This document shows, in pieces, positions 1-64,000 of a stretch of 64,000 bases of DNA. Both the position numbers and the translations under genes were made by a program. Below the pieces are notes generated by a model, which had not been told where the DNA came from, did no database searches, and saw only the letters and a program-made list of their open reading frames with translations. Source of the DNA: Saccharibacillus sacchari DSM 19268 (GTDB lineage Bacteria; Bacillota; Bacilli; Paenibacillales; Paenibacillaceae); NCBI RefSeq assembly GCF_000585395.1, contig NZ_KK073875.1:4388524-4452523 (forward strand), given 5' to 3'. The stretch's first letter is position 1. The number at the start of each line of letters is the position of its first letter.

Positions 1-1
1 C

Positions 2-1207
2 GAGTGGGATCGCAAATTCCTCGGCGTCGAACTGCGCAACAAAAAACTCGGCGTGCTCGGCATGGGTCGGATCGGCAGCGAAGTTGCCAAGCGTGCCAAA
101 GCGTTCGGCATGGATATTCTCGGCTATGATCCGTTCCTGACGGAAGAACGCGCGGAGAAACAAGGAGTGAAACTGTCCAGCGTCGATGATATTGTCAAAA
201 ACGCGGACTTCATTACGGTTCATACCCCATTAACGCCGGAAACTAAACATATGATTTCGACGGCCCAATTCGCCGTGATGAAAAAAGGAATGCGCATCAT
301 CAACTGTGCCCGCGGCGGCGTGGTGGACGAAGCCGCACTCGTTGAAGCGATTGATCAAGGCATCGTGGCCGGCGCCGCATTCGACGTATTCGAACAAGAG
401 CCGCCGGCTCCGGATCACCCGTTCCTGAACAATCCAAAAATCATCGTTACGCCTCACTTGGGCGCTTCGACCGTCGAAGCCCAAGAGAACGTTGCGATTG
501 ACGTATCCGAGCAAGTGCTGCACATCCTGCGCGACGAGCCGTTCAAGAACGCCGTTAACATGCCGCCAGTGGCAAGCAGCGTCATGAACAAGCTGCAACC
601 GTACTTCTCGATCGGCGAAAAACTCGGCAGCTTCGCTTCCCAACTGACAACGGCAGCCGTAAAATCGATTCGGATCGAATACGCCGGCGAATTGTCGGAA
701 GTCGATGTGCAGCCGCTGACCCGTTATATTATCAAAGGCGTGCTCTCCCGTCATCTGGGCGGCGAAGTCAACATCGTCAATTCGCTGCATTTGGCCAAAA
801 TCCGTGATCTGAATATTCAGGTGAACAGCTCGTCTACGACAAAAGGCTTCACGAACCTGATCACCGTTACGCTCGTCGAGCAAGATGACCAACAGCGTTC
901 GGTATCCGGCACGCTGCTGTACGGTTACGGCGAACGGATCGTTCAAGTCAACGAATTCCCGATCGACTCGGCGCCGGATAGCCATCTGCTGCTGATCTCC
1001 CACAATGACCAACCGGGCATCATCGGCAGCATGGGTACGCTGCTCGGCCGCAACGAAGTCAACATCGCGACGATGCAAGTTGGACGGAAAGTCGTCGGCG
1101 GTGAAGCGGTTATGCTGCTCAGCGTAGACAAAGAAGTACCGAAAAACGTATTGACCGAGCTTGTGGGCCTCGAGGCCATCAACTCGGCTCAGGAGATTAC
1201 CCTTTAA
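2..1207 (+). CDS. serA: D-3-phosphoglycerate dehydrogenase (5'-truncated by window edge)
   Basis: First enzyme of the phosphorylated serine pathway, oxidising 3-phosphoglycerate with NAD+. The reading frame is open from base 2, so the gene begins before the window and roughly the first 125 residues are missing. Seen: the Rossmann motif GMGRIG near the start, the catalytic arginine in CARGG, the glutamate in FEQEP and the histidine in TPHLGAST. An intervening substrate-binding (ASB) region follows, then a C-terminal ACT domain (last ~75 residues, from about SHLLLISHNDQPG). This is the long ACT-bearing class, normally inhibited by serine. It ends at a strong bidirectional terminator shared with the convergent glpK. 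Confidence 0.96.
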   Translation, partial: EWDRKFLGVELRNKKLGVLGMGRIGSEVAKRAKAFGMDILGYDPFLTEERAEKQGVKLSSVDDIVKNADFITVHTPLTPETKHMISTAQFAVMKKGMRIINCARGGVVDEAALVEAIDQGIVAGAAFDVFEQEPPAPDHPFLNNPKIIVTPHLGASTVEAQENVAIDVSEQVLHILRDEPFKNAVNMPPVASSVMNKLQPYFSIGEKLGSFASQLTTAAVKSIRIEYAGELSEVDVQPLTRYIIKGVLSRHLGGEVNIVNSLHLAKIRDLNIQVNSSSTTKGFTNLITVTLVEQDDQQRSVSGTLLYGYGERIVQVNEFPIDSAPDSHLLLISHNDQPGIIGSMGTLLGRNEVNIATMQVGRKVVGGEAVMLLSVDKEVPKNVLTELVGLEAINSAQEITL

Positions 1208-1226
1208 TATTCAATCCTTTCCTCGT

Positions 1227-1266
1227 AAAAAAGCTGTACGCGGCCCCACGGCGCGTACAGCTTTTT
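1227..1266. terminator. Bidirectional terminator between serA and glpK
   Basis: Perfect 10-bp arms GCTGTACGCG/CGCGTACAGC, flanked by an A-run on the left and a T-run on the right, so it can stop both convergent transcripts. Confidence 0.9.
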
Positions 1267-1313
1267 GCATGTAATCGTGACTTCCGCCTTAAAGCAAAGC
1301 CTCTTCTGCTCGC

Positions 1314-2816
1314 TCAAGCCTCTGGCTCTTCCCAGCCGCGAGTCCGCTCAACCGCATTCTGCCAACGGCGATAGCGCTTTTCTCGCTGCTCGGCATCCAT
1401 TTCGGCTCGGAAGTGTGCCGCGGGCGGATTGAAGGAACGAAATTGATCCAGTTCCCAGAGTCCGCATTGCAAGCCCGCCAACATGGCTGCACCGAGCGCC
1501 GTCGTCTCCGTTTGCTCGGTACGCACAACTTCCAATCCCAGAATATCCGCCTGAAATTGCATCAGAATGTTATTGCGTACAGCTCCCCCGTCTACGCGCA
1601 GTTCGCGCAGCGGAATGCCGGAGTCCTTTTCCATCGCATTCATGACATCCCGCGTTTGCAACGCGAGAGACTCCAATGTAGCACGGGCGATATGCCCAGG
1701 CTGCGTTCCGCGCGTTAAGCCGAATATCGCCCCCCGCGCATACATATCCCAGTAAGGCGCGCCAAGCCCCGTAAAAGCCGGCACGATCACTACGCCACCA
1801 GAATCCTCGACGCTAGCCGCCAACTGTTCCGATTCGAGAGGATCTTCGATCAAATTCAGACCGTCTTTTAACCATTCGACTGCGGCTCCTGCGACGAATA
1901 CGCTGCCTTCCAAGGCATAATGCAATTCGTCGCGCCAGCCCCAGGCAATAGTAGACAACAGGCCGTGCGTGGAGCTTACGCGCTCACTGCCTGTGTTCAA
2001 TAAGATAAAACAACCTGTTCCGTATGTGTTTTTGGCATGACCCGCTTCTACGCACGCATGGCCGAACAAGGCAGCCTGTTGATCGCCGAGCACGGAAGCA
2101 ATCGGAATTTCGACGCCGCCAAACCATTCCGGAAGCGTCTTGCCAAAATCGGCTCCGGACATTAACACCGTTGGAAGCATAGAGGCGGGAATATTCAATT
2201 CCGCAAGCAATCTTTCATCCCAAGCCAGCCTGCCGATATCGAACAACATCGTGCGGGACGCATTAGTCACATCCGTGACATGAGAACGCCCGCCGGTCAG
2301 TTTCCAGATCAACCAGGTGTCGACAGTTCCTGCCAGCAACTCTCCGGCCTCTGCCCGCTCGCGCGCACCCGGAATATGCTCCAGCATCCAAGCAATCTTA
2401 GTCGCCGAAAAATAAGCATCCACCACCAATCCCGTCGTTTCGCGGATATAAGGCTCCAATCCTTTTTTCTTCAAATCCTCGCAGATCGACGCTGTACGGC
2501 GGTCTTGCCAAACAATCGCCGGACCGATCGGTCGTCCCGTCTCCCGATCCCATACCAGAGTCGTTTCCCGTTGGTTGGTAATCCCGATCGCGGCAATCTG
2601 ATCAGGTGCAACCCCAGAAGTTGAGAGTGCTTCCCTAGCCGCTTCAAGCTGACTTTCCCAAATTTCATCCGGGTCATGCTCGACTTCGCCAGGGTTCGGG
2701 AAATGCTGCGCGAAGGTCCGTTGCCCGATCGCTACCGGACGCGCCTCCCCATCGAAAAGAATCGCCCGGGAACTGGTCGTTCCCTGATCCAAAGCCAATA
2801 TATAAGTACCGTTCAT
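1314..2816 (-). CDS. glpK: Glycerol kinase
   Basis: Phosphorylates glycerol to sn-glycerol 3-phosphate with ATP in the cytosol. Seen: FGGY-family N-terminal nucleotide-binding motif [12 protein letters not shown], the substrate region TNQRETT and WQDRRT, a C-terminal motif [10 protein letters not shown], and about 500 residues, the usual family length. I start at the ATG at 2816 ([12 protein letters not shown]), preceded by AAAGGA at good spacing. Upstream in-frame ATGs would run through the resE terminator hairpin, so they are unlikely. No glpF or glpD lies beside it, so it appears to stand alone between serA and resDE. Confidence 0.95.
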
Positions 2817-2839
2817 CCTGCCCATCCTTTCCGCGATAA

Positions 2840-2870
2840 AGAAAACATGCCGGAATTGCTCCAGCATGTT
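2840..2870 (-). terminator. Intrinsic terminator downstream of resE
   Basis: On the minus strand AACATGC pairs with GCATGTT around a GGAG/CC inner helix and is followed by TTTCTTT. It lies just after resE and just before the glpK start codon, which supports the shorter glpK start. Confidence 0.6.
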
Positions 2871-2911
2871 CATTGTTGAGCCTGTTCTTTCGACTTGGAC
2901 ATCGCAGCTTG

Positions 2912-4366
2912 TTATAAACTTCGGCCATTTTTGGGAAGGATCACACGGAACTTGGTTCCCTCTCCAACGACGCTTTCGACTTGAATGCGTCCGCCGTGCG
3001 CATCCACAATGTTTTTGACAATCGCAAGACCCAGACCCGTTCCGCTCGAAACCGCTCTCGTTCTTGCTTTGTCGGCTTTGTAGAAACGTTCGAAAATATA
3101 AGGGACGTCTTCCGCCGGAATTCCGTGGCCTTCGTCAGCCACATAGATCGTCAAAGCATCCCCGTCGGCAATCGTAGGCTTGACCGCAATCGTAACTTTG
3201 CGTCCGGACGGCGTATGGCGAAAAGCATTATCCAATAGATTGGTGACCACCTGTTCCAGACGATCCTCGTCCGCCTGTTCCAGTACCAATTCTTCCTCCG
3301 CCCGCTCCAAACTGAAATCCAATTCGTCTTCCTTGGCACGCACGGCAAATTTGCGATAGACCCGCTCTACCAATTCGCCGATATCCACGCGCTCCCGGGA
3401 AATATCGGTATGTCCTGCTTCCATCCGCGCCAAATCCAGCAGATCCTTAACCAGACGCCCCATTCGCAACGATTCGTCATGAATGACATGCAGCAGCTCG
3501 CCCTGCTCCTCCGGCGAATCCGCAAATCCGTCGAGCAGAGCTTCGCTGTATCCTTGCATCATGGACAACGGCGTACGAATTTCATGCGAGACATTGGCGA
3601 CGAAATCTTTGCGCATCTTTTCCATGCTTACAGCTTCAGTCACGTCGCGCAGCACCGCTACGGCCCCCCGAACCTCGTTATCGAGGAACAACGGCGCCAT
3701 GTTGACGGCCCATACGCTTTGTCTGACCAGCACGTTGGCGCTTCGATCTTCGAGTGTCGTTCTGACCTGATCGAACAGCGGATACAGCGGCTCGGGAATG
3801 CGCGAAGAAGAGACGGCGCCCGTTTCCGATTCCGCCTCCCAACTGATCGCTTTCCAATCTTCGAGCAATCGCTGGCCGCCCGGATTGGTCAACTGCACTT
3901 CTCCCTCGCGGTTAAAGGTAATCATGGCATCGCTCATGCTGCGCAGGACGCCTGCCAATTGTTCCTTTTCAATGTTCAGGTCCCGGATGTTTTCTTCCAA
4001 TCGGGCTGCCATCAGGTTAAATGTGCTGGCCAGCTCACCGATCTCGTCATGAGCTTCCAGATGGACTCGCGTTCCGTAATCCCCTCTGCGTATAGAGTCT
4101 GCGGCGTCGATCAATTGGCGCATCGGCTGCGTAATTTTTTTCAGCAAAAAAAGCGCAAACACGGTCGTCATGGAGAATCCAACGATTCCCACGTAGATCA
4201 GCATGCGCTTGACGGCCGCAGAATTGGCGAAGGTGATATCGACGTACGGAATCAAAAAAAAGCCAAGAGTCAGCAGCACGCAGGCGACGAGCGCAATAAT
4301 CGTCAGCCAGAGCTTGCCGACCAGTGTTCGCCACAGCGTGCCTACCCCTTCTCTCCACCCTGCCAT
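2912..4366 (-). CDS. resE: Two-component sensor histidine kinase, ResE-like
   Basis: Membrane histidine kinase that would phosphorylate the neighbouring ResD, a regulator of aerobic/anaerobic respiration in Bacillus. With the start at 4366, 484 residues: TM1 about 19-40, a loop of only ~15 residues, TM2 about 54-75, HAMP, a PAS-like region with TNPGGQRLL, HisKA with the phospho-acceptor in [10 protein letters not shown], and HATPase boxes DNAFRHT, DEGHGIP and GTGLGLAI. The start sits just after the resD stop (TAAGATG) with GAGG upstream; an ATG at 4396 overlapping resD is the alternative. B. subtilis ResE has a large extracellular domain that is missing here, so the input signal may differ. 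Confidence 0.88.
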
Positions 4367-4367
4367 C

Positions 4368-5084
4368 TTACTTCGGAACCTCAAGTTTATAGCCAACGCC
4401 CCATACGGTAGTAATCATGGACGCCGAGTCCGGAGACACTTTGTTCAGCTTCTCGCGTAGACGTTTGACATGCGTGTCGACGGTGCGCAAATCGCCGAAG
4501 AACTCGTAATTCCACACATCCTTGAGCAATTCCTCGCGCGAAAATACTTTATCCGGAGAAACGGCCAGATAGTGCAGCAGCTCGTATTCTTTCGGCGTCA
4601 GACTGACTTCATGCCCACCGGCCAAAACGCGGTGCGCGTCATGCTCGATCGTCAGATGCGGGAATACGATGTTGTTGCTTGTACCGCTTTCCTTCGTCAG
4701 ATAGGCCGTTGCCGAAGAACGACGCAGAATCGCCTTCACCCGGTAGATGACTTCGCGCGGACTGAACGGCTTAACGACATAATCGTCGGCGCCGACTTCG
4801 AAGCCTTGAACGCGGTTCACTTCTTCGCCTTTGGCAGTCAGCATCAATACAGGGGTCGATTTGACCTGGCGCAAACGTGCACAGACTTCTACTCCGTCAA
4901 TGCCCGGCAGCATCACGTCGAGAATCACGAGCGTGTAGTCGCCCTCGGTCGCTTTTTGCAAAGCCGTCTCTCCGTCCTCGGCCTCATCGATTTCATAACC
5001 TTCTTTTTCTAAATACATGCGGAGCAGACGCCGGATTCTCTCTTCGTCGTCCACCACGAGAATACGCTCTTTTTGATCAGCCAC
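4368..5084 (-). CDS. resD: Two-component response regulator, ResD-like
   Basis: OmpR/PhoB-class regulator of 238 residues. The receiver domain (1-120) has the acidic pocket DDEE, the phospho-acceptor aspartate in VILDVMLPG, the conserved T in MLTAKG and the K in DDYVVKPFSP. The winged-helix DNA-binding domain follows (about 140-235; EYELLHYLA, VDTHVKRLREKL, TVWGVGYKLE). It is paired with resE directly downstream. In B. subtilis resABC (cytochrome c maturation) separate rluB from resD; here rluB is the immediate upstream gene. Confidence 0.92.
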   Translation of the reverse strand: MADQKERILVVDDEERIRRLLRMYLEKEGYEIDEAEDGETALQKATEGDYTLVILDVMLPGIDGVEVCARLRQVKSTPVLMLTAKGEEVNRVQGFEVGADDYVVKPFSPREVIYRVKAILRRSSATAYLTKESGTSNNIVFPHLTIEHDAHRVLAGGHEVSLTPKEYELLHYLAVSPDKVFSREELLKDVWNYEFFGDLRTVDTHVKRLREKLNKVSPDSASMITTVWGVGYKLEVPK

Positions 5085-5180
5085 GCTGCAACAATCCTTT
5101 CGTCTACGGCATGCCGGGGATGGCGAATCTGTCCCGCTGCGGCATATCCGATCAAAATCCGTTCTATTTAAAATGAAGTG

Positions 5181-5930
5181 TTAGCTTTTTGATTGATCTT
5201 CCTTTTTATCCAGAAGCTGTCGCAGCTCATTAATCTCGCTCTTAGTCAGAGGCCGGTGCATGCCGCGTTTCAGGTTCTGCAAATACAGATTGCCCATCGA
5301 AATGCGCTTCAGGCGCTTGACCGGGTGCGAGATTGCGTCGAACATGCGGCGAACCTGACGATTCTTGCCTTCATAAATGGTGATCCGGATCGTGGCCTGC
5401 TTTTTCACCTGGTCCACATCATAATAGTCAAGATCCGCTGGAGCGGTCATCCCGTCTTCCAATTTGATCCCTTTTCGCAACTTTTCCAAGGAGTCTCCGT
5501 GCGGGATGCCTTCCACGGTTGCCAGATAAGTCTTCGGCACGTGATGGCTCGGATGCGTCAACAGTTGTGCCAATTCACCGTCGTTGGTCAACAACAGAAG
5601 ACCTTCCGAGTCATAGTCTAACCGGCCGACCGGGTACACGCGTTCCTTGATCCCTTTGATGTAATCGGTTACGACCTTGCGGCCTTCCGGATCGGTTGCG
5701 CTCGTAATCACGCCCTTCGGCTTATTGAGCATCAAATATAGCTTTTGTTGCGCCTTGATTGCCCGTCCGCTGACCGTAATCTCGTCGGCATCCGGATCGG
5801 CTTTGGTTCCGAGCGTCGTCACGACTTCGCCGTTAACCTCGACCTTGCCCGCCAAAATGAGCTCCTCGCATTTCCGTCTCGAAGCCACACCTGCCTGGGC
5901 CAAAATTTTCTGTAATCGTTCCATAGTCAT
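5181..5930 (-). CDS. rluB: 23S rRNA pseudouridine synthase, RluB family
   Basis: Pseudouridine synthase acting on helix 89 of 23S rRNA by family knowledge. Seen: N-terminal S4 RNA-binding domain (ERLQKILAQAGVASRRKCEELI), then the RsuA/RluB catalytic domain with the catalytic aspartate in PVGRLDYDSEGLLLLTNDGE and the C-terminal motif EGKNRQVRRMFDAI. 249 residues, normal length. The start may be the ATG at 5930 or the one at 5924; AGGTGA fits either. B. subtilis has dacB-spmA-spmB between scpB and this gene; only about 210 bp lie there now. Confidence 0.94.
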   Translation of the reverse strand: MTMERLQKILAQAGVASRRKCEELILAGKVEVNGEVVTTLGTKADPDADEITVSGRAIKAQQKLYLMLNKPKGVITSATDPEGRKVVTDYIKGIKERVYPVGRLDYDSEGLLLLTNDGELAQLLTHPSHHVPKTYLATVEGIPHGDSLEKLRKGIKLEDGMTAPADLDYYDVDQVKKQATIRITIYEGKNRQVRRMFDAISHPVKRLKRISMGNLYLQNLKRGMHRPLTKSEINELRQLLDKKEDQSKS

Positions 5931-6144
5931 CCAGTCACCTCACCTTCCATCATACCCATACCTACGTAAAATCACAAGCGCAACTGCTCCCGGTTTTCAC
6001 GGATTCGCCATGTTTTCTGCCTGTAAAAACGTAAAATCCGTTGCAGCAAGCGACCCCGTTAAGGCCGTGAACACATTGAGGCCCTCCCCCTATGGGGAAA
6101 GGCCTCAGTCACGTCCTCAGTTCCGCGTAATCAGCGCATGCGGA

Positions 6145-6804
6145 TCATAGCTCTTCTTCATGCAATCCTTCATCTGAATCTCCTGCAAGCCCGCCCTCTT
6201 CCGAAGAACGTTCTTCGCCGCCGGCCGATGCGGAAGACGCTGCGCTTCCGAACAACAACCGTTCTTCCTCTTCAGAAATGACCATCGCTTCAAAAGCAGA
6301 TGCATCCGGCAGCTCTTCCAATCCGCCCAATCCGAAATGATCGAGAAACGGCTTCGTTGTCCCGTACAGGATCGGTCTTCCGATCGCATCGGCGCGGCCG
6401 GTCTCCACGATCAAATTTTTGTTGGTCAACGTATGAATCGCACGCTCGGACTTTACGCCGCGAATCTCTTCGATCTCGATCCGCGTAATCGGTTGGCGAT
6501 AAGCCACAATAGCCAATGTCTCCAGCGCCGCCTGCGACAAGGTCGCCCGCGACGGCGAGTACGCCAAGCGCTCGAAATATTCCGAATGCTCGGGCAGCGT
6601 TGTCAAATGGTAGGCTCCCGCCAACTTGGTGACACGCACGCCGCGAAGCGACTTGCGCAGATCCCGCTGCAAACTTTCAACGGCTTTCTGGGCTTCGCTT
6701 GGCTTGCTTTCCGTAATTTCGGCAATCTGCCGCACATTCAATCCTTCATCTCCCGCCAAAAACAGGAGTCCTTCAATAATCGACTTCAACGTCTGCAAAT
6801 CCAT
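6145..6804 (-). CDS. scpB: Segregation and condensation protein B
   Basis: Winged-helix (kite) subunit of the SMC-ScpAB condensin complex that organises and segregates the chromosome. 219 residues. Seen: the first winged helix (SIIEGLLFLAGDEGLNVRQ) and the second containing ALETLAIVAYRQPITR and the family motif IRGVKSERAIHTL. The C-terminal ~40 residues are acidic and low in complexity (poly-Glu/Ser/Ala) and probably disordered. It overlaps the 3' end of scpA by 32 nt, indicating co-translation with its partner. Confidence 0.94.
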   Translation of the reverse strand: MDLQTLKSIIEGLLFLAGDEGLNVRQIAEITESKPSEAQKAVESLQRDLRKSLRGVRVTKLAGAYHLTTLPEHSEYFERLAYSPSRATLSQAALETLAIVAYRQPITRIEIEEIRGVKSERAIHTLTNKNLIVETGRADAIGRPILYGTTKPFLDHFGLGGLEELPDASAFEAMVISEEEERLLFGSAASSASAGGEERSSEEGGLAGDSDEGLHEEEL

Positions 6805-7564
6805 TTGACGCCGTTTCCCCTCTCCACTCCATTACGATGTCGTCGAACAGCCGATCCTGATAGCAGCTCACCTGCTTCATCTTCATCAGTTCGAGTACGG
6901 CGAGGAACGTCACGACGATCTCCTGTCTGTACATCCGCTCGTTCAACACGCTAGAAAATAATATTCGCCCGCCCGGTCCCGCGCCGCGCAGCGCCCCTTC
7001 AAGCTCCCGCATCCGATCCTTGACCGAAATCTCGTCGCGACGAATTCGGGTGACGACCGGTTTGCGATCCGCCCGTGCAAGCGCGCGCTGAAGCGCAGAC
7101 ACCAAATCATCCACATGCAGGCCTTCCAGCGGATTCAAAGCTTCTTCCGGCAGGAAGGGCGCCAAGTCGTCCGGTTCACGGATATAAATGCGACCGCGTT
7201 CATGCTCTTTTTCGTGCAGCAGGCCGGCAATGCTCTTATACTTCCGATATTCGGTCAACCTGCGGATCAGGTCTTCCCGCGGATCGGGTTCTTCCTCTTC
7301 GTAGAAATCATATTCGTCCATATCCATGACCGGAGGTTTGGGCAGCAGCAGTTTGCTCTTGATCGAGAGCAGCGTCGCCGCCATCACGAGAAATTCGCTC
7401 GTCACTTCCAACTCAAGCTCCTGCATGCTGTGCAGGTACTCCATGTATTGCGCCGTAATCTCGTTGATGGAGATCTGTTGAATATCAATCTCCGCCTTGT
7501 CGATCAAGTGCAATAGCAGGTCGAGCGGACCTTCGAACGATTCCAGTTTGTAAAGTACAGTCAA
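6773..7564 (-). CDS. scpA: Segregation and condensation protein A
   Basis: Kleisin subunit that bridges the SMC dimer. 263 residues with the N-terminal SMC-neck-binding segment (YKLESFEGPLDLLLHLID), the helical DIQQISINEITAQY region, a DEYDFYEEEEPDPRE acidic linker and the C-terminal winged helix (VTFLAVLELMKMKQV) that docks on the SMC cap. It overlaps scpB downstream; ribH lies 31 nt upstream on the same strand, so transcription from the rib operon may continue into scpAB. Confidence 0.95.
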   Translation of the reverse strand: MTVLYKLESFEGPLDLLLHLIDKAEIDIQQISINEITAQYMEYLHSMQELELEVTSEFLVMAATLLSIKSKLLLPKPPVMDMDEYDFYEEEEPDPREDLIRRLTEYRKYKSIAGLLHEKEHERGRIYIREPDDLAPFLPEEALNPLEGLHVDDLVSALQRALARADRKPVVTRIRRDEISVKDRMRELEGALRGAGPGGRILFSSVLNERMYRQEIVVTFLAVLELMKMKQVSCYQDRLFDDIVMEWRGETASNGFADVEVDY

Positions 7565-7595
7565 GCCGTTTCCCCTCCGCCTGTATTGCGAACGG

Positions 7596-8066
7596 TCAGC
7601 CTTTGAATTGACGGCTCAGGCTGGCCATTTCAAGCGCGGCAAGTGCCGAATCCCAGCCTTTGTTACCGGCCTTGGTTCCCGCACGCTCGATCGCCTGTTC
7701 GATATTTTCGGTGGTGACGAGGCCGAAGATCGTCGGAACGCCCGTTTTCAAATTGATCGCGGATACGCCCTTCGCCACTTCGTTGCAGACATAATCGTAA
7801 TGCGTCGTAGAACCGCGAATCACGGTACCCAGCGTAATGACGGCATCGTACTTGCCGCTTTCCGCCATCTTCTGCGCGATTAACGGAATCTCGAACGCGC
7901 CCGGAACCCAGGCTACGTCCACGTCGTCATCCTCCGCGCCGTGGCGCTTGAGCGCGTCCAACGCGCCCGTCAGCAGCTTCGACGTGATGAACTCGTTAAA
8001 GCGTCCTACGACGATCCCGAACTTATATCCCTGCGATACCAAGTGTCCTTCGAATACGTTTGCCAT
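7596..8066 (-). CDS. ribH: 6,7-dimethyl-8-ribityllumazine synthase
   Basis: Penultimate step of riboflavin synthesis: condenses 3,4-dihydroxy-2-butanone 4-phosphate with the ribityl-pyrimidine. 156 residues. Seen: [12 protein letters not shown] substrate loop, [10 protein letters not shown], the phosphate-binding segment [19 protein letters not shown] with its catalytic histidine, and [17 protein letters not shown]. Third gene of the ribE-ribBA-ribH operon under the FMN riboswitch. Confidence 0.96.
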
Positions 8067-8125
8067 TTGTCATCAACCATCCTTTGTCTATTGTATACCA
8101 GATTGACCGGTTTGTAGCCTTCGTT

Positions 8126-9442
8126 TTACAAATTTCTTGACTTGATTTCACGATCTGCTGCAAAAGACGCTTCATTTTGCTCCAACGGTTCCAGTTCTCC
8201 CGACGGTGTTCCGGCAACCGCATTGCTATCGTCAAAATCCATCAGATGTCCAAGTTTGGACTGCTTCGCATGCAAATATCCGCTATTATCGACATTCTCC
8301 GGCATCTGGATCGGCACCCGTTCCGCCATCTCCAAGCCGTGTCCTTGCAAGCCCTTGATCTTGCGCGGATTATTGGTCAACAGACGGATTTTGCGTACGC
8401 CGAGATCGCTTAAGATTTGCGCGCCGATGCCGTACTCCCGCAAATCCGCGGCAAATCCGAGCGCCAGATTCGCGTCAACGGTATCCAATCCTTCTTCTTG
8501 AAGCTTATACGCTTTGAGCTTATTGATCAGTCCGATTCCCCGACCTTCCTGGCGCATGTACAGCAGCACGCCGCTGCCCTCCGCTTCGATCTGGCGCATC
8601 GCCGCGTCGAATTGCGGTCCGCAATCGCAGCGATGGGAATGGAAAACGTCGCCGGTCAGACATTCGGAATGCACCCGGACCAGGACGGGACGTTCCGGAT
8701 CGATCTCTCCTTTTACCAGTGCGATATGTTCTTTGTCGTCAATCTTGTTGCTATACGCCACGGCTCGGAATTCGCCGAAGTCCGTCGGCAGCCGCACCTC
8801 AACCTCGCGCCGGATCAATTGCTCCTTTTCGCTGCGGTAATGAATCAAGTCCTTGATGCTGATCAGCTTCATGTCCCACTTCTTCGCCAGCTCCACCAGA
8901 TCGGGCAGCCGCGCCATCGAGCCGTCTTCCTTGATGACTTCGCAAATGACGCCCGCCGGCTCCGCGCCGCTTAAGCGAGCCAAGTCGACCGCCGCTTCCG
9001 TATGCCCGGCACGCCGAAGCACGCCGCCGTCCTTGGCAATCAGCGGAAACATATGACCGGGGCGACGGAAATCATCGGCTGTCGTATCCAGGCTCGTAAT
9101 TGCTTGAGCTGTAATCGCGCGTTCGTGCGCCGAGATGCCGGTCGTCGTCTTCACGTGGTCGACCGATACCGTGAACGCCGTCCCGTGAAAATCCGTATTA
9201 CGCGCCGTCATCGGTTCGAGCTCCAGCAGCGCCGCCCGTTCGCGCGTGATCGGCAAGCAGACCAGACCGCGCCCTTCCGTAATCATAAAGTTGATCACCT
9301 CAGGCGTTACCCGATCGGCCAAAGCGATAAAGTCGCCTTCGTTCTCCCGATCTTCATCGTCGACGACCAACACGATTTTGCCGGCTTTGAGATCGGCCAG
9401 CGCGTCGTCGATGGTATCGAATGCAAACCGTTCGTCCATCAT
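8126..9442 (-). CDS. ribBA: Bifunctional 3,4-dihydroxy-2-butanone-4-phosphate synthase / GTP cyclohydrolase II
   Basis: Supplies both precursors of riboflavin, from ribulose 5-phosphate and GTP. 438 residues. The RibB domain (about 1-200) has the acidic metal-binding motif [10 protein letters not shown] and the [11 protein letters not shown] segment. The RibA domain (about 205-400) carries the zinc cysteines in [17 protein letters not shown], followed by [11 protein letters not shown] and LTNNPRKI. A ~35-residue polar C-terminal tail follows. SD GGAGGAATC precedes the ATG. It lies 21 nt after ribE. Confidence 0.97.
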
Positions 9443-9463
9443 GATTCCTCCTTCAGTTTTTTC

Positions 9464-10129
9464 TTAAGCAAAGCCGTGACGAGATAAAAAGCTTTCGTCG
9501 ATCGCGGAGAACGTTTTGGCCAGCGTCTGATCCGCTTTTCCGAAGCCGAGCAGGTGCTCGACGTATTTGCCCAAAATATCGCACTCGACGTTAACGGAGC
9601 TTCCGGCTTTTTTTTGCGCCAATGCCGTCTCGCCCAGCGTATGCGGAATGATCGAGACGCCGAAATGTCCGTTCTCCGCACCGGTTACGGTTAAGCTGAT
9701 CCCGTCGATGGCGATGGAACCTTTGCCGATCACGTAGCGCATCATGTGCGGATCGTCGGCTTTGAACGCGAACACGACCGCATTCTGATCCCGCTCGATC
9801 GAGACGATTTGCGCGGTACCGTCGACATGGCCTTGCACGATATGTCCGCCGAAGCGCCCGTTCGTGGCCAATGCCCGCTCCAGATTCACAGGACTTCCGT
9901 TGCCGAGCGTGCTCAGGTTGCTGCTGCGATACGTCTGCGGCATGACATCCACGGTAAACGAATCGCGTTCGTAACTCGTGACGGTCAAGCAAACGCCGTT
10001 CACTGAAATACTGTCACCGATCGCAACGTTTTCCAGCACTTTCTTTGCGCCCAGAGTCAGCACCATCGCTTCTCCCCGTCGCTCCGCGCGCCTGAGGCTT
10101 CCTACTTCTTCGACCAGTCCGGTAAACAT
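9464..10129 (-). CDS. ribE: Riboflavin synthase, alpha subunit
   Basis: Dismutates two lumazines to riboflavin. 221 residues in two lumazine-binding repeats: MFTGLVEEVGSL opens repeat 1 with NGVCLTVT and DVMPQTYRSSNL; GGHIVQGHVDGTA opens repeat 2 with DGISLTVT and IIPHTLGET. SD GAGGAGGAGAGCC lies before the ATG. It is the first gene of this operon; ribD, which usually precedes it in Bacillales, is absent from the leader and must be elsewhere if the pathway is complete. Confidence 0.96.
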   Translation of the reverse strand: MFTGLVEEVGSLRRAERRGEAMVLTLGAKKVLENVAIGDSISVNGVCLTVTSYERDSFTVDVMPQTYRSSNLSTLGNGSPVNLERALATNGRFGGHIVQGHVDGTAQIVSIERDQNAVVFAFKADDPHMMRYVIGKGSIAIDGISLTVTGAENGHFGVSIIPHTLGETALAQKKAGSSVNVECDILGKYVEHLLGFGKADQTLAKTFSAIDESFLSRHGFA

Positions 10130-10230
10130 GGCTCTCCTCCTCTTTATTTTTGCGTGTCCGTTGTAGCTTCATACCGCTTCAGTAACCTTGCCCATAGCGT
10201 TGACAAGGCAACATTCTCTATTCGGCCTAC

Positions 10231-10273
10231 AAAAAGGCCCCGCTATTCGGACAAATGTCCAAAGGCGGGGCCT
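10231..10273 (-). terminator. Strong intrinsic terminator between FMN riboswitch and ribE
   Basis: On the minus strand AGGCCCCGC pairs with GCGGGGCCT, with a second internal helix GGAC-ATTT-GTCC, followed by TTTTTG. It lies about 100 nt upstream of the ribE start and about 280 nt downstream of the aptamer, so it sits inside the apparent rib leader. On the plus strand there is no T-run. Confidence 0.75.
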
Positions 10274-10494
10274 GGGATTGAAAAGCGAAAGTTGACGTAT
10301 TTGCCGAAAATTCGGATTGCAAACCAAACAGAAAGCTCCGATACGGAGTTCTGCCGTTTGCATCTGCCTGAATGTCGAAAAGGTCGCCTACGTATCCATG
10401 TGAAAAAATATACGAACAGCTTTAGGCAGAAGCCTACAGCATATTCGCCATGATTCAAAGCATACGTGACGCCGCTTCCCTATACGTATGCCTG
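10274..10494. other. Leader segment with no convincing gene
   Basis: Between the two terminators of the rib leader I see only weak open frames with no ribosome-binding site and no similarity to RibD. A short palindrome GCATACGT/ACGTATGC lies at about 10460-10493. Confidence 0.4.
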
Positions 10495-10516
10495 AAAAAA
10501 CCAACAAAGTCGGTAT
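10495..10516 (-). terminator. Candidate expression-platform terminator of the FMN riboswitch
   Basis: About 40 nt after the aptamer on the minus strand, ACCGAC-TTT-GTTGGT (one G-U pair) is followed by six T. This is the expected position for a ligand-stabilised terminator. The antiterminator partner was not worked out. Confidence 0.55.
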
Positions 10517-10556
10517 TCTTGCAGACGTACCTATGGCAAATACGACGGTTCGTTTT

Positions 10557-10716
10557 CTCTTTCTCCCATCCAGACTTTAACTGTCGGTCCCGGAATCGCA
10601 CCAGGTCAGCCGGTCGGTTTCTTGTATAGGAAACCGACCGGGTCACGGACTTCGGTCTTTTGCACATACAAAAGGCCGTCACCGCCGGTGGGGAATTTCG
10701 CCCCGCCCCGAAAGAG
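10557..10716 (-). promoter_or_regulatory. FMN riboswitch (RFN element)
   Basis: All hallmark segments are readable on the minus strand in order: P1 arm CTCTTTC, then CGGGGCGGGGCGAAATTCCC, ACCGGCGGT, a variable hairpin GGTCGGTTTC/GAAACCGACC, CTGACCTGGTGCGATTCC, GGGACCGACAGT, AGTCTGGATGGGAG and the closing P1 arm GAAAGAG. It should lower rib operon transcription when FMN is plentiful. Confidence 0.96.
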
Positions 10717-10769
10717 TATTTTGTTGTAAGTATTACCTTGTGAGTTACCGAAGTACGGTATTCGTTATG

Positions 10770-10798
10770 ATGGTAGCACGGTTGAAAAAGAATTGCAA
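10770..10798 (-). promoter_or_regulatory. SigmaA-type promoter of the rib operon
   Basis: Minus strand TTGCAA, 17-nt spacer, TACCAT, placed about 50 nt upstream of the FMN aptamer. Confidence 0.65.
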
Positions 10799-10811
10799 CG
10801 ACGGGTAGAGG

Positions 10812-10851
10812 AACATGTTTATAGGGTACGTAAGTATCCTATAAACATGTT
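10812..10851 (+). promoter_or_regulatory. Long perfect hairpin with GTAA tetraloop upstream of the DUF3221 gene
   Basis: AACATGTTTATAGG pairs perfectly with CCTATAAACATGTT; the helix continues through GTAC/GTAT (one G-U pair) to a GTAA loop, 18 pairs in all. An oligo-T run follows at 10854-10861 and then the ribosome-binding site of the next gene. It resembles a terminator, but its only downstream neighbour is that gene, so an attenuator in its leader is possible. Confidence 0.6.
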
Positions 10852-10875
10852 TGATTTTTTTTAAGGAGTGACGAT

Positions 10876-11286
10876 ATGAAAGCTTTTTGTTTAAGCGGGA
10901 TTTTGTTGTTGGGCGTCGTTTGCGGTTGTTCGGCGGAAGCGGAGACGCGAATTACGGCAGAGCAGGACCTGTCGGAAGGCATCAGCAATTCTGGCGTGAT
11001 TATTGATAAGCAGGATGGGCGCGTTCTTTTGGTTCCCAGCGCGGAAAAGCAGGATATTTTGAATGGCGCTGTCGATAACATATTGGCGGAACACAACGAA
11101 AATGCGATCTGGGTCCGCGTTCCGAGCGATGATTATTCAACCGTTTCCGAAGGAGATATTATCCGATATTTCGGAGAAGGAGTTATTGCGGTTGATGCTT
11201 CTTTTCCTGCACAAACGGAAGCCGCTCGGATCGAAATACAGAAGCCGGCTGATTGGACTGATGAAGAGCGTGCGAGGTTGGAGTGA
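10876..11286 (+). CDS. Predicted DUF3221 (YobA-like) lipoprotein
   Basis: Small exported protein of 136 residues; function unknown. Seen: signal peptide with hydrophobic stretch CLSGILLLGVV and a lipobox-like VCGC, so C18 is the likely lipidated residue. The mature part carries the DUF3221 pattern seen in B. subtilis YobA: GVIIDKQDGRVLLVP, then NAIWVRVPSDD, then VSEGDIIRYFGEGVI, ending with IEIQKPADWTDEE. SD AAGGAG precedes the ATG, and a long hairpin lies directly upstream. Recognised by pattern only. Confidence 0.75.
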   Translation: MKAFCLSGILLLGVVCGCSAEAETRITAEQDLSEGISNSGVIIDKQDGRVLLVPSAEKQDILNGAVDNILAEHNENAIWVRVPSDDYSTVSEGDIIRYFGEGVIAVDASFPAQTEAARIEIQKPADWTDEERARLE

Positions 11287-11297
11287 TTCGGACAAAA

Positions 11298-11343
11298 AAG
11301 AGGCTGTTCCAAGCTTTAACGTTAGCTTTGGAGACAGCCTCTT
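11298..11343. terminator. Bidirectional terminator after the DUF3221 gene
   Basis: AGAGGCTGT pairs with ACAGCCTCT, with an internal CCAAGCT/AGCTTTGG helix and an A-run upstream. It serves the lipoprotein gene on plus and possibly the convergent small gene on minus. Confidence 0.75.
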
Positions 11344-11378
11344 GCGTATTTGCGAAAATCCTTAATCGCAACCCGGAC

Positions 11379-11645
11379 TCAACGCTTCTTCTTGCGGTTT
11401 TGGTTCGACTTCGGTGCTGCCGATCCGCCTTTGTTGTGCGGATTTCGCTTGACGCTAGGCGTTGGAGCAGGCGGAGCCGATCTGAATTTATGCTTTTTCC
11501 CGGAGTACCAAAATCCCCAGGCGCAGATGACGAGGATCATGAACGGATACATGGCGGTACCGTTAGGCCACGGGAGGACAAGCAACATCAGGAGTGCGAT
11601 CACGAAGAAAATGGCGTAGCCGACTTGAAAAATACGATGCATCAT
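11379..11645 (-). CDS. Small membrane protein of unknown function
   Basis: 88 residues. An N-terminal transmembrane helix (FQVGYAIFFVIALLMLLVL, ~6-24) is followed by a second hydrophobic stretch (MYPFMILVICAWGFWY, ~32-47). The tail is basic and Pro/Ser/Asn-rich, ends NQNRKKKR, and is probably cytosolic. SD AAAGGAG lies 9 nt before the first of two ATGs. I do not recognise a family. It is monocistronic, between two terminators. Confidence 0.7.
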   Translation of the reverse strand: MMHRIFQVGYAIFFVIALLMLLVLPWPNGTAMYPFMILVICAWGFWYSGKKHKFRSAPPAPTPSVKRNPHNKGGSAAPKSNQNRKKKR

Positions 11646-11757
11646 GGGATAAAGCTCCTTTTTCGGGTGGTATCAGATGTGCAAAACTTAGTTAATTTAA
11701 CTATACACTATCTATCGCGAAAACGGTTAACTTTGATGTTGCATGCTTGATTTACGC

Positions 11758-11802
11758 AAAAAAGCAGCGTTAGGCAGATATAATCCGCCCACGCTGCTTT
11801 TT
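11758..11802. terminator. Terminator downstream of ppiB
   Basis: AAAGCAGCGT pairs perfectly with ACGCTGCTTT, with T-runs in both directions. Confidence 0.85.
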
Positions 11803-11815
11803 ATCGAATCAAAAA

Positions 11816-12250
11816 TTACTCCGTTACAACCTTAACTTCTTTCATCTTGTCGCCTTGTTTGACGCTGTCGATCAGTTCCATGCCGCTGATAACTTTACCG
11901 AACACCGTGTGAACGCCGTCCAGGTGAGGTTGCGGGCCGTAGCAGATGAAGAATTGGCTGCCGCCCGTGTTTTTACCCGCGTGAGCCATCGACAGAACGC
12001 CTTTGGCATGCTTCGTCGTGTTGGTCGAAGTTTCGCAGTCGATCTGCCAGCCCGGGCCGCCGGTGCCTGTGCCGTTCGGGCATCCGCCTTGAGCGACGAA
12101 GCCCGGGATTACGCGGTGGAAAGACAGGCCGTTATAGAAACCGGAGTTTGCCAGTTTCTCGAAGTTTGCTACCGTGTTCGGTGCTTCTTCCGGGTAAAAT
12201 TCGATTTCGACGTTACCGCCGTTTTCAAGCTCGATATATCCTTTTTTCAT
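11816..12250 (-). CDS. ppiB: Peptidyl-prolyl cis-trans isomerase, cyclophilin type
   Basis: Cytosolic protein-folding catalyst. 144 residues with the cyclophilin core: [13 protein letters not shown] (catalytic arginine), [20 protein letters not shown] and [14 protein letters not shown]. No signal peptide. Of two in-frame ATGs I choose 12250, because AAGGAG is 9 nt upstream; the other (12259) would overlap the SD. Its neighbour lysA matches the B. subtilis lysA-ppiB order. Confidence 0.95.
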
Positions 12251-12330
12251 CAAATTCATCTCCTTAAAGTTCGTATGTTGCGCGATTTGGCCGAAAGCTT
12301 TTCAAACCGAACGCTTCGGCGACCTTAACC

Positions 12331-12359
12331 AGTTTACCCGAAACCGGCAAACAAAGCAA
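12331..12359 (-). promoter_or_regulatory. SigmaA-type promoter of ppiB
   Basis: Minus strand TTGCTT, 17-nt spacer, TAAACT, about 80 nt upstream of the ppiB start. Confidence 0.55.
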
Positions 12360-12626
12360 AGTGTACAGAAAAGAAACGAAGGATTCGACGCAACCTGCTT
12401 TGCTCGAAAGACGAGTGCGCAACGAGACGACTTACGTATCCGGGCTAAGCAAGCTGCCGCATACAAATACCTGCGTATCTCCATTTATTTTCTCCATAAA
12501 CAAGCTATCCAGAAAAATAACTGTACATATGCAGATAATTCCAATAGAGAAATAACGTTCGCGATAATCGAACTTTTCCGCAAGCCTCAAATTGCTTTCA
12601 TACGCCATGCTTTACAAAAACAGATC

Positions 12627-12651
12627 AAAAAAGACGGCTTTCGCCGCCTTT
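12627..12651 (-). terminator. Terminator of lysA
   Basis: Minus strand GGCGGC-GAAA-GCCGTC followed by TTTTTT; a compact hairpin with a GNRA loop. Confidence 0.85.
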
Positions 12652-12716
12652 TCCGATCTGTTCGGTATTCGTCTATATCGACTTCTGCTCGTTTCTGTTC
12701 GTTAGCCGCAGCTCAC

Positions 12717-14051
12717 TTACTTCGCTTCTACGCCTTGTTTCTCCAAGCGAGCCGGAATCACGTCGTTGCCCGTGATGTTGTCCAGACTCTCGCGACGCAC
12801 GACCAGGTCGCTGGAACCGTCTTTAACGAATACGACAGCCGGACGGCGGATCCGGTTGTAGTTGCTCGCCATCGCATAGTTGTAAGCGCCCGTGCAAGCT
12901 ACAGCCAGCAGATCGCCGGTGTTCGGCGTCGGTAGTTCCACGTTCCAGATCAGCATATCGCCACTTTCGCAGCATTTGCCGGCAATGGAGACCGTTTCTT
13001 CGTTCGCATCTCCGGCACGGTTGGCCAGCAGCGCTTCGTATTTGGATTCATACAGGGCCGGACGCGGGTTGTCAGTCATGCCGCCGTCTACCGCCACGTA
13101 TTTGCGTACGCCCGGGATGTCTTTGCTGGTGCCTACCGTGTACAGCGTCGTGCCTGCATCGCCTACGATGCTGCGGCCCGGCTCTACCCAGATTTGCGGC
13201 AGCTGCGCGCTGATTCCTTCGAAGTATTTCTTCACTGCATCCGTAATCGCTTTAACATAAGCTGCCACTTCCAGCGGCGTGTCGCCTTCCGTATAACGGA
13301 TGCCGAATCCGCCGCCCAGGTTCACGACTTTGAATTCAACGCCCAATTGTTCCTTAACGCCGCGCGCAAAACCGGCTACGCGCTCGACCGCCATCTCGAA
13401 ACCGTCCGTCTCGAAGATTTGCGAACCGATATGGGAGTGCAGACCGAGCAGCTCCAGGTTAGGCAGCGATGCAGCTGTTTTCACCGCTTCGATCGCGGTG
13501 CCGTTTTGGATATCGAACCCGAATTTCGAGTCCGTTTGACCCGTGGAAATGTATTCGTGCGTATGTGCTTCAACGCCCGGCGTTACGCGAAGAAGAATGC
13601 TCACTTTCACGCCGCGGCCTGCCGCGATCGCCTGAAGCATCTGCAATTCCGTAAAGTTGTCTGCTACGAAACAGCCGATTTTGGCATCCAGCGCCATTTC
13701 GATTTCGTCCGGCGTTTTGTTGTTGCCGTGGAAGTGAATCCGATCCGCCGGGAATCCGGCTTGAAGCGCGGTATGCAGTTCGCCGTCGGATACCACGTCG
13801 AGCGACAATCCTTCTTCGTCGGCGATGCGGCACATTGCTAGCGTACTAAAGGCTTTGCTTGCGTAAGCAACCTGGAAAGTCAAACCGGACGCTTCGAACG
13901 CTTGGCGATATTCGCGGGCGCGACGGCGGATCAGTTCTTCGTCCATGATATAAAGCGGAGTGCCGTACGTTTGCTTCAATTCGACAACGTCGCAGCCTCC
14001 GATTTCCAAATGCCCTGCGGCATTGATTTTGCTCGTTCCGTGCAGATACAT
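12717..14051 (-). CDS. lysA: Diaminopimelate decarboxylase
   Basis: Last step of lysine synthesis: PLP-dependent decarboxylation of meso-diaminopimelate. 444 residues. Seen: PLP lysine in FQVAYASKAFS (alanine-racemase-fold barrel), FHGNNKTPDE, GLHSHIGSQ, the glycine-rich NLGGGFGIRY phosphate loop, EPGRSIVGDAG, and the C-terminal domain with KCCESGD and CTGAYNYAMASNYN. SD GGAGGAATTC is close to the ATG. In B. subtilis the spoIIA and spoVA operons lie between this gene and punA; here punA follows directly upstream. Confidence 0.97.
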   Translation of the reverse strand: MYLHGTSKINAAGHLEIGGCDVVELKQTYGTPLYIMDEELIRRRAREYRQAFEASGLTFQVAYASKAFSTLAMCRIADEEGLSLDVVSDGELHTALQAGFPADRIHFHGNNKTPDEIEMALDAKIGCFVADNFTELQMLQAIAAGRGVKVSILLRVTPGVEAHTHEYISTGQTDSKFGFDIQNGTAIEAVKTAASLPNLELLGLHSHIGSQIFETDGFEMAVERVAGFARGVKEQLGVEFKVVNLGGGFGIRYTEGDTPLEVAAYVKAITDAVKKYFEGISAQLPQIWVEPGRSIVGDAGTTLYTVGTSKDIPGVRKYVAVDGGMTDNPRPALYESKYEALLANRAGDANEETVSIAGKCCESGDMLIWNVELPTPNTGDLLAVACTGAYNYAMASNYNRIRRPAVVFVKDGSSDLVVRRESLDNITGNDVIPARLEKQGVEAK

Positions 14052-14127
14052 ATGAATTCCTCCGATGTGTTCCGGGCTTTAATTTCTTCCGTTTAAACAA
14101 ATAAGGCCTGCCCCGGGATTTGTACCC

Positions 14128-14133
14128 AGTATA
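14128..14133 (-). promoter_or_regulatory. Putative -10 element of lysA
   Basis: TATACT on the minus strand about 75 nt upstream of lysA; the -35 is weak. An imperfect hairpin (AAGGTCTG/CAGGCCTT) spans it. Confidence 0.35.
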
Positions 14134-14205
14134 ACAGACCTTACATCCGGCACTGAATGGATTAAAGCGCAGTTGTTTTGTATTTTTGTTCGATAGCCAA
14201 CCTGC

Positions 14206-15042
14206 TTACATATTCGGAATGATTTCCAGCACAAGATTGAGGAACTTTTCCTTGACCAATTCCGCAGTTTCCATCACTTCGCTGTGGGACAAAGGTTGAT
14301 CCAGGATACCGGCAGCCATATTAGTGATGCAAGAAATGCCGAGCACTTCAATGCCCGCATGACGCGCGACAATCGTCTCGGAAACGGTCGACATGCCTAC
14401 GGCATCCGCGCCCAACGTACGCAGCATGCGAATCTCGGACGGGGTCTCGTACGACGGGCCGAGCAGACCTGCGTATACGCCTTCTTTAAAAACAAAGTCT
14501 TGCTTGCTCGCCGCTGTCTTCGCCACTTCACGCAGTCTGCGACTGTATGCCTCGGACATGTCCGGGAAACGAACGCCGAGCGTATCGTCGTTCGGGCCGA
14601 TCAGCGGACTTTTAGCCGTCAGATTGAGATGATCCGACAACAGCATCAGATCGCCCGGATGGAACGAGGTGTTGACGCCGCCGGCCGCATTCGTCACCAA
14701 CAATCCGCTTACTCCGAGCGCTTTCATAACACGCACCGGGAATGCCGTGACTTGCGGGCCGTAGCCTTCATACATATGGAAACGGCCTTTCATCATCACC
14801 ACCGGACGCCCTTGAATCGTGCCAAGCAATAATTCGCCTTCGTGTCCTTCTACAGTCGAAGTCGGAAAATGCGGAATATCTTCATAAGCAATAGACACGG
14901 CATTTTCAATCAAGTTTGCGAGAATCCCCAGACCCGAGCCGAGAATCAGACCAATTTCCGGCTTCAGATTCGTTCGCGAACGGATATAATCCGCCGCCTC
15001 CTGGATACTGCCTGTGATCATTTGCGGTGTAGTCATCCTCAT
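14206..15042 (-). CDS. punA: Purine-nucleoside phosphorylase, trimeric PNP family
   Basis: Phosphorolysis of (deoxy)guanosine and inosine for purine salvage. 278 residues, low-molecular-mass PNP class. Seen: phosphate-binding ILGSGLG and FHMYEG, the histidine in VEGHEG, VTNAAGGVN with its substrate-binding asparagine, GPSYETPSEIRML, and CITNMAAG. The start may be 15042 or 15036 (MTTPQ); both lie behind GGAG. It is followed upstream by xerD, as in B. subtilis, although drm, which separates them there, is absent. Confidence 0.94.
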   Translation of the reverse strand: MRMTTPQMITGSIQEAADYIRSRTNLKPEIGLILGSGLGILANLIENAVSIAYEDIPHFPTSTVEGHEGELLLGTIQGRPVVMMKGRFHMYEGYGPQVTAFPVRVMKALGVSGLLVTNAAGGVNTSFHPGDLMLLSDHLNLTAKSPLIGPNDDTLGVRFPDMSEAYSRRLREVAKTAASKQDFVFKEGVYAGLLGPSYETPSEIRMLRTLGADAVGMSTVSETIVARHAGIEVLGISCITNMAAGILDQPLSHSEVMETAELVKEKFLNLVLEIIPNM

Positions 15043-15088
15043 TCACGCTCCGTTCCTATATTTTCGATCGCTAGAATAAAGCTGATTT

Positions 15089-15973
15089 TTACGCCCGCGG
15101 GTGATGCAGTTCATAAACTTCCTTCATGTTTCGCTTCATCACATGGGTATAGATCTGCGTAGTCGAAATATCCGAGTGACCGAGCATCTCCTGAACCGAA
15201 CGCAAGTCCGCACCGTTTTCAAGCAGATGAGCCGCAAAAGAGTGGCGCAGCGTATGCGGCGTAATATCCGTCTCGATTCCCGCAGCAGAAGCGTATTTTT
15301 TGATAATCTTCCAGAAGCCCTGCCGAGTCAATCTCGTACCCAATTGATTCAAAAATAAAGCCTCTTCCCCGCTTCGCTTCAGCAGTTGGTCGCGCATCGG
15401 GCCGAGATATGCCGACACAGCTTCTGCCGTCATCCGGCCGATCGGTACAATCCGTTCCTTGCCGGCAGCGCCGCAACGCAGAAACTTAAGCTCCAGATCG
15501 ATGTCTCCCATATTTAACGAAATGAGTTCGGATACCCGAATACCTGTCGCGTACAACGCTTCCAGCATCGCTTTGTCACGCACGCCTTGGGCACCGGACA
15601 GATCCGGGGCTCCCAACAACCGCTCCACTTCAGCTACAGTCAATACCACCGGCAACTTTTTCTCCGGCTTAGGCGTGTCCAAATCCATCGATGGATCTTG
15701 CACGACGAGCGACTGCCGGATCAGATAGTGGAAAAAGGAACGAATGGAGACCGAAGCGCGAATGACCGTGGACGACGCCTTGCCCGAACGTTTCATCTCA
15801 TTCAGATAAGCAGCGATATGCGACTTGCGAACCTCGTCTACAGCCGTCAATCCTCGCCCCTCCGCAAACGCAATAAACTGCGCCAGATCGCGTCGATACG
15901 ATTCCAACGTGCTCGCGGAACGTCCTTTTTCCTCCGACATATAGGTTATAAACGCGTCCAAATGCGTATTCAC
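15089..15973 (-). CDS. xerD: Tyrosine recombinase XerD
   Basis: Site-specific recombinase resolving chromosome dimers at dif. 294 residues: SAM-like N-terminal domain (DAFITYMSEEKGRSASTLESY) and catalytic domain with the first arginine in YATGIRVSELI, the HTLRHSFAAHLLENGADL box, LGHSDISTTQIYTHV with the nucleophilic tyrosine, and the usual C-terminal helix. The start is GTG at 15973 behind GGAGGAGGTCC. The chromosomal context (fur, punA) marks it as the housekeeping enzyme, not a mobile-element integrase. Confidence 0.95.
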   Translation of the reverse strand: MNTHLDAFITYMSEEKGRSASTLESYRRDLAQFIAFAEGRGLTAVDEVRKSHIAAYLNEMKRSGKASSTVIRASVSIRSFFHYLIRQSLVVQDPSMDLDTPKPEKKLPVVLTVAEVERLLGAPDLSGAQGVRDKAMLEALYATGIRVSELISLNMGDIDLELKFLRCGAAGKERIVPIGRMTAEAVSAYLGPMRDQLLKRSGEEALFLNQLGTRLTRQGFWKIIKKYASAAGIETDITPHTLRHSFAAHLLENGADLRSVQEMLGHSDISTTQIYTHVMKRNMKEVYELHHPRA

Positions 15974-16158
15974 TAGTGGACCTCCTCCAAACTCTCCTCA
16001 GGAAAGCCGCTTGCTCCCCGTTCAGGCGGACCGCCGAATCCCTTTTGAACATATAGATTCCACGGAGAAAAGTAATTTCCTTCTTAAAAGATGAATTTCC
16101 GTATTTAAGCGACAGCGAATATAGGGAATATTTCCGCGTTTTTAAAATTTTCACCATC

Positions 16159-16202
16159 AAAAAAGCTCCGATGGATCGTAATGATCCGTCGGAGCCGACT
16201 TT
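16159..16202 (-). terminator. Terminator of fur
   Basis: Minus strand CTCCGACGGATC / GATCCATCGGAG with one wobble or mismatch, followed by TTTTTTG. Confidence 0.85.
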
Positions 16203-16255
16203 AACATGCTTAATCGCCTTACATCGAACGAAATCCGCTCGGACCCCGCCGCCGC

Positions 16256-16711
16256 TTACGCGTTATCTTCTTCTTTCGCTCTGCAACGATGGCAGATCCC
16301 CTGAAAGTCGAGTCGGTGATCCAAAACGGTAAACCGGTATTCTTTCTCCAGTCGTTCTTCCAGCGGCAACAGCCAGTCTTCGCGAATCTCGTCCATCGTC
16401 CCGCACTGCACGCAGATTAGATGGTGGTGATGGTGCTTGTTCGATTCGCCCCGCAGATCATAACGCGAAACGCCGTCCCCGAAGTTGAGCTTCTCTACCA
16501 CGTGCATTTCGCTGAGCAGTTCCAGCGTGCGGTACACGGTTGCCAGGCCGATCTCCGGCGCCTTCTCCTTGACCAGCATGAACACGTCTTCCGCGCTCAG
16601 ATGGTCTTCTTCGTTTTCCAGCAAAACGCGAACGGTGGCTTCCCGCTGGGGCGTCAATTTGTATCCCTTGGACTGCAGCTGTTGTTTAATTTTATCGATC
16701 CGCGCTTCCAT
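16256..16711 (-). CDS. fur: Ferric uptake regulator family repressor
   Basis: Metal-dependent repressor, probably of iron uptake genes. 151 residues: N-terminal winged helix (KGYKLTPQREATVRVLLEN, GLATVYRTLELL) and dimerisation domain with the metal-ligand motif NKHHHHHLICVQCGTMDE and a second Cys pair near the C terminus (ICHRC). The start at 16711 is behind GGAGGAGAAGCT; a longer form from 16771 lacks a good SD. The position next to xerD supports Fur rather than PerR or Zur. Confidence 0.92.
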   Translation of the reverse strand: MEARIDKIKQQLQSKGYKLTPQREATVRVLLENEEDHLSAEDVFMLVKEKAPEIGLATVYRTLELLSEMHVVEKLNFGDGVSRYDLRGESNKHHHHHLICVQCGTMDEIREDWLLPLEERLEKEYRFTVLDHRLDFQGICHRCRAKEEDNA

Positions 16712-16823
16712 AGCTTCTCCTCCCCCTCGGAGCATGCCCGTTCTTGCCGGCCGTTCTCCAGTCAAACTCACGTTCCCTATTATAGAAGTTACAGGGCTTT
16801 AAAGTCAAACGTTTACGGCACGT

Positions 16824-17387
16824 TCACAGCGGCCATTTGCCCGTCAACTCGCGGATTTGCCAAGCGTATACGGCCATAATCGTCTTCGCGTCGCTGATCC
16901 GTCCCGCGCGCATATGCTCAAAGGCCTCGTCCAGCGTGATTTCGGTCAGTTCCAAAAACTCGTCTTCATCCGGCTGAAGCGTTCCGGCCGTCAGCTCCTC
17001 CGCCACGTAGAAATGGATAATTTCGTCCGCGAATCCCGGTGACGTATAAAAAGAAGACAGATGGATCAGCTCCGGGGCTTTATAGCCGGTCTCTTCCTCC
17101 AACTCACGCGCTGCCGCTTCGCGAGGGTCTTCGCCCGGCTCCAGTTTTCCCGCCGGAATTTCGATCTCCGTACGGCCGAGCGGCTGACGGAACTGCTCGA
17201 CGACAAGCAGCTTGCCTTCGCGGATCGGCAGCACCGCTACCGCACCCGGATGCTTGACGATTTCGCGGCTGGCCGTTGTTCCGTCGGACAATTCGACCGT
17301 ATCAATCTGAACCTTGATGATTCTTCCGTCAAAGATCGGCTTACTATCCAGTGTTTTTTCCCACAGTTTTTCTTTACCTGCTTCCAT
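16824..17387 (-). CDS. nudF: Nudix hydrolase, ADP-ribose pyrophosphatase family
   Basis: Probably hydrolyses ADP-ribose or related nucleoside diphosphate sugars. 187 residues. The Nudix box is complete: G-KLEPG-E-DPREAAA-REL-EEETGY (fits GX5EX7REUXEEXGU). ADP-ribose-class features include QFRQPLGRTEIEIPAGK upstream of the box and FYTSPGF about 15 residues after it. It lies between fur and the M20 peptidase gene, 26 nt from the latter. B. subtilis spoIIM, normally near fur, is absent from the 112-nt gap. Confidence 0.9.
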   Translation of the reverse strand: MEAGKEKLWEKTLDSKPIFDGRIIKVQIDTVELSDGTTASREIVKHPGAVAVLPIREGKLLVVEQFRQPLGRTEIEIPAGKLEPGEDPREAAARELEEETGYKAPELIHLSSFYTSPGFADEIIHFYVAEELTAGTLQPDEDEFLELTEITLDEAFEHMRAGRISDAKTIMAVYAWQIRELTGKWPL

Positions 17388-17413
17388 GAACGTTTCCGCC
17401 TCTCTTGCTGGAT

Positions 17414-18541
17414 TTAATTCCGTACCGCTTGACGCACAATCTCGACGATAAAATCAGCCAGTTTGCTTAGGTCTTCGACCTTGATTTTTTCATCCGTCGT
17501 ATGAATATTTTCGTATCCGACTGACAAATTGACTGTCGGCACGCCGAATCCGTTAAACACATTGGCATCGCTGCCGCCGCCGGATTGGAACGTGCGCCCG
17601 CTGAGCTCCAGCTTCGCCGCTGCCTTTTTCGCCAACTGAACGACTTCGGAGTCATCCGTATGATTGAACGAAGGATATACGATCACGCTTTCGAACACGG
17701 ATTTTGCTCCGAATTCGGCGCATGCGGATTCCAAAGCTTCCTTCATCGAAGAAATCTGCGCCTCGACTTTCTCCTGCACGGTACTGCGCGCTTCGGCGTA
17801 AAGTTTCGCGAAGTCGGTCACGACATTGGTTGCGCCGCCGCCCGAGAAACTGCCGATATTGGCTGTCGTATCCTTGTCGATCCGCCCCAGCTTCATCCGC
17901 GAAATCGCCTTGCCGGCAACTTGAATCGCACTGATTCCGTCTTCCGGGTTCACGCCCGCATGCGCGGACTTCCCGTGAACTTCCATCGTGATTCTGGCTT
18001 GGGCCGGCGCGGATATCGCGATCTCGCCGATTTGGCCGTTGGAGTCGACCGCGAATCCGAGATCCGCGTCCAGCAACGAAGCGTCCATGAAACGCGCGCC
18101 CATCAGACCGGACTCTTCGCCTGCCGTAATCACGAATTGAATTTGACCGTGCGGAATCTTCTGCTCGCGCAGTACGCGAATCAGCTCAAATAGTGCGGCA
18201 ACGCCTGCTTTATCGTCAGCACCCAGAATCGTATCGCCAGAGCTCGTGATCCAGCCGTCTTCATGCACGATCGGCTTGATTCCAAGGCCCGGCACGACCG
18301 TATCCATATGGCAGGTAAAGAACAGCTTCGGCGCGTCTACACCTTCGGTTGCCGGAAGCAGCGCGATCAGATTGCCCGCTCCGTGACCGGAACGCGATGC
18401 CGAGTCGTCTTCGACAACCTCCAATCCGTGCAGCTTGAATTTGCTTGTGAGCACGTCGGCGATTAACCGCTCATTTTTCGTTTCGCTGTCGATCTGCACC
18501 AATTCCAGGAATTCATGCACCAATCGTTGTGTATCGATCAT
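17414..18541 (-). CDS. M20/M42-type metallopeptidase, peptidase T-like
   Basis: Zinc-dependent aminopeptidase/tripeptidase family (like B. subtilis YqjE). 375 residues. Metal ligands are visible: the histidine in TCHMDTV, the aspartate in LGADDKAG, EE in ITAGEESGLMGA, the aspartate in AVDSNGQIG and a C-terminal histidine in NIHTTDE. The dimerisation (lid) domain covers about residues 180-290 (MEVHGKSAHAGVNPEDG). SD GCGGAGGGAA. No signal peptide, so cytosolic. Substrate not predictable. Confidence 0.88.
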   Translation of the reverse strand: MIDTQRLVHEFLELVQIDSETKNERLIADVLTSKFKLHGLEVVEDDSASRSGHGAGNLIALLPATEGVDAPKLFFTCHMDTVVPGLGIKPIVHEDGWITSSGDTILGADDKAGVAALFELIRVLREQKIPHGQIQFVITAGEESGLMGARFMDASLLDADLGFAVDSNGQIGEIAISAPAQARITMEVHGKSAHAGVNPEDGISAIQVAGKAISRMKLGRIDKDTTANIGSFSGGGATNVVTDFAKLYAEARSTVQEKVEAQISSMKEALESACAEFGAKSVFESVIVYPSFNHTDDSEVVQLAKKAAAKLELSGRTFQSGGGSDANVFNGFGVPTVNLSVGYENIHTTDEKIKVEDLSKLADFIVEIVRQAVRN

Positions 18542-18680
18542 AAAACTTCCCTCCGCTTTCCTGATACGTTAAAATAGATGGTATGACGGAATACGCGCCT
18601 TCCTCCGAGAAAGACGGCAAAACCGTTTGTCTCTCTATCTTACTCAAAATGATGGAAAAAACCAAAAGGGTGGGGTCGTG

Positions 18681-18836
18681 AATGCGTTTGTGGGGGGCGG
18701 CTGCGGGAGGTGTCTGTTTCGGTCGCGTGTTGAAAACAGGAAATTTCGATTGTATTTTATTTGTATATTTCCCGTTTTCAAAGGCGAGCACTTCGTTCCT
18801 ACACAGACACCTCCCTCCGCCTACTACGCACGCATT
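18681..18836 (+). repeat. Structured intergenic repeat, copy B
   Basis: Nested inverted repeats: outermost AATGCGT/ACGCATT; outer stem GGGAGGTGTCTGT (18705-18717) with ACAGACACCTCCC (18803-18815), 13 perfect pairs; inner stem TTGAAAACAGGAAAT (18730-18744) with ATTTCCCGTTTTCAA (18767-18781), one mismatch. It shares GGCTGCGGGAG, TCGCGTG, the AAAGGCGA segment and CTCCCTCCGCC with copies A and D. It lies in the divergent region upstream of prli42. No protein-coding content. Confidence 0.85.
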
Positions 18837-18970
18837 TGGTAGGAGACAGGGGAAAAGCAAAAGCCTTTGAAGACGTATCTTCAAAACATATTCTGCGCTA
18901 CGCTTTTTTATTCAAATTTTAGTTATGATGAAATTACTTAATTATTCACGAAAAGAGGTTAGAAGGCTTC

Positions 18971-19066
18971 ATGCAGAACAAAAAATGGTTCAAGATTTTC
19001 ATTTGGTTAATGATCGTAGCAATGGTCGGTTCGGTATTCCTCGGACTGCTTCAAGTATTCGTATAA
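18971..19066 (+). CDS. prli42: Stressosome-associated miniprotein Prli42
   Basis: 31-residue single-pass membrane protein. In Listeria, Prli42 anchors the stressosome at the membrane. Seen: MQNKKWFKIFIWL start with the basic N terminus, then one hydrophobic helix (residues ~8-30) containing the family-like pattern LMIVAMVGSVFLG and ending LLQVFV. The ATG follows AGAGG and AGAAGG. It is followed by a strong terminator and flanked by two inverted copies of the structured repeat. Whether stressosome genes exist elsewhere is not visible here. Confidence 0.8.
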   Translation: MQNKKWFKIFIWLMIVAMVGSVFLGLLQVFV

Positions 19067-19095
19067 AAATGATTGATAGCACTATTGATATTGTT

Positions 19096-19137
19096 AAAAA
19101 AGGAGCCTGTGACGATACAAGTCACAGCTCCTTTTTA
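19096..19137 (+). terminator. Terminator of prli42
   Basis: AAAGGAGC-CTGTGAC pairs with GTCACA-GCTCCTTTTT, followed by the T-run. Confidence 0.85.
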
Positions 19138-19174
19138 GCATGCCTTTGATCTTTTCATGTGTCTTGTAAAACCA

Positions 19175-19208
19175 AACAGAGCCCGGACGGTTATGTCCGG
19201 GCTCTGTT
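19175..19208. terminator. Hairpin terminator between prli42 and bkdB
   Basis: AACAGAGCCCGGAC pairs perfectly with GTCCGGGCTCTGTT (14 bp) around GGTTAT. Its T-rich flank on the minus side suits the bkd transcript. Confidence 0.75.
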
Positions 19209-19229
19209 CTTCCCTTAAAGAAAGTCCAT

Positions 19230-19365
19230 TTGAAGCAAGCGAATAGGCGGAGGGAGAAATTCAGTGAAGGACGCCTTTGAACTCGGAAAGATTCCAATAA
19301 AATTTCAATCGACTTTTCCGAGTGAGACAGCGTCCTGAACGAATTTCTCCCGCAGCCGGCTTCAA
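19230..19365 (-). repeat. Structured intergenic repeat, copy D (inverted)
   Basis: Same architecture as copy B but on the opposite strand: outermost TTGAAGC/GCTTCAA; outer stem GGGAGAAATTC (19252-19262) with GAATTTCTCCC (19341-19351); inner stem ACTCGGAAAG (19281-19290) with CTTTTCCGAGT (19313-19323), one bulge. Conserved blocks CTTTGAACTCGG and CCCGCAGCC are the reverse complements of those in copy A. It lies between prli42 and the convergent bkdB. Confidence 0.82.
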
Positions 19366-19396
19366 GCGCCCCTACGAACAGGACTTCCCTCCCCTA

Positions 19397-20818
19397 TCAA
19401 TAGAGTTTCGTCTCCGCCGAATAGCCTTCCAGGTTTTCTTTGACCCGCTGCAAGAAGCGGCCGCAGATCAGGCCGTCCAAAATCCGGTGATCCAAAGACA
19501 GGCAGAAGTTTGCCATCGAACGGACGCCGACCATGTCGTTGATGACGACCGGGCGTTTGACGATCGATTCGAACGTGAGCTGCGCGGCTTGCGGATAGTT
19601 GATGATCGGCTGGGACAGGATCGAGCCGAACGAGCCGGTATTGTTCACGGTGAACGTGCCGCCCTGCATGTCGTCCAGTTTCAACGTGCGCTCGCGCGTG
19701 CGACGGGCCAGATCGTCGATCTCCATCGCCAGGCCGGCGATATTTTTCTGATCCGCTTTTTTGATAACCGGCGTCAAAACGGAATCTTCCGTGCCGACAG
19801 CCAGCGAGATGTTGATATCGCGCTTCACGATGATTTTGTCGACCGCCCAGACGGAGTTCATAATTGGGTAGTCTTTAATCGCGTTGACGACCGCCTTGAT
19901 CACAAACGCCGGATAAGTCAGGTTGACGCCTTCTTTGCGCTTGAATTCGTCTTTGTGCGTATTGCGCAGCTTGACCAGATTGGTCATATCGACTTCGATC
20001 ATCATCCAGCCGTGCGGAATCTCGGCTACGCTCTGGCGCATCCGCGTCGCGATCGTGTTGCGAATCGGCGTAATATCGATATAAGTCTCGTTGCTGCCGC
20101 GTCCGCCGTCTTCAATCTCGATCTTCGGCAGGGGCGGATTTTCGCTCAAGTGCAGACCGGAGTGACGAACCTCGTTTTGCGGCGACGAAGGCGCTGCAAA
20201 AATCGGAGGCTGCGGCGCGCCCGACGAAATCACAGTCGGCTGCTGGGTCGTTGGAGCAGTCGGCGCCGATGCCTGTGACGCCCCTCTGCGCTCTACGTAT
20301 TGAAGCACGTCTTTGCGCGTCACGCGTCCTCCCATGCCGCTGCCCGGGATAACGGCCGGATCAACGTTATGCTGCGCTGCCAGGACTTGGACTGCCGGCG
20401 AATAGCGCGCTCTCATTCCGCCTTCGGAATGGGAGGAAGCTGTTGCGCTTCCCGCCGTAGCCGGACGGGAAGCAGATGTTTGCGCGTTAGAAATTACGGC
20501 AGGCGCAGATTCGGTTACCGCTTGTGCCGTGGATGGCGCAGACGCCGAGCCCGTCGATCCGTTTTCCGTCACGATTCGGCAGATGATCTCGCCTACGGCG
20601 ATCTCCTGACCTTCGGAGGCCAGCAGTTCGCCCATCACGCCTTCTTCCGTAGACGGGATTTCAGCATTGACTTTATCGGTAATGACTTCGCAAATCGGTT
20701 CATACATATCGACCGTGTCGCCCGGGCGTTTCAACCACTTGGCGATCGTCGCCGACACGAGCGATTCGGCGAGTTGCGGCATCGTAATCTCTTTTTGCGT
20801 GGAATTCGTTGTACTCAT
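19397..20818 (-). CDS. bkdB: Branched-chain 2-oxoacid dehydrogenase E2 (dihydrolipoyl acyltransferase)
   Basis: Core acyltransferase of the branched-chain 2-oxoacid dehydrogenase complex, which makes branched acyl-CoAs (primers for iso/anteiso fatty acids). 473 residues: one lipoyl domain (~10-85; lipoyl-lysine in VITDKVNAEIPS), an Ala/Ser/Thr-rich linker, an E3/E1-binding domain (~140-180; RYSPAVQVLAAQHNVDP, GSGMGGRVTRKDV), a second linker and the catalytic domain with LSLDHRILDG. The start at 20818 is 9 nt after AGAGGA. Downstream of bkdAB by 27 nt. Confidence 0.93.
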   Translation of the reverse strand: MSTTNSTQKEITMPQLAESLVSATIAKWLKRPGDTVDMYEPICEVITDKVNAEIPSTEEGVMGELLASEGQEIAVGEIICRIVTENGSTGSASAPSTAQAVTESAPAVISNAQTSASRPATAGSATASSHSEGGMRARYSPAVQVLAAQHNVDPAVIPGSGMGGRVTRKDVLQYVERRGASQASAPTAPTTQQPTVISSGAPQPPIFAAPSSPQNEVRHSGLHLSENPPLPKIEIEDGGRGSNETYIDITPIRNTIATRMRQSVAEIPHGWMMIEVDMTNLVKLRNTHKDEFKRKEGVNLTYPAFVIKAVVNAIKDYPIMNSVWAVDKIIVKRDINISLAVGTEDSVLTPVIKKADQKNIAGLAMEIDDLARRTRERTLKLDDMQGGTFTVNNTGSFGSILSQPIINYPQAAQLTFESIVKRPVVINDMVGVRSMANFCLSLDHRILDGLICGRFLQRVKENLEGYSAETKLY

Positions 20819-20845
20819 TACATTCACTCCTCTTTGGTCAAGGAC

Positions 20846-21829
20846 TTAATAAAAAGCCAGTTCGCGCATCGCGTCCAGCAGTTTGTCCTTGCTAAGCATG
20901 AAGAACTTTTCTTGCGGCGGATTGATCGGCATAGCCGGAGCATCCGGGCCGCAAAGGCGACGAATCGGCGCATCCAGGTCATACAGACATTCCTCGGCGA
21001 TGATCGCAGCTACTTCCGCCCCTACGCCGCCTGTTTTATTGTCTTCGTGCACGATCAATACTTTGCCCGTACGACGAACCGCTTCGATAATCGCTTCGCG
21101 ATCGAGCGGTTGAATCGTGCGCAGGTCGAGGATATGGCTGGTGATGCCTTCCTGTTCCAACTCTTCGGCTGCTTGCATGGCAAAATGCAGCGGCAAACTG
21201 TAGCTGATGACCGTGATGTCGTCGCCTTCGCGCAGCAGGTTCGCTTTGCCGATCGGAACGATATAATCGTCTTCCGGCACGTCTTCTTTGATCAGTTTAT
21301 AGCATTTTTTATTTTCGAAAAAGAGAACCGGATCAGGATCTCGAATGGCAGCTTTGAGCAGACCTTTCGCATCATACGCCGAGTAAGGCGCAATGATTTT
21401 GAGTCCCGGCGTACCGAAGAAGATCGATTCCGGGCACTGCGAGTGATACAGGCCGCCGAAGATGCCGCCGCCGATCGGCGCGCGCACGACGATCGGGCAA
21501 TCCCAGTCATTATTGGAGCGATAACGGATTTTGGCTGCTTCGCTGATGATTTGGTTGGTCGCCGGAAGCATGAAATCCGAATATTGCATTTCCGCGATCG
21601 GTTTCATGCCGACCATGGCCGCACCGATCGCGACGCCCGCAATCGCGGATTCGGCCAGAGGCGTGTCGATCACCCGATCCTCGCCGAATTGATCCTGCAA
21701 GCCTTTGGTCGTCGTGAACACGCCGCCTTTAACGCCCACGTCTTCGCCGAGCACGAACACGGAAGAATCTTTTTCCATTTCTTCCTTCATCGCCAAACGA
21801 ATGGCATCAATATACTCCATCATCGGCAT
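20846..21829 (-). CDS. bkdAB: Branched-chain 2-oxoacid dehydrogenase E1 beta subunit
   Basis: Transketolase-like beta half of the thiamine-diphosphate E1 decarboxylase. 327 residues starting MPMMEYIDAIRLAMKEEM. Seen: VFVLGEDVGVKGGVF, DTPLAESAIAGVAIGAA (TPP pocket glutamate), EMQYSDFMLPATNQI, and the C-terminal domain beginning DDITVISYS with VIDLRTIQPLD-like LDLRTIQPLD. It begins 1 nt after the bkdAA stop; SD GGGAGGGAA lies inside the bkdAA end. Confidence 0.95.
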   Translation of the reverse strand: MPMMEYIDAIRLAMKEEMEKDSSVFVLGEDVGVKGGVFTTTKGLQDQFGEDRVIDTPLAESAIAGVAIGAAMVGMKPIAEMQYSDFMLPATNQIISEAAKIRYRSNNDWDCPIVVRAPIGGGIFGGLYHSQCPESIFFGTPGLKIIAPYSAYDAKGLLKAAIRDPDPVLFFENKKCYKLIKEDVPEDDYIVPIGKANLLREGDDITVISYSLPLHFAMQAAEELEQEGITSHILDLRTIQPLDREAIIEAVRRTGKVLIVHEDNKTGGVGAEVAAIIAEECLYDLDAPIRRLCGPDAPAMPINPPQEKFFMLSKDKLLDAMRELAFY

Positions 21830-21830
21830 A

Positions 21831-22868
21831 TCAGTTGTTCCCTCCCTGTCCGTCCGCATCGCCCGCATACACATGCAGCAGCGTGTCTTCCGCACGCGGA
21901 TACGGAGCTTTGTCCGCATATTCCGTCGCTTCTTTCAGTTCCTGAGCCACTTCTTTGAGATAGGTTTCTTCTTGCTCCTCGCTCCAAAGACCCGCGTCGA
22001 TCAGGTATTGCTTATAGCGCGGAATGCCGTCTTTTTTCCAATTGGCATCGACTTCTTCTTTTGTCCGGTAGGCCAGATCGTTATCCGATGTGGAGTGCGG
22101 AGACAAACGGTACATCATCGCTTCGATCAATGTCGGTCCTTCGCCGCGAACGCCGCGCTCCCGAGCTTCTCGCACGACGCGGAACATTTCCAGCGCGTCG
22201 TTGCCGTCCACTTGAAATCCCGGGAATCCGTAGCCCAGCGCGCGGTCGCTCACTTTACCCGCGAGCTGCTTGGCAATCGGCACGGAGATCGCATACTGGT
22301 TGTTTTCGCACATCATGATCACCGGCAATTTCTGCACGCCCGCAAAGTTTGCGCCTTCATGGAAATCTCCCTGGTTGCTGGAGCCTTCGCCGAAAGTGAC
22401 GAACGATACCGCGCCTTCGCCGCGCATTTTCGAAGCCAGAGCCGCGCCTACCGCATGCGGAACCTGCGTCGTTACCGGGCTGGAGCCTGTCAATACGCGC
22501 AGACGCTTGCTGCCGAAATGTCCCGGCATTTGGCGACCGGCGCTGTTCGGATCTTCCGCTTTGGCGAAGGCCGAAAGCATCAGCTCGCGCGGCGTCATGC
22601 CGACTGCCAGCATAAAGCCGTAATCGCGATAGTAAGGCAGGAAATAGTCTTTCTGCGTATCAAGGGCGAATGCAGCGGCTACCTGTGCCGTTTCTTGTCC
22701 GATGCCGGATACGTGAAAATTGATTTTGCCCGCTCGTTGAAGCAGGTGGCAGCGCTCGTCGAATTTGCGCGCGAGCAGCATATATTTGTACATGTCGACG
22801 GCGCGGCGGTCATCCAGACCGGCCGCCTCGTGCAGAGTCTGCGGTATAGCTGTTCCTTTTTGGCTCAT
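21831..22868 (-). CDS. bkdAA: Branched-chain 2-oxoacid dehydrogenase E1 alpha subunit
   Basis: TPP-binding alpha subunit of E1. 345 residues. Seen: FHVSGIGQETAQVAAAFAL, PYYRDYGFMLAVGM, the TPP motif FVTFGEGSSNQGDFHEGANFA..ENNQYAIS, and the phosphorylation-loop equivalent YRLSPHSTSDND. The ATG at 22868 follows AAGGAGGTTCCCGCA, a near-perfect SD; longer in-frame extensions lack one. First gene of bkdAA-bkdAB-bkdB. The bkdR, ptb, bcd and buk genes found with it in B. subtilis are not in this window. Confidence 0.95.
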   Translation of the reverse strand: MSQKGTAIPQTLHEAAGLDDRRAVDMYKYMLLARKFDERCHLLQRAGKINFHVSGIGQETAQVAAAFALDTQKDYFLPYYRDYGFMLAVGMTPRELMLSAFAKAEDPNSAGRQMPGHFGSKRLRVLTGSSPVTTQVPHAVGAALASKMRGEGAVSFVTFGEGSSNQGDFHEGANFAGVQKLPVIMMCENNQYAISVPIAKQLAGKVSDRALGYGFPGFQVDGNDALEMFRVVREARERGVRGEGPTLIEAMMYRLSPHSTSDNDLAYRTKEEVDANWKKDGIPRYKQYLIDAGLWSEEQEETYLKEVAQELKEATEYADKAPYPRAEDTLLHVYAGDADGQGGNN

Positions 22869-22994
22869 TGCGGGAACCTCCTTAATTGTCGTAAAACGAA
22901 TGATTGATGTTCGGTTTCCTTTTACGGGGTATAAGTCGTTAACTGCTTCTAACACAACGTCTTAAAACCTGGTACTAATTCTTAACCCGAACCT

Positions 22995-23000
22995 ATTATA
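22995..23000 (-). promoter_or_regulatory. Putative -10 element of the bkdAA-AB-B operon
   Basis: Perfect TATAAT on the minus strand about 130 nt upstream of bkdAA. The -35 is poor, which suggests an activator or an upstream element. Confidence 0.45.
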
Positions 23001-23012
23001 ATCCTTTTTCGA

Positions 23013-23111
23013 CCGAAAAGAAAAGCGCCGCTTTAATGCGATGTCGTACATCGCGCAAAAATCCGGAACGGTAAAGCGGATCGAGTCCATGCGACGAGAC
23101 GCTTTTCTCGG
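23013..23111. repeat. Nested inverted repeats upstream of the bkd promoter
   Basis: Four concentric arm pairs: CCGA/TCGG, AAAAGCG/CGCTTTT, CCGCTTTA/TAAAGCGG, and an inner GCGATGT-CGT-ACATCGC. Only one copy was seen in this window. It lies directly upstream of the bkdAA -10. Confidence 0.6.
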
Positions 23112-23142
23112 TTTTATTGTCCTCTTTTATGCTCACCGACGC

Positions 23143-23181
23143 AAATAGACCTGCTCTCCAGTAGGAAGAACAGGTCTATTT
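23143..23181 (-). terminator. Terminator of lpdV
   Basis: AAATAGACCTG pairs perfectly with CAGGTCTATTT, with an inner CTCTCC/GGAAGA-rich loop. It separates lpdV from the bkdAA promoter. Confidence 0.65.
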
Positions 23182-23211
23182 CGCTTGCTACGGCAACACA
23201 TCTAATTTCAA

Positions 23212-24633
23212 CTAGACGTTAATCGCATTCCCGTCGATCGCCAGCATCGCTTCGCCCAGCGCTTCCGAAAGGGTCGGGTGCGCATGCACGGCGCTGCCCA
23301 CTTCCCATGGCGTCGCGTCGAGCACGGCGGCCAAAGAAGCCTCGGCAATCAGTTCGGTCGCATGAGGCCCGACAATCTGTACGCCGACGAGGTCGCCTGT
23401 CTCCGTATCCGCAACTACTTTGGCAAAGCCTTCCGCATGTCCTTCGACAAGCGCTTTACCGATTGCGGAAAAAGGAACTTTTGCCGATTTAACGCTGCGT
23501 CCCAGTTCGCGTGCGCGGCTTTCGCTCAAGCCTACACTCGCAACTTCCGGCTGCGAATAAACGCAGCGCGGGATAAAGGCCGGATCATACGCGTGCGTTT
23601 TTTCGCCTGCCAGATGCATAGCCGCCGCAATGCCTTCATGACTCGCCGCATGCGCAAGCTGCAAGCCGCCGATGCAATCGCCGATCGCGTAAATGTGGGA
23701 TTCCCCGGTTTGGAAATTGGCGTTGACCGCAATATTTCCGTTCACGACGCGAATATCCGTATTTTCCAGGCCGATGCCTTCGACATTGGCGGTGCGACCG
23801 ATCGAGACGAGCATCTGCTCGGCCTCGAACAACTGCTCCTCGCCTTGATGCAGCGCTTTGATCGCTATTCCGTTTTTGCCGGCCGAATACGTATCCGCCT
23901 GAAGCTGAACACCCGTCCGGATCTTCACGCCGCGGCGTTCGAGAGACTTGGCCAGCTCGCGCGCCGTCTCTTCGTCTTCGCCCGGCAAGATTTGCCCGGC
24001 CAATTCGACCACCGTGACTTGAACGCCGAAGTCGCACAGCATGGATGCCCATTCGATCCCGATCACGCCGCCGCCGACGATCAGCAACGATTCCGGAAGA
24101 CTTTCCAACTCCAACGCTTCGTCGCTGCTGAGTATGTATTGACCGTCCGGCTCCAGACCCGGCAGCACGCGCGGGCGCGAGCCTGTCGCAATAATCAGGT
24201 TCGCGGGGACGATCGTTTCCATCTCCCCGTCCGGCAGTTCGACGGCGACGGCTCCGCTGCGCGGCGAAAAGATCGAAGGCCCGATGACGCGTCCGCTGCC
24301 TTCAATGACGCGGATTTTATTTTTACGCATCAAATATTGAACGCCTTGGTACAGTTTGTCTACGATTCCGCGCTTACGCTCCTGTACCTTCGGGAACACC
24401 AGGCGGCTGCCCGCGGTTTCCACGCCGTATTCTTCCGCGTTTTGAAGCAGCGAATAGACCTCGGCGCTTCGCAGCAGCGACTTGGTCGGGATACAGCCTT
24501 TATGCAGACAAGTACCGCCCAATTTTTCCTTTTCGATAATGATGACTTCCTTGCCGAGCTGTGCCGCCTTGATCGCAGCTACATAGCCGCCCGTACCTCC
24601 GCCAAGCACCGCAACATCGCATGTAATGGTCAT
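23212..24633 (-). CDS. lpdV: Dihydrolipoyl dehydrogenase (E3)
   Basis: FAD flavoprotein that reoxidises the lipoyl groups of E2, passing electrons to NAD+. 473 residues. Seen: FAD-binding GGGTGGYVAAIKAAQLG, redox disulfide in GGTCLHKGCIPTK, NAD-binding VGGGVIGIEWASML, YAIGDCIGG, and the C-terminal dimer interface with the catalytic His-Glu pair in AHPTLSEALGEA. Located as in the B. subtilis bkd cluster but with its own terminator, so it is probably transcribed separately from bkdAA. Confidence 0.95.
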   Translation of the reverse strand: MTITCDVAVLGGGTGGYVAAIKAAQLGKEVIIIEKEKLGGTCLHKGCIPTKSLLRSAEVYSLLQNAEEYGVETAGSRLVFPKVQERKRGIVDKLYQGVQYLMRKNKIRVIEGSGRVIGPSIFSPRSGAVAVELPDGEMETIVPANLIIATGSRPRVLPGLEPDGQYILSSDEALELESLPESLLIVGGGVIGIEWASMLCDFGVQVTVVELAGQILPGEDEETARELAKSLERRGVKIRTGVQLQADTYSAGKNGIAIKALHQGEEQLFEAEQMLVSIGRTANVEGIGLENTDIRVVNGNIAVNANFQTGESHIYAIGDCIGGLQLAHAASHEGIAAAMHLAGEKTHAYDPAFIPRCVYSQPEVASVGLSESRARELGRSVKSAKVPFSAIGKALVEGHAEGFAKVVADTETGDLVGVQIVGPHATELIAEASLAAVLDATPWEVGSAVHAHPTLSEALGEAMLAIDGNAINV

Positions 24634-24675
24634 AAATCGTTTTCCTCCGTCTGTGTTCGATTTTACTTATTGCGA

Positions 24676-24888
24676 TTATTCATATAAGGCGTCGCGCAGC
24701 TTGGTCGACATCGTCGGCTTGCGACCGTTGGCCTTCAGCAGCGCTTCGCGCAATCTTTTGTTCTGCGCTTCGGTCTCCCGAAAACGATGCAGCATATCCG
24801 CAATCCACTCGGCGTCTTCCGCTTTCACGGCCCCGGATTGTTGCAGAAGTTGCAGCCGCTCCTCATCTTCCGTCCGATATTCGCCCAT
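24676..24888 (-). CDS. Small conserved-looking protein, unknown function
   Basis: 70 residues, charged and largely helical (EERLQLLQQSGAVKAEDAEWIADMLHRFRETEAQNKRLREALLKA), with a short heptad-like stretch in the second half that could form a coiled coil. The ATG follows GGAAGGA at 9 nt. It lies 42 nt upstream of lpdV on the same strand, so it is probably co-transcribed. I do not recognise a family. Confidence 0.6.
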   Translation of the reverse strand: MGEYRTEDEERLQLLQQSGAVKAEDAEWIADMLHRFRETEAQNKRLREALLKANGRKPTMSTKLRDALYE

Positions 24889-25028
24889 ATTCGTTCATCC
24901 TTCCGTCTCCTGCTTCAAAACTTTTGGCCATCCTGCGATCTTCCATGCATTCAGACCTTCATGCAGGTTTTGGCCGCTCTTGTCTAGCATACCACGAGTT
25001 CGCTCATTTTTCTTCGGCAGGAATAGTA

Positions 25029-25057
25029 TTGACCGAACGTTCTATCTGTTATACTAT
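25029..25057 (+). promoter_or_regulatory. SigmaA promoter of the GntR operon
   Basis: TTGACC, 17-nt spacer, TACTAT, about 30 nt upstream of the GntR gene. Confidence 0.75.
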
Positions 25058-25077
25058 AAATATAACAAGTAGATAAA
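25043..25077 (+). promoter_or_regulatory. Putative operator of the YtrA-type GntR regulator
   Basis: Inverted repeat TGTTATA-N7-TATAACA, with outer TATCT/AGATA half-sites offset by two bases. It overlaps the -10 of the operon promoter. Position and symmetry suggest autorepression by the downstream GntR protein. Confidence 0.55.
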
Positions 25078-25088
25078 GGAGGGCCATT

Positions 25089-25496
25089 ATGTTCATCGAA
25101 CTTGATCTGCAATCTGAAGTTCCCATTTATAAGCAATTGGCTGATCAGCTCATCGAAGGCATTGCTTCCGGAACATTATCGTCCGGCCAGCCGCTGCCTT
25201 CGGTTCGTACGCTCGCTGCCGATCTGGGCATCAATCTGCACACCGTGAACAAAGCCTACCAAGCACTCAAGCAGGAAGGATTTCTCGAAATCCATCGCAA
25301 GCAGGGCGTTATCGTTCAACCGGGCGCCTTGCCGACGGCCGATTCCGCATTTCGAGAACGGCTCGGGCGCGATTTGCGCCCGCTGATCGCTGAAGCCGTC
25401 GCTCGCGGCATGAAGGAGAACGAGTTGCAAACACTGATGACTGCGTTGTACGGCCAAGTTCAAAATCCGTCATCCCAAGGAGGGACTTCCACATGA
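25089..25496 (+). CDS. GntR-family transcriptional regulator, YtrA subfamily
   Basis: 135 residues. The winged helix-turn-helix at 1-75 (DLQSEVPIYKQLADQLIEGI, PLPSVRTLAADLGINLHTVNKAY, IHRKQGVIV) is followed by only ~60 residues. This is the short effector-poor C-terminal tail typical of the YtrA subfamily, which usually regulates a neighbouring membrane protein or ABC-transporter gene. SD AAGGAGG precedes the ATG. It is translationally coupled (ATGA) to the membrane protein gene that follows. Confidence 0.9.
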   Translation: MFIELDLQSEVPIYKQLADQLIEGIASGTLSSGQPLPSVRTLAADLGINLHTVNKAYQALKQEGFLEIHRKQGVIVQPGALPTADSAFRERLGRDLRPLIAEAVARGMKENELQTLMTALYGQVQNPSSQGGTST

Positions 25497-26593
25497 ATTC
25501 CGTTAACTCTTTCGCTTTTCTTATCGCTTTTATCGACTTGCTATGGTTGTTTGCGTTAATGGGCATTCCTGCTTTGATGACCGCTACTTTGTTGGGCGTT
25601 TACGTCCCCAAAGAGGAACGGCGCATTCCGCAAGTCGCGCGCATCCGTCGATCCTTTTTGCTGCTGGGCGCGGGAAGTGCGCTGCTTGGCGGAATCCTCT
25701 CGATCCTCGCCTACTTTTTAAGCAAAGGCTCGGAAGGCTGGACGCTAGCGCTGCTGCTCATTCCGCAAGCTCTGGGCTTTTTTGTCACCTGGAACTTTTC
25801 ACGACGCCAAGCGCTTGCGCTCAAAGCCGAACGCGGCTGGAAAGTCCCCCAGTCTTCGAAACGAACCGCTTATATCGGCAGTGACCGCGAATCCGCCGCG
25901 ACCGGCGTTTCTGCCTGGGCGTATCTGCTGCACATCCTCGTTATTCTGATCACCGTCGCCCTCGTTGCTTTGAATTGGGACCGTATCCCCAATCCGCTTC
26001 CCGTCCATTTCGATGCCGCCGGATTGCCTGACCGCTATGCGGAAAAGTCGATCGGAAGCGTCTACACGCTCACGATCTTGCAGTCGCTGTTGACCGCGCT
26101 GTTCGCAGGCATTCATTTTTCGCTTCGCCGCATGCGTCAGTCTCTTGACCCGTCGGATCCGCAAGGGTCGCTTCGCAGACAAATTCAACTGCGCGCCTCC
26201 AACTCCTGGATGCTGTTTTTAATCTCGCTCATCGCGATGATCATGTTCAGCTGGCTTCAAATTCGAAGCACGTACGATTTTCGAGGGACTCTGCCGATCG
26301 GTTTGGCTATTGCTTTTCTTCTGCTTCTTACGATTCCGATCGTCGGCTTCATGATCTATATCAGACGCCGCGGCTTGGAAGACGAAGGGATCAACCGCCG
26401 TCACGGCGAGGACCGATTCTGGAGGGGCGGCATGTTCTACTTCAATCCGCAAGATCCCGGACTTTTTGCGGAAAAACGCACGGGATTCGGCTGGACCTTC
26501 AACTTTGCGCGTCCGACGGCCTGGTTGCTCATGACCGCCGTCATTATGCTTCCGATCGCTGCCGTAGTCGCAACCACGCTATTCGTCGGTTAA
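25493..26593 (+). CDS. DUF1648/DUF5808-type multi-pass membrane protein
   Basis: 366 residues with about eight hydrophobic segments. A central DUF1648-like motif is visible (LNWDRIPNPLPVHFDAAGLPDRYAEKS split around LPVHF..G.PDR). The C-terminal RFWRGGMFYFNPQDPGLFAEKR-like block, spanning ~305-345, resembles DUF5808. Function unknown; these proteins often sit beside YtrA-type regulators, as here. It overlaps the GntR gene by 4 nt. Confidence 0.82.
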   Translation: MNSVNSFAFLIAFIDLLWLFALMGIPALMTATLLGVYVPKEERRIPQVARIRRSFLLLGAGSALLGGILSILAYFLSKGSEGWTLALLLIPQALGFFVTWNFSRRQALALKAERGWKVPQSSKRTAYIGSDRESAATGVSAWAYLLHILVILITVALVALNWDRIPNPLPVHFDAAGLPDRYAEKSIGSVYTLTILQSLLTALFAGIHFSLRRMRQSLDPSDPQGSLRRQIQLRASNSWMLFLISLIAMIMFSWLQIRSTYDFRGTLPIGLAIAFLLLLTIPIVGFMIYIRRRGLEDEGINRRHGEDRFWRGGMFYFNPQDPGLFAEKRTGFGWTFNFARPTAWLLMTAVIMLPIAAVVATTLFVG

Positions 26594-26620
26594 AAAAAGA
26601 ACAAATCAAACTCTTGTCTC

Positions 26621-26681
26621 GCACGATTCCGAGCCGGTTTTCTTGTACCTAAGGTACTAGAAAACCGGCTCGGAATCGTGC
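26621..26681. promoter_or_regulatory. Very long perfect hairpin before the STM4015 operon
   Basis: GCACGATTCCGAGCCGGTTT and onward pair perfectly with the mirror arm for 23 bp (26621-26643 with 26659-26681). A T-T mismatch and a five-pair inner helix GTACC-TAA-GGTAC follow. There is no T-run on either side, so it is not a typical terminator for the upstream membrane-protein gene. Confidence 0.7.
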
Positions 26682-26761
26682 CTTTCGACACGAAACGATC
26701 TGTGTTTTTTTCAAACTTTTTTACCATGAACGAAATAGGAACGTAAGTTCTCTTTTTCTGC

Positions 26762-26790
26762 TTGACTCCCCGCTTTGACGATGTTAGGTT
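26762..26790 (+). promoter_or_regulatory. Putative promoter of the STM4015-cysC operon
   Basis: TTGACT, 17-nt spacer, TAGGTT, about 45 nt before the STM4015-family start. The -10 is imperfect. Confidence 0.45.
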
Positions 26791-26839
26791 GTTTTTAGGA
26801 TTCCGATTCACCATTTCATCATTTTCAGGAGGGATTGAC

Positions 26840-27691
26840 ATGACGGAAATCAAACTTGAGATCGGTTACGAAGAGTATGAAAACGGGCAGAAAATGGAAA
26901 CTTTGATCGAAGAATTGGCAGAAAAGCCGGAAGCCGAACAGTTGTCGAGTCTGATTATCGGCAGTTGGGGCGGCGCTTACGAAGATTCTTCGGAGTCGAT
27001 CGCAGCCGAACTGGTGCGACTCAAGGATCGCTTCCCTGCGCTGCGCAGCCTGTTTATCGGCGATATGGATTCCGAAGAATGCGAAGTCTCGTGGATCATG
27101 CAATCGGATCTGAATCCCTTATTCGCGGCTTTCCCGGAACTCCGTTCGCTCACGATCAAGGGAAGCACCGATCTGGCTCTGGGCGAAGTCAAACATGCCA
27201 AACTTGAAGAACTAACCATCATCTGCGGAGGCCTCGGCAAAAGCGTGCTTGCTTCAATCGCCTCAGCCGAACTCCCGGCACTGAAAAAACTTGAACTGTA
27301 CATAGGCATAGACAATTACGGATTCGACGGAGACATCGAAGACGTCATGTCCGTAGCCAAGCCGGGACTTTTCCCGAATCTCGTTTACCTCGGACTGAAA
27401 GATAGCGAAATTCAGGACGAAATTGCCGCCGCTATCGCTCAATCCGATATTTTAGACAACTTGGAGACGCTTGACCTGTCCGAAGGAACGCTCAGCGACG
27501 AAGGCGCGGAAGCCCTGCTGGCCAGCGAGAAAGTTCGTCGTCTGCCGAAGCTCGATCTTCATTACCACTTCATGTCCGAAGCCATGACCCGTCGCGTTGC
27601 GACAGAGCTGCCCAACGCAGACGTAAGCGATCGTCAGGAAACGGAAAAGTACGACGGCGAGGAATATCGTTATCCCGCTTTGACGGAATGA
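26840..27691 (+). CDS. STM4015-family leucine-rich-repeat protein
   Basis: 283 residues built of irregular leucine-rich repeats of the ribonuclease-inhibitor type (for example PALRSLFIGD, PELRSLTIKG, AKLEELTIICGG, PNLVYLGLKDSEI, NLETLDLSEGTLSDEGAEALL), ending LDLHYHFMS. No signal peptide or catalytic motif. Such solenoids bind other proteins. It is the first gene of the operon and may present a substrate or hold the enzymes together (inference). SD AGGAGGG precedes the ATG at 26840. Its stop overlaps the next start (ATGA). Family name by recognition of the cluster. Confidence 0.82.
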   Translation: MTEIKLEIGYEEYENGQKMETLIEELAEKPEAEQLSSLIIGSWGGAYEDSSESIAAELVRLKDRFPALRSLFIGDMDSEECEVSWIMQSDLNPLFAAFPELRSLTIKGSTDLALGEVKHAKLEELTIICGGLGKSVLASIASAELPALKKLELYIGIDNYGFDGDIEDVMSVAKPGLFPNLVYLGLKDSEIQDEIAAAIAQSDILDNLETLDLSEGTLSDEGAEALLASEKVRRLPKLDLHYHFMSEAMTRRVATELPNADVSDRQETEKYDGEEYRYPALTE

Positions 27692-28980
27692 TCGTGCAGC
27701 ACGTCGAAAGTCCTTTTTCCCGATTTCCCGACGCCCGGCATACCCCGCTGCTCTTGATTGCCCATGCCGACGGAGAACGCACGGAAGGCCTGCGGCGGTC
27801 AAGATTGTCGTTGGGTCTGCCGGAGCCGATTATCGTTCCCTATGAGCAGCTGCTTGCAGGTATTCCTTTGCACGAAGCTGCCGAACGAGCCGGATTGCCG
27901 ACAGGGATCGCGCCGTTTATCCGACTCGATGCGCCCGGCGAACATTTCGGCGTCGAACGGGCGTTGATCGCGCTTGGATCGCCCCAACGCGATGACGGCG
28001 ATGCGCTGCTGCCTCTTCGGGAACGACGCGATCCGTATCGACTTTCCGAACAGGCGGCTTTGTCGTTGGGAGAACAGCCTGTACGATTGATGCACCCTTC
28101 CCAATGGTTTCGCGGCTTCTGCCGGTTGTTAGATCGGATTCGCACGGAAGCCGCGGAGGCATGGCCGCAGGTTCGATTCTGGCATGACCCGGCCGATATT
28201 GCGACGATGTTCGACAAGCGGGCTTGCCATCGTCGCCTGAGCGCGGCAGGCGTTAAGGTCCCTGCCTTGCTGGCAGAACCCGAGACGCTAACCGGATACG
28301 AAGCAGTGCGCGAAGCCATGTTCAACAAGCGGATGCACCGGGTATTTCTGAAGCTGGCTTTCGGTTCGGGAGCTTCCGGGATCATCGCTTACCAGATCAA
28401 TCCCCGAACCGGCGCCGAGATCGCAACCACTACGATGGGAGCCGAAGTCTACGTTCAGCGCCCCGGCATCTTTTACAATTCAAAAAAAGTCCGGTCGCTG
28501 ACCGACTCCGAGCAGATCCGTACGCTGATCGGCTACTTGTGCGGACATGGCGTTCACGCCGAACGTTGGATTCCCAAAGCTTCTCTGAACGGACGTCCGC
28601 TCGACCTTCGGCAGCTTGTCGCTTTTGGCGAAGCCGGGCATGCCGTCGTTCGGGTCGGCGAGAGTCCGATTACGAATCTTCATCTGCGCAGTCAACGAGT
28701 ATCTCCGGCTGAGTCGGGTTTGTCGCACGAAGCGCTAACGGCAGCAAAAAACGAAGCATTGGCCGTCATGCGTGCCTTCCCCGCCTCTTCTTCGGCCGGG
28801 ATCGACGTGCTGACGGATCGACAAACCGGACAGCCTTATATAGCGGACGTCAATCCGTTCGGCGATCTGCTTCGGCGGGTGCGTCATGAAGGACTCGATC
28901 CTTACGATTGGGAAATGAAACGATGGATGGAAGTCGGCGCGGATACGACGGGAAGCCTGCAAGGAGGAACGCAAGCATGA
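27688..28980 (+). CDS. STM4014-family ATP-grasp-like protein
   Basis: 430 residues. ATP-grasp features: RVFLKLAFGSGASGIIAY (lysine and glycine-rich loop, residues ~215-232), a central RQLVAFGEAGHAVVRVG strand pair, and the metal-binding DVNPFGDLL near the C terminus. ATP-grasp enzymes join carboxylates to amines or thiols through acyl-phosphates, so it is the candidate ligase. The N-terminal ~150 residues have no recognised motif. ATGA overlaps join it to both neighbours. The substrate is unknown. Confidence 0.82.
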   Translation: MIVQHVESPFSRFPDARHTPLLLIAHADGERTEGLRRSRLSLGLPEPIIVPYEQLLAGIPLHEAAERAGLPTGIAPFIRLDAPGEHFGVERALIALGSPQRDDGDALLPLRERRDPYRLSEQAALSLGEQPVRLMHPSQWFRGFCRLLDRIRTEAAEAWPQVRFWHDPADIATMFDKRACHRRLSAAGVKVPALLAEPETLTGYEAVREAMFNKRMHRVFLKLAFGSGASGIIAYQINPRTGAEIATTTMGAEVYVQRPGIFYNSKKVRSLTDSEQIRTLIGYLCGHGVHAERWIPKASLNGRPLDLRQLVAFGEAGHAVVRVGESPITNLHLRSQRVSPAESGLSHEALTAAKNEALAVMRAFPASSSAGIDVLTDRQTGQPYIADVNPFGDLLRRVRHEGLDPYDWEMKRWMEVGADTTGSLQGGTQA

Positions 28981-29780
28981 CCCTTGAAAAAAGTTCGGTC
29001 GACATGAACAAAGTCGTCGGGACGCACGATATTTTAATGATTACGCTGGACACGTTGCGCTTTGACGCAGCACTGCTTGAGCAAGACAACTGCCCGAACC
29101 TATGCGGCAGCGGTCCTTGGGAAAAACGACATTCGCCGGGCAGCTTTACCTATGCGGCGCATCATGCTTTTTTCGGCGGCTTTTTGCCGACGCCGGCCAA
29201 TACCGATAAGTCGTCGCATGTTCGCTTGTTTCATTCCCGGGGCACCGGACTGAAGACGCATCCGCATACGTGGCTGTTCGATACGCCGGATATCGTCTCG
29301 GGGCTTGCCGCGGAGGGGTATCGGACGCTTTGCATCGGCGGCGTTATCTTTTTCACGAAAAAAGTACCGCTCGCCCGCGTGCTGCCCGGTTATTTCCAGC
29401 GCAGCTTTTGGCGGATGAACTTCGGCGTCACCAATCCGCAGTCCACGAAAAACCAGGTGGATCATGCGCTGAAATTGCTGGCCGACATTCCGACGAACGA
29501 ACGTTTCTTTTTGTTTATCAACGTCTCCGCCATTCACGGGCCCAACCATATGTTTCTTCCCGGTGCCAAACGCGATTCGGTCGACAGTCAACGGGCCGCG
29601 CTTCGTTATGTGGATGCCGAGCTGGGTCGATTGTTCGATGCGGTTCGGGCCCGAAATAATCCCGCGTTCTGCATGGCTTTCTCCGACCACGGAACGGCTT
29701 ACGGCGAAGATGGGTATGAAGGGCATCGTCTGGCGCATGAGACGGTTTGGAACGTCCCTTACCGGGAATTTATGCTGTAA
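28977..29780 (+). CDS. STM4013/SEN3800-family alkaline-phosphatase-fold hydrolase
   Basis: 267 residues with the alkaline phosphatase/sulfatase superfamily layout: the N-terminal metal site in ILMITLDTLRFDAA, a central LFINVSAIHGPNH block, and the second metal site in AFSDHGTAYGEDGYEGHR. The position equivalent to the nucleophile appears to be the threonine or serine region after the first aspartate (inference). No signal peptide, so cytosolic, unlike most phosphatases and sulfatases. SD AAGGAGGAA; the ATG at 28977 overlaps the STM4014 stop. Confidence 0.83.
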   Translation: MTLEKSSVDMNKVVGTHDILMITLDTLRFDAALLEQDNCPNLCGSGPWEKRHSPGSFTYAAHHAFFGGFLPTPANTDKSSHVRLFHSRGTGLKTHPHTWLFDTPDIVSGLAAEGYRTLCIGGVIFFTKKVPLARVLPGYFQRSFWRMNFGVTNPQSTKNQVDHALKLLADIPTNERFFLFINVSAIHGPNHMFLPGAKRDSVDSQRAALRYVDAELGRLFDAVRARNNPAFCMAFSDHGTAYGEDGYEGHRLAHETVWNVPYREFML

Positions 29781-29799
29781 AAGAAAAGGAGCGATTACC

Positions 29800-31164
29800 A
29801 TGACCGAAACGGCCGTCTACGATATCGAGCAGGTCCGGGCCTGGAAACGGGAACTGGACGCCGCTCCTTACCGTTCGTATCTCTATTCTTACCCGCACAA
29901 GACCGCGTACCGCCCGTTCGAAAAACCGAAGCCGTTGTCCGAACTGTGGCAGGACGAACCCGCGGAAAGCTTTTTCCTCTATATGCATATCCCCTTCTGC
30001 GGGGCGCGCTGCGGATTCTGTAATCTGTTTACCCTGCCGGATAAACGCGAGGACGTGCATAAGCGATACGTCGACGCGCTCGAACGCCAAGCCAAGCAAT
30101 GGGCAGGTCTTGTTTCGCGTCCTTTTGCGCGGTTCGCGATCGGGGGCGGCACGCCGACGCTGCTGCGGGCCGATCAACTGAGCCGACTGTTCGACATCGC
30201 GGAAGATATCATGGGGCTGGACCCCTCCGCGGCTTCGATCTCCGTAGAAACTTCGCCGGAAACGGTTGATCCGCAGCGGCTGCGCATCCTAAAGGAACGG
30301 GGAACCGATCGCGTGAGCATGGGCATTCAAAGTTTTATCGAAGCCGAAGCGGCCGCGATCTATCGTCCCCAAAAGCCGGACGAAGTTCGCAGAGCTTTGG
30401 ATCTGTTGCAGCGCTTTGAATTTCCTTTGCTCAATCTGGATCTGATCTATGGCCTGCCGGGGCAGACGTTGGAGACTTGGCTCTACTCGCTGGAACAAGC
30501 ATTGAGCTACGAGCCTGGCGAAATTTTCCTCTACCCGCTCTATACGCGGGAGCATACGATCCTCAAGCCCGGCGACGTACAAGGCGGAGGACCCGAAGAC
30601 CTGCGCATGGACATGTACTTGGCTGCCTGCAAACGACTGGAAGAGCGCGGTTACGAACAATTTTCGATGCGGCGTTTTGCCCGCAAAAATACGGTCGGCC
30701 ATGATCCGTCCAAGCGACCACTTGCTTATGGCTGTCAGGAAGAAGGCATGATGGGGCTTGGCTGCGGCGCCCGTTCATATACGCAGCACGTACACTATGC
30801 TTCTCGATACGGAGTGAGTCGTAAAGCGACCGAGAGCATCATTGCCGATTACGTGGCCGCGGAGCGTTATGATCATGCGGATTACGGCTTCGAGTTGAAT
30901 ATCGAAGAGCGTAAGCGGCGCTTCGTGCTCAAAGGCATCCTGCACAGCGAGGGGCTTCCGCTCGAAGAGTATGCGCGTCGTTTCGGCAGTGATGCGTTCA
31001 GCGACCTGCCGCAATTGCATTTGCTGACGGAATCCGGATTGGCTGCGATTGAAGAAGGCATTCTGCGGATGGGACGCGAAGGTCTCGGTTATTCGGATGC
31101 CATCGGCGACTGGTTGATTTCCGAACCGGTTCGCAATCAGATGCATGAGTTTGTGCTGCCATGA
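29800..31164 (+). CDS. STM4012-family radical SAM protein (HemW-like)
   Basis: 454 residues. The radical SAM cluster motif is CGARCGFC (CxxxCxxC) in MHIPFCGARCGFCNLFTLP, about residues 67-74. The SAM-binding GGGTPT and ETSPET motifs follow, together with RVSMGIQSF, DLIYGLPGQT and the HemN_C-like C-terminal region with MMGLGCGARSY. The fold is that of coproporphyrinogen oxidase/HemW, but the operon context argues for a dedicated substrate. SD AAAAGGAG; 19 nt after STM4013. Its stop overlaps STM4011 (ATGA). Confidence 0.88.
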   Translation: MTETAVYDIEQVRAWKRELDAAPYRSYLYSYPHKTAYRPFEKPKPLSELWQDEPAESFFLYMHIPFCGARCGFCNLFTLPDKREDVHKRYVDALERQAKQWAGLVSRPFARFAIGGGTPTLLRADQLSRLFDIAEDIMGLDPSAASISVETSPETVDPQRLRILKERGTDRVSMGIQSFIEAEAAAIYRPQKPDEVRRALDLLQRFEFPLLNLDLIYGLPGQTLETWLYSLEQALSYEPGEIFLYPLYTREHTILKPGDVQGGGPEDLRMDMYLAACKRLEERGYEQFSMRRFARKNTVGHDPSKRPLAYGCQEEGMMGLGCGARSYTQHVHYASRYGVSRKATESIIADYVAAERYDHADYGFELNIEERKRRFVLKGILHSEGLPLEEYARRFGSDAFSDLPQLHLLTESGLAAIEEGILRMGREGLGYSDAIGDWLISEPVRNQMHEFVLP

Positions 31165-32051
31165 AGGCGACTCTTTATTTCCGCGGCTCTTTGTCGTCCT
31201 GCAACTACTCTTGTCCGTATTGTCCGTTCAGCAAAACCACAGACAGTACCGAGACCTTGGCCAAAGATCGGCGTCAGGTGGAAAAGTTCGTCGAATGGGC
31301 CGCTATGCAGGAAAAGTCGGGGCATCGACTCTCTATCTTTTTCAACCCCTACGGCGAAGGACTCGTTCATGCTTGGTATCGGGACGCGATCATTGCCCTT
31401 TCCCATATGCCGCATATCGATCGGGTCGCGATTCAAACCAATCTTTCCGCCAAGCTGGATTGGACGGATCGGTTGAATCGGGATACCGCAGCGTTCTGGG
31501 CTACCTATCATCCGGGCGAAGTCAGCGAAGAACGATTTCTCGCGCGCTGCCTTGACCTGCATCGGCGCGGCATCAAGTTCAGCGTCGGAAGCGTGGGCGT
31601 CCGCAGCGCATTCGAGCGCATCGATTCGCTGCGGCGCGCACTGCCGGAAGATGTCTATCTGTGGATCAACGCGTTCAAAGATCGCAAAAATTACTATGAA
31701 GAACATGAGATTCAGCGCCTGCGCGCAATCGATCCGTTATTCGAGTTGAACCTGCCCGATTACGCAAGTCTCGGACAATCGTGCCGAACCGGAGAAACCG
31801 TGTTTTTCGTTCAGGGGCCCGGGATCGTCAAACGCTGCTACAGTGATCGGCGCGTGATCGGCCATTTGTATCGGGAAGGTCTCGAAGGCTTGTCGCAGCA
31901 GAGAGCTTGCGGAATGAAAAGCTGCGGCTGCTATATCGGTTACGTGCATATGCCGGAGTTGAATATGGAGAGCCATTACGGAGACGGTCTGCTTGAACGG
32001 CGCGGGTTGCGGGAACAATTCGTCACGGCTTATTCGGGAGGTCGACCATGA
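31161..32051 (+). CDS. STM4011-family radical SAM protein
   Basis: 296 residues. The N-terminal cluster motif CNYSCPYC (CxxxCxxC) is at about residues 14-21. A barrel region follows with IFFNPYGEGLVH, VAIQTNLSAKLDW and FWATYHPGEVS. C-terminal cysteines in VKRCYSDRR and ACGMKSCGCYIGY could bind an auxiliary iron-sulfur cluster or zinc (inference). That layout resembles SPASM/twitch-type modifiers of peptides or small molecules. ATGA overlaps on both sides couple it to STM4012 and the APS kinase. Confidence 0.85.
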   Translation: MKATLYFRGSLSSCNYSCPYCPFSKTTDSTETLAKDRRQVEKFVEWAAMQEKSGHRLSIFFNPYGEGLVHAWYRDAIIALSHMPHIDRVAIQTNLSAKLDWTDRLNRDTAAFWATYHPGEVSEERFLARCLDLHRRGIKFSVGSVGVRSAFERIDSLRRALPEDVYLWINAFKDRKNYYEEHEIQRLRAIDPLFELNLPDYASLGQSCRTGETVFFVQGPGIVKRCYSDRRVIGHLYREGLEGLSQQRACGMKSCGCYIGYVHMPELNMESHYGDGLLERRGLREQFVTAYSGGRP

Positions 32052-32629
32052 CTGATTTTGATGCGACAAAAGCAGGCCGCACGTTCTGGCTGACCGGGCT
32101 GCCGTGTTCCGGCAAAACGACGACAGCGATTGCTTTTGCCGACGCACTGGCAGAGCGCGGAGCAGCGGTCGAAATCCTCGACGGGGACGAGCTTCGTCGC
32201 CGGATCGGCGGCGGACTGGGCTTCAGTCAGGAAGACCGCATGGAAAATGTGCGCCGAGCCGTCTATCTCTCAGGGCTGCTGAACAAACACGGCGTGACCA
32301 CGATCGTCTCGTTGATCAGCCCTTATGCCGAAATGCGCAACTATGCCCGCTCCGAGCTTTCGCGATTTGTCGAAGTCTATATCGAGTGTCCGCTCGAAGA
32401 ATGTGAGCGCCGGGATGTCAAAGGCATGTACGCGTTGGCACGCCAAGGCAAAATCACCTCCTTTACAGGAGTATCCGATGTGTACGAAGCCCCTGTATCT
32501 CCAGAGTTGACGCTTCGTACCGACCAAGATTCCGTACATGAGAACGTAGCGAAATTGTTGGAATTTTTCGATCAAGATCCATTTACGGCGCATATTCATA
32601 CGGAATCGATACTTTCTTTGCCCAAGTAA
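32048..32629 (+). CDS. cysC: Adenylylsulfate (APS) kinase-family protein
   Basis: 193 residues, P-loop kinase. Seen: Walker A GLPCSGKTT, the APS-kinase signature ILDGDELRRRI then GLGFSQEDRMENVRRA, SLISPYAEMR, VEVYIECPLEECERRDVKGMY and KITSFTGVSDVYEAP. All canonical elements are present, so it should phosphorylate APS to PAPS or a related adenylylated substrate. It is the last gene of the operon (ATGA overlap with STM4011) and is not accompanied by ATP sulfurylase, so a role in the operon's own pathway rather than sulfate assimilation is likely (inference). Confidence 0.88.
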   Translation: MTDFDATKAGRTFWLTGLPCSGKTTTAIAFADALAERGAAVEILDGDELRRRIGGGLGFSQEDRMENVRRAVYLSGLLNKHGVTTIVSLISPYAEMRNYARSELSRFVEVYIECPLEECERRDVKGMYALARQGKITSFTGVSDVYEAPVSPELTLRTDQDSVHENVAKLLEFFDQDPFTAHIHTESILSLPK

Positions 32630-32647
32630 CTTTCTCGAACATGAGCA

Positions 32648-32680
32648 AACCCGGACATTCTGATGTCCGGGTTCTTCTGT
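32648..32680 (+). terminator. Terminator of the STM4015-cysC operon
   Basis: AACCCGGACAT-TCTG-ATGTCCGGGTT, 11 perfect pairs, followed by CTTCTGTT. Confidence 0.85.
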
Positions 32681-32741
32681 TAAATTAGATGAACAAGACC
32701 AAATACTCCCGCGATCCGTGCGGCCCTCAGGAGGCACTCTC

Positions 32742-33869
32742 ATGCCGGAACCATTAAAGCTCATGTATAACCGCTCTTTTTTGCAGGACTTTGCCAGCAA
32801 GGTCCAATCGGCTTATCCTCCCTTCGAAGATACTGCTTTTCTTAGCGATGTGCTTCAAGGAGACTGGGAAGAACTCGAGTTAAAGGCACGGATGCGCCGC
32901 ATTTCGATTGTCCTCGGTCGTTATTTGCCTACGCCTTTTACCGCGGCGCTCGACATTCTGTACCGGATTGACGAGCAGTGCGTCGGATTCCCTTATCTGT
33001 TCTTTCCCGACTTTGTCGAAGTCCATGGACAGGCTGAGCACGATTTCGAAGCCGCTCTCGACGCGCTGGAACGATTCACGTCGAAATCTTCATCCGAGTT
33101 TGCCATACGGACCTTTCTGCTGCGCGATCCCAAGCATACGATGGTTCGCATGCTGCATTGGGCAAAAAGCCTCAATGAACACGTACGAAGACTCGCCAGC
33201 GAAGGCTGCCGTCCTCGTTTGCCTTGGGGACAAGCTCTGCCGATGTTCAAACTTGATCCGGCGCCCGTACTGGAGATTTTGGAAAAGCTCAAAGCCGACT
33301 CTTCGCTCTATGTCCGAAAAAGCGTAGCCAACAACTTGAACGACATCGCCAAAGATAACCCGGACCTCGTCAAACAGACTGCCCGGAATTGGTACGGATC
33401 CGATCCGCTAACCGATTGGATTGTTCGTCGCGGCTGCCGGAGTTTGCTCAAGCAGGCCGACCCTGAGATTCTGTCCTTGTTCGGATACTCTTCCTGGGAC
33501 TCTTCCACAGACGAATCTTTGATTACAACAGCCTCGCTGCAAATCCAGCCTCAAACGCTTGCGATCGGCGGCGAAATCCAACTGCATTTTGAACTGCAAG
33601 CACGCCCCGGCGAGCCTTTGCGCATTCGTCTGGAATATGCAATCGACTTTGTTAAAGCTTCGGGACGAGCGTCACGGAAGCTGTTCATGCTTGCAGACCG
33701 TACGCTGGATGGCGCAGCTACCTTGTCCGGAACGCGCAAGCATCGTTTTGCCGATCTTACGACTCGCCGACATTATCCGGGATTGCATCGAATTGTCCTG
33801 CTTGTTAACGGGCAAGAATATGCGGAAGCTTCTCTAACACTGATACCTCAAATGAGTGAGTCATTATAA
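32742..33869 (+). CDS. alkC: DNA alkylation repair glycosylase, AlkC family with Ig-like C-terminal domain
   Basis: HEAT-like-repeat glycosylase that removes 3-methyladenine-type cationic lesions without base flipping (family knowledge). 375 residues. The N-terminal ~265 residues are alpha-helical repeats with the family motif RRLASEGCRPRLPWGQALP and ADSSLYVRKSVANNLNDIAKDNP. The last ~105 residues (LQIQPQTLAIGGEIQLHFELQ and on to the end) read as a beta-sandwich, the Ig-like domain known from some AlkC proteins. SD CAGGAGG. It stands alone after the operon terminator. Confidence 0.88.
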   Translation: MPEPLKLMYNRSFLQDFASKVQSAYPPFEDTAFLSDVLQGDWEELELKARMRRISIVLGRYLPTPFTAALDILYRIDEQCVGFPYLFFPDFVEVHGQAEHDFEAALDALERFTSKSSSEFAIRTFLLRDPKHTMVRMLHWAKSLNEHVRRLASEGCRPRLPWGQALPMFKLDPAPVLEILEKLKADSSLYVRKSVANNLNDIAKDNPDLVKQTARNWYGSDPLTDWIVRRGCRSLLKQADPEILSLFGYSSWDSSTDESLITTASLQIQPQTLAIGGEIQLHFELQARPGEPLRIRLEYAIDFVKASGRASRKLFMLADRTLDGAATLSGTRKHRFADLTTRRHYPGLHRIVLLVNGQEYAEASLTLIPQMSESL

Positions 33870-33929
33870 GTCGTCTGAACTAAACACACCAATAATCTCT
33901 TTTTTTCGGAGTGCGAGCCAAAAAACCGG

Positions 33930-33958
33930 TTGTTAACTTGCCTGCCTTTTCGTATAAT
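33930..33958 (+). promoter_or_regulatory. SigmaA promoter of the chemoreceptor gene
   Basis: TTGTTA, 17-nt spacer, TATAAT, about 45 nt before the start codon. Confidence 0.75.
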
Positions 33959-34003
33959 GTTAAAAAACATTACATATCTATTCGCGAAAAGGGCGTGTTA
34001 TCG

Positions 34004-35569
34004 ATGAAACCGAACCGCATTCCGAATCTTTTGCTTTTTTTGCTTGGCATAGCGGCAGCTACCGTACTTTGGATTGATTCTTCTCGCAACCTGCTTCAGA
34101 ATCTATGCTTGGCGCTCGCCGTTTTGTCCGCAGCAGCCCTTATGTTCTTCACGCGTCAACGTAGATACACTCTTTCATCCAAGCTTCAAACAACCCGAAC
34201 CGAAAACGATTCAGACAAGCTTAAAAGCTTCGTATTCGAGTCTCAAGTCGTCTCCGATCGATTGCTGGCCGTCGTAGAGGAAGTTCATGCCTCCGTTCGC
34301 ACGTTGACTTCCGTCACCGAACATTCCGAACGAGCCGAGCATGAATTGGATACAAGCAGTACAGAAGCCGCGGCGCGCACGCAAGAAGCCTCTGCCCTGC
34401 TTGAAGAAGCTTCGCTCATCTCGCTTCAAATGGTGGAAAGCGCAGCAACGATGGCGCGCGAAAGTCTTGAAGCCGGCTCCGCGGCAGGCGAACTGTCAGA
34501 TGCCCTTAACTCCGCGGACCGCGTCATGACGAATATTTCGAGTCAAAACACAGCAATCGGCGAACGCATTCATGAATTGACTCAACATATGACGGATATC
34601 GAAGCCGTCAACCGCTTTATTCGGGATGTTGTGGAACAAACTTCGCTATTGGCACTCAACGCTTCCATTGAAGCAGCTCGTGCCGGAGAAGACGGCCGAG
34701 GATTTGCTGTTGTCGCCCAAGAGATCCGCAAGCTTGCCGCACAAAGCGGCGATGCGCTCGGACGGTCGGCCGCTACGCTCGGATCGGTCGTATCCGGCGT
34801 CAGCCATGTGACGGAAGCCATGGCGGCAAGCCGACTGGCTGTGGAACAAGGCTTGAACGAGATGCATCGCATGCGGCAAGAGATGCAACAGCTTCATCGT
34901 AGCGTTAACGGCGTACTGGGCTCCGCAAAAGACACGGATACGTTGAGCGGCGTCCAGCAGGAACGAATGACGCGAGGCGTAATGGCATTAACGGCCGCCG
35001 CCGAATTGACTAACCATACGACACAGTCCATGGAGCAACTTTTTTCGCATATCGCCCGGCAGCGGGATCAGATCAGCAAGCTTGCACGAATCGGCCACGA
35101 GATGCGAAGCGCTTCTACCGAGCTCTCCGACATGGTGAGCAGCTTCCAGTTCGATCAAGAAGACGGTCTTGCCAACAGCGATATCGAAGCCACTCGCCTC
35201 GTGCTGCAAACTGCCGCTAAGCAAGCTTCTTCGCTTCCGACAGACGAACGCGAGCATAATTTGCTGCTTTCCGGCTACATGGAACGATCTTCGTCGATCG
35301 AAGCGATCTGGTCAAACCGTACAGACGGCTCGTTCATTTTTTCCAAACCGCAAGCTGGTCTGCTCAATGCCAAGAATCGTGAATGGTGGCAGCAGGCGAT
35401 GGAAGGTGAAATCTATGTCTCGCCCGTGTATATCTCCGCGATTACTAAACGCCCCTGCCTCACCATGTCCGCAGCGATCGTCGGCGAAAACGGCGAACGG
35501 ATCGGCGTCGTCGGGATGGATTTGTCATTAGAAACCGGCACGGCAACGGATCATATTCGAGTCTCTTGA
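34004..35569 (+). CDS. Methyl-accepting chemotaxis-type protein with C-terminal Cache-like domain
   Basis: 521 residues. Two N-terminal transmembrane helices (~8-25 and ~31-48) with almost no loop. The coiled-coil signalling domain occupies ~70-400; its hairpin tip is [19 protein letters not shown] then [23 protein letters not shown]. The unusual C-terminal ~100 residues look like a Cache/PDC sensor half ([52 protein letters not shown]). A sensor after the signalling domain inverts the usual order and would be cytosolic. The ATG at 34004 sits behind GAAAAGGG. No other chemotaxis gene is nearby. Confidence 0.85.
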
Positions 35570-35574
35570 CGACT

Positions 35575-35632
35575 AACAAACAGAACCGCCTACCGAATGT
35601 CTCTCGACGATCGGCAGGCAGTTCTGTTTGTT
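35575..35632. terminator. Terminator after the chemoreceptor gene
   Basis: AACAAACAGAAC pairs with GTTCTGTTTGTT, and GCCT-CCGA with TCGG-AGGC inside. It is usable in both directions, also by the convergent 46-residue gene. Confidence 0.8.
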
Positions 35633-35670
35633 GTGCGAATCTATGGAATGTCTAGAATAGATAGCATTGA

Positions 35671-35811
35671 TTAACGTACGGAAACTTTCGCTTGCTGCTC
35701 CCGTTCCGTTTCAAGTTCTTCGTCCGGCTTACCCTTTTTCGAACCGTAGAGAATAAAATTCACTTCCTCCAACACGTCCGAAAATTGTTGCATGTGTTGA
35801 TTACTTTGCAT
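35671..35811 (-). CDS. Small acidic/charged protein, unknown function
   Basis: 46 residues, start MQSNQHMQQFSDVLEEV, containing FILYGSKKGKP and a Glu/Gln-rich tail ending KVSVR. The ATG follows GTGAGGAAC, a fair SD. It has its own intergenic space and ends near the bidirectional terminator. No membrane helix or recognised family; coding status rests on the SD, the clean start-stop and the isolation. Confidence 0.5.
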   Translation of the reverse strand: MQSNQHMQQFSDVLEEVNFILYGSKKGKPDEELETEREQQAKVSVR

Positions 35812-35982
35812 GGTTGTTCCTCACCTTACTCCAGTCTTGTGTCGTGTCCACACTTATTATTTAACCAAACACCCAAATTTGAAACTTGCTTGCTGGGGCA
35901 GCGGTTCTGGACACAATCTCTCAACATTGGAGCAGCCGCCTTTATAGTTATCGGCAGGTGAAGCCCATTCCATAATATCCCT

Positions 35983-36894
35983 TTATTTCTTTTTGTGTTT
36001 GGTACGGGATTTTTTTTCTTTTTGTTTGGCAGAAGCTCTTTGCATGCGCCGTTTTTCCAGTTCCATCTCTCGCTTCAGATAAAGCTCCATGGTGTTTTCC
36101 GGATTATCCGAAGCAAACAACATGAACTTTTTTAAATGTTCATTATATTTGTCCTTGCCGAACACGCGGCCGTTCTCGCTTAAGAACAATTGTAACATTC
36201 GATGCGGATCTCCTGTGCTTTTAAGCGATTCGAACTCTTGCAGCACGTCTAAAATTTGCGAAGCAATCCGTTCCGAACGGTCCTTGATCCGCTCTTCCCC
36301 GAGCCGAATATCTCCCGGATAGGCATGAGACAGGATCAGAAAGATTCCGCCGACCCCGTATAAGGCCAGCATATCCGCCATATCCACCGAATCCGAACTG
36401 ACGCGGCTTGTCCACTCCAGCGAAGCCCGATCCGGATGCGTGAAAATATTCAAAAAACCGTAGACGTCGGTCAACTCGAACGAAATATGCTCGTACGCAT
36501 ACTTCATGACGCCCAGGTTGCTCCCCATCACTTCCTGGGCAGCATCATGATCAATCGTTTCGGGAGCTGCGCGATATTGGAACAATCGCGCAGAATGCTC
36601 GAAAGCTACCCGAATTTGCACAGGTGCTTCGACGACCAGCCCTCCCTCACGCAGCAAGACGGCCGCCGATAGTGAATTCGCGATTCGTTGAAGCAGGGCT
36701 CCGGCATAATAATCGTCTTCCCGCTCCGTATACTCGCGAGCAATCTCGATTAATTCATGCATATAACCCAACATCTCGTCGCGAACCGAACCCGAGTGTT
36801 CAGGAGCCTCCAGCAGCGACGCTGGTCGCCATTCAACCGTTTCATCGCTTTGCGTCCCAGCACCCTGCTTCAAGCGCTCGTCTTTTCGCACCAT
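35983..36894 (-). CDS. Helical cytosolic protein, unknown function
   Basis: 303 residues, predicted mostly alpha-helical. The middle (IRVAFEHSARLFQYRAAPETIDHDAA, ~90-115; FLNIFTHPDRASLEW, ~150) has the feel of DUF5677-type helical proteins, but I would not assign it. The C-terminal 30 residues are strongly basic (KRRMQRASAKQKEKKSRTKHKKK-like, read from ~280), suggesting nucleic-acid or ribosome contact. The ATG follows AAAGGAGAAGGAG. It lies 47 nt downstream of the GNAT gene, probably in the same transcript. Confidence 0.72.
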   Translation of the reverse strand: MVRKDERLKQGAGTQSDETVEWRPASLLEAPEHSGSVRDEMLGYMHELIEIAREYTEREDDYYAGALLQRIANSLSAAVLLREGGLVVEAPVQIRVAFEHSARLFQYRAAPETIDHDAAQEVMGSNLGVMKYAYEHISFELTDVYGFLNIFTHPDRASLEWTSRVSSDSVDMADMLALYGVGGIFLILSHAYPGDIRLGEERIKDRSERIASQILDVLQEFESLKSTGDPHRMLQLFLSENGRVFGKDKYNEHLKKFMLFASDNPENTMELYLKREMELEKRRMQRASAKQKEKKSRTKHKKK

Positions 36895-36941
36895 TGGCTC
36901 CTTCTCCTTTCAAGCTTTCTAATTTTCGTTGCGCGATGACC

Positions 36942-37421
36942 TCAATGAGAGAGCAGTTGCTTTTGCCACATTTCCTCTTGCAGCATACGTCCCGATAAAA
37001 ACGCCGAACGACTCTCCGCCAATCGAAAACCAAAGTTCGCATACAAGGCACGAGCCGCTTCCAGCTCCGCATTTGTCCACAATACGATGCTTGCATATCC
37101 GCATTCCTGGCAAAAAGCAATCGCCTGCGCCATCAGTCCGCGTCCGAATCCATGTCCGCGCACGGATGGGTCAAGCAGAAACCAGCGCAGTTGCGCCGTT
37201 TCTTCGTCCAGCCGGGTAATGCCCACAGACCCGCTATGCCGGCCTACTTGATCGACGACCCATAGTTGCTCGCGCGCCTTCGCATTCCGATTGCCGAAAT
37301 CTCGAATGCCTTCCTCCACGAAACGCACGAAGGAATCGTCATACCCGCGCTCGCGACGATACAACTCGGCGTGCAGCGCAATGACTTTCTCTAAATCTTC
37401 CGGTCTATATGTGCGAATCAA
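36942..37421 (-). CDS. GNAT-family N-acetyltransferase
   Basis: 159 residues. Acetyl-CoA-binding motif A: LLDPSVRGHGFGRGLMAQAIAFCQ; followed by the beta5/motif B part IVLWTNAELEAARALYANFGFR. I start at TTG 37421 (LIRTYRPEDLEKV), 11 nt after AGGGGG. The ATGs further upstream (37469, 37454) fall inside a good sigmaA promoter and lack an SD. Substrate unknown. Confidence 0.8.
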   Translation of the reverse strand: MIRTYRPEDLEKVIALHAELYRRERGYDDSFVRFVEEGIRDFGNRNAKAREQLWVVDQVGRHSGSVGITRLDEETAQLRWFLLDPSVRGHGFGRGLMAQAIAFCQECGYASIVLWTNAELEAARALYANFGFRLAESRSAFLSGRMLQEEMWQKQLLSH

Positions 37422-37452
37422 TTCCTTTTCATCCCCCTGTCGCGTCTCTTTC

Positions 37453-37482
37453 ATTGTACCGGGTGCCATAGCTGCGTTTCAA
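37453..37482 (-). promoter_or_regulatory. SigmaA promoter of the GNAT gene
   Basis: Minus strand TTGAAA, 18-nt spacer, TACAAT; transcription would begin about 25-30 nt before the proposed TTG start. Confidence 0.6.
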
Positions 37483-37580
37483 CTTCGACCGCAGCTATTT
37501 TGATGACAAAATCCTCATCATTCCGGGTGTGGGCAAAAAGGGAATTTAAATGATATTATTGTAAATTCATAGCAATGAAC

Positions 37581-37612
37581 AAAAGAGACCCGCTAATTAC
37601 GCGGATCTCTTG
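37581..37612 (-). terminator. Terminator downstream of the RimJ-like gene
   Basis: AAGAGATCCGC pairs with GCGGGTCTCTT (one G-U pair), followed by TTGTT on the minus strand. Confidence 0.7.
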
Positions 37613-37734
37613 AAAGTTTTAAAAAAGCCTGTTACCTTATCAACGCTAAAAGTAAGGTTACGCCCGTCTGAAACCCACCTAAAGCATGCGGTTTTCAGCC
37701 AAACGTAATCCTCTGGTTAAGAGTTGAACGGTTA

Positions 37735-38310
37735 CTACACCGAAATTCTGCTTTGCAAGTTAGCGGTCTTCGCTTCCCAATCTTCCAGCGTAATCCCGAA
37801 CAAAACATGATCTTCCCAGACGCCGTTGATCTTCAAATACCGTTCGGCTAATCCTTCTCTTCGAAAACCCGCCTTTTCCAGAACCCGAAGCGACGGCGCG
37901 TTGCGCGGCATTACGCCTGCTTGCACCCGATGCAGATTATGCTTGGCGAAAGCCAGCTCCAGCACTCCGCATACGGCCTCGGTCATATACCCTTTTCCGT
38001 TATGCGCCTCATCCAGAAAGTAACCCAGATTCGCATTTTGAAAAGGCCCGCGCGCGATGCCCGTCAATGCGGCACGTCCAAGCAGTTTTCCGTTTTCGCG
38101 CAGACGAATCGCATAGACGTACGCCTGATCCCGTATGCGCCCCTGCTCGCTTTGCATGATTTCCGTCCGCTGCCCCGCAAGTGTTAAATACCCGTCCGAA
38201 CGAATCGGCTCCAGCGGCTCCAAAAATGGCTGATTTTCCAACCGGAGCGCTAACAATTCTTCAGCCTCCTCCGGGGCGAATGGTTTTAATTCCAGCCGTT
38301 CGGTCAACAT
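37735..38310 (-). CDS. GNAT-family N-acetyltransferase, RimJ/RimL-like
   Basis: 191 residues with the RimJ/RimL layout: TERLELKPFAPEEAEELLAL start, GKLLGRAALTGIARGPFQNANLGYFLDEAHNGKGYMTEAV (motif A, ~residues 85-125) and NLHRVQAGVMPRNAPSLRVLEKAGF then REGLAERYLKINGVWEDHVLFGI. Members acetylate ribosomal protein N termini or small molecules. SD AAGGAGGAG. Upstream of a 120-nt untranslated tail before its terminator. Confidence 0.88.
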   Translation of the reverse strand: MLTERLELKPFAPEEAEELLALRLENQPFLEPLEPIRSDGYLTLAGQRTEIMQSEQGRIRDQAYVYAIRLRENGKLLGRAALTGIARGPFQNANLGYFLDEAHNGKGYMTEAVCGVLELAFAKHNLHRVQAGVMPRNAPSLRVLEKAGFRREGLAERYLKINGVWEDHVLFGITLEDWEAKTANLQSRISV

Positions 38311-38430
38311 CCAAACTCCTCCTTAACGTTGATTCGCTATCGTAACCTATACTTTTCCGTTCATCGGAAATCGTGTTTTTATTATAGCAGAATCCGCTCA
38401 GGACGCCGAGACAACCAATTTTTAAAAAGA

Positions 38431-38491
38431 AAAAAGCCGCATCGGCAGCTCGACCCATTCAAAAGAAGGTTGGTCAAGCTGCCGGTGCGGA
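38431..38491 (-). terminator. Terminator of the Era-like GTPase gene
   Basis: Minus strand CCGCACCGGCAGCTTGACC pairs with GGTCGAGCTGCCGATGCGG (a few wobbles or mismatches), followed by CTTTTTTC. Confidence 0.85.
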
Positions 38492-38509
38492 ACTTTGACT
38501 CCAAGGTTC

Positions 38510-39577
38510 TTATTCCGGTTCGCCCGGTAATTTTTTGCCTTTGTCTTTTCGATCGCGGAACGTCTTGTACAGCTTGGAGACCGATTCGGGCGTAACGTCG
38601 ATTCCGCGCTCGTACGCATATTTCACGGAGTACCCCAACGCGAGCGTTACCGTTCCTGCGACGCCTGCTGCGGCTACGCTGCCGGCTCCGGGGAAAAACT
38701 TGACGATCTGCGAGAAAATCGTTCGTCCCAGATTGCCGACGATGGCCGTAATGACGATCTCTTTTGCGGCCTCTCGGCTGATCGGTCGTTCGTACAACGT
38801 GGCCAGCTTGGTGAGCAGCCCGATCTGCAGCGCGGTCAGCGGCACGATATCGGCTCCCGGCAGCGGAACGGCTCCGATCGCGCCTGCAGAAGTCGATGCC
38901 GCGATGATCCATTTGTTGGCGATCGAAGACTTTTCTTTGATCGTGCGCGCGAACAGGATGTCTTTATTGTTTTTTTTTAAAAGTTCAAGAATCGCGTCGC
39001 GCAACGTATCGACATTTTCCCCGGTCCGCGACGAAATCGGAATGACGTCGTATTTTTGCCCGGTTTCGCGTCGCACTCTGCTAACCAGCCGATCCACTTC
39101 GTCCGCGGCATCGATTTTGTTCAGCACGATCAGGATATTCGGATTGGCCTTTTCCACGATCCGGAACGAACGCTGCTCGCTTTCCGAGAAGACCGTGCCT
39201 GCCGCATTAAGGAAAAACAGCACGACATCCGTTTTCCTGAAATAATCCAGCGTCGTTGCCGAGTTTTCTTTATTCACGTCGTTCAAACCGGGCGTATCGA
39301 TGAAAAAGATTTTATCTTTGTACGCATGCGGATGGATCGCTGTCGTCTCGCCGGGTTCTGCGCCTACGCCGGCAACCTCTTCGCCCACGATCCGATTGAT
39401 CGTCGACGATTTACCCGCATTAACATCCCCGACCAAAGCGATTAAAATTTCTTTGTTCAACTGTTCGTTAATCTCGGCCATTTCTTTATCGAAGGCATCG
39501 TCCGCGGCGTGCCGGATCTGACGTTTCATTTCGTTTTTCTGTGCTTCCGTATGAGTGCCTTTACCGATCGTTTTCAT
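38510..39577 (-). CDS. Era-like GTPase with DUF697-type hydrophobic C-terminal domain
   Basis: 355 residues. GTPase motifs: G1 GDVNAGKSST (~52-61), G3 DTPGLNDV, G4 NKIDAAD, G5-like ISSRTGENV. From ~225 a helical, Ala/Gly-rich domain (ANKWIIAASTSAGAIGAVPLPGADIVPLTALQIGLL, GRTIFSQIVKFFPGAGSVAAAG) resembles the DUF697/YcjF membrane-associating region. It probably acts at the membrane; role unknown. Its gene is monocistronic with a strong terminator. Confidence 0.85.
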   Translation of the reverse strand: MKTIGKGTHTEAQKNEMKRQIRHAADDAFDKEMAEINEQLNKEILIALVGDVNAGKSSTINRIVGEEVAGVGAEPGETTAIHPHAYKDKIFFIDTPGLNDVNKENSATTLDYFRKTDVVLFFLNAAGTVFSESEQRSFRIVEKANPNILIVLNKIDAADEVDRLVSRVRRETGQKYDVIPISSRTGENVDTLRDAILELLKKNNKDILFARTIKEKSSIANKWIIAASTSAGAIGAVPLPGADIVPLTALQIGLLTKLATLYERPISREAAKEIVITAIVGNLGRTIFSQIVKFFPGAGSVAAAGVAGTVTLALGYSVKYAYERGIDVTPESVSKLYKTFRDRKDKGKKLPGEPE

Positions 39578-39673
39578 TTAACAGCCGCCCTTTCCCTATC
39601 CATATCGACTCCATGCCGCATATACGATATCGTTAACCGGAAAGTTTCGTTGCTGAAACGTACAGGAGGCCGC

Positions 39674-40315
39674 TCAGCTGCCGAATGCTTCGCTGATCGG
39701 CGTATCGCCGGAGATCAGATCGAATGCGCGTCTGTACGTATTGCGATCTTCCAGCACCTCCGCGATGACCGCAGCGACGTCGTCGCGCGGAATCGAACCG
39801 GGCTCCAAATTTTCCGCAGCCGAGATTCGTCCCGTGCCCGGATCGTTTTTGAGACCGCCCGGACGCACGATCGTATAATCCAAACCCGTCGTTTCCAGCA
39901 TCCGGTCCGCATAATGCTTCGCCGCATAATAAGGTTTGATCGCTTCCGACCAGTTGTCGCGATTATGCGCCTGCATGGCACTGACGATCACATAGCGTTT
40001 GACGCCTGCTTTTTCGGCCGCTTCCATCGTTTTTACCGCGCCGTCGAGGTCAATCAGCAGCGTTTTGTCCAATCCCGTCGATCCGCCCGATCCTGCCGCG
40101 AACACGATCGCATCGCTGCCTTTAATTGCTTCGACCAGCACGTCAACACGGTCTTCAAGGTTCGCAAACACGGGCTCGATGCCTTCCGCACGAAGCTGGT
40201 CCCCTTGTTCCTGCTTGCGCACCATCGCCTTCACCTGATGCTTGCCTTCATGCGCCAACAACCGAATCAACCGACTTCCGATTTGCCCGTTTGCTCCGAT
40301 TACCAATACGTTCAT
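39674..40315 (-). CDS. NAD(P)-binding atypical SDR-family protein
   Basis: 213 residues. Rossmann motif VIGANGQIGSRLIRLL at the N terminus, FANLEDRVDVLVEAIKGSDAIVFAAG, the YVIVSAMQAHNRDNW segment, and IVRPGGLKNDPGTG. This is the NAD(P)H-binding/NmrA-like (YwnB/YhfK type) group, of redox sensor or unknown function. The ATG at 40315 has CAAGGAGGAA. It lies 29 nt after the 82-residue gene on the same strand. Confidence 0.9.
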   Translation of the reverse strand: MNVLVIGANGQIGSRLIRLLAHEGKHQVKAMVRKQEQGDQLRAEGIEPVFANLEDRVDVLVEAIKGSDAIVFAAGSGGSTGLDKTLLIDLDGAVKTMEAAEKAGVKRYVIVSAMQAHNRDNWSEAIKPYYAAKHYADRMLETTGLDYTIVRPGGLKNDPGTGRISAAENLEPGSIPRDDVAAVIAEVLEDRNTYRRAFDLISGDTPISEAFGS

Positions 40316-40344
40316 GCGATATTCCTCCTTGAGATTAAGTGATG

Positions 40345-40593
40345 TCAACGAATGCTGAATGCAACTTCCGATACTTTGGCCAAGTTGACGCTGATGTCCC
40401 GCCCTTCGCTTTCAAACGTCATGCAGCCGTCGCCTTCGGGCCGTTCGCCGCGGAAGGCCGGCACGACGTAAGCTTCCTTCAATTCCCGGACCGCAATCTC
40501 CAATTCAGCCGGAGTCAGTTCCTCACTTGAGTCGAAAGCATATTCTTTTTCGATGCCGTTGTCGTATAAAATTCGAATGTAAATGCCTCTCAT
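40345..40593 (-). CDS. Small protein, unknown function
   Basis: 82 residues (MRGIYIRILYDNGIEKEYAFDSSEE... ending VSEVAFSIR). It reads as alternating beta strands with one helix (AELEIAVRELKEAY). The gene precedes the SDR gene by 29 nt in the same direction, so an operon is likely. SD GGGAGAG. No family recognised. Confidence 0.7.
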   Translation of the reverse strand: MRGIYIRILYDNGIEKEYAFDSSEELTPAELEIAVRELKEAYVVPAFRGERPEGDGCMTFESEGRDISVNLAKVSEVAFSIR

Positions 40594-40764
40594 TGTCGGT
40601 TCTCTCCCTTTCGGCTCTGAAGAATCATCCAGCGACTCCTCTCTTCATTATCTCAAACGAAATCACGGAAACCAAATCAGAGACCTTAACCTATGCAGAA
40701 ATACCCGGATCGATTATGATTGGGTTATTATCTTTGCATTTACAGATAGAGGGGATTGAATTTA

Positions 40765-41712
40765 TTGAAAAAAAGAATCTTACTGACCGCTTCCCTGGCT
40801 TTCGGCTTGTTCGCTTCGCAAGCGAGCGCCGCCGCGATGCAGGTATCCGTGGACGGTAAAGCCATATCGTTCAATACGAACCCCATCGTTCAAGAAAATG
40901 TCACGATGGTGCAATTCGCTCCCATTTTCCGCTGCTTGGGCATTTCGTTTAGTTGGAACCAACAGAAGCAACAAATCACCGCGACAAAAAACGGTACGCA
41001 GATGATTCTTACGCTAGGCAGCCGAACCGCTTATGTAAACGGAACCGCCGTACGGATGCAGCGCGCGCCGGTGTCCGTCAACGGAAATATTTTCGTGCCG
41101 CTGCGCTTTGTAAGCGAAGCGACCGGCGCGGAAGTGAATGTCTCCGGAAGCCGCATTTCGATTGCAAGCAGCGGGGCCGGCGCCACTCCCGGAAACCAAG
41201 CTCCCGTCGCCGGAGGAAGTTCGAGCGGAAACGCCAGCACCCAAAGCGCCCTTAACCCGTCGGAAGATGCCGTTACGGATTATCTGTATCGCCACTACGA
41301 CACCCTGTACACGCCGGACTCCGGGTACGAGGTCGATTATGCCGTTGTGCAAGACGATGACGGACGCTACAGCGTAAACATTCTCCTCGACAACTATGAA
41401 GCCAGCGGCAATCTTTATGCGGAGAGCAAAAAAGATCCCGATATTCTGTTTGATTTTACCGGCGAATTTGTAGGGGATCTGGCGGATACGTTCGGATTGG
41501 ATGAGGTTTATGTCTTTGTCGCTTTGGCCTTGCCGCTAAACGGCGAGCCTGTCGATCTTCCTGAGGAAGACTTGGTAGAGCTTGATGACGGGAGTTGGAT
41601 GCTGATGCAGACGTTATTCGAGGGTAGTTACGACTTCATCGAGCAGTATGCGGAATTTTACGCGTTTCTGGACGGGGACAAGACGGAGTTGTTGACTGCG
41701 GGAGAATGGTAA
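40765..41712 (+). CDS. Exported stalk-domain ('copper amine oxidase N-terminal') protein
   Basis: 315 residues. TTG start at 40765 (10 nt after GAGGGG) giving signal peptide KKRILLTASLAFGLFASQASA. Residues ~25-135 form the copper-amine-oxidase-like N-terminal stalk domain (QVSVDGKAISFNTNPI, FVPLRFVSEATGAEVN). A Ser/Gly/Asn-rich linker leads to a C-terminal acidic domain of ~170 residues with no recognised motif. Extracellular or wall-associated. Despite the domain name there is no amine-oxidase catalytic part. Possibly sensory or structural. Confidence 0.8.
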   Translation: MKKRILLTASLAFGLFASQASAAAMQVSVDGKAISFNTNPIVQENVTMVQFAPIFRCLGISFSWNQQKQQITATKNGTQMILTLGSRTAYVNGTAVRMQRAPVSVNGNIFVPLRFVSEATGAEVNVSGSRISIASSGAGATPGNQAPVAGGSSSGNASTQSALNPSEDAVTDYLYRHYDTLYTPDSGYEVDYAVVQDDDGRYSVNILLDNYEASGNLYAESKKDPDILFDFTGEFVGDLADTFGLDEVYVFVALALPLNGEPVDLPEEDLVELDDGSWMLMQTLFEGSYDFIEQYAEFYAFLDGDKTELLTAGEW

Positions 41713-41742
41713 TTGTACTTAACTTTTAAATGATACATGTAA

Positions 41743-41771
41743 AGAAGCCATTTCGTTGCGAAATGGCTTTT
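41743..41771 (+). terminator. Terminator of the stalk-domain gene
   Basis: AAGCCATTTCG-TTG-CGAAATGGCTT followed by TTTCGTTTT. Confidence 0.9.
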
Positions 41772-41776
41772 TCGTT

Positions 41777-41935
41777 TTAATTAGTGGCCAAAGCTTTGCT
41801 AAGAATTTTAATGATATCATGGTAGTCATTGCGGAAAAATTCACTAAACCTTTCATCGATTTGAGTATTCATTTTCTCCCAAGTCATTGTTTCATAATCT
41901 ACTGGATTCAAAAAACTTTTCTGATATGCGTGTCT
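41777..41935 (-). pseudogene. Remnant of a gene 3' end in an AT-rich patch
   Basis: A 52-codon open frame with protein-like composition (HAYQKSFLNPVDYETMTW, then QIDERFSEFFRNDYHDIIKI) ends in TAA but has no proper start. An in-frame ATG at 41887 would give only 36 residues. A different frame upstream (NLRFEDT) may have been continuous before a frameshift. Base composition is clearly more AT-rich than neighbouring genes. Read as the decayed 3' end of an acquired gene; the family is not recognised. Confidence 0.4.
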
Positions 41936-41972
41936 TCAAACCTCAGATTCATGCGGTCAAGATAATAGATTC

Positions 41973-42023
41973 AAAAAACACGTATTCACAAGATTAGGAA
42001 AACCTTGTGAATACGTGTTTTTT
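41973..42023. terminator. Bidirectional terminator downstream of spo0A
   Basis: A perfect 20-bp stem (41973-41992 with 42004-42023) built from A6-CACGTATTCACAAG and its complement, with an 11-nt loop. T-rich arms end both ways. Confidence 0.85.
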
Positions 42024-42098
42024 GATATTATTGATCTTGAGTATTCAGATAGAGCGCAGTTAAAGTATTCATTTAACTACTCCTATGGAAATCAATTT

Positions 42099-42905
42099 TC
42101 AGCTCACTTTATGCTCGATTCGCAGCTTGTCCGCGATCATCGCGATAAACTCGGAGTTCGTCGGCTTCGACTTGTTGATGCTCACCGTGTAGCCGAACAG
42201 CTCGCTGATATTCTGCACCGAACCGCGTGACCAGGCCAACTCGATCGCATGGCGGATCGCACGCTCGACGCGTGAAGGAGTCGTAGCGTATTTCTCGGCG
42301 ATCGAAGGATAAAGGGTCTTCGTGATCGCACCCAAAATCTCGATGTTGTGGTACACCATCGTAATCGCTTCGCGCAAATACTTGTAACCGCGTACGTGCA
42401 CGGGAATGCCGATCTCGTTGATAATGGACGTGATGCTCGCATCAAGCGTCTTGCCTTTCGCCAGCATGCCGATACTCGGTTTAGGCGTAGGCGCCGGTTG
42501 CGAAGGCGCAATAGGCGAAGACGGGATGTTCAGCATCTGCCGTACCCGGCTGACCAAGACCTCGATATCAAACGGCTTTAAAATATAATAAGCCGCTCCA
42601 AGTTCAACTGCGCGCTGCGTAATATTTTCCTGGCCGAATGCCGTCAGCATAATCACTTTTGGACGCGGGTTTAGGTTCATGCCCTGCAGCTTCTCCAGTA
42701 CGCCCAGTCCATCCAGGTGAGGCATGATGATATCCAGAATCAGAATATCCGGTGCGCGTTCGGCGCTGCGGAGTAATCCCAGTACCTCTTCCCCGTTAAA
42801 AGCGACCCCTGTCACCGTCATATCTTCCTGGGCGGAAATGTGTTCTTGGAGCATATGAACGAAATCCCGATTATCGTCCGCAAGCATAACTTCGATGTTT
42901 GGCAA
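42099..42905 (-). CDS. spo0A: Response regulator Spo0A
   Basis: Phosphorelay-controlled master regulator. 268 residues, intact. The receiver domain has LADDNRDF, the phospho-acceptor in [20 protein letters not shown] and YYILKPFD. A Pro-rich linker follows. The Spo0A-specific DNA-binding domain has [21 protein letters not shown], the recognition region [18 protein letters not shown] and [26 protein letters not shown] start behind AAGGAGGAA. spoIVB, which normally lies between it and recN, is missing. Confidence 0.97.
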
Positions 42906-43014
42906 AGCCTGTTCCTCCTTATCATCCGGCCGTAAAGCCGAATCCTCTGTAGTCCATAGAACTGTTTCTGTCTCTTTTGAACCAGAACTCTCGTACAGAT
43001 CTCATACCGTAAAA

Positions 43015-43021
43015 TTCGACA
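43015..43021 (-). promoter_or_regulatory. Possible 0A box upstream of spo0A
   Basis: TGTCGAA on the minus strand matches the Spo0A~P box core TGNCGAA, about 110 nt upstream of the spo0A start. Autoregulation is plausible. Confidence 0.35.
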
Positions 43022-43182
43022 CGGTTCGAAGATTCCCTTCTAGTCGTGTCAAATCTCCGCTCTCTCTTAGTATATCGGGTTATACGCCGATTTCAAACAA
43101 AAAATCCCAAAACCGTAAATTAGCACAGATACCGAATCCGATTTCGGATTTTTCTCTTTTTTCGTGCCTTTGCAATAAGGCC

Positions 43183-43207
43183 AAAGCGGAGCCGTTGGCT
43201 CCGCTCG
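43183..43207 (-). terminator. Terminator of recN
   Basis: Minus strand GCGGAGCC-AAC-GGCTCCGC followed by TTT. Confidence 0.75.
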
Positions 43208-43247
43208 TTACCCTTGCTCACAGTTTTGGGATCAAATGAATCAGCGG

Positions 43248-44978
43248 TCAGGAAACCCGATCATTTTTACTTTCTTCAGCAAGTTTCAGCATTTCCTGCG
43301 CATGATGCAGCGTTTTCTCCGTAATTTCGACACCGCCGAGCATCCGGGCCAGTTCCGTTACCCGACCTTCGTCGTTAAGCGATTCGATCCGGGTCATGGT
43401 CCGTTCGCCCTCTACCCGCTTTTCAATCAGGTACTGATGGTCCGCCATGCAAGCGACCTGAGGCAAGTGAGTGATCGAGAAGACCTGACAATCACGAGAC
43501 AGCTTGACCAGCTTCTCCGCTATCGATTGAGCGGCTCGTCCGCTGACACCGGTATCGACTTCGTCGAAGATGAGCACGGGCACTTTATCGTGCCGGGCAA
43601 AAATACTTTTGAGCGCCAACATGATCCGTGACAGCTCACCGCCGGAAGCGATCTTGCCCAGCGGACGCAGAGGCTCGCCCGGATTGGGCGAGATCAGGAA
43701 TTCCGCGCTATCGACGCCTTGACGGGTCAAGCGTACACGACGGCCTTCAAACTCGAAACCGCGGGCATCCTGGATCGGCTCCAAGCGAACTTCAATCGAT
43801 GTACGCTGCATTTGCAAATCCTTCAGCTCGCCTTCGATCTGTCTCGCCAGGTCGCGCGAACAATCGCGGCGGAGCGCGCTCAACTCTCGAGCCAGGATAA
43901 GCGTTTTCTCCAGCTGCTTGTCGCGCTTGGCCGTCAACAGTTCAAGCCGTTCGTCTTTGTTCTCCAGCATATCGGTCTCCCGATGAATGCGATTGTAGTA
44001 TTCGAGAATTTGTTCGACGCTGTCCCCGTATTTCCGGCGCAAGCCGGAGAGCAGGTTCAAGCGATCCTCGACCTCTTCCAGCCTCCCCGGATTAAACTCG
44101 ATGTTTTCTCGATAATCCCGAAGCTGGAATACGGCATCTTCAAGCTGATAATACGCGTTGCGAACCTGTTCAAGAATAGGCTGCATCGCTTTCGGATCAT
44201 AGTTTTCTACGTCTTCCAGACTGGAGATCGCCGAATTGACCGATCCGATCCCCTGTTCGCCGTAAAGCAAATTATAGCCTTCCGAGACGGACTCCATCAG
44301 TTTTTCGCTATGCGCAAGTTTGGAACGTTCGTCCGCCAGTTCTATGTCTTCGCCTACCTTGAGCTTGGCCGCCTGGATCTCTTCCAGTTGAAAACGGTAC
44401 ATGTCGAGCATCTGCAAAGACTTCTGGCTCGTCTCGCGCAATTCTCTCAGTTCCCGCTCCAGCTTCGCCAGCGCGGAATACTCTTGTTGATAGGCGGCTT
44501 TGGCCGGAGCAATCGTATCGCCGCCGTAAGCGTCCAGCAGCCCCAGATGGCTCTCCGGACGAAGCAGAGACTGGTGCTCATGCTGACCATGAATATTGAT
44601 AAGCTGTTCGCCCACTTCGCGCAGCATCGTCAAGTTAACGAGCTGCCCGTTAATGCGGGACGTGCTTTTTCCTTGTGTGTTCACTTCACGCCGAATCACC
44701 AGATGTTCCTCGGACGAAGCGGATATACCGAGTTGTTCGAGCGTCTTCCATACGGGATGCTCCCCCGGTAGTTCGAATAAAGCTTCCATCTCCGCCTTAT
44801 CGGCGCCGTAACGAATCAGTTCCGAAGAACTTCTTCCGCCGGAGATCAAACCCAGCGCATCGATAATAATCGACTTGCCTGCGCCGGTCTCACCGGACAA
44901 TACATGGAATCCATGATAAAAATGGACGTCGACGGCTTCGACGACGGCGAGATTGCGAATGGACAATGCAACTAGCAT
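43248..44978 (-). CDS. recN: DNA repair protein RecN
   Basis: SMC-like ATPase of double-strand-break repair. 576 residues: N-terminal MLVALSIRNLAVVEAVDV and Walker A GETGAGKSIIIDAL, long central coiled coils (~170-370, e.g. ALAKLERELRELRE), signature LSRIMLALKSIFA preceded by GGE, and Walker B VLIFDEVDTGVSG. The ATG at 44978 follows GAGGTGAG. Order argR-recN matches B. subtilis. Confidence 0.95.
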   Translation of the reverse strand: MLVALSIRNLAVVEAVDVHFYHGFHVLSGETGAGKSIIIDALGLISGGRSSSELIRYGADKAEMEALFELPGEHPVWKTLEQLGISASSEEHLVIRREVNTQGKSTSRINGQLVNLTMLREVGEQLINIHGQHEHQSLLRPESHLGLLDAYGGDTIAPAKAAYQQEYSALAKLERELRELRETSQKSLQMLDMYRFQLEEIQAAKLKVGEDIELADERSKLAHSEKLMESVSEGYNLLYGEQGIGSVNSAISSLEDVENYDPKAMQPILEQVRNAYYQLEDAVFQLRDYRENIEFNPGRLEEVEDRLNLLSGLRRKYGDSVEQILEYYNRIHRETDMLENKDERLELLTAKRDKQLEKTLILARELSALRRDCSRDLARQIEGELKDLQMQRTSIEVRLEPIQDARGFEFEGRRVRLTRQGVDSAEFLISPNPGEPLRPLGKIASGGELSRIMLALKSIFARHDKVPVLIFDEVDTGVSGRAAQSIAEKLVKLSRDCQVFSITHLPQVACMADHQYLIEKRVEGERTMTRIESLNDEGRVTELARMLGGVEITEKTLHHAQEMLKLAEESKNDRVS

Positions 44979-45132
44979 GCACTCACCTCGTTGATAGTCT
45001 CCTCCGTCTCCATCCCGCAAACTTCGGGAGGAGAGGATTCAGTTCCATTATATTCATGCGAACACTTGTTTGAACAGTGGCAAATTGAAGAATCCGAAAA
45101 AAAGATTCGTTTTCTGCCGTTCAAAATCAAGT

Positions 45133-45582
45133 TCAGGAGATGAATCCCATAATTTGGCCGATCACTTTTTGGCTATTCTCCGGCTCTCTGCAGATCAGCA
45201 AAATCGTGTCGTCCCCCGAGATGGTTCCCATGATTTCCGACCATTCCATGTTATCAAGCAGTGCCGCGATCGAGTTGGCCGTGCCCGGCAGGCACTTCAT
45301 CACGACCAGATTCGCCGAATAATCAATATGAACGAAGTTATCCACCAGTGCACGTTTAAGCTTCTGCACCGGATTATAGCGTTGATCGGTCGGCATGGAA
45401 TATTTGTAACGGCCGTCGTCAAGCGGAACTTTGATTAACAGCAGTTCTTTGATGTCTCTGGATACCGTTGCTTGCGTGACTTGAAACCCGGCTGCGCGAA
45501 GAGCGCCGACCAGCTCGTCTTGGGTTTCGATATCCCGACTTGAAATGATCTCCCGAATTTTGATATGTCGTTGTCCCTTCAT
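45133..45582 (-). CDS. argR: Arginine repressor
   Basis: AhrC/ArgR transcription factor: represses arginine synthesis and activates catabolism with L-arginine as co-effector. 149 residues: N-terminal winged helix ([46 protein letters not shown]) and C-terminal trimerisation/arginine-binding domain ([32 protein letters not shown]). Located between tlyA and recN as in other Bacillales. Confidence 0.95.
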
Positions 45583-45656
45583 ACGACTCCCCCTATGGTC
45601 ATTAATCGATCAGCGATGACTGATTTCACCGTTCGCTTCATAAACGCGTCCAGCAC

Positions 45657-45690
45657 AAAGAAACTCACCGTTCGGCGGATGAGTTTCTTT
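45657..45690 (-). terminator. Hairpin at the tlyA/argR junction
   Basis: AAAGAAACTCA pairs with TGAGTTTCTTT (11 bp). It overlaps the last codons of tlyA and ends with TTTCTTT on the minus strand, so it may attenuate read-through into argR. Confidence 0.55.
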
Positions 45691-46528
45691 GGAAATTTCG
45701 AGCGGCTTCCGCCGCGGTATTCGAGGCCAGCTCACGAATAACATCTTCGCCAAGCGGCTGCGTTTCTCCTTCTGTCAACTTCAGATACGCGAGAAATTCA
45801 ACATTGCCTTCCCCACCGGTAATTGGCGAAAAAGTCAAGCCTCCAATCTCGAAACCAAGCGCATTAGCGAAGCTCAACACTTCGTTCAGTACATCCTCAT
45901 GCACCTTGCGATCGCGTACTACCCCTGATTTCCCTACCTTATCGCGACCCGCTTCAAATTGCGGCTTAATCAATGCCGCTACTTCAGCCGGACGTCGCAA
46001 TAACTGCACCAAAGGCGGAAGAATGAGACGCAAGGAAATAAACGAGACATCGATACTCGCAAAATCCGGTTGCGCACCCGTCAATTCCTCGGGCGTCATA
46101 TAGCGGAAATTGGTACGCTCCATCACGCATACGCGCTCGTCATTGCGCAGCGACCAGTCAAGCTGGTTATAACCGACGTCGATCGCGTACACATACGATG
46201 CACCGTTCTGCAAAGCACAATCGGTAAACCCGCCGGTCGAGGAGCCGATATCCAGCATAACCCGCTCCGACATCCGGATGTCGAACGTTTTGATCGCCTT
46301 TTCCAACTTCAGCCCGCCGCGGCTAACGTAAGGATGTATGGCGCCTTTGACATGCAAAGCCGCATTACGGGATACTTTCATTCCGGGCTTTTCGATCCGC
46401 TCATTATCGGCAAAAACAAGGCCGGCCATGATGGCCGCCTTGGCTTTTTCCCGACTTGCATAATACGCTTGCTCAACGAGCAGAACGTCAATTCTTTCTT
46501 TGGATGCTTTTTCTTTTGGCTCGGCCAT
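45665..46528 (-). CDS. tlyA: TlyA-family rRNA (cytidine-2'-O)-methyltransferase
   Basis: 287 residues: S4-like N-terminal domain (RIDVLLVEQAYYASREKAKAAIMAG) and FtsJ-type SAM-dependent methyltransferase (LDIGSSTGGFTDCALQNGA, DVSFISLRLILPP, KPQFEAGRDKVGKSGVV). In Mycobacterium TlyA methylates 16S and 23S rRNA; the Bacillus homologue is YqxC. It lies 50 nt downstream of dxs on the same strand. Confidence 0.92.
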   Translation of the reverse strand: MAEPKEKASKERIDVLLVEQAYYASREKAKAAIMAGLVFADNERIEKPGMKVSRNAALHVKGAIHPYVSRGGLKLEKAIKTFDIRMSERVMLDIGSSTGGFTDCALQNGASYVYAIDVGYNQLDWSLRNDERVCVMERTNFRYMTPEELTGAQPDFASIDVSFISLRLILPPLVQLLRRPAEVAALIKPQFEAGRDKVGKSGVVRDRKVHEDVLNEVLSFANALGFEIGGLTFSPITGGEGNVEFLAYLKLTEGETQPLGEDVIRELASNTAAEAARNFQRNSSAER

Positions 46529-46577
46529 AATCAGGCTCTCTTTCTGTGTAAAATGCGGGGTTTGCCTAGGTAAATAT

Positions 46578-48482
46578 TTATGAAGGCAAGCCCGCTTTCA
46601 GTGCCAGACGACTGCCTGTCACGGCTTCGCGAACGAGGTCCGCAGCATTTTCAGCCGTCAAGCCGGACTCCTGCTGTTGTTCCTTAATGCTTCCGTGCTC
46701 GATAAAGCAATCCGGCACGCCCAAAATCCGGACCTCCGCATGCGCGATCCCTTTCGACGCATAGAATTCAAGCACGGCACCGCCCAGTCCGCCCGCTTGC
46801 GAAGCCTCCTCCATCACGAGAAGCTTAACGCCGCGATGCGCAAGATCGGTCAGCATCTTCTCATCAAGCGGCTTCAGGAAACGCGCATTCACGACGCTGG
46901 CCTGAATACCGGAAGATTTGAGCAGTTCTGCGGCTGCAAGAGCAACCTGAACCATCGGGCCGACAGCCAAAATCGCGCAGTTTTCGCCTTCGCGAACCGT
47001 CTCCCAGCTACCGATCGGAATGTTCTTGAGCTCTGTATCGAGCGGAACGCCCAGACCGTTGACCCGAGGATAACGGAAACCGATCGGCCCTTGATTGTAA
47101 TCCAACGAAGTTTTCATCATGTGACGCAATTCGTTCTCGTCTTTCGGCATCATCAGCACCATATTCGGGATATGACGCAGGAACGCGATATCGTATACGC
47201 CCTGATGCGTCTCGCCGTCTGCGCCGACAAAGCCTGCACGGTCAATCGCAAAAATGACATTCGCGTTATGGCGGCAAATATCATGCACGATCTGATCGTA
47301 TGCGCGCTGCATGAAGGTGGAATAGACGGCGAAGACCGGCTTCATCCCTTCCATCGCCATCGCGGCGCACAGTGTTGCGGCATGCTGCTCGGCAATACCG
47401 ACGTCAATCATGCGTTTCGGGAAACGTTCGGCAAACGCCATCAGTCCCGATCCGCCCGGCATGGCCGGAGTAACCGCGACGATTCGCTCGTCCTGTTCGG
47501 CCAATTCGATCAACGTACTGCCGAACACTTCGGTATACATCGGATTTCCCGCTGATTTAAGCGTTTTGCCGGATTCGATCTTGTAAGGCGAAATGCCGTG
47601 CCATTTATGCGAATCGGCTTCTGCCGGCTTGTAGCCTTTGCCCTTTGTCGTTACGACATGGACAAGCACAGGCCCGTCGATGTTATCCGACTGACGGAAC
47701 GTCTCCATCAACTTGGGCAGATCGTGACCGTCGACCGGACCGATATACTTGAAGCCCAACTCCTCGAACAGAACGCCGGGCACCATCATGTACTTAAGGC
47801 TGTCTTTCACTTTTTCCGCCGTGCGGGCCAGTTTGCCGCCGATCGCGGGAATCTTTTTGATCAACGATTCGACATCGTCTTTCGCGCGCAGGTAATGACG
47901 GTCCGAACGAACGCGGCTCAAATAATTGTGCATTGCGCCGACGTTAGGAGCGATAGACATCTCGTTATCGTTGAGCACGACAAGCAAATTCTTTTTTTCA
48001 TGACCGATATGGTTAAGCGCTTCGAACGCCATACCGCCCGTCAAAGCGCCGTCTCCGATAATCGCGACGACCTTATTGTCTTCGCCCTTCAGATCGCGCG
48101 CCATCGCCATGCCCATCGCCGCGGACAGCGACGTGCTGCTATGACCCGCTTCCCAGACGTCGTGCTCGCTCTCCGTACGTTTAACAAAACCGCACAAGCC
48201 TTTGTATTTGCGCAGCGTATCGAATTTTTCCTGACGCCCCGTCAAAATCTTGTGCACGTAGGCTTGATGGCCCACGTCGAAAATAAATTTATCTTTGGGA
48301 CTGTCGTAGCAGTAATGCAACGCCAGCGTCAGTTCGACCACGCCCAGATTGGAAGCCAAATGGCCTCCTGTCGCCGACAGCTTTTCGATCAAAAACTGAC
48401 GGATCTCCTGAGCCAAAGGTTCCAACTGCTCGGCCGGCAGCTTCTTCAGATCGCCGGGTTGATTGATTTGTGGAAGGAGCAT
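46578..48482 (-). CDS. dxs: 1-deoxy-D-xylulose-5-phosphate synthase
   Basis: First step of the MEP isoprenoid pathway: condenses pyruvate and glyceraldehyde 3-phosphate with TPP. 634 residues. Seen: [16 protein letters not shown] with the catalytic histidine region, [14 protein letters not shown], the TPP motif [40 protein letters not shown]-like [10 protein letters not shown], and the C-terminal transketolase domain. Follows ispA in the same direction. Confidence 0.96.
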
Positions 48483-48725
48483 ATGTCATTCCCCGCTTTC
48501 CTTCATTTTCCTGAAATTCGGTTGCGAACGATTTTTTCGAATGTGGCCATACCCTACGCAATAAGCGTTCAGGTATTTGCCGTAGTATCGGTTATTATAT
48601 CGTTTTTGGGGAAACAAAGCCAATTTGCGACTTCCGCTTCCCTGCTTATTCGTCGCCGATTCATCTGATGTTCAATACCCAAGCAAGCGAGCGGCGAAAC
48701 CGATCCGTCTCGAATTCGTTACCGA

Positions 48726-49631
48726 TTAACGATCTCGTTCAACCAGATAGTCGGCGATCGCAAGCAGCATTTCGGCAGACTCCAGTCCAGCTCCCGATAC
48801 GGCGGACTTGGCTTCTTCGCTCAAACGGCGTACTTCTTCGCGCGACTTATCGATGCCGAGCAAGTACGGATACGTGACTTTTTCCATCTTTACGTCGCTC
48901 TGCGTCTTTTTGCCTAACTTGCTCTCATCGCCAACCAGATCGAGAATGTCGTCCTGAATCTGAAAAGCCAGTCCGACGTCTCGTCCGAATGTTCGCAACG
49001 CCTCAAGCTGCTTCACCGAAGCTTCTGCCGTCCGTCCGCCCGCAAGCAGCGAAAACATGATCAGGTCGCTGGTCTTGTGCAGATGAATGTATTCCAGTCT
49101 TGCAAAATCCGTCGTGCCTTGTTCGCCTTCCATATCCGCTACTTGCCCGCCTACCATGCCGCGAGGTCCAGCGTACTCAGCCAGGTCAGATACGATTGCA
49201 ATCGCTGCATCCGCCGGAAGTAGCCCCTCTTTCGCAAGCGAAGCGATTACGTAAAAGGCATGGGTCAGCAGGCCGTCGCCGGCCAGAATCGCCATAGCTT
49301 CGCCAAATACCTTGTGATTAGTCGGCTTGCCGCGTCGCAGATCGTCGTCGTCCATGGCCGGAAGATCGTCATGAACGAGCGAATACGTATGTACCATCTC
49401 GACGGCAGCCGCCACGCGGATCGCCGCAGCCCGATTTCCCCCAAGACTTTCACAAGCGGCTACGACCAATAACGGACGCAGACGCTTGCCTCCGGCATCC
49501 AGCGAATACTTCATTGATTCCAGCAATGCCGGGGGCATATCCCATTCGGTCGGAAAGGCTTGGTCAAAATAAGCTTCCAGATCGGATGCGACTTTTCTCA
49601 TATACGGCTCAAGTTCAAACACGTTGCTCAA
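48726..49631 (-). CDS. ispA: Polyprenyl (farnesyl/geranyl) diphosphate synthase
   Basis: Chain elongation of isoprenoid diphosphates. 301 residues. First Asp-rich motif DDLPAMDDDDLRRG (DDx4D class) and second motif QIQDDILDLVGDE; GKRLRPLL at the N terminus. Its ATG overlaps the xseB stop (ATGA). IspA type by context with xseB and dxs. Confidence 0.95.
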   Translation of the reverse strand: MSNVFELEPYMRKVASDLEAYFDQAFPTEWDMPPALLESMKYSLDAGGKRLRPLLVVAACESLGGNRAAAIRVAAAVEMVHTYSLVHDDLPAMDDDDLRRGKPTNHKVFGEAMAILAGDGLLTHAFYVIASLAKEGLLPADAAIAIVSDLAEYAGPRGMVGGQVADMEGEQGTTDFARLEYIHLHKTSDLIMFSLLAGGRTAEASVKQLEALRTFGRDVGLAFQIQDDILDLVGDESKLGKKTQSDVKMEKVTYPYLLGIDKSREEVRRLSEEAKSAVSGAGLESAEMLLAIADYLVERDR

Positions 49632-49927
49632 AAGTTGTCCCCGCCTTCCGCTTCACCCGCGAAGTTTCGGCGCCGAAGCTGTCCGTCCTCTTCGACGATC
49701 GTTTCGATTTTGCGTTCGACCTGCTCCAGCTTTTGACCGCACAATTGCGACAATTGCATGCCGCGTTGAAATAAATCAATCGCTTTTTCCAACGGCACAT
49801 CGCCTTGTTCAAGCTCGCCGACGATTTGTTCAAGCTGGTCCATGGCCTGCTCAAAATTCAATCCGGCCGCGTCCATCGATTCTTGCGCCTGATCCCCATT
49901 GGATTGCATGCCCGCGTTATTATCCAC
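49628..49927 (-). CDS. xseB: Exodeoxyribonuclease VII small subunit
   Basis: 99 residues. Core motif NFEQAMDQLEQIVGELEQGDVPLEKAIDLFQRGM (coiled-coil hairpin, ~20-55), typical of XseB. GTG start at 49927 with GGAGGAGGG upstream, overlapping the end of xseA by 8 nt; it overlaps ispA at its stop. The tail after ~70 is acidic and variable. Confidence 0.93.
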   Translation of the reverse strand: MDNNAGMQSNGDQAQESMDAAGLNFEQAMDQLEQIVGELEQGDVPLEKAIDLFQRGMQLSQLCGQKLEQVERKIETIVEEDGQLRRRNFAGEAEGGDNF

Positions 49928-51278
49928 TTCGATTGCCCTCCTCCGTCGTTTGAATGACCTGACAGTCCAGACTTCCGTCGTTAACTCGGACAATGATCCG
50001 GTCGCCTTCACGCACTTCGCGCGCAGATTTGATCAGTTTCTCTTTATTCTCGTCATAAACAAGGCCATAGCCCCGTGCCATAACCTTAAGCGGACTTAAA
50101 GCATCCAGTTGACGCACGCTACCTAATAAACGCTGACGTCGGTCTTTGACCGCTACATTCATAGCGCTGGTCAGCCGGCCGTCCAGCGTTCCCCATTGAC
50201 GCGCAGCAAGCTGCAGCTGTGCACCGGGATAGAAACGCGCAAGCCGACCGTGCAGGCGCGTATGCTTATCTCGGCCCGTTGCAAGCTTGGCATCCGTTCT
50301 CGACGTCAGGCGGCGCGTCAGCCCGTCCAAACGCTGCGCATGCGGCAGAAGCGCGCGTTCCGGCTGCCTGAGTACGGCAGAGCGCTGCAAACGCGCCAGA
50401 CGCTCGCGTTCCTGCGCAGCCCGGCGGAGCAAAGCTCCCCGCAGACGCTGTTCCAGCTGCGAAATTCGCTGCTGAAGCTCGCGTCGATCGGGCACCGCAA
50501 GTTCCGCGGCGGCGGTAGGCGTGGCGGCGCGCAGATCGGCCGCAAAATCGGAGATGGTAAAGTCGGTCTCGTGCCCCACGGCTGAAATGACAGGAATTGC
50601 CGAATCATAGATGGCACGAGCCACGATTTCCTCGTTGAACGCCCACAACTCTTCCAACGAACCGCCGCCCCGGCCCACGATCAGCACATCGGCTTCGCCC
50701 AACCGGTTCAGGATGCGAATCCCGCGCACGATAGAAGCGGCCGCTTCCTTCCCCTGCACAAGCGCGGGATACAGCATCACCGGAACGCCGGGAAAACGGC
50801 GCCCCAGCGTCGTCAGAATATCCCGCACGGCCGCTCCCGTAGGCGAGGTAATAACGCCGATCGCGCGAGGCATCGTCGGAATTTTCCGCTTGCCGCCTTC
50901 GTCGAACAGCCCTTCGCTTTCGAGCTTTTTTTTCAGTTGCTCATAGGCCAGATAGAGACTACCGACACCGTCGGGCTGCATCTCCGTGAGGTAAAGCTGG
51001 TATTGACCATCGCGCTCGAACACCGAAACGCTGCCGAGCGCGACGACGCGCGTTCCTTCGCGCGGAATAAACGGCAGCCGTTTATTGTGCGAAGCAAACA
51101 TGATTGCGCGCACACGGCTGCCGGTATCTTTTAACGTAAAATACATATGTCCGCTCGAATGATGCGTAAAGTTCGAAATCTCGCCGCGCACCCACACTTC
51201 CGGCAGCAGCGGGTCCGCTTCGAACTTCTGGCGGATATACCGGTTCAGCTCCTGGATCGACAGTATGCGCTGCTCCAT
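49920..51278 (-). CDS. xseA: Exodeoxyribonuclease VII large subunit
   Basis: 452 residues: N-terminal OB-fold (VWVRGEISNFTHHSSGHMYFTLKD), catalytic domain with GVITSPTGAAVRDILTTLGRRFP and IVGRGGGSLEELWAFNEE, AVGHETDFTISDFAADLRAATPTAAAEL, then a long coiled-coil region that wraps the small subunits. Degrades single-stranded DNA from both ends with XseB. 15 nt after folD. Confidence 0.96.
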   Translation of the reverse strand: MEQRILSIQELNRYIRQKFEADPLLPEVWVRGEISNFTHHSSGHMYFTLKDTGSRVRAIMFASHNKRLPFIPREGTRVVALGSVSVFERDGQYQLYLTEMQPDGVGSLYLAYEQLKKKLESEGLFDEGGKRKIPTMPRAIGVITSPTGAAVRDILTTLGRRFPGVPVMLYPALVQGKEAAASIVRGIRILNRLGEADVLIVGRGGGSLEELWAFNEEIVARAIYDSAIPVISAVGHETDFTISDFAADLRAATPTAAAELAVPDRRELQQRISQLEQRLRGALLRRAAQERERLARLQRSAVLRQPERALLPHAQRLDGLTRRLTSRTDAKLATGRDKHTRLHGRLARFYPGAQLQLAARQWGTLDGRLTSAMNVAVKDRRQRLLGSVRQLDALSPLKVMARGYGLVYDENKEKLIKSAREVREGDRIIVRVNDGSLDCQVIQTTEEGNRSG

Positions 51279-51293
51279 GTCCGGAAGCTCCGC

Positions 51294-52154
51294 TTAAGAC
51301 ACGCCGTGCGCGCGTTTCGCGGCAACCAGCGTATTTTTCATCAGCATCGTAATCGTCATCGGGCCTACTCCGCCCGGTACCGGCGTGATTGGACCGGATA
51401 CGGCGCTTGCCGATTCAAAGTCCACGTCGCCCGCTAATTTGCCGGTGTCCAGACGGTTGATGCCTACGTCGATGACGACGGCCCCCGGCTTGATGTAAGA
51501 AGCGTCCACGAAGTTGGCACGCCCTACGGCTACGACCAAAATGTCGGCCTGACGCGTCAGTTCCTTCATGTTGGCCGTACGCGAATGGCACATGGTAACT
51601 GTTGCATTTTCGCGTTGCAGCAGCAGGGATACCGGTTTGCCGACGATGTTGCTGCGACCGATCACGACAGCATGTTTGCCGGACATTTCGATGCCCGTAT
51701 GCTTAATCAGTTCAATAACGCCAGCCGGCGTACATGGAAGCAGGCTATCGTCGCCGATGACCAGATTGCCTACGTTGATCGGATGGAAACCATCCACGTC
51801 CTTTTCCGGCGAAATCGCGTTGATGATTGCTTTTTCTTCGATATGCCCCGGAAGCGGAAGCTGCACGAGGATACCGTTGATGTTTTCTTGTTCGTTCAGC
51901 TTCTGCACGAGTGCAAGCAGGTCTTCCTGCGACGAATCGGCTTCGAGGCGGTGAACTTCGGAATAATAGCCAAGGTCTTCGCAAGCTTTGGCTTTGTTGC
52001 GCACATAGACCTGGGAGGCCGGATCTTCCCCGACGAGCACGACGGCAAGTCCAGGCACGCAGTTCTGAGCTGCAAGGGCTTCAACTTCGAGTTTCAGGGT
52101 CTGGCGAATTTCGTCCGATACTTGTTTTCCGCTGATAATTTGGGCTGTCGTCAT
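51294..52154 (-). CDS. folD: Bifunctional methylenetetrahydrofolate dehydrogenase/cyclohydrolase
   Basis: Interconverts 5,10-methylene- and 10-formyl-THF. 286 residues. Seen: YVRNKAKACEDLGY (catalytic Tyr/Lys), QLPLPGHIEEKAIINAISPEKDVDGFHP, the NADP-binding VVIGRSNIVGKPVSLLL and the C-terminal PVPGGVGPMTITMLMKNT. SD AAAGGAG. Its 5' region contains repeat copy A. Confidence 0.97.
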   Translation of the reverse strand: MTTAQIISGKQVSDEIRQTLKLEVEALAAQNCVPGLAVVLVGEDPASQVYVRNKAKACEDLGYYSEVHRLEADSSQEDLLALVQKLNEQENINGILVQLPLPGHIEEKAIINAISPEKDVDGFHPINVGNLVIGDDSLLPCTPAGVIELIKHTGIEMSGKHAVVIGRSNIVGKPVSLLLQRENATVTMCHSRTANMKELTRQADILVVAVGRANFVDASYIKPGAVVIDVGINRLDTGKLAGDVDFESASAVSGPITPVPGGVGPMTITMLMKNTLVAAKRAHGVS

Positions 52155-52195
52155 GATTTTATCTCTCCTTTGATGGTGGGGTCTACGTGGGTGTT

Positions 52196-52322
52196 GGGCT
52201 GCGAGGGGAGTTCGTTTCGATCGCGTGTTGAACTCGGGAAAATGGATTGGATTGTAATAAGGAATTTTCCCGAGTTCAAAGGCGAACGCTGGCGCTTCTT
52301 CACTGAACTCCCCTCTCCGCCA
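52196..52322 (+). repeat. Structured intergenic repeat, copy A
   Basis: Outer stem GAGGGGAGTTC (52203-52213) with GAACTCCCCTC (52305-52315), 11 perfect pairs; inner stem TTGAACTCGGGAAAAT (52228-52243) with ATTTTCCCGAGTTCAA (52264-52279), 16 perfect pairs. Loop ATGGATTGGATTGTAATAAGG is nearly identical to copy C. It lies between nusB and folD, which are usually adjacent in one operon. No coding content in the 375-bp gap. Confidence 0.88.
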
Positions 52323-52529
52323 GTTACGTTTGAGTTGGGGCGAGTTAAAACATTTTTTATGGGGAGGAAAAGCTTAATTCGCTTGAAGGCGAATTACTGA
52401 ACGATTATTTGCTTACTTCATCTTCGCTCGAATTCCTGACTCCATTAAATTAAATTTCTAGCTCTACGCTTATCTATCAATGCTCATTGACTACTGAAGC
52501 TTTTATTATTTACTTGTTTGATCGAAATC

Positions 52530-52982
52530 TTATTTCAACTTGCTTTTCAGTTCGTCGGAGTCTTGGATCATTTTACCTAGGACGCCGTTGACGAATTTGC
52601 CGGATTCTTCGGTGCCGAAGTGTTTGGACAGTTCGATGGCTTCGTTGACGGCTACTTTGGCCGGGACGTCTTCGGCGAAGATCATTTCGTAGGCGGACAA
52701 GCGCAGGATTTGGCGGTCTACGCGGGATAGGCGGCTGATTTGCCAGCCTTTGAGGTAGCCTCCGAGCAAGTCGTCGAGAGCTGTTTTGTTGGTCCATACG
52801 CCGTTGACCAGCGCCAGGACGTATTCGGCAAGGCGGTCGGCGTCTTCGAGTTTGACTTCGCCTTCGTTTTCATTGCCTGCCTCCGAAATCAGCATCGAAA
52901 CGGCATCAAGTGCTGAAACTTCGTTCATTTCCATCTGGTACAAGCTCTGTACCGCAAGTTCTCTTCCCAATCGTCTTTTCAT
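52530..52982 (-). CDS. nusB: Transcription antitermination factor NusB
   Basis: RNA-binding helical protein that, with NusE (S10), promotes antitermination on rRNA operons. 150 residues: RRLGRELAVQSLYQMEMNEV, LARLLGGYLKGWQ-like LDDLLGGYLKGWQISRLSRVDRQILRLSAYEM (read in parts), and EAIELSKHFGTEESGKFVNGVLGK. Good match to the family along its length. Confidence 0.96.
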   Translation of the reverse strand: MKRRLGRELAVQSLYQMEMNEVSALDAVSMLISEAGNENEGEVKLEDADRLAEYVLALVNGVWTNKTALDDLLGGYLKGWQISRLSRVDRQILRLSAYEMIFAEDVPAKVAVNEAIELSKHFGTEESGKFVNGVLGKMIQDSDELKSKLK

Positions 52983-53338
52983 GGGTGCCTCCTGTAATCA
53001 TGTTCTAGTATATGGCTTCGGTTCATTATTAGGTTTACGTTTGATCTTACACATGCAAAAACCTGTGAAACGCTTCTCCCGGTGTCTGAACGCTGTCTTT
53101 CCCGAGAAAAGCGAGCCGGACGGCTTTGTGGCCGTGCCGTCCTCGCATTCCGGCGAGAAATGCCGCCTGTCTTGCTTAGAAGACGGACGCAAGCAGTTCT
53201 TCTTATGGCTTGTATTCATTTAAGACAAGCCATCGGTCCGGCGTAAAAACGTCTCACAGGCTTTCGCTCAACTTGCTCTCGCGAAAGAAGGGCGATACAG
53301 CTCTTCTTCGCGTTTTCCGGTTCAGTTTCTTGCTCCTT
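52983..53338. other. Intergenic region between DUF2273 gene and nusB
   Basis: Two hairpins without T-runs are visible: GGACGGC/GCCGTCC (about 53112-53140) and ATGGCTTGT/ACAAGCCAT (about 53203-53233). Open frames here are unconvincing. It probably contains the nusB promoter. Confidence 0.4.
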
Positions 53339-53572
53339 TTACCGAAAAGGCCGCCAGCGTGCAGCGAGCTTCTCCCGGATTTCGCCCCAGGGAAGCAATG
53401 GACCCGAACGCAAATCTTTCCGTCGGCCGATCCAATAGCCAAACAGGGTCAAAAGAGCCACGACGACCATGTGCCAAAAGCCGACTAACAGATAAAGCAG
53501 GCCGAAAAACAATCCGCACGCGGTCCAGCTTAGTCGGCCACCGTACTCGGCCCAAATTTCATTCCATTTCAT
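53339..53572 (-). CDS. DUF2273 small membrane protein
   Basis: 77 residues, start MKWNEIWAEYGGRLSWT, with two hydrophobic segments (WTACGLFFGLLYLLVGFWHMVVVALLTLFGYWIG in parts, ~16-50) followed by a basic tail. DUF2273 proteins accompany Asp23/AmaP genes in Firmicutes. 12 nt downstream of amaP; SD AAAGGGGG. Confidence 0.82.
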   Translation of the reverse strand: MKWNEIWAEYGGRLSWTACGLFFGLLYLLVGFWHMVVVALLTLFGYWIGRRKDLRSGPLLPWGEIREKLAARWRPFR

Positions 53573-53584
53573 CGGCGGCCCCCT

Positions 53585-54124
53585 TTATTCCACGCGGCTT
53601 TTAAAGGCCTGTTGCTGCACCACGCCAGCCACGTAGACGGAGACGGAGGCCACAGGGATTCCCGTAATTTCCTGAACGAATTCCTTGACTCCGCGCTGAA
53701 TCTCATCCGTAAGTGCAGGGATTGGATATTCGCCGTCGACGACCGTGCGGATTTGCACATCAAGTCCCGGTTCGGTCATGCGGATCCGCGTTTTCGGTTC
53801 CTTGACTCCTTTTACGCGGGCAGCGGCTTTCAGGCACAGATTTTCAATCGTCTCAACCGAGATCTGAATCTCGCCAAGGTCTGTGCGTTGGTCAACAGAA
53901 TGCAGATGCCCCCGACTGCGTCGAAGCGAGACGAACAGCATTCTTAGGCTGATCAGAATTAGCACGGCGAGCGCGGCAATCAGAATCGACAGCATCGGCA
54001 GATCGAATCGGAAATCGACAGGAACCTGAACCGATCTGCTGAGCAGGAGGATTGCGAAGATGCTCAAAACCAAAATCGTGACACTGTATACGAACAGCAG
54101 CAGACGGTCTACAATTTTTGCCAC
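53585..54124 (-). CDS. amaP: Alkaline shock response membrane anchor protein AmaP
   Basis: 179 residues: two N-terminal transmembrane helices (LLLFVYSVTILVLSIFAILLL, ~8-28; LPMLSILIAALAVLILISLRM, ~44-64) and a C-terminal Asp23-like domain (ETIENLCLKAAARVKGVK, DVQIRTVVDGEYPIPALTDEIQ). In Staphylococcus AmaP anchors Asp23 at the membrane. GTG start with AGGGGG upstream; 67 nt after asp23. Confidence 0.88.
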   Translation of the reverse strand: MAKIVDRLLLFVYSVTILVLSIFAILLLSRSVQVPVDFRFDLPMLSILIAALAVLILISLRMLFVSLRRSRGHLHSVDQRTDLGEIQISVETIENLCLKAAARVKGVKEPKTRIRMTEPGLDVQIRTVVDGEYPIPALTDEIQRGVKEFVQEITGIPVASVSVYVAGVVQQQAFKSRVE

Positions 54125-54191
54125 TTGCAGCCAAGCCCCCTCAAAACGGTAGTAAACCCCGACTTTACAGGTCGGGGGTTGGAAAAAATCG

Positions 54192-54611
54192 TTATTTCAC
54201 CCGGGGAGTGCCGAGATCGAGTTCTTCGGTCCGTCCTTCGACCGCCTTCGCTCTGAACTGCACGTCATGCACATGCACATTGACTTCGATCACAGACAAT
54301 CCCGTCATCATCTCGATCGAACGTTTCACGTTGCGTTGAACCGCTCCGGCTACTTCCGGCAAACGGGAACCGTATTCCACGATAACCGATACGTCCACTG
54401 CCGCTTCACGCTGGCCGACTTCGACTTTTACGCCCTTGGACAGATTTTTGCGTCCGAGCAGCTCGGCGATGCCGCCGGCAAACCCGCCGCTCATGCCCGC
54501 GATACCTTCCACTTCGATTGTAGCCAGGCCCGCGATCACTTCGATCACTTCCGGCGCGATCTGGATCTCGCCGATCTCCGTGCGTTCAAATTCTGTAGGT
54601 AAGCTGCTCAT
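54192..54611 (-). CDS. Asp23/Gls24-family envelope stress protein
   Basis: 139 residues: GEIQIAPEVIEVIAGLATIEVEGIAGM, then GVKVEVGQREAAVDVSVIVEYG, and the C-terminal IEVNVHVHDVQF. Homologue of B. subtilis YqhY, encoded next to accBC, where it is linked to control of acetyl-CoA carboxylase (family knowledge). The ATG at 54611 lies 12 nt after AAGGTGG; 54623 is an alternative. Confidence 0.92.
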   Translation of the reverse strand: MSSLPTEFERTEIGEIQIAPEVIEVIAGLATIEVEGIAGMSGGFAGGIAELLGRKNLSKGVKVEVGQREAAVDVSVIVEYGSRLPEVAGAVQRNVKRSIEMMTGLSVIEVNVHVHDVQFRAKAVEGRTEELDLGTPRVK

Positions 54612-54694
54612 ATTCGATACCATCCACCTTATGGATTATTTATTCCTTCAATATATCATTTGCCGCCCAATGTGACAAACGGCGTTTATCACGT

Positions 54695-56047
54695 TTAGAC
54701 TTCGTTTTCTTCAAGGAATTTGATGTCGAAATCACCGCGGACGAAGGTTTCATGGTTCAACAAACGCTGGTGGAAAGGAATGGTTGTCGCAATGCCTTCG
54801 ACTGCAAATTCCGCCAATGCGCGTTTCATTTTCGCAATGGCTTCATGGCGAGTCGGCGCCCAAACAATCAATTTCGCGATCATCGAATCATAGAAGGGCG
54901 GAATGCTGTATCCTTGATAAGCTGCACTGTCTACTCGAACTCCGGGCCCGCCTGGCGGCAAGTAAAAGCTGATTTTACCCGGAGCCGGCATAAAGTTGCG
55001 ATCCGGGTCTTCCGCATTGATCCGGCATTCGATCGACCAACCATTGATTTTCACGTCAGCTTGGGCGAAGGACAGCGGATTGCCTTCAGCAACCGAAATC
55101 ATTTCCTGGATCAGATCGACGCTTGTCACCATTTCCGTAACCGGATGTTCGACCTGGATACGCGTGTTCATCTCCATAAAGTAGAAGTTATCGTCCGGAC
55201 CCAGCAGGAACTCCAGCGTACCCGCTCCCGAATAATTAACGGCGTGCGCCGCGCGTACCGCAGCTTGGCCCATGGCTTCGCGAACTTCTTCGGACAGAAC
55301 GGAACACGGTGCTTCCTCGACCAGCTTTTGACGGCGACGCTGCACGGAACAGTCACGCTCGCCCAAGTGAACGGCATTGCCGTGCTTGTCGGCGATGACC
55401 TGAATCTCGACGTGCTTCATGCCTGTCAAGAATTTCTCCAGGTAAACGCCCGCATTGCCGAAAGCCTTCTCGGCTTCTTGCTGGGCAGCCACGATCTGCT
55501 GGCGCAGCGTGTCCTCATCCTCGGCCAAACGGATGCCTTTGCCGCCTCCGCCCGCCGTTGCCTTGATGATGACCGGATAGCCGATGCCGCGAGCCAACTC
55601 CACGGCCTGTTCCAAATCTTCAACGAGACCGTCGGAACCCGGAATAACCGGTACGCCGGCCTGCTGCATGGTCGATTTGGCAACCGCTTTGTCGCCCATC
55701 TTCGTGATCGCTTCCGGCGAAGGTCCGATGAAGGCGATATTGCACGATTCGCAAATTTCCGCGAAATCCGCATTTTCGGCCAAGAATCCGTAACCCGGAT
55801 GCACGGCATCGCATTCGGTGAGCGTAGCTACGCTCATCAGGTTGGTGAAGTTCAAGTAGCTGTCTTTCGACGCTGTCGGTCCGATGCAGTAAGCTTCGTC
55901 AGCCAGACGAACATGCAACGAATCACGGTCGGCTTCGGAATAGACGGCCACTGTTGAGATACCAAGCTCGCGGCACGCACGAATAATCCGCACAGCGATC
56001 TCGCCGCGGTTGGCGATCAGAATTTTATTGAATTTCGTCGTTTCCAA
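54695..56047 (-). CDS. accC: Acetyl-CoA carboxylase, biotin carboxylase subunit
   Basis: Carboxylates the biotin on AccB with ATP and bicarbonate. 450 residues from a TTG at 56047 behind GGAAGGAGG; the ATG at 56083 that overlaps the accB stop would add 12 residues. Seen: [40 protein letters not shown]-grasp loop [32 protein letters not shown] and [16 protein letters not shown] (catalytic). Confidence 0.96.
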
Positions 56048-56079
56048 ATCGATACGTCCTCCTTCCGTTACCGGGTCGC

Positions 56080-56550
56080 TCATTCCGCTCGAACCAGGAA
56101 CAGAGGCTGTCCGTATTCGACCAACTGTCCGTTCTCGACGAGCACTTCAACGATTTCGCCTTTCACTTCAGCCAAAAGCTCGTTCATCAGCTTCATCGCT
56201 TCGATGATGCAGACGACCGATTTTTCGTTGACGCGGCTGCCCGCGTTTACATAAACATCCGCATCCGGCGAAGGCGACGAGTAAAAAGTGCCTACCATCG
56301 GGGAGACGATTTTATGTAAAGACTCGTCTGGTACCGAAGCTTGAGCAGTTGATGCTGCTGCAGCTTGTGCGGGAACGGCTTGGATTTGCGGCTGCTGTTG
56401 GATCACTACAGGAGCTTGAAGAGCCGAAGCGTCAATACGCGATCCTTTGCGGATGACGACGCGCGCGCCTTCTTCTTCCAATTCCAATTCCTGAACCGAC
56501 GTACGGTCCAATAATTCAATGAGTTCTTTAATTTCGCTTATTTTAAACAT
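56080..56550 (-). CDS. accB: Acetyl-CoA carboxylase, biotin carboxyl carrier protein
   Basis: 156 residues: N-terminal helical region ([24 protein letters not shown]), an Ala/Gln/Pro-rich linker, and the biotinyl domain with the biotin attachment site [16 protein letters not shown]. Followed at once by accC. In B. subtilis spoIIIAH ends just upstream of accB; here lysC does. Confidence 0.96.
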
Positions 56551-56663
56551 TCAGGCACGCTCCTTAACATTTTCAGGCTTGTGCGGGTATTCAACCAGCT
56601 TTTTGTAAAATGCACGGCAAGCCGTTTACTAACGTTATGTATTATATCACAACACCGTAAAAT

Positions 56664-56703
56664 AAAAAGAGCGGTCTCCCGGAGGAGATTCCCGCCCTTT
56701 TCA
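56664..56703 (-). terminator. Terminator between lysC and accB
   Basis: Minus strand GGGCGGGAATCTCC pairs imperfectly with GGGAGACCGCTC, followed by TTTTTATTTT. Confidence 0.75.
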
Positions 56704-56731
56704 ACCTCTCTAACCCCTTGCCCCGCCTAAC

Positions 56732-57985
56732 TTAACGGCGATCTTGCGGGCCTCCGACAAATGCCTGTTCCTGCGTATCCAAGTTATAGGCCGTATGCAG
56801 CGCCGCAATAATATCTTTTACCTTTTCGCCTTCGATGACGCAAGAAACTTTAATTTCCGAAGTGCTGACCATCTTGATGCTTACGCCTTGGTCGGAGATC
56901 ACGCGGAACATTTCCGCGGCCACGCCGGGATGGCTGACCATTCCCGCGCCCACGATAGACACCTTAACCAGATCGGTCTCGGAAGTCAGCTCGCGGTAAG
57001 AAACGCGTTCGCGAGTGCTTTCGATGACGCTCAATGCGCGTTCGGCTTCGGTTCCGTTTACGGTAAACGAGAAATCGGCTTTGCCGTCCTGCGATCCGCT
57101 CTGCACGATAATGTCGACGTCGACGCGCTCCGCAGCCAAAGCTCCGAATATGCCCGCCAGCACGCCCGGCACGTCCGATACGCCCAAAATGCTGATACGC
57201 GCTACATTTTTATCGTAAGCGATCCCGCTTACTACCACTCCCTGCTCCATGCTTGACTCCTCCTCCACTACGGTTCCTTCATTATAGGTAAAGCTCGAAC
57301 GAACGATCAGGCGCACGCTGTTATGCTTCGCGTATTCAACGGCGCGAGGATGCAGCACCGCCGCGCCCAGATTAGCCAGCTCCAGCATTTCGTCATACGA
57401 GATCGATGGCAATTTGCGCGCGCATTTGACGATCCGCGGATCGGTCGAGTAAATGCCGTCCACGTCCGTGTAAATCTCGCAAGCGTCCGCTTTGATCGCG
57501 GCAGCCAACGCCACCGCCGTCGTATCGGAACCGCCGCGGCCGAGCGTCGTAATTTCGCCGTCTTCGCTCATCCCCTGGAATCCGGCCACAATAACGATTT
57601 TCCCTGCGTCCAGCGCTTTGATAACGCGATCCGGACGAATATTGAGGATTCTGGCGCTGCCATGATTGGCTTCGGTCTCGAATCCCGCCTGCCACCCGGT
57701 AAAAGATACCGCTTCATGACCGATAGCCTGGATTGCGATCGACAGCAGCGAGATGGAAATCTGCTCCCCTGTCGTCATCAACATATCCATTTCTCGAGCC
57801 GGCAGATTATCGCTCAAGCGCTTGGCCGAATCGATCAGATCATCCGTGGTGTCTCCCATCGCCGATACGACGACGACGCATTGATGGCCTTCTTCTTTTT
57901 TCTCGGCGATTCGCTTCGCAACCCGCTGCATCCGCTCGGTGTCGCCGACAGAACTGCCGCCGAATTTCATAACGAATAATGACAA
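56732..57985 (-). CDS. lysC: Aspartate kinase, LysC type
   Basis: First step of the aspartate family (lysine, threonine, methionine, diaminopimelate). 417 residues from a TTG at 57985 (LSLFVMKFGGSSVG) behind GGGGGAG. Catalytic domain: MKFGGSSVG, LLMTTGEQIS, GFQGMSEDGEITTLGRGGSDTTA, EIYTDVDGIYSTDPR. Two C-terminal ACT domains (ISILGVSDVPGVLAGIF; VSIVGAGMVSHPGVAAEMF) indicate end-product feedback. No lysine riboswitch seen upstream. Confidence 0.94.
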   Translation of the reverse strand: MSLFVMKFGGSSVGDTERMQRVAKRIAEKKEEGHQCVVVVSAMGDTTDDLIDSAKRLSDNLPAREMDMLMTTGEQISISLLSIAIQAIGHEAVSFTGWQAGFETEANHGSARILNIRPDRVIKALDAGKIVIVAGFQGMSEDGEITTLGRGGSDTTAVALAAAIKADACEIYTDVDGIYSTDPRIVKCARKLPSISYDEMLELANLGAAVLHPRAVEYAKHNSVRLIVRSSFTYNEGTVVEEESSMEQGVVVSGIAYDKNVARISILGVSDVPGVLAGIFGALAAERVDVDIIVQSGSQDGKADFSFTVNGTEAERALSVIESTRERVSYRELTSETDLVKVSIVGAGMVSHPGVAAEMFRVISDQGVSIKMVSTSEIKVSCVIEGEKVKDIIAALHTAYNLDTQEQAFVGGPQDRR

Positions 57986-58137
57986 AACGTGTTCACTCCC
58001 CCGCATGTTTCCGAAACTCGTTTGTCAGGCAAACGGCTCCGGTCTATTTTATCGCTTTAAATGAGTATAATACGAAAACGCCTCAATCTTCCATTGTTTT
58101 TCGGAAAATTATTTACACTTTTCTGCATAAGTATGTA

Positions 58138-58180
58138 TAAAAAAAGCTCTTCACCCGCCTAACGGTGTGAAGAGCTTTTA
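58138..58180 (-). terminator. Terminator of efp
   Basis: AAAAGCTCTTCACACCG pairs with CGGGTGAAGAGCTTTT (one mismatch), followed by a T-run on the minus strand. Confidence 0.9.
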
Positions 58181-58206
58181 AATTCCATGCCTAAATGATC
58201 AAATAA

Positions 58207-58764
58207 CTAAGCACGGGAGATGTATTTACCTTCGCGCGTATCGATCAGCAGAACGTCGCCTTCGTTGATGAACAAAGGTACTTGAACGTTATGACCGGTT
58301 TCGAGTTTTGCGTTTTTGGATGCGCCAGTCGCTGTGTTACCTTTGATACCCGGCTCTGTTTCCACAACTTTCAGCTCAACGCTTGTCGGCAGGTTAATCC
58401 CGAGGATTTCGCCTTTGTAGCTGATGATGTGCACGTTCATGTTTTCGCGAATGAATTTGAGTTCCCACTCCAATTGTTCGCTGGTCAGCGAGAATTGGTC
58501 ATAAGTCTCGTTATCCATAAACGTATGCTCTTGACCGCTTGCATACAGGTATTGCACGCCGCGGTTTTCGATTTGCGCGCGGCCGATCGTTTCACCAGCA
58601 CGGAATGTACGCTCAACTGTGTTGCCGTTGCGCAGGTTTTTGAGCTTGGAGCGCACGAATGCGGCACCTTTACCCGGTTTTACGTGTTGGAATTCGATAA
58701 CGGTGAAGATGTCGCCGTCGACTTCGACGGTAAGGCCTGTTTTAAAATCGTTAACTGAGATCAT
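58207..58764 (-). CDS. efp: Elongation factor P
   Basis: Relieves ribosome stalling at polyproline. 185 residues, three-domain [46 protein letters not shown] (read in parts), with the modifiable residue loop PGKGAAF where lysine at position ~32 is standard, the middle OB domain and the C-terminal [25 protein letters not shown]. 53 nt after the peptidase gene. Confidence 0.97.
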
Positions 58765-58817
58765 AGAGGATCCCTCCTTGGAATGGTTGCCTTGCTGAAG
58801 TAACTTCTAAGATTGCC

Positions 58818-59888
58818 TTATGCCATCGGCAGAAGGGTAAGCTCTTTGGTCGAAGAAGTGATGATCTCGATTCCCGTCTCGGTAATCACGATATCGTCTT
58901 CGATGCGCACGCCGCCGAAGCCCGGAATGTAGATGCCCGGTTCTACGGTTACGACCATGCCCGGCTTCAGGATATCATCGCTGAGCTTGGACAAACGCGG
59001 ACTTTCATGCACTTCCATGCCCAGTCCGTGTCCCGTGCTGTGCCCGTAGTTATCTCCGTAGCCGTACGACGAGATGATATCGCGAGTCAGAGCGTCCGCT
59101 TCGCGGCCGGTCATTCCCGGACGAATCTTGTCGAGCGCATTGAGCTGGGCTTCAAGCACGATGCCGTAGACTTCGCGATGACGGTCGCTCGCTTCGCCAA
59201 GTACAACCGTACGCGTAACGTCGGAGCAATAACCGTTGAGCAAAGCGCCGAAGTCAAAGGTAATGAATTCGTTCCCTTGCAAAACGCGTGAACTTGCTAC
59301 GCCGTGCGGCAGCGCCGAACGTTCGCCGGAAGCGACAATCGTATCAAACGACGACGAAGTTGCCCCGTTTTCGCGCATGAACATTTCCATCTGCAGATCG
59401 AGCTCGCGCTCCGTGACGCCAGGACGAATTTTCGTCAGGATATGGCTGAAGGTACGGTCCGCCAAAACGGCCGCTTCGCGCATGATCGCAAGTTCTCCCT
59501 CGTCCTTGAAGATGCGCAGGCCTTCCACAAGACCCGACACCGGCACGAGTTCGACGCCCGCCAGCGCTTCCTTATAGCTTTGATACGTCGCAAATGTGAC
59601 ATGTTCCTGCTCGAAACCGAGTTTCGCCGAAGAACCAAGCAGTTCCTTAACCGTTTCCATCACCTTGGGTGCATGCTCGACCACTTTGAAATCTTTGGCC
59701 TGCTCAGGTGCCTGCGTCATATAACGGAAGTCGGTAAGCAGATAGCTTTCGTTTTCCGTGATGAGCACGTATCCGGCGGAACCGGTAAATCCGGTCAGGT
59801 AACGACGGTTAATGTCACTGGCCACAAACATTGCGCTAACGCCTTGCAAAGCCATCGCTTCGCGCAATTTGCTTACACGCTGCTGCAT
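58818..59888 (-). CDS. pepQ: Xaa-Pro aminopeptidase/dipeptidase, M24 family
   Basis: 356 residues, like B. subtilis YqhT. N-terminal creatinase-like domain, then the pita-bread catalytic domain. Metal ligands: the aspartate in ITFDFGALLNGYCSD, the histidine in YGHSTGHGLGMEVHESP, the glutamate in VTVEPGIYIPGFGG and RIEDDIVIT. SD AGAGGAG before ATG CAGCAG. Order pepQ-efp is conserved in Bacillales. Divergent from yqhQ. Confidence 0.93.
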   Translation of the reverse strand: MQQRVSKLREAMALQGVSAMFVASDINRRYLTGFTGSAGYVLITENESYLLTDFRYMTQAPEQAKDFKVVEHAPKVMETVKELLGSSAKLGFEQEHVTFATYQSYKEALAGVELVPVSGLVEGLRIFKDEGELAIMREAAVLADRTFSHILTKIRPGVTERELDLQMEMFMRENGATSSSFDTIVASGERSALPHGVASSRVLQGNEFITFDFGALLNGYCSDVTRTVVLGEASDRHREVYGIVLEAQLNALDKIRPGMTGREADALTRDIISSYGYGDNYGHSTGHGLGMEVHESPRLSKLSDDILKPGMVVTVEPGIYIPGFGGVRIEDDIVITETGIEIITSSTKELTLLPMA

Positions 59889-60107
59889 ATTTTCTCCTCT
59901 TTCCCGGTGAACCTATATCAGTTCGTATTTTCCAGAGCTTCAAGCGAAATTACCACAGTACATTCTATCATATGCCCGCCCCCTCTGAGAAGCCTTTTTA
60001 CGCGCAAGCAACGCAGGCCCGGAAGCCGCCTGTTCGCTGGTATTTGCCTGTAAAATCCGATACAATGAAAAGAAATGTCTTTTAAAACGTTTAGGAAGGT
60101 GAAGGTT

Positions 60108-61109
60108 TTGTCTGAAAAATCTGCTCCCGTCGCCTACGGCGGACAAGCCGTGATCGAAGGAGTCATGTTCGGCGGCAAGCACGTCAACGTCACCGCGGTG
60201 CGCCGCAAGAGCGGGGAGATCACTTTCCTCGAAGTGCCCCGCGAAGAAAAAAGTTGGGTGCGCTCTTTGCGCAAGGTTCCGCTGCTTCGCGGTCTTGTTA
60301 GCTTGGTCGACTCCAGTATCAAAGGCTCCAAACACCTCAATTATTCGTTCGACGCTTATGCGGACGACGAGATGACGCCTGAAGAACGCGAAGAATTGAA
60401 AGCGAAAAACAAAAAAGGCGAAGCAAAATTAAGTCTTGGCGCTATCGTGGGCGTAACGGCAGCCGCGATTATTTCCTTTATCGTCGGCAAGGTTGTATTT
60501 ACGCTGGTACCGGTATTCGTCGAACAATTCCTGTTCAAAGGTTCGTTCGCCCATCAGATTTACCATAATCTGGCCGAAGGCGGTATCAAGCTCGTCCTGC
60601 TTCTTTTGTACCTGTATTTGATCTCGTTGACTCCGCTCGTCAAACGATTGTTCCAATATCACGGAGCCGAGCACAAAGTCATCAGCGCATTCGAAGCCGG
60701 CGAAGAACTGACGCCGAAAAACGTGCAAAAGTATACGAGATTGCATTATCGTTGCGGAAGCAGCTTTATCATGCTAACCGTGATCGTCGGCATTTTAATC
60801 TACTCGTTGTTCACTTGGGATAATTTGGCCGAGCGCGTCATTCAGCGTCTTTTGCTCCTGCCTGTCGTGATGGGCGTATCTTTCGAGTTTCTGAAGTTCA
60901 CCAACGCGCTTCGCGACGTGCCGGTGCTGCGTTATCTGGGTTACCCGGGACTGTGGCTTCAACTGCTCACGACCAAAGAACCGACCGACGAACAAGTCGA
61001 AGTGTCGATCGCTTCTTTCAACCGGATGCGCGAACTGGATGCCGTTTATCAAAAACAAGGCGTTCCCGCTTCGGCGCCGAACGCCATACTCGATCCTCTG
61101 GAGGGTTGA
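60108..61109 (+). CDS. yqhQ: DUF1385 membrane protein YqhQ
   Basis: 333 residues from a TTG at 60108 (LSEKSAPVAYGGQAVIEGVMF) with GGAAGGTGAAGG upstream; the ATG at 60075 lacks an SD. DUF1385 signatures: YGGQAVIEGVMFGGK, YHGAEHKVISAFEAGEELTP, HYRCGSSFIM. About four to five transmembrane segments (e.g. AIVGVTAAAIISFIVGKVVF). Function unknown, highly conserved. Confidence 0.88.
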   Translation: MSEKSAPVAYGGQAVIEGVMFGGKHVNVTAVRRKSGEITFLEVPREEKSWVRSLRKVPLLRGLVSLVDSSIKGSKHLNYSFDAYADDEMTPEEREELKAKNKKGEAKLSLGAIVGVTAAAIISFIVGKVVFTLVPVFVEQFLFKGSFAHQIYHNLAEGGIKLVLLLLYLYLISLTPLVKRLFQYHGAEHKVISAFEAGEELTPKNVQKYTRLHYRCGSSFIMLTVIVGILIYSLFTWDNLAERVIQRLLLLPVVMGVSFEFLKFTNALRDVPVLRYLGYPGLWLQLLTTKEPTDEQVEVSIASFNRMRELDAVYQKQGVPASAPNAILDPLEG

Positions 61110-61115
61110 TGCTTT

Positions 61116-61502
61116 ATGAAAAGACCGGGAATCGCAGGTTGGATCATTCTGGCGCTTGCCGCGGTGGGCATCCTGCAAATGATCACGAATCCTTCCATCA
61201 CTTGGTTGATTCCGATCGGCATCATTGCGGTGGTCGCCATCCTTTACTTCGTCCTGCCAAAAGCCCGTCGTTCCGGGGGCTATCGTACTTCGGACGGTAA
61301 ACGTCCCAAAATCAAGCCTTCGGCCCGCACGCAGGAAAAACTGGCACGTATGTCTTCTTCCACTTCGTCAAAGTCGTCCGCGCCTCGCGGCGTCAAACCG
61401 CCTGCACCTTCGAAAAACTCGAAGAAAAAAAAGAACTATCCGTTTCAGGTGATTGAAGGACGCAAAAGCAAAGATGATGAGGACGTGCCGAAATTCCACT
61501 GA
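61116..61502 (+). CDS. Small membrane protein with basic tail, unknown function
   Basis: 128 residues: two hydrophobic helices (GWIILALAAVGILQMI, ~8-23; ITWLIPIGIIAVVAILYFVL, ~28-47) followed by a long basic, Ser/Lys-rich cytosolic tail (TSSKSSAPRGVKPPAP, SKNSKKKKNYPFQVIEG) ending DVPKFH. SD GGAGGG; 6 nt after yqhQ, so co-transcribed with it. The repeat copy C begins at its stop codon. Confidence 0.78.
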   Translation: MKRPGIAGWIILALAAVGILQMITNPSITWLIPIGIIAVVAILYFVLPKARRSGGYRTSDGKRPKIKPSARTQEKLARMSSSTSSKSSAPRGVKPPAPSKNSKKKKNYPFQVIEGRKSKDDEDVPKFH

Positions 61503-61717
61503 GCAGGACGCTGATAGGCGGTATAACGTCGAAGTTCGTTTCGTGGAGGGACTGCGGCGCGTGCAGGGAGACGTTTCGGGCTCGATCGCCGTTGTTTTCG
61601 AAAAAATGGATTGGATTATAATTAAGGAGTTTTTCCGAAATACAAATGCTCTCTTACCTCGAAACGTCTCCCCGCTCGTGGCACTTTGGCGGTGTGCGAA
61701 ACGAAAAGCATCCTGCT
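61501..61717 (+). repeat. Structured intergenic repeat, copy C (extended)
   Basis: Successive nested arms: GAGCAGGA/TCCTGCTC, TTCGTTTCG/CGAAACGAA, outer stem GGGAGACGTTTCG (61566-61578) with CGAAACGTCTCCC (61660-61672), 13 perfect pairs, and an inner AT-rich stem TTGTTTTCG/CGAAATACAA with one bulge. Loop ATGGATTGGATTATAATTAAGG matches copy A. About 217 nt in total, between convergent genes, starting on the upstream stop codon. Confidence 0.85.
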
Positions 61718-61741
61718 CAATTTTGTAGGTAGTAAAGATTG

Positions 61742-61782
61742 AAAAAGCCAGGCCGCGGAAATTTCGCGGCCTGGCTTTTTTT
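61742..61782. terminator. Terminator of the stalk-domain glycosidase gene
   Basis: AAAAAGCCAGGCCGCG pairs with CGCGGCCTGGCTTTTT around GAAATTT; T-runs on both sides. Confidence 0.92.
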
Positions 61783-61805
61783 GAGTTTTATTTGACATTT
61801 TTCAA

Positions 61806-63392
61806 TCAGTTCGCCCAATATTGTTCCAGAGTCGTTTGCACTTTGCCGGACAAGATATGTTGGGCGCGGAAGAAGATGTTTCCGTCGACGTTTTGATGGC
61901 CGAGAGTATACGCCAAGTGGTCGGTCAGTTCGCTTGCGCTGCTCCAACCGGCTTCGCTTGTACCTACTTTGTAGGCGGCTTCGCCGATATAGAGTTTGAC
62001 GTCGGTTCCGGCTACGACGTCGGCCCACCAATCGACTACCGTTTTGTAATTGGCGGCCGTATTGGCATTGCTCCAATAGACTTGCGGGACGATATAGTCG
62101 ACCCATTCTTTTTTGATCCAGGTACGCGCATCGGCATAGGTCGTATCATACGCGGTTACGCCTGCACGGGTGTTGGAGCCGAGCGAATCGGTCGAAGCAT
62201 TGCGCCACACGCCGAATGGGCTGACCCCGTAGCTGACCGCAGGTTTGGCGGCATGGATATTTTGTCCGAGTTTTTGCACGAAGTCGTTGATGTTTCCGCG
62301 ACGCCAGTCCCCTTTGTTGGAAAAAGCAGCCGTGTTGTATTGTTTGTAGGTGTTGTCGTCATTGAATTTCTTCGAAGACGATTCTCCGTACGGATAGAAA
62401 TAATCATCCAGATGCACGCCGTCGATGTCGTATTTATTAACGACTTCCATGACTTCGTCAATGACGGATTGGCGAGCGTCCGGGATTCCCGGGTTGATGT
62501 ACAATTTGCTATCAAAATTCACGATCCAGTCCGGATGGGCTTTAGCTACATGGTTGGAAGCCAGGCCTGCCGTGGAAGAGCCCGTACTGGCGCGGAACGG
62601 GTTGAACCAAGCATGGAACTCCATACCCCGCTTATGCGATTCCTCGATCATGAAAGCAAGCGGATCGTAACCCGGATTTTTGCCCTGCGTTCCGGTCAGT
62701 ACGTTCGACCAGGGCACCAGCGCAGACGGGTAGAGCGCATCCGCGCTTGGACGCACCTGCACGAATACGGCATTGATGCCGGTTTCCTGGAGCTGGTCCA
62801 GCATGGACGCGAACTGCGCTTTCTGTTTGGTCGCGTCTTTCGAAGACGGCCAATCCAGACTGGACACGGTTGCGACCCATGCGCCTCGAAGCGCCGTCAG
62901 ATTGCCTTGGTTATCCGGTACGCCCGGCGTCGGAACGCCGATCGGACCGTCCGGCGTGGTCAGCGTAATGGTCTGGGCAGCCTGGCTCCAATTGACGTTA
63001 AGGCCCAGTCCTTGACCGACAAACCGCAGCGGAACCATGATCCGTCCGTTCAAACTCGTGACCGAAGCTTCAAGTTCCACGGCATTGCCGTTGACATAGG
63101 CCGTTTTCGAACCGAGCGGAATCGAGAGCAGCGTGCCTCCCTGATTGATTTTCACGACTTTGTCGCTTTGCGACCATTCGATCTGAGCGCCCAGGCTCGT
63201 ACTTACCAGTCGCATCGGCACAAGCGTTGTATTGGATACGATGTAAGGGTCCGCATCGCCCTGAATCCGTTGTCCGTCCAGTATGATTTGAATAACCGAT
63301 GCCGCATTCGCTTTCGTTGTTCCAAGCCCGCTCCATGCCGGTAACAGCAGCAGGACAGCCAGGAACACCATGATTCCTTGACGCCATTTCAT
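61806..63392 (-). CDS. Exported glycosyl hydrolase-like protein (GHL10/DUF187) with stalk domain
   Basis: 528 residues. Signal peptide (IMVFLAVLLLLPAWSGLG, cleavage near KANA). Residues ~30-150 form the stalk ('copper amine oxidase N-terminal') domain (IQIILDGQRIQGDADPYI, IMVPLRFVGQGLGLNVNW). From ~165 comes the family-10-like glycosyl hydrolase barrel (LRGAWVATVSSLDWPS, FVQVRPSADALYPS, GMEFHAWFNPFRAST, DIDGVHLDDYFYPYG, YIVPQVYWSN). Likely acts on cell-wall or surface glycans. SD GGGAC weak; ATG at 63392. Confidence 0.9.
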   Translation of the reverse strand: MKWRQGIMVFLAVLLLLPAWSGLGTTKANAASVIQIILDGQRIQGDADPYIVSNTTLVPMRLVSTSLGAQIEWSQSDKVVKINQGGTLLSIPLGSKTAYVNGNAVELEASVTSLNGRIMVPLRFVGQGLGLNVNWSQAAQTITLTTPDGPIGVPTPGVPDNQGNLTALRGAWVATVSSLDWPSSKDATKQKAQFASMLDQLQETGINAVFVQVRPSADALYPSALVPWSNVLTGTQGKNPGYDPLAFMIEESHKRGMEFHAWFNPFRASTGSSTAGLASNHVAKAHPDWIVNFDSKLYINPGIPDARQSVIDEVMEVVNKYDIDGVHLDDYFYPYGESSSKKFNDDNTYKQYNTAAFSNKGDWRRGNINDFVQKLGQNIHAAKPAVSYGVSPFGVWRNASTDSLGSNTRAGVTAYDTTYADARTWIKKEWVDYIVPQVYWSNANTAANYKTVVDWWADVVAGTDVKLYIGEAAYKVGTSEAGWSSASELTDHLAYTLGHQNVDGNIFFRAQHILSGKVQTTLEQYWAN

Positions 63393-63525
63393 TTTTCCAA
63401 GTCCCTCGTTTCGTATTGGTTTCGTTTCGCACCTCTCAAAAAGGCCTTAATCGTTATACGCAAACTGCTTGCTGATTGTAGCGGTAAACGGACGAGAAAA
63501 CTTTTCCGCAAGCAAAATCGCAAAC

Positions 63526-63563
63526 AAAAAGGCATCTGTGCCCAATGGCCACAGACGCCTTTT
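63526..63563 (-). terminator. Terminator of mntR
   Basis: AAAAGGCATCTGTG pairs with CACAGACGCCTTTT (one mismatch), loop about 8 nt, overlapping the mntR stop region. Confidence 0.75.
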
Positions 63564-63989
63564 CTAATTTTCGGTCGTTGTGTCGTTCTGGATTGCTCTA
63601 AGCTCTTCCACCCGCTTCGGATCGCCATTGAAATATTCCACCAGCGATTCGATCTGCGTGATTGAATTCCAGCTCAGATGGTGCTCAATGCCTTCCACAT
63701 CCGTATAGATATGGCTCTCCTCCACCCCGATCAGACGCAAAAATTCTTCCAACAGCTGATGGCGGTCCACCAGTCTTTTGCCGATCTTTTTGCCTTTGCT
63801 CGTAAGGATCAACCCTCGGTATTTCTCATACACCAGGTACTCGTCCTTATCGAGCTTCTGAATCATCTTGGTGACTGAAGAAGGATGAACTTCCAGCCCT
63901 TCGGCAATATCCGATACCCGGGCGTAGCCCTTTTCCTCAATCAGCAGGTAGATACGCTCCAAATAATCTTCCATACTGGGCGTTGGCAT
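63564..63989 (-). CDS. mntR: Manganese-responsive transcriptional regulator MntR
   Basis: DtxR/MntR family repressor of Mn(II) uptake. 141 residues: [46 protein letters not shown] (read in parts; the metal-site aspartate in MEDYLE), [17 protein letters not shown] wing, and the dimerisation helix with metal ligands in [13 protein letters not shown] and [11 protein letters not shown]. The gene starts 11 bases from the window end; its promoter lies outside. Confidence 0.95.
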
Positions 63990-64000
63990 CCGCTTCCCTC

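Follow-up and report, generated by a model that had tools for sequence, protein, structure and literature searches.

The question raised by positions 26840-32629 of this DNA is what a leucine-rich-repeat (LRR) protein, an ATP-grasp ligase, a phosphatase-fold enzyme, two radical SAM enzymes and an APS-kinase-like protein make together, and which part the LRR protein plays among the enzymes. The whole stretch analysed, referred to here as the window, is 64,000 nt of contig NZ_KK073875.1 from Saccharibacillus sacchari DSM 19268 (Paenibacillaceae; GCF_000585395.1). An earlier note had read six co-directional genes with short overlaps and one gap whose products are almost certainly made together. 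All frames, starts and stops of that reading were confirmed (Table 1), and the six genes are probably one transcription unit. The gene order is 4015-4014-4013-4012-4011 followed by the APS kinase gene, with ATGA overlaps at 27688, 28977, 31161 and 32048, a 19-nt gap between the STM4013 and STM4012 genes (29781-29799) and a ribosome-binding-like AGGAGGG at 26827-26833, 6 bases 5' of the first ATG. The hairpin 3' of the kinase gene may close the operon; the pattern scan that located it returned 7 sites against a shuffle mean of 8.3, and the scan alone proves nothing.

Table 1. Features of the operon, in window positions; NCBIfam score/cut-off in bits is given in brackets.
Feature	Position	Strand	Basis
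STM4015-family leucine-rich-repeat protein, 283 aa, proposed carrier/substrate	26840..27691	+	NF038076 (358/275); LRR_6 over cut-off; terminal Glu 88/88
Variable acidic linker codons (residues 264-275), before tail	27629..27664	+	sequence; aligned tails
Conserved C-terminal tail codons, YRYPALTE; last residue Glu283 the proposed attachment point	27665..27688	+	column statistics; codon and stop control
STM4014-family ATP-grasp ligase, LysX/ArgX/RimK-like, 430 aa	27688..28980	+	NF038074 (388/175); profile vs PDB; AF2; Foldseek; VIA-align; invariant residues
STM4013-family alkaline-phosphatase-superfamily enzyme, Thr58 in nucleophile position	28977..29780	+	NF038075 (389/250); Pfam; alignment; 2gsn
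STM4012-family HemN-like radical SAM enzyme	29800..31164	+	NF006067 (579/380); HemN 1olt, NocN 9p2u; invariant C67 C71 C74
STM4011-family radical SAM enzyme, SPASM/twitch-like C-terminal cysteines	31161..32051	+	NF038073 (397/200); cysteines; AF2; fold matches
APS-kinase-like protein, Y73 + M96 subfamily; accessory	32048..32629	+	TIGR00455, apsK (193/138.7); tree and diagnostic residues; linkage 27/71
Terminator-like hairpin, may end operon after apsK	32648..32673	+	pattern scan; fold z -4.5

The first five proteins score above the curated cut-offs of the NCBIfam entries STM4015, STM4014, STM4013/SEN3800, STM4012 and STM4011, to which the earlier note had assigned them. These entries assign no function and do not include the APS kinase, and, as had been supposed, no function for the families was found in the literature searched. 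When the genome neighbourhoods of homologues were compared, the conserved set was found to be the five genes STM4011-4015 without the APS kinase. All five families were present within the fetched stretch in 75 of 88 fetched loci and the gene order of the window was identical in 63 of these complete loci, so that the linkage is beyond chance and the homologues are not scattered singly. Complete cassettes were spread over at least eight phyla (taxonomy as labelled in the records), and the carriers include gut Lachnospiraceae, Streptomyces, Deinococcus and Salmonella. Neither a further regular neighbour gene nor a recurrent peptidase that could free a product was identified when 1000 neighbouring ORFs were grouped into 121 clusters and the 30 with the widest spread were inspected. 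Clusters of response regulators (17 loci), ABC ATPases (17) and MATE transporters (10 of 88 loci) lay mostly more than 300 nt away; an ABC ATPase was on the same strand and at most 300 nt from one of the cassette genes in only three loci, and a MATE transporter in only two. One rarer cluster, present in four loci, looks peptidase-like.

The sixth gene, which had been counted with the other five, does not belong to this core. Of 71 loci in the window's family only 27 have an APS kinase gene after STM4011, and no APS kinase match (E 1e-10) was obtained in 17 of 50 genomes with the cassette or STM4013, Hungatella effluvii DSM 24995 and Clostridium senegalense among them; the 50 comprise seven Paenibacillus, all matching, and among the rest many assemblies are incomplete. 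The kinase is an accessory, added in the window's family, and because of these 17 genomes a dependence of the whole pathway on PAPS was rejected as a general rule. Of 197 genomes from that family, all 75 with an STM4011 match (three of these broken or partial) also gave an APS kinase match, versus 63 of the 122 without one (Fisher one-sided p 3e-16, kinship ignored). The window protein shares with canonical APS kinases (CysC) a TIGR00455 score above the cut-off, a P-loop and a DGD motif, and no other protein of its genome, which also encodes an ATP sulfurylase, exceeds the apsK cut-off. Among 44 high-scoring unlinked APS kinases, 43 have Asn54, 44 Glu73 and 41 Asp96 (window numbering); the window protein has Gly, Tyr and Met at these positions. 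A tree with the strongest unlinked homologues at first suggested a kinase type unique to the cassette. This was overturned: among 20 weaker-scoring unlinked kinases added to the tree, the bootstrap of which is unsettled, Tyr73 was found in 18 and Met96 in 19.

The LRR protein had been proposed as either a scaffold or a modified partner, and this suggestion now has specific evidence in its C-terminus and in the ligase encoded next to it. At the C-terminus of STM4015 proteins a variable, acidic linker leads into a conserved tail, and glutamate was the last residue in all 88 aligned copies. The tail differs in sequence between the window and other loci, its Tyr and Thr positions vary, and only the last Glu is invariant. 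For four STM4015 relatives the short flanks showed none of the other cassette genes. Of these only L132 retained the Glu tail; L134, L138 and L139 did not, a weak control because these three are weak or perhaps decayed matches.

In LysX systems amino acids are attached by this ligase to the Glu that ends a carrier protein. STM4014 has an ATP-grasp fold with intact catalytic residues (AF2 model, mean pLDDT 92.2; invariant K177, K222, E292, D306, R308, R322, D373 and N389). Its profile matched LysX/RimK in the PDB weakly (E 0.004-0.008 over the whole chain); no single LysX/RimK stretch passed, and one in an inositol-tetrakisphosphate kinase did. In VIA-align, where rows within 1 Z count as tied, the top row was RimK (7qys) with ArgX also in the top group, and Asp1 kinase (Z 21.2), PurK (21.0) and glutathione synthetase (21.0) followed closely. 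In Foldseek the PPIP5K2 kinases had an E-value nearly equal to that of ArgX. Fold and catalytic residues fit a LysX/ArgX-type enzyme, with RimK, inositol-pyrophosphate kinases, PurK, glutathione synthetase and D-Ala ligase near in score. Judged by profile and fold, STM4014 appears nearest to LysX/ArgX and RimK, with other ATP-grasp classes scoring close.

The remaining enzymes would supply phosphate and radical chemistry. The earlier note had described STM4013 as an alkaline-phosphatase/sulfatase-fold hydrolase; the fold was upheld (Pfam Sulfatase over cut-off, Phosphodiest just under, and a region that aligns to the nucleotide pyrophosphatase/phosphodiesterase 2gsn), the sulfatase assignment was not. 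Formylglycine-type sulfatases have a Cys or Ser precursor, and at this position, as we read the motif, all 94 aligned STM4013 proteins have Thr (Thr58, followed by Y-A-A-H in the window), so that STM4013 is probably a phosphate-type enzyme. Because of this Thr, anaerobic sulfatase maturation by STM4011 acting on STM4013 was also rejected. The CxxxCxxC motif that had been noticed in both radical SAM proteins is invariant, at C67, C71 and C74 in 89 aligned STM4012 proteins, which match HemN (1olt) and NocN (9p2u), and at C14, C18 and C21 in 80 aligned STM4011 proteins. In the latter C208, C226, C255 and C257 are also invariant and C250 is nearly so (AF2 mean pLDDT 91.3). The SPASM/twitch motif of such C-terminal domains is C-X9-15-G-X4-C. 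STM4011 contains C208-X12-G221-X4-C226 and, in place of the full second SPASM cysteine motif, only the shorter C250-X4-C255-X-C257; Pfam SPASM scores in the relative L058 and not in the window protein. The domain is best described as SPASM/twitch-like. Of 79 STM4011 copies, 41 carry a fused HAD phosphatase. Viperin gave the first Foldseek rows for STM4011 and scored 15.4 bits (NCBIfam cut-off 180); a viperin identity was rejected on the extra conserved C-terminal cysteines. In a PADLOC search for anti-phage defence genes, STM4012 drew only PDC-M51A (36.8 bits, over a portion of that profile) and the kinase only mad8 (22.8 bits); a defence role was set aside.

Our main reading, to which we give a probability of about one half, is that STM4014 loads a group on the terminal Glu of STM4015 and that radical and phosphate chemistry follows on this group. 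STM4015 would be an LRR carrier whose acidic tail presents Glu283 as the attachment point, and STM4014 would use ATP to activate a carboxylate of this residue and attach an amine-bearing group. The tethered group would be remodelled by STM4011, with its auxiliary iron-sulfur domain, and HemN-like STM4012; STM4013 would carry out phosphate ester or anhydride chemistry, in other lineages together with a HAD phosphatase that is either fused to STM4011 or encoded next to it, and within the window's family the APS-kinase-like enzyme may join in some cases. The Glu as attachment site, a tethered group as substrate of the remaining enzymes, the nature of that group, and the release or retention of the product are inferred. 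Against this reading count the weak sequence match to LysX/RimK, the tied folds, the lack of EDWGE in the tail and of a recurrent peptidase among the 30 widest-spread neighbour clusters, the weak control from solitary STM4015 relatives, and two loci in which STM4014 was not found, L084 (a short contig that carries STM4015 three times) and, within 10 kb, L102. STM4011 also resembles viperin, BlsE and DesII, enzymes of nucleotides and sugars, and may act on a free small molecule. It is a more tentative proposal that the cassette is an unrecognised, widespread carrier pathway in which an LRR-held group on a C-terminal Glu is converted by two radical SAM enzymes and a Thr-type phosphatase-fold enzyme to a new metabolite or protein-bound cofactor; in the window's family the diverged APS-kinase-like enzyme would take as its substrate an intermediate that is phosphorylated or nucleotide-linked, in place of APS or in addition to it.

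The LRR protein might itself be the end product, with a C-terminus modified like a RiPP precursor or protein-derived cofactor: STM4014 would link, STM4011 and STM4012 would crosslink, decarboxylate or methylate, and the protein so matured would function in the cell. The conserved tail, the lack of a transporter as regular neighbour, the likeness of STM4014 to the graspetide ligase PsnB (Foldseek) and that of STM4011 to RiPP maturases (SkfB, SuiB, EpeE and PqqE among the nearest folds after BlsE; SkfB the best sequence-profile match, E 0.004) favour this, but the candidate crosslink partners Tyr and Thr vary, and peptide crosslinking leaves the phosphatase-fold enzyme, HAD phosphatase and kinase unexplained; we consider it unlikely. 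Slightly less probable still is a pathway for a free small molecule, probably derived from a nucleotide or sugar phosphate, with STM4015 as an enzyme-docking scaffold and its tail only a binding motif. A docking motif, however, would have no need of a free terminal Glu that never changes while the rest of the tail varies. That STM4014 only marks STM4015 for regulation by appending Glu or another amino-acid chain, as its likeness to RimK, which lengthens a protein C-terminus (excerpt of PMC4741518), could suggest, with the other enzymes separate, is very improbable in view of the two fusions and five-gene co-inheritance that bind the ligase to those enzymes.

The carrier pathway that we prefer resembles several known systems in part. 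LysW with LysX/ArgX likewise pairs a carrier ending in Glu with an adjacent ATP-grasp ligase of similar fold, but LysW is a small zinc-binding carrier of 54 residues and STM4015 is a 283-aa LRR protein. According to an excerpt of PMC10433800 LysW has EDWGE at its C-terminus, which the STM4015 tail lacks, and the LysW partners are the lysine/arginine set LysZ, Y, J and K rather than radical SAM and phosphatase-fold enzymes. RimK with ribosomal protein S6 (RpsF) is also an ATP-grasp enzyme modifying a protein C-terminus, whereas the partner of STM4014 is an LRR protein within a multi-enzyme cassette. Pearlin pathways are loaded by PEARL, whereas the proposed loader here is an ATP-grasp enzyme in a five-gene set without peptidase or transporter; they too build a group at the C-terminus of an encoded carrier (carrier peptide, PEARL and radical SAM steps, as described in an excerpt of PMC9303977). 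New here are the STM4015 terminal-Glu tail, the likeness of STM4014, the STM4013 Thr, and the SPASM/twitch-like domain and HAD fusions of STM4011. If our reading is true, a repeat protein with a group built on its final residue would be a new kind of handle for radical chemistry; a group found on this Glu would define an LRR-fold carrier-protein pathway in which radical SAM enzymes do the chemistry, and would make a set of hypothetical families directly accessible to study.

The six co-directional genes that the earlier note had described, together with their ATGA overlaps and a 19-nt gap ahead of STM4012, were recovered where it had placed them, on a genome that forms a single 6.08-Mb contig. 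Its assignments were borne out by curated NCBIfam models, as STM4015, STM4014, STM4013, STM4012 and STM4011 all scored above their cut-offs and the sixth protein exceeded that for adenylyl-sulfate kinase. A hairpin 3' of apsK is suggestive only, since terminator-like sites in the pattern scan were overall no more frequent than in shuffled sequence. The near-perfect inverted repeat upstream of STM4015 occurs once in the genome.

Positions of features in the window and in two plasmid loci
Feature	Location	Position	Remarks
Six-gene operon	window, + strand	26840-32629	STM4015 to apsK
ATGA overlaps	window	27688, 28977, 31161, 32048	
Hairpin with T-containing tail	window	32648-32673	pattern scan and fold
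Inverted repeat	window	26621-26681	between upstream membrane-protein gene and STM4015; 23 pairs, 5 more around loop; RNA fold z -10.6
STM4013 homologue and genes after it	L028, Streptomyces albidoflavus plasmid	7768-9931	43% identical
Distant STM4013 relative and gene group	L030, Agrobacterium Ti plasmid	7001-13007	

The best 80 of at least 543 confirmed STM4013 relatives from genome contigs and eight plasmid loci (chosen from 26 matching plasmid records) gave 88 loci, in which family membership was scored with profiles built in this analysis. All five families lay inside the fetched stretch in 75 of the 88, and 63 of these 75 complete loci had the order 4015-4014-4013-4012-4011. By record title, complete loci came from Bacillota, Actinomycetota, Deinococcota, Pseudomonadota, Planctomycetota, Myxococcota, Cyanobacteriota and Chloroflexota, among others; two more (L055, L066) carry the label Bacteroidota, given here as found, and a record titled Verrucomicrobiota (L102) held four of the five families. 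Short contigs, split cassettes and lone STM4013 genes (L028, L030, L076, L089) were among the 13 incomplete loci. Four rearranged cassettes (L066, L088, L092, L109) kept 4015 and 4014 together on the strand opposite to 4013-4012-4011, and single open frames fused 4014 to 4013 (L037) and 4013 to 4012 (L075) in metagenome assemblies. Pairwise distances correlated in all ten family pairs (r 0.50-0.85, 25 thinned loci of 66), with 0 of 2000 in the Mantel test for each of three pairs tested. No further regular cassette gene was found, the widest neighbour clusters covering 17 of 88 loci. Prevalence is patchy; STM4013 exceeded its cut-off in 8 of 398 genomes of the phylum and STM4011 in 73 of 197 Paenibacillaceae genomes.

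Several neighbours were observed outside the core set. In Streptomyces, Methylobacterium, Deinococcus, Chloroflexota and Planctomycetota (L024-L027, L105, L109), a DUF6745 protein and another, small one (~100 aa) are encoded close to the cassette. In a minority of lineages a MATE (L032, L081) or ABC ATPase gene (L045, L094, L095) lies on the same strand as a gene of the cassette, less than 300 nt away, and may encode an exporter. In L028, where the other cassette genes are absent, NUDIX and lasso-peptide B2 genes come after the homologue, which may tailor a lasso peptide. The gene group around the L030 relative encodes a homologue of GTP cyclohydrolase II and a transporter, includes an APS-kinase-like frame missing from the listed annotation, and looks to be an undescribed biosynthetic cluster.

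When STM4015 was aligned from its end, an acidic linker led into a short conserved tail and the stop. All 88 copies that reached 240 aa and 150 bits, the window's included, ended in Glu, with Thr at position -2 in 70 and Leu at -3 in 64. This last codon could be constrained by the ATGA that STM4015 shares with STM4014; when 89 copies other than the window's were recounted with no length filter, however, 33 had the overlap sequence and 56 did not, and either codon for Glu and each of the three stop codons occurred. No fixed last residue of this kind was found in aligned copies of the other four families. Some cassettes carry two or three STM4015 copies (L026, L027, L084, L086, L092, L093), and every readable copy ends in Glu. 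A search of 22 genomes with the STM4015 model, made as a control, gave four matches without another cassette gene in short flanks, of which L132 had the tail and L134, L138 and L139 lacked it; this control is weak, because the hits in L138 and L139 are weak and general to LRR proteins and the copy in L134 may have decayed.

In 27 of the 71 Paenibacillaceae loci examined, STM4011 is followed by a co-directional APS-kinase-like gene. In the tree 26 of these linked kinases form one branch, and that of L162 falls among canonical kinases. Compared with 44 high-scoring unlinked APS kinases, the branch is distinguished by three positions that are near-fixed (N54 to G, E73 to Y, D96 to M); among 20 weaker-scoring paralogues the Tyr is common to 18 and the Met to 19. 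Fourteen of those 20 are flanked by an oxidoreductase gene on one side and a further sulfatase-fold gene on the other, against none of the 44 canonical loci, and this further gene too has Thr in the matching motif. This group of Gfo/Idh oxidoreductase, kinase and Thr-type sulfatase-fold genes was seen in the Paenibacillaceae loci L272-L274, L276-L278, L280-L282 and L284-L288. Linkage to the STM4011 set and these paralogue loci together indicate that the kinase subfamily accompanies Thr-type phosphatase-fold enzymes in two settings. The window's genome encodes ATP sulfurylase, and only the operon kinase scores above the apsK cut-off there, which argues against a new kinase substrate. Within Saccharibacillus, the kinase is linked in seven genomes and unlinked in another seven, no genome has both forms, and the two with neither also lack STM4011; this distribution accords with ordinary PAPS production at least as readily as with a new substrate.

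We put at about even odds (roughly 0.5) that the five genes work as a carrier-protein or C-terminal-modification system, in which STM4014 would load a group onto the terminal Glu of STM4015 for radical and phosphate chemistry to act upon. That the modified LRR protein is itself the end product seems doubtful, and rather unlikely too is a pathway to a free small molecule with STM4015 as scaffold. Simple RimK-like marking by STM4014 is very improbable. In the collection of papers searched, the sole mention found of STM4013 was an entry in a sigma-54 binding-site table (PMC3844500) and that of STM4015 a selection study (PMC2784778); searching it by enzyme combination returned nothing relevant. 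The carrier-protein reading invites comparison with the LysW system, which has an EDWGE motif and a small carrier, whereas the STM4011-STM4015 set has neither and is therefore not a member of that system.
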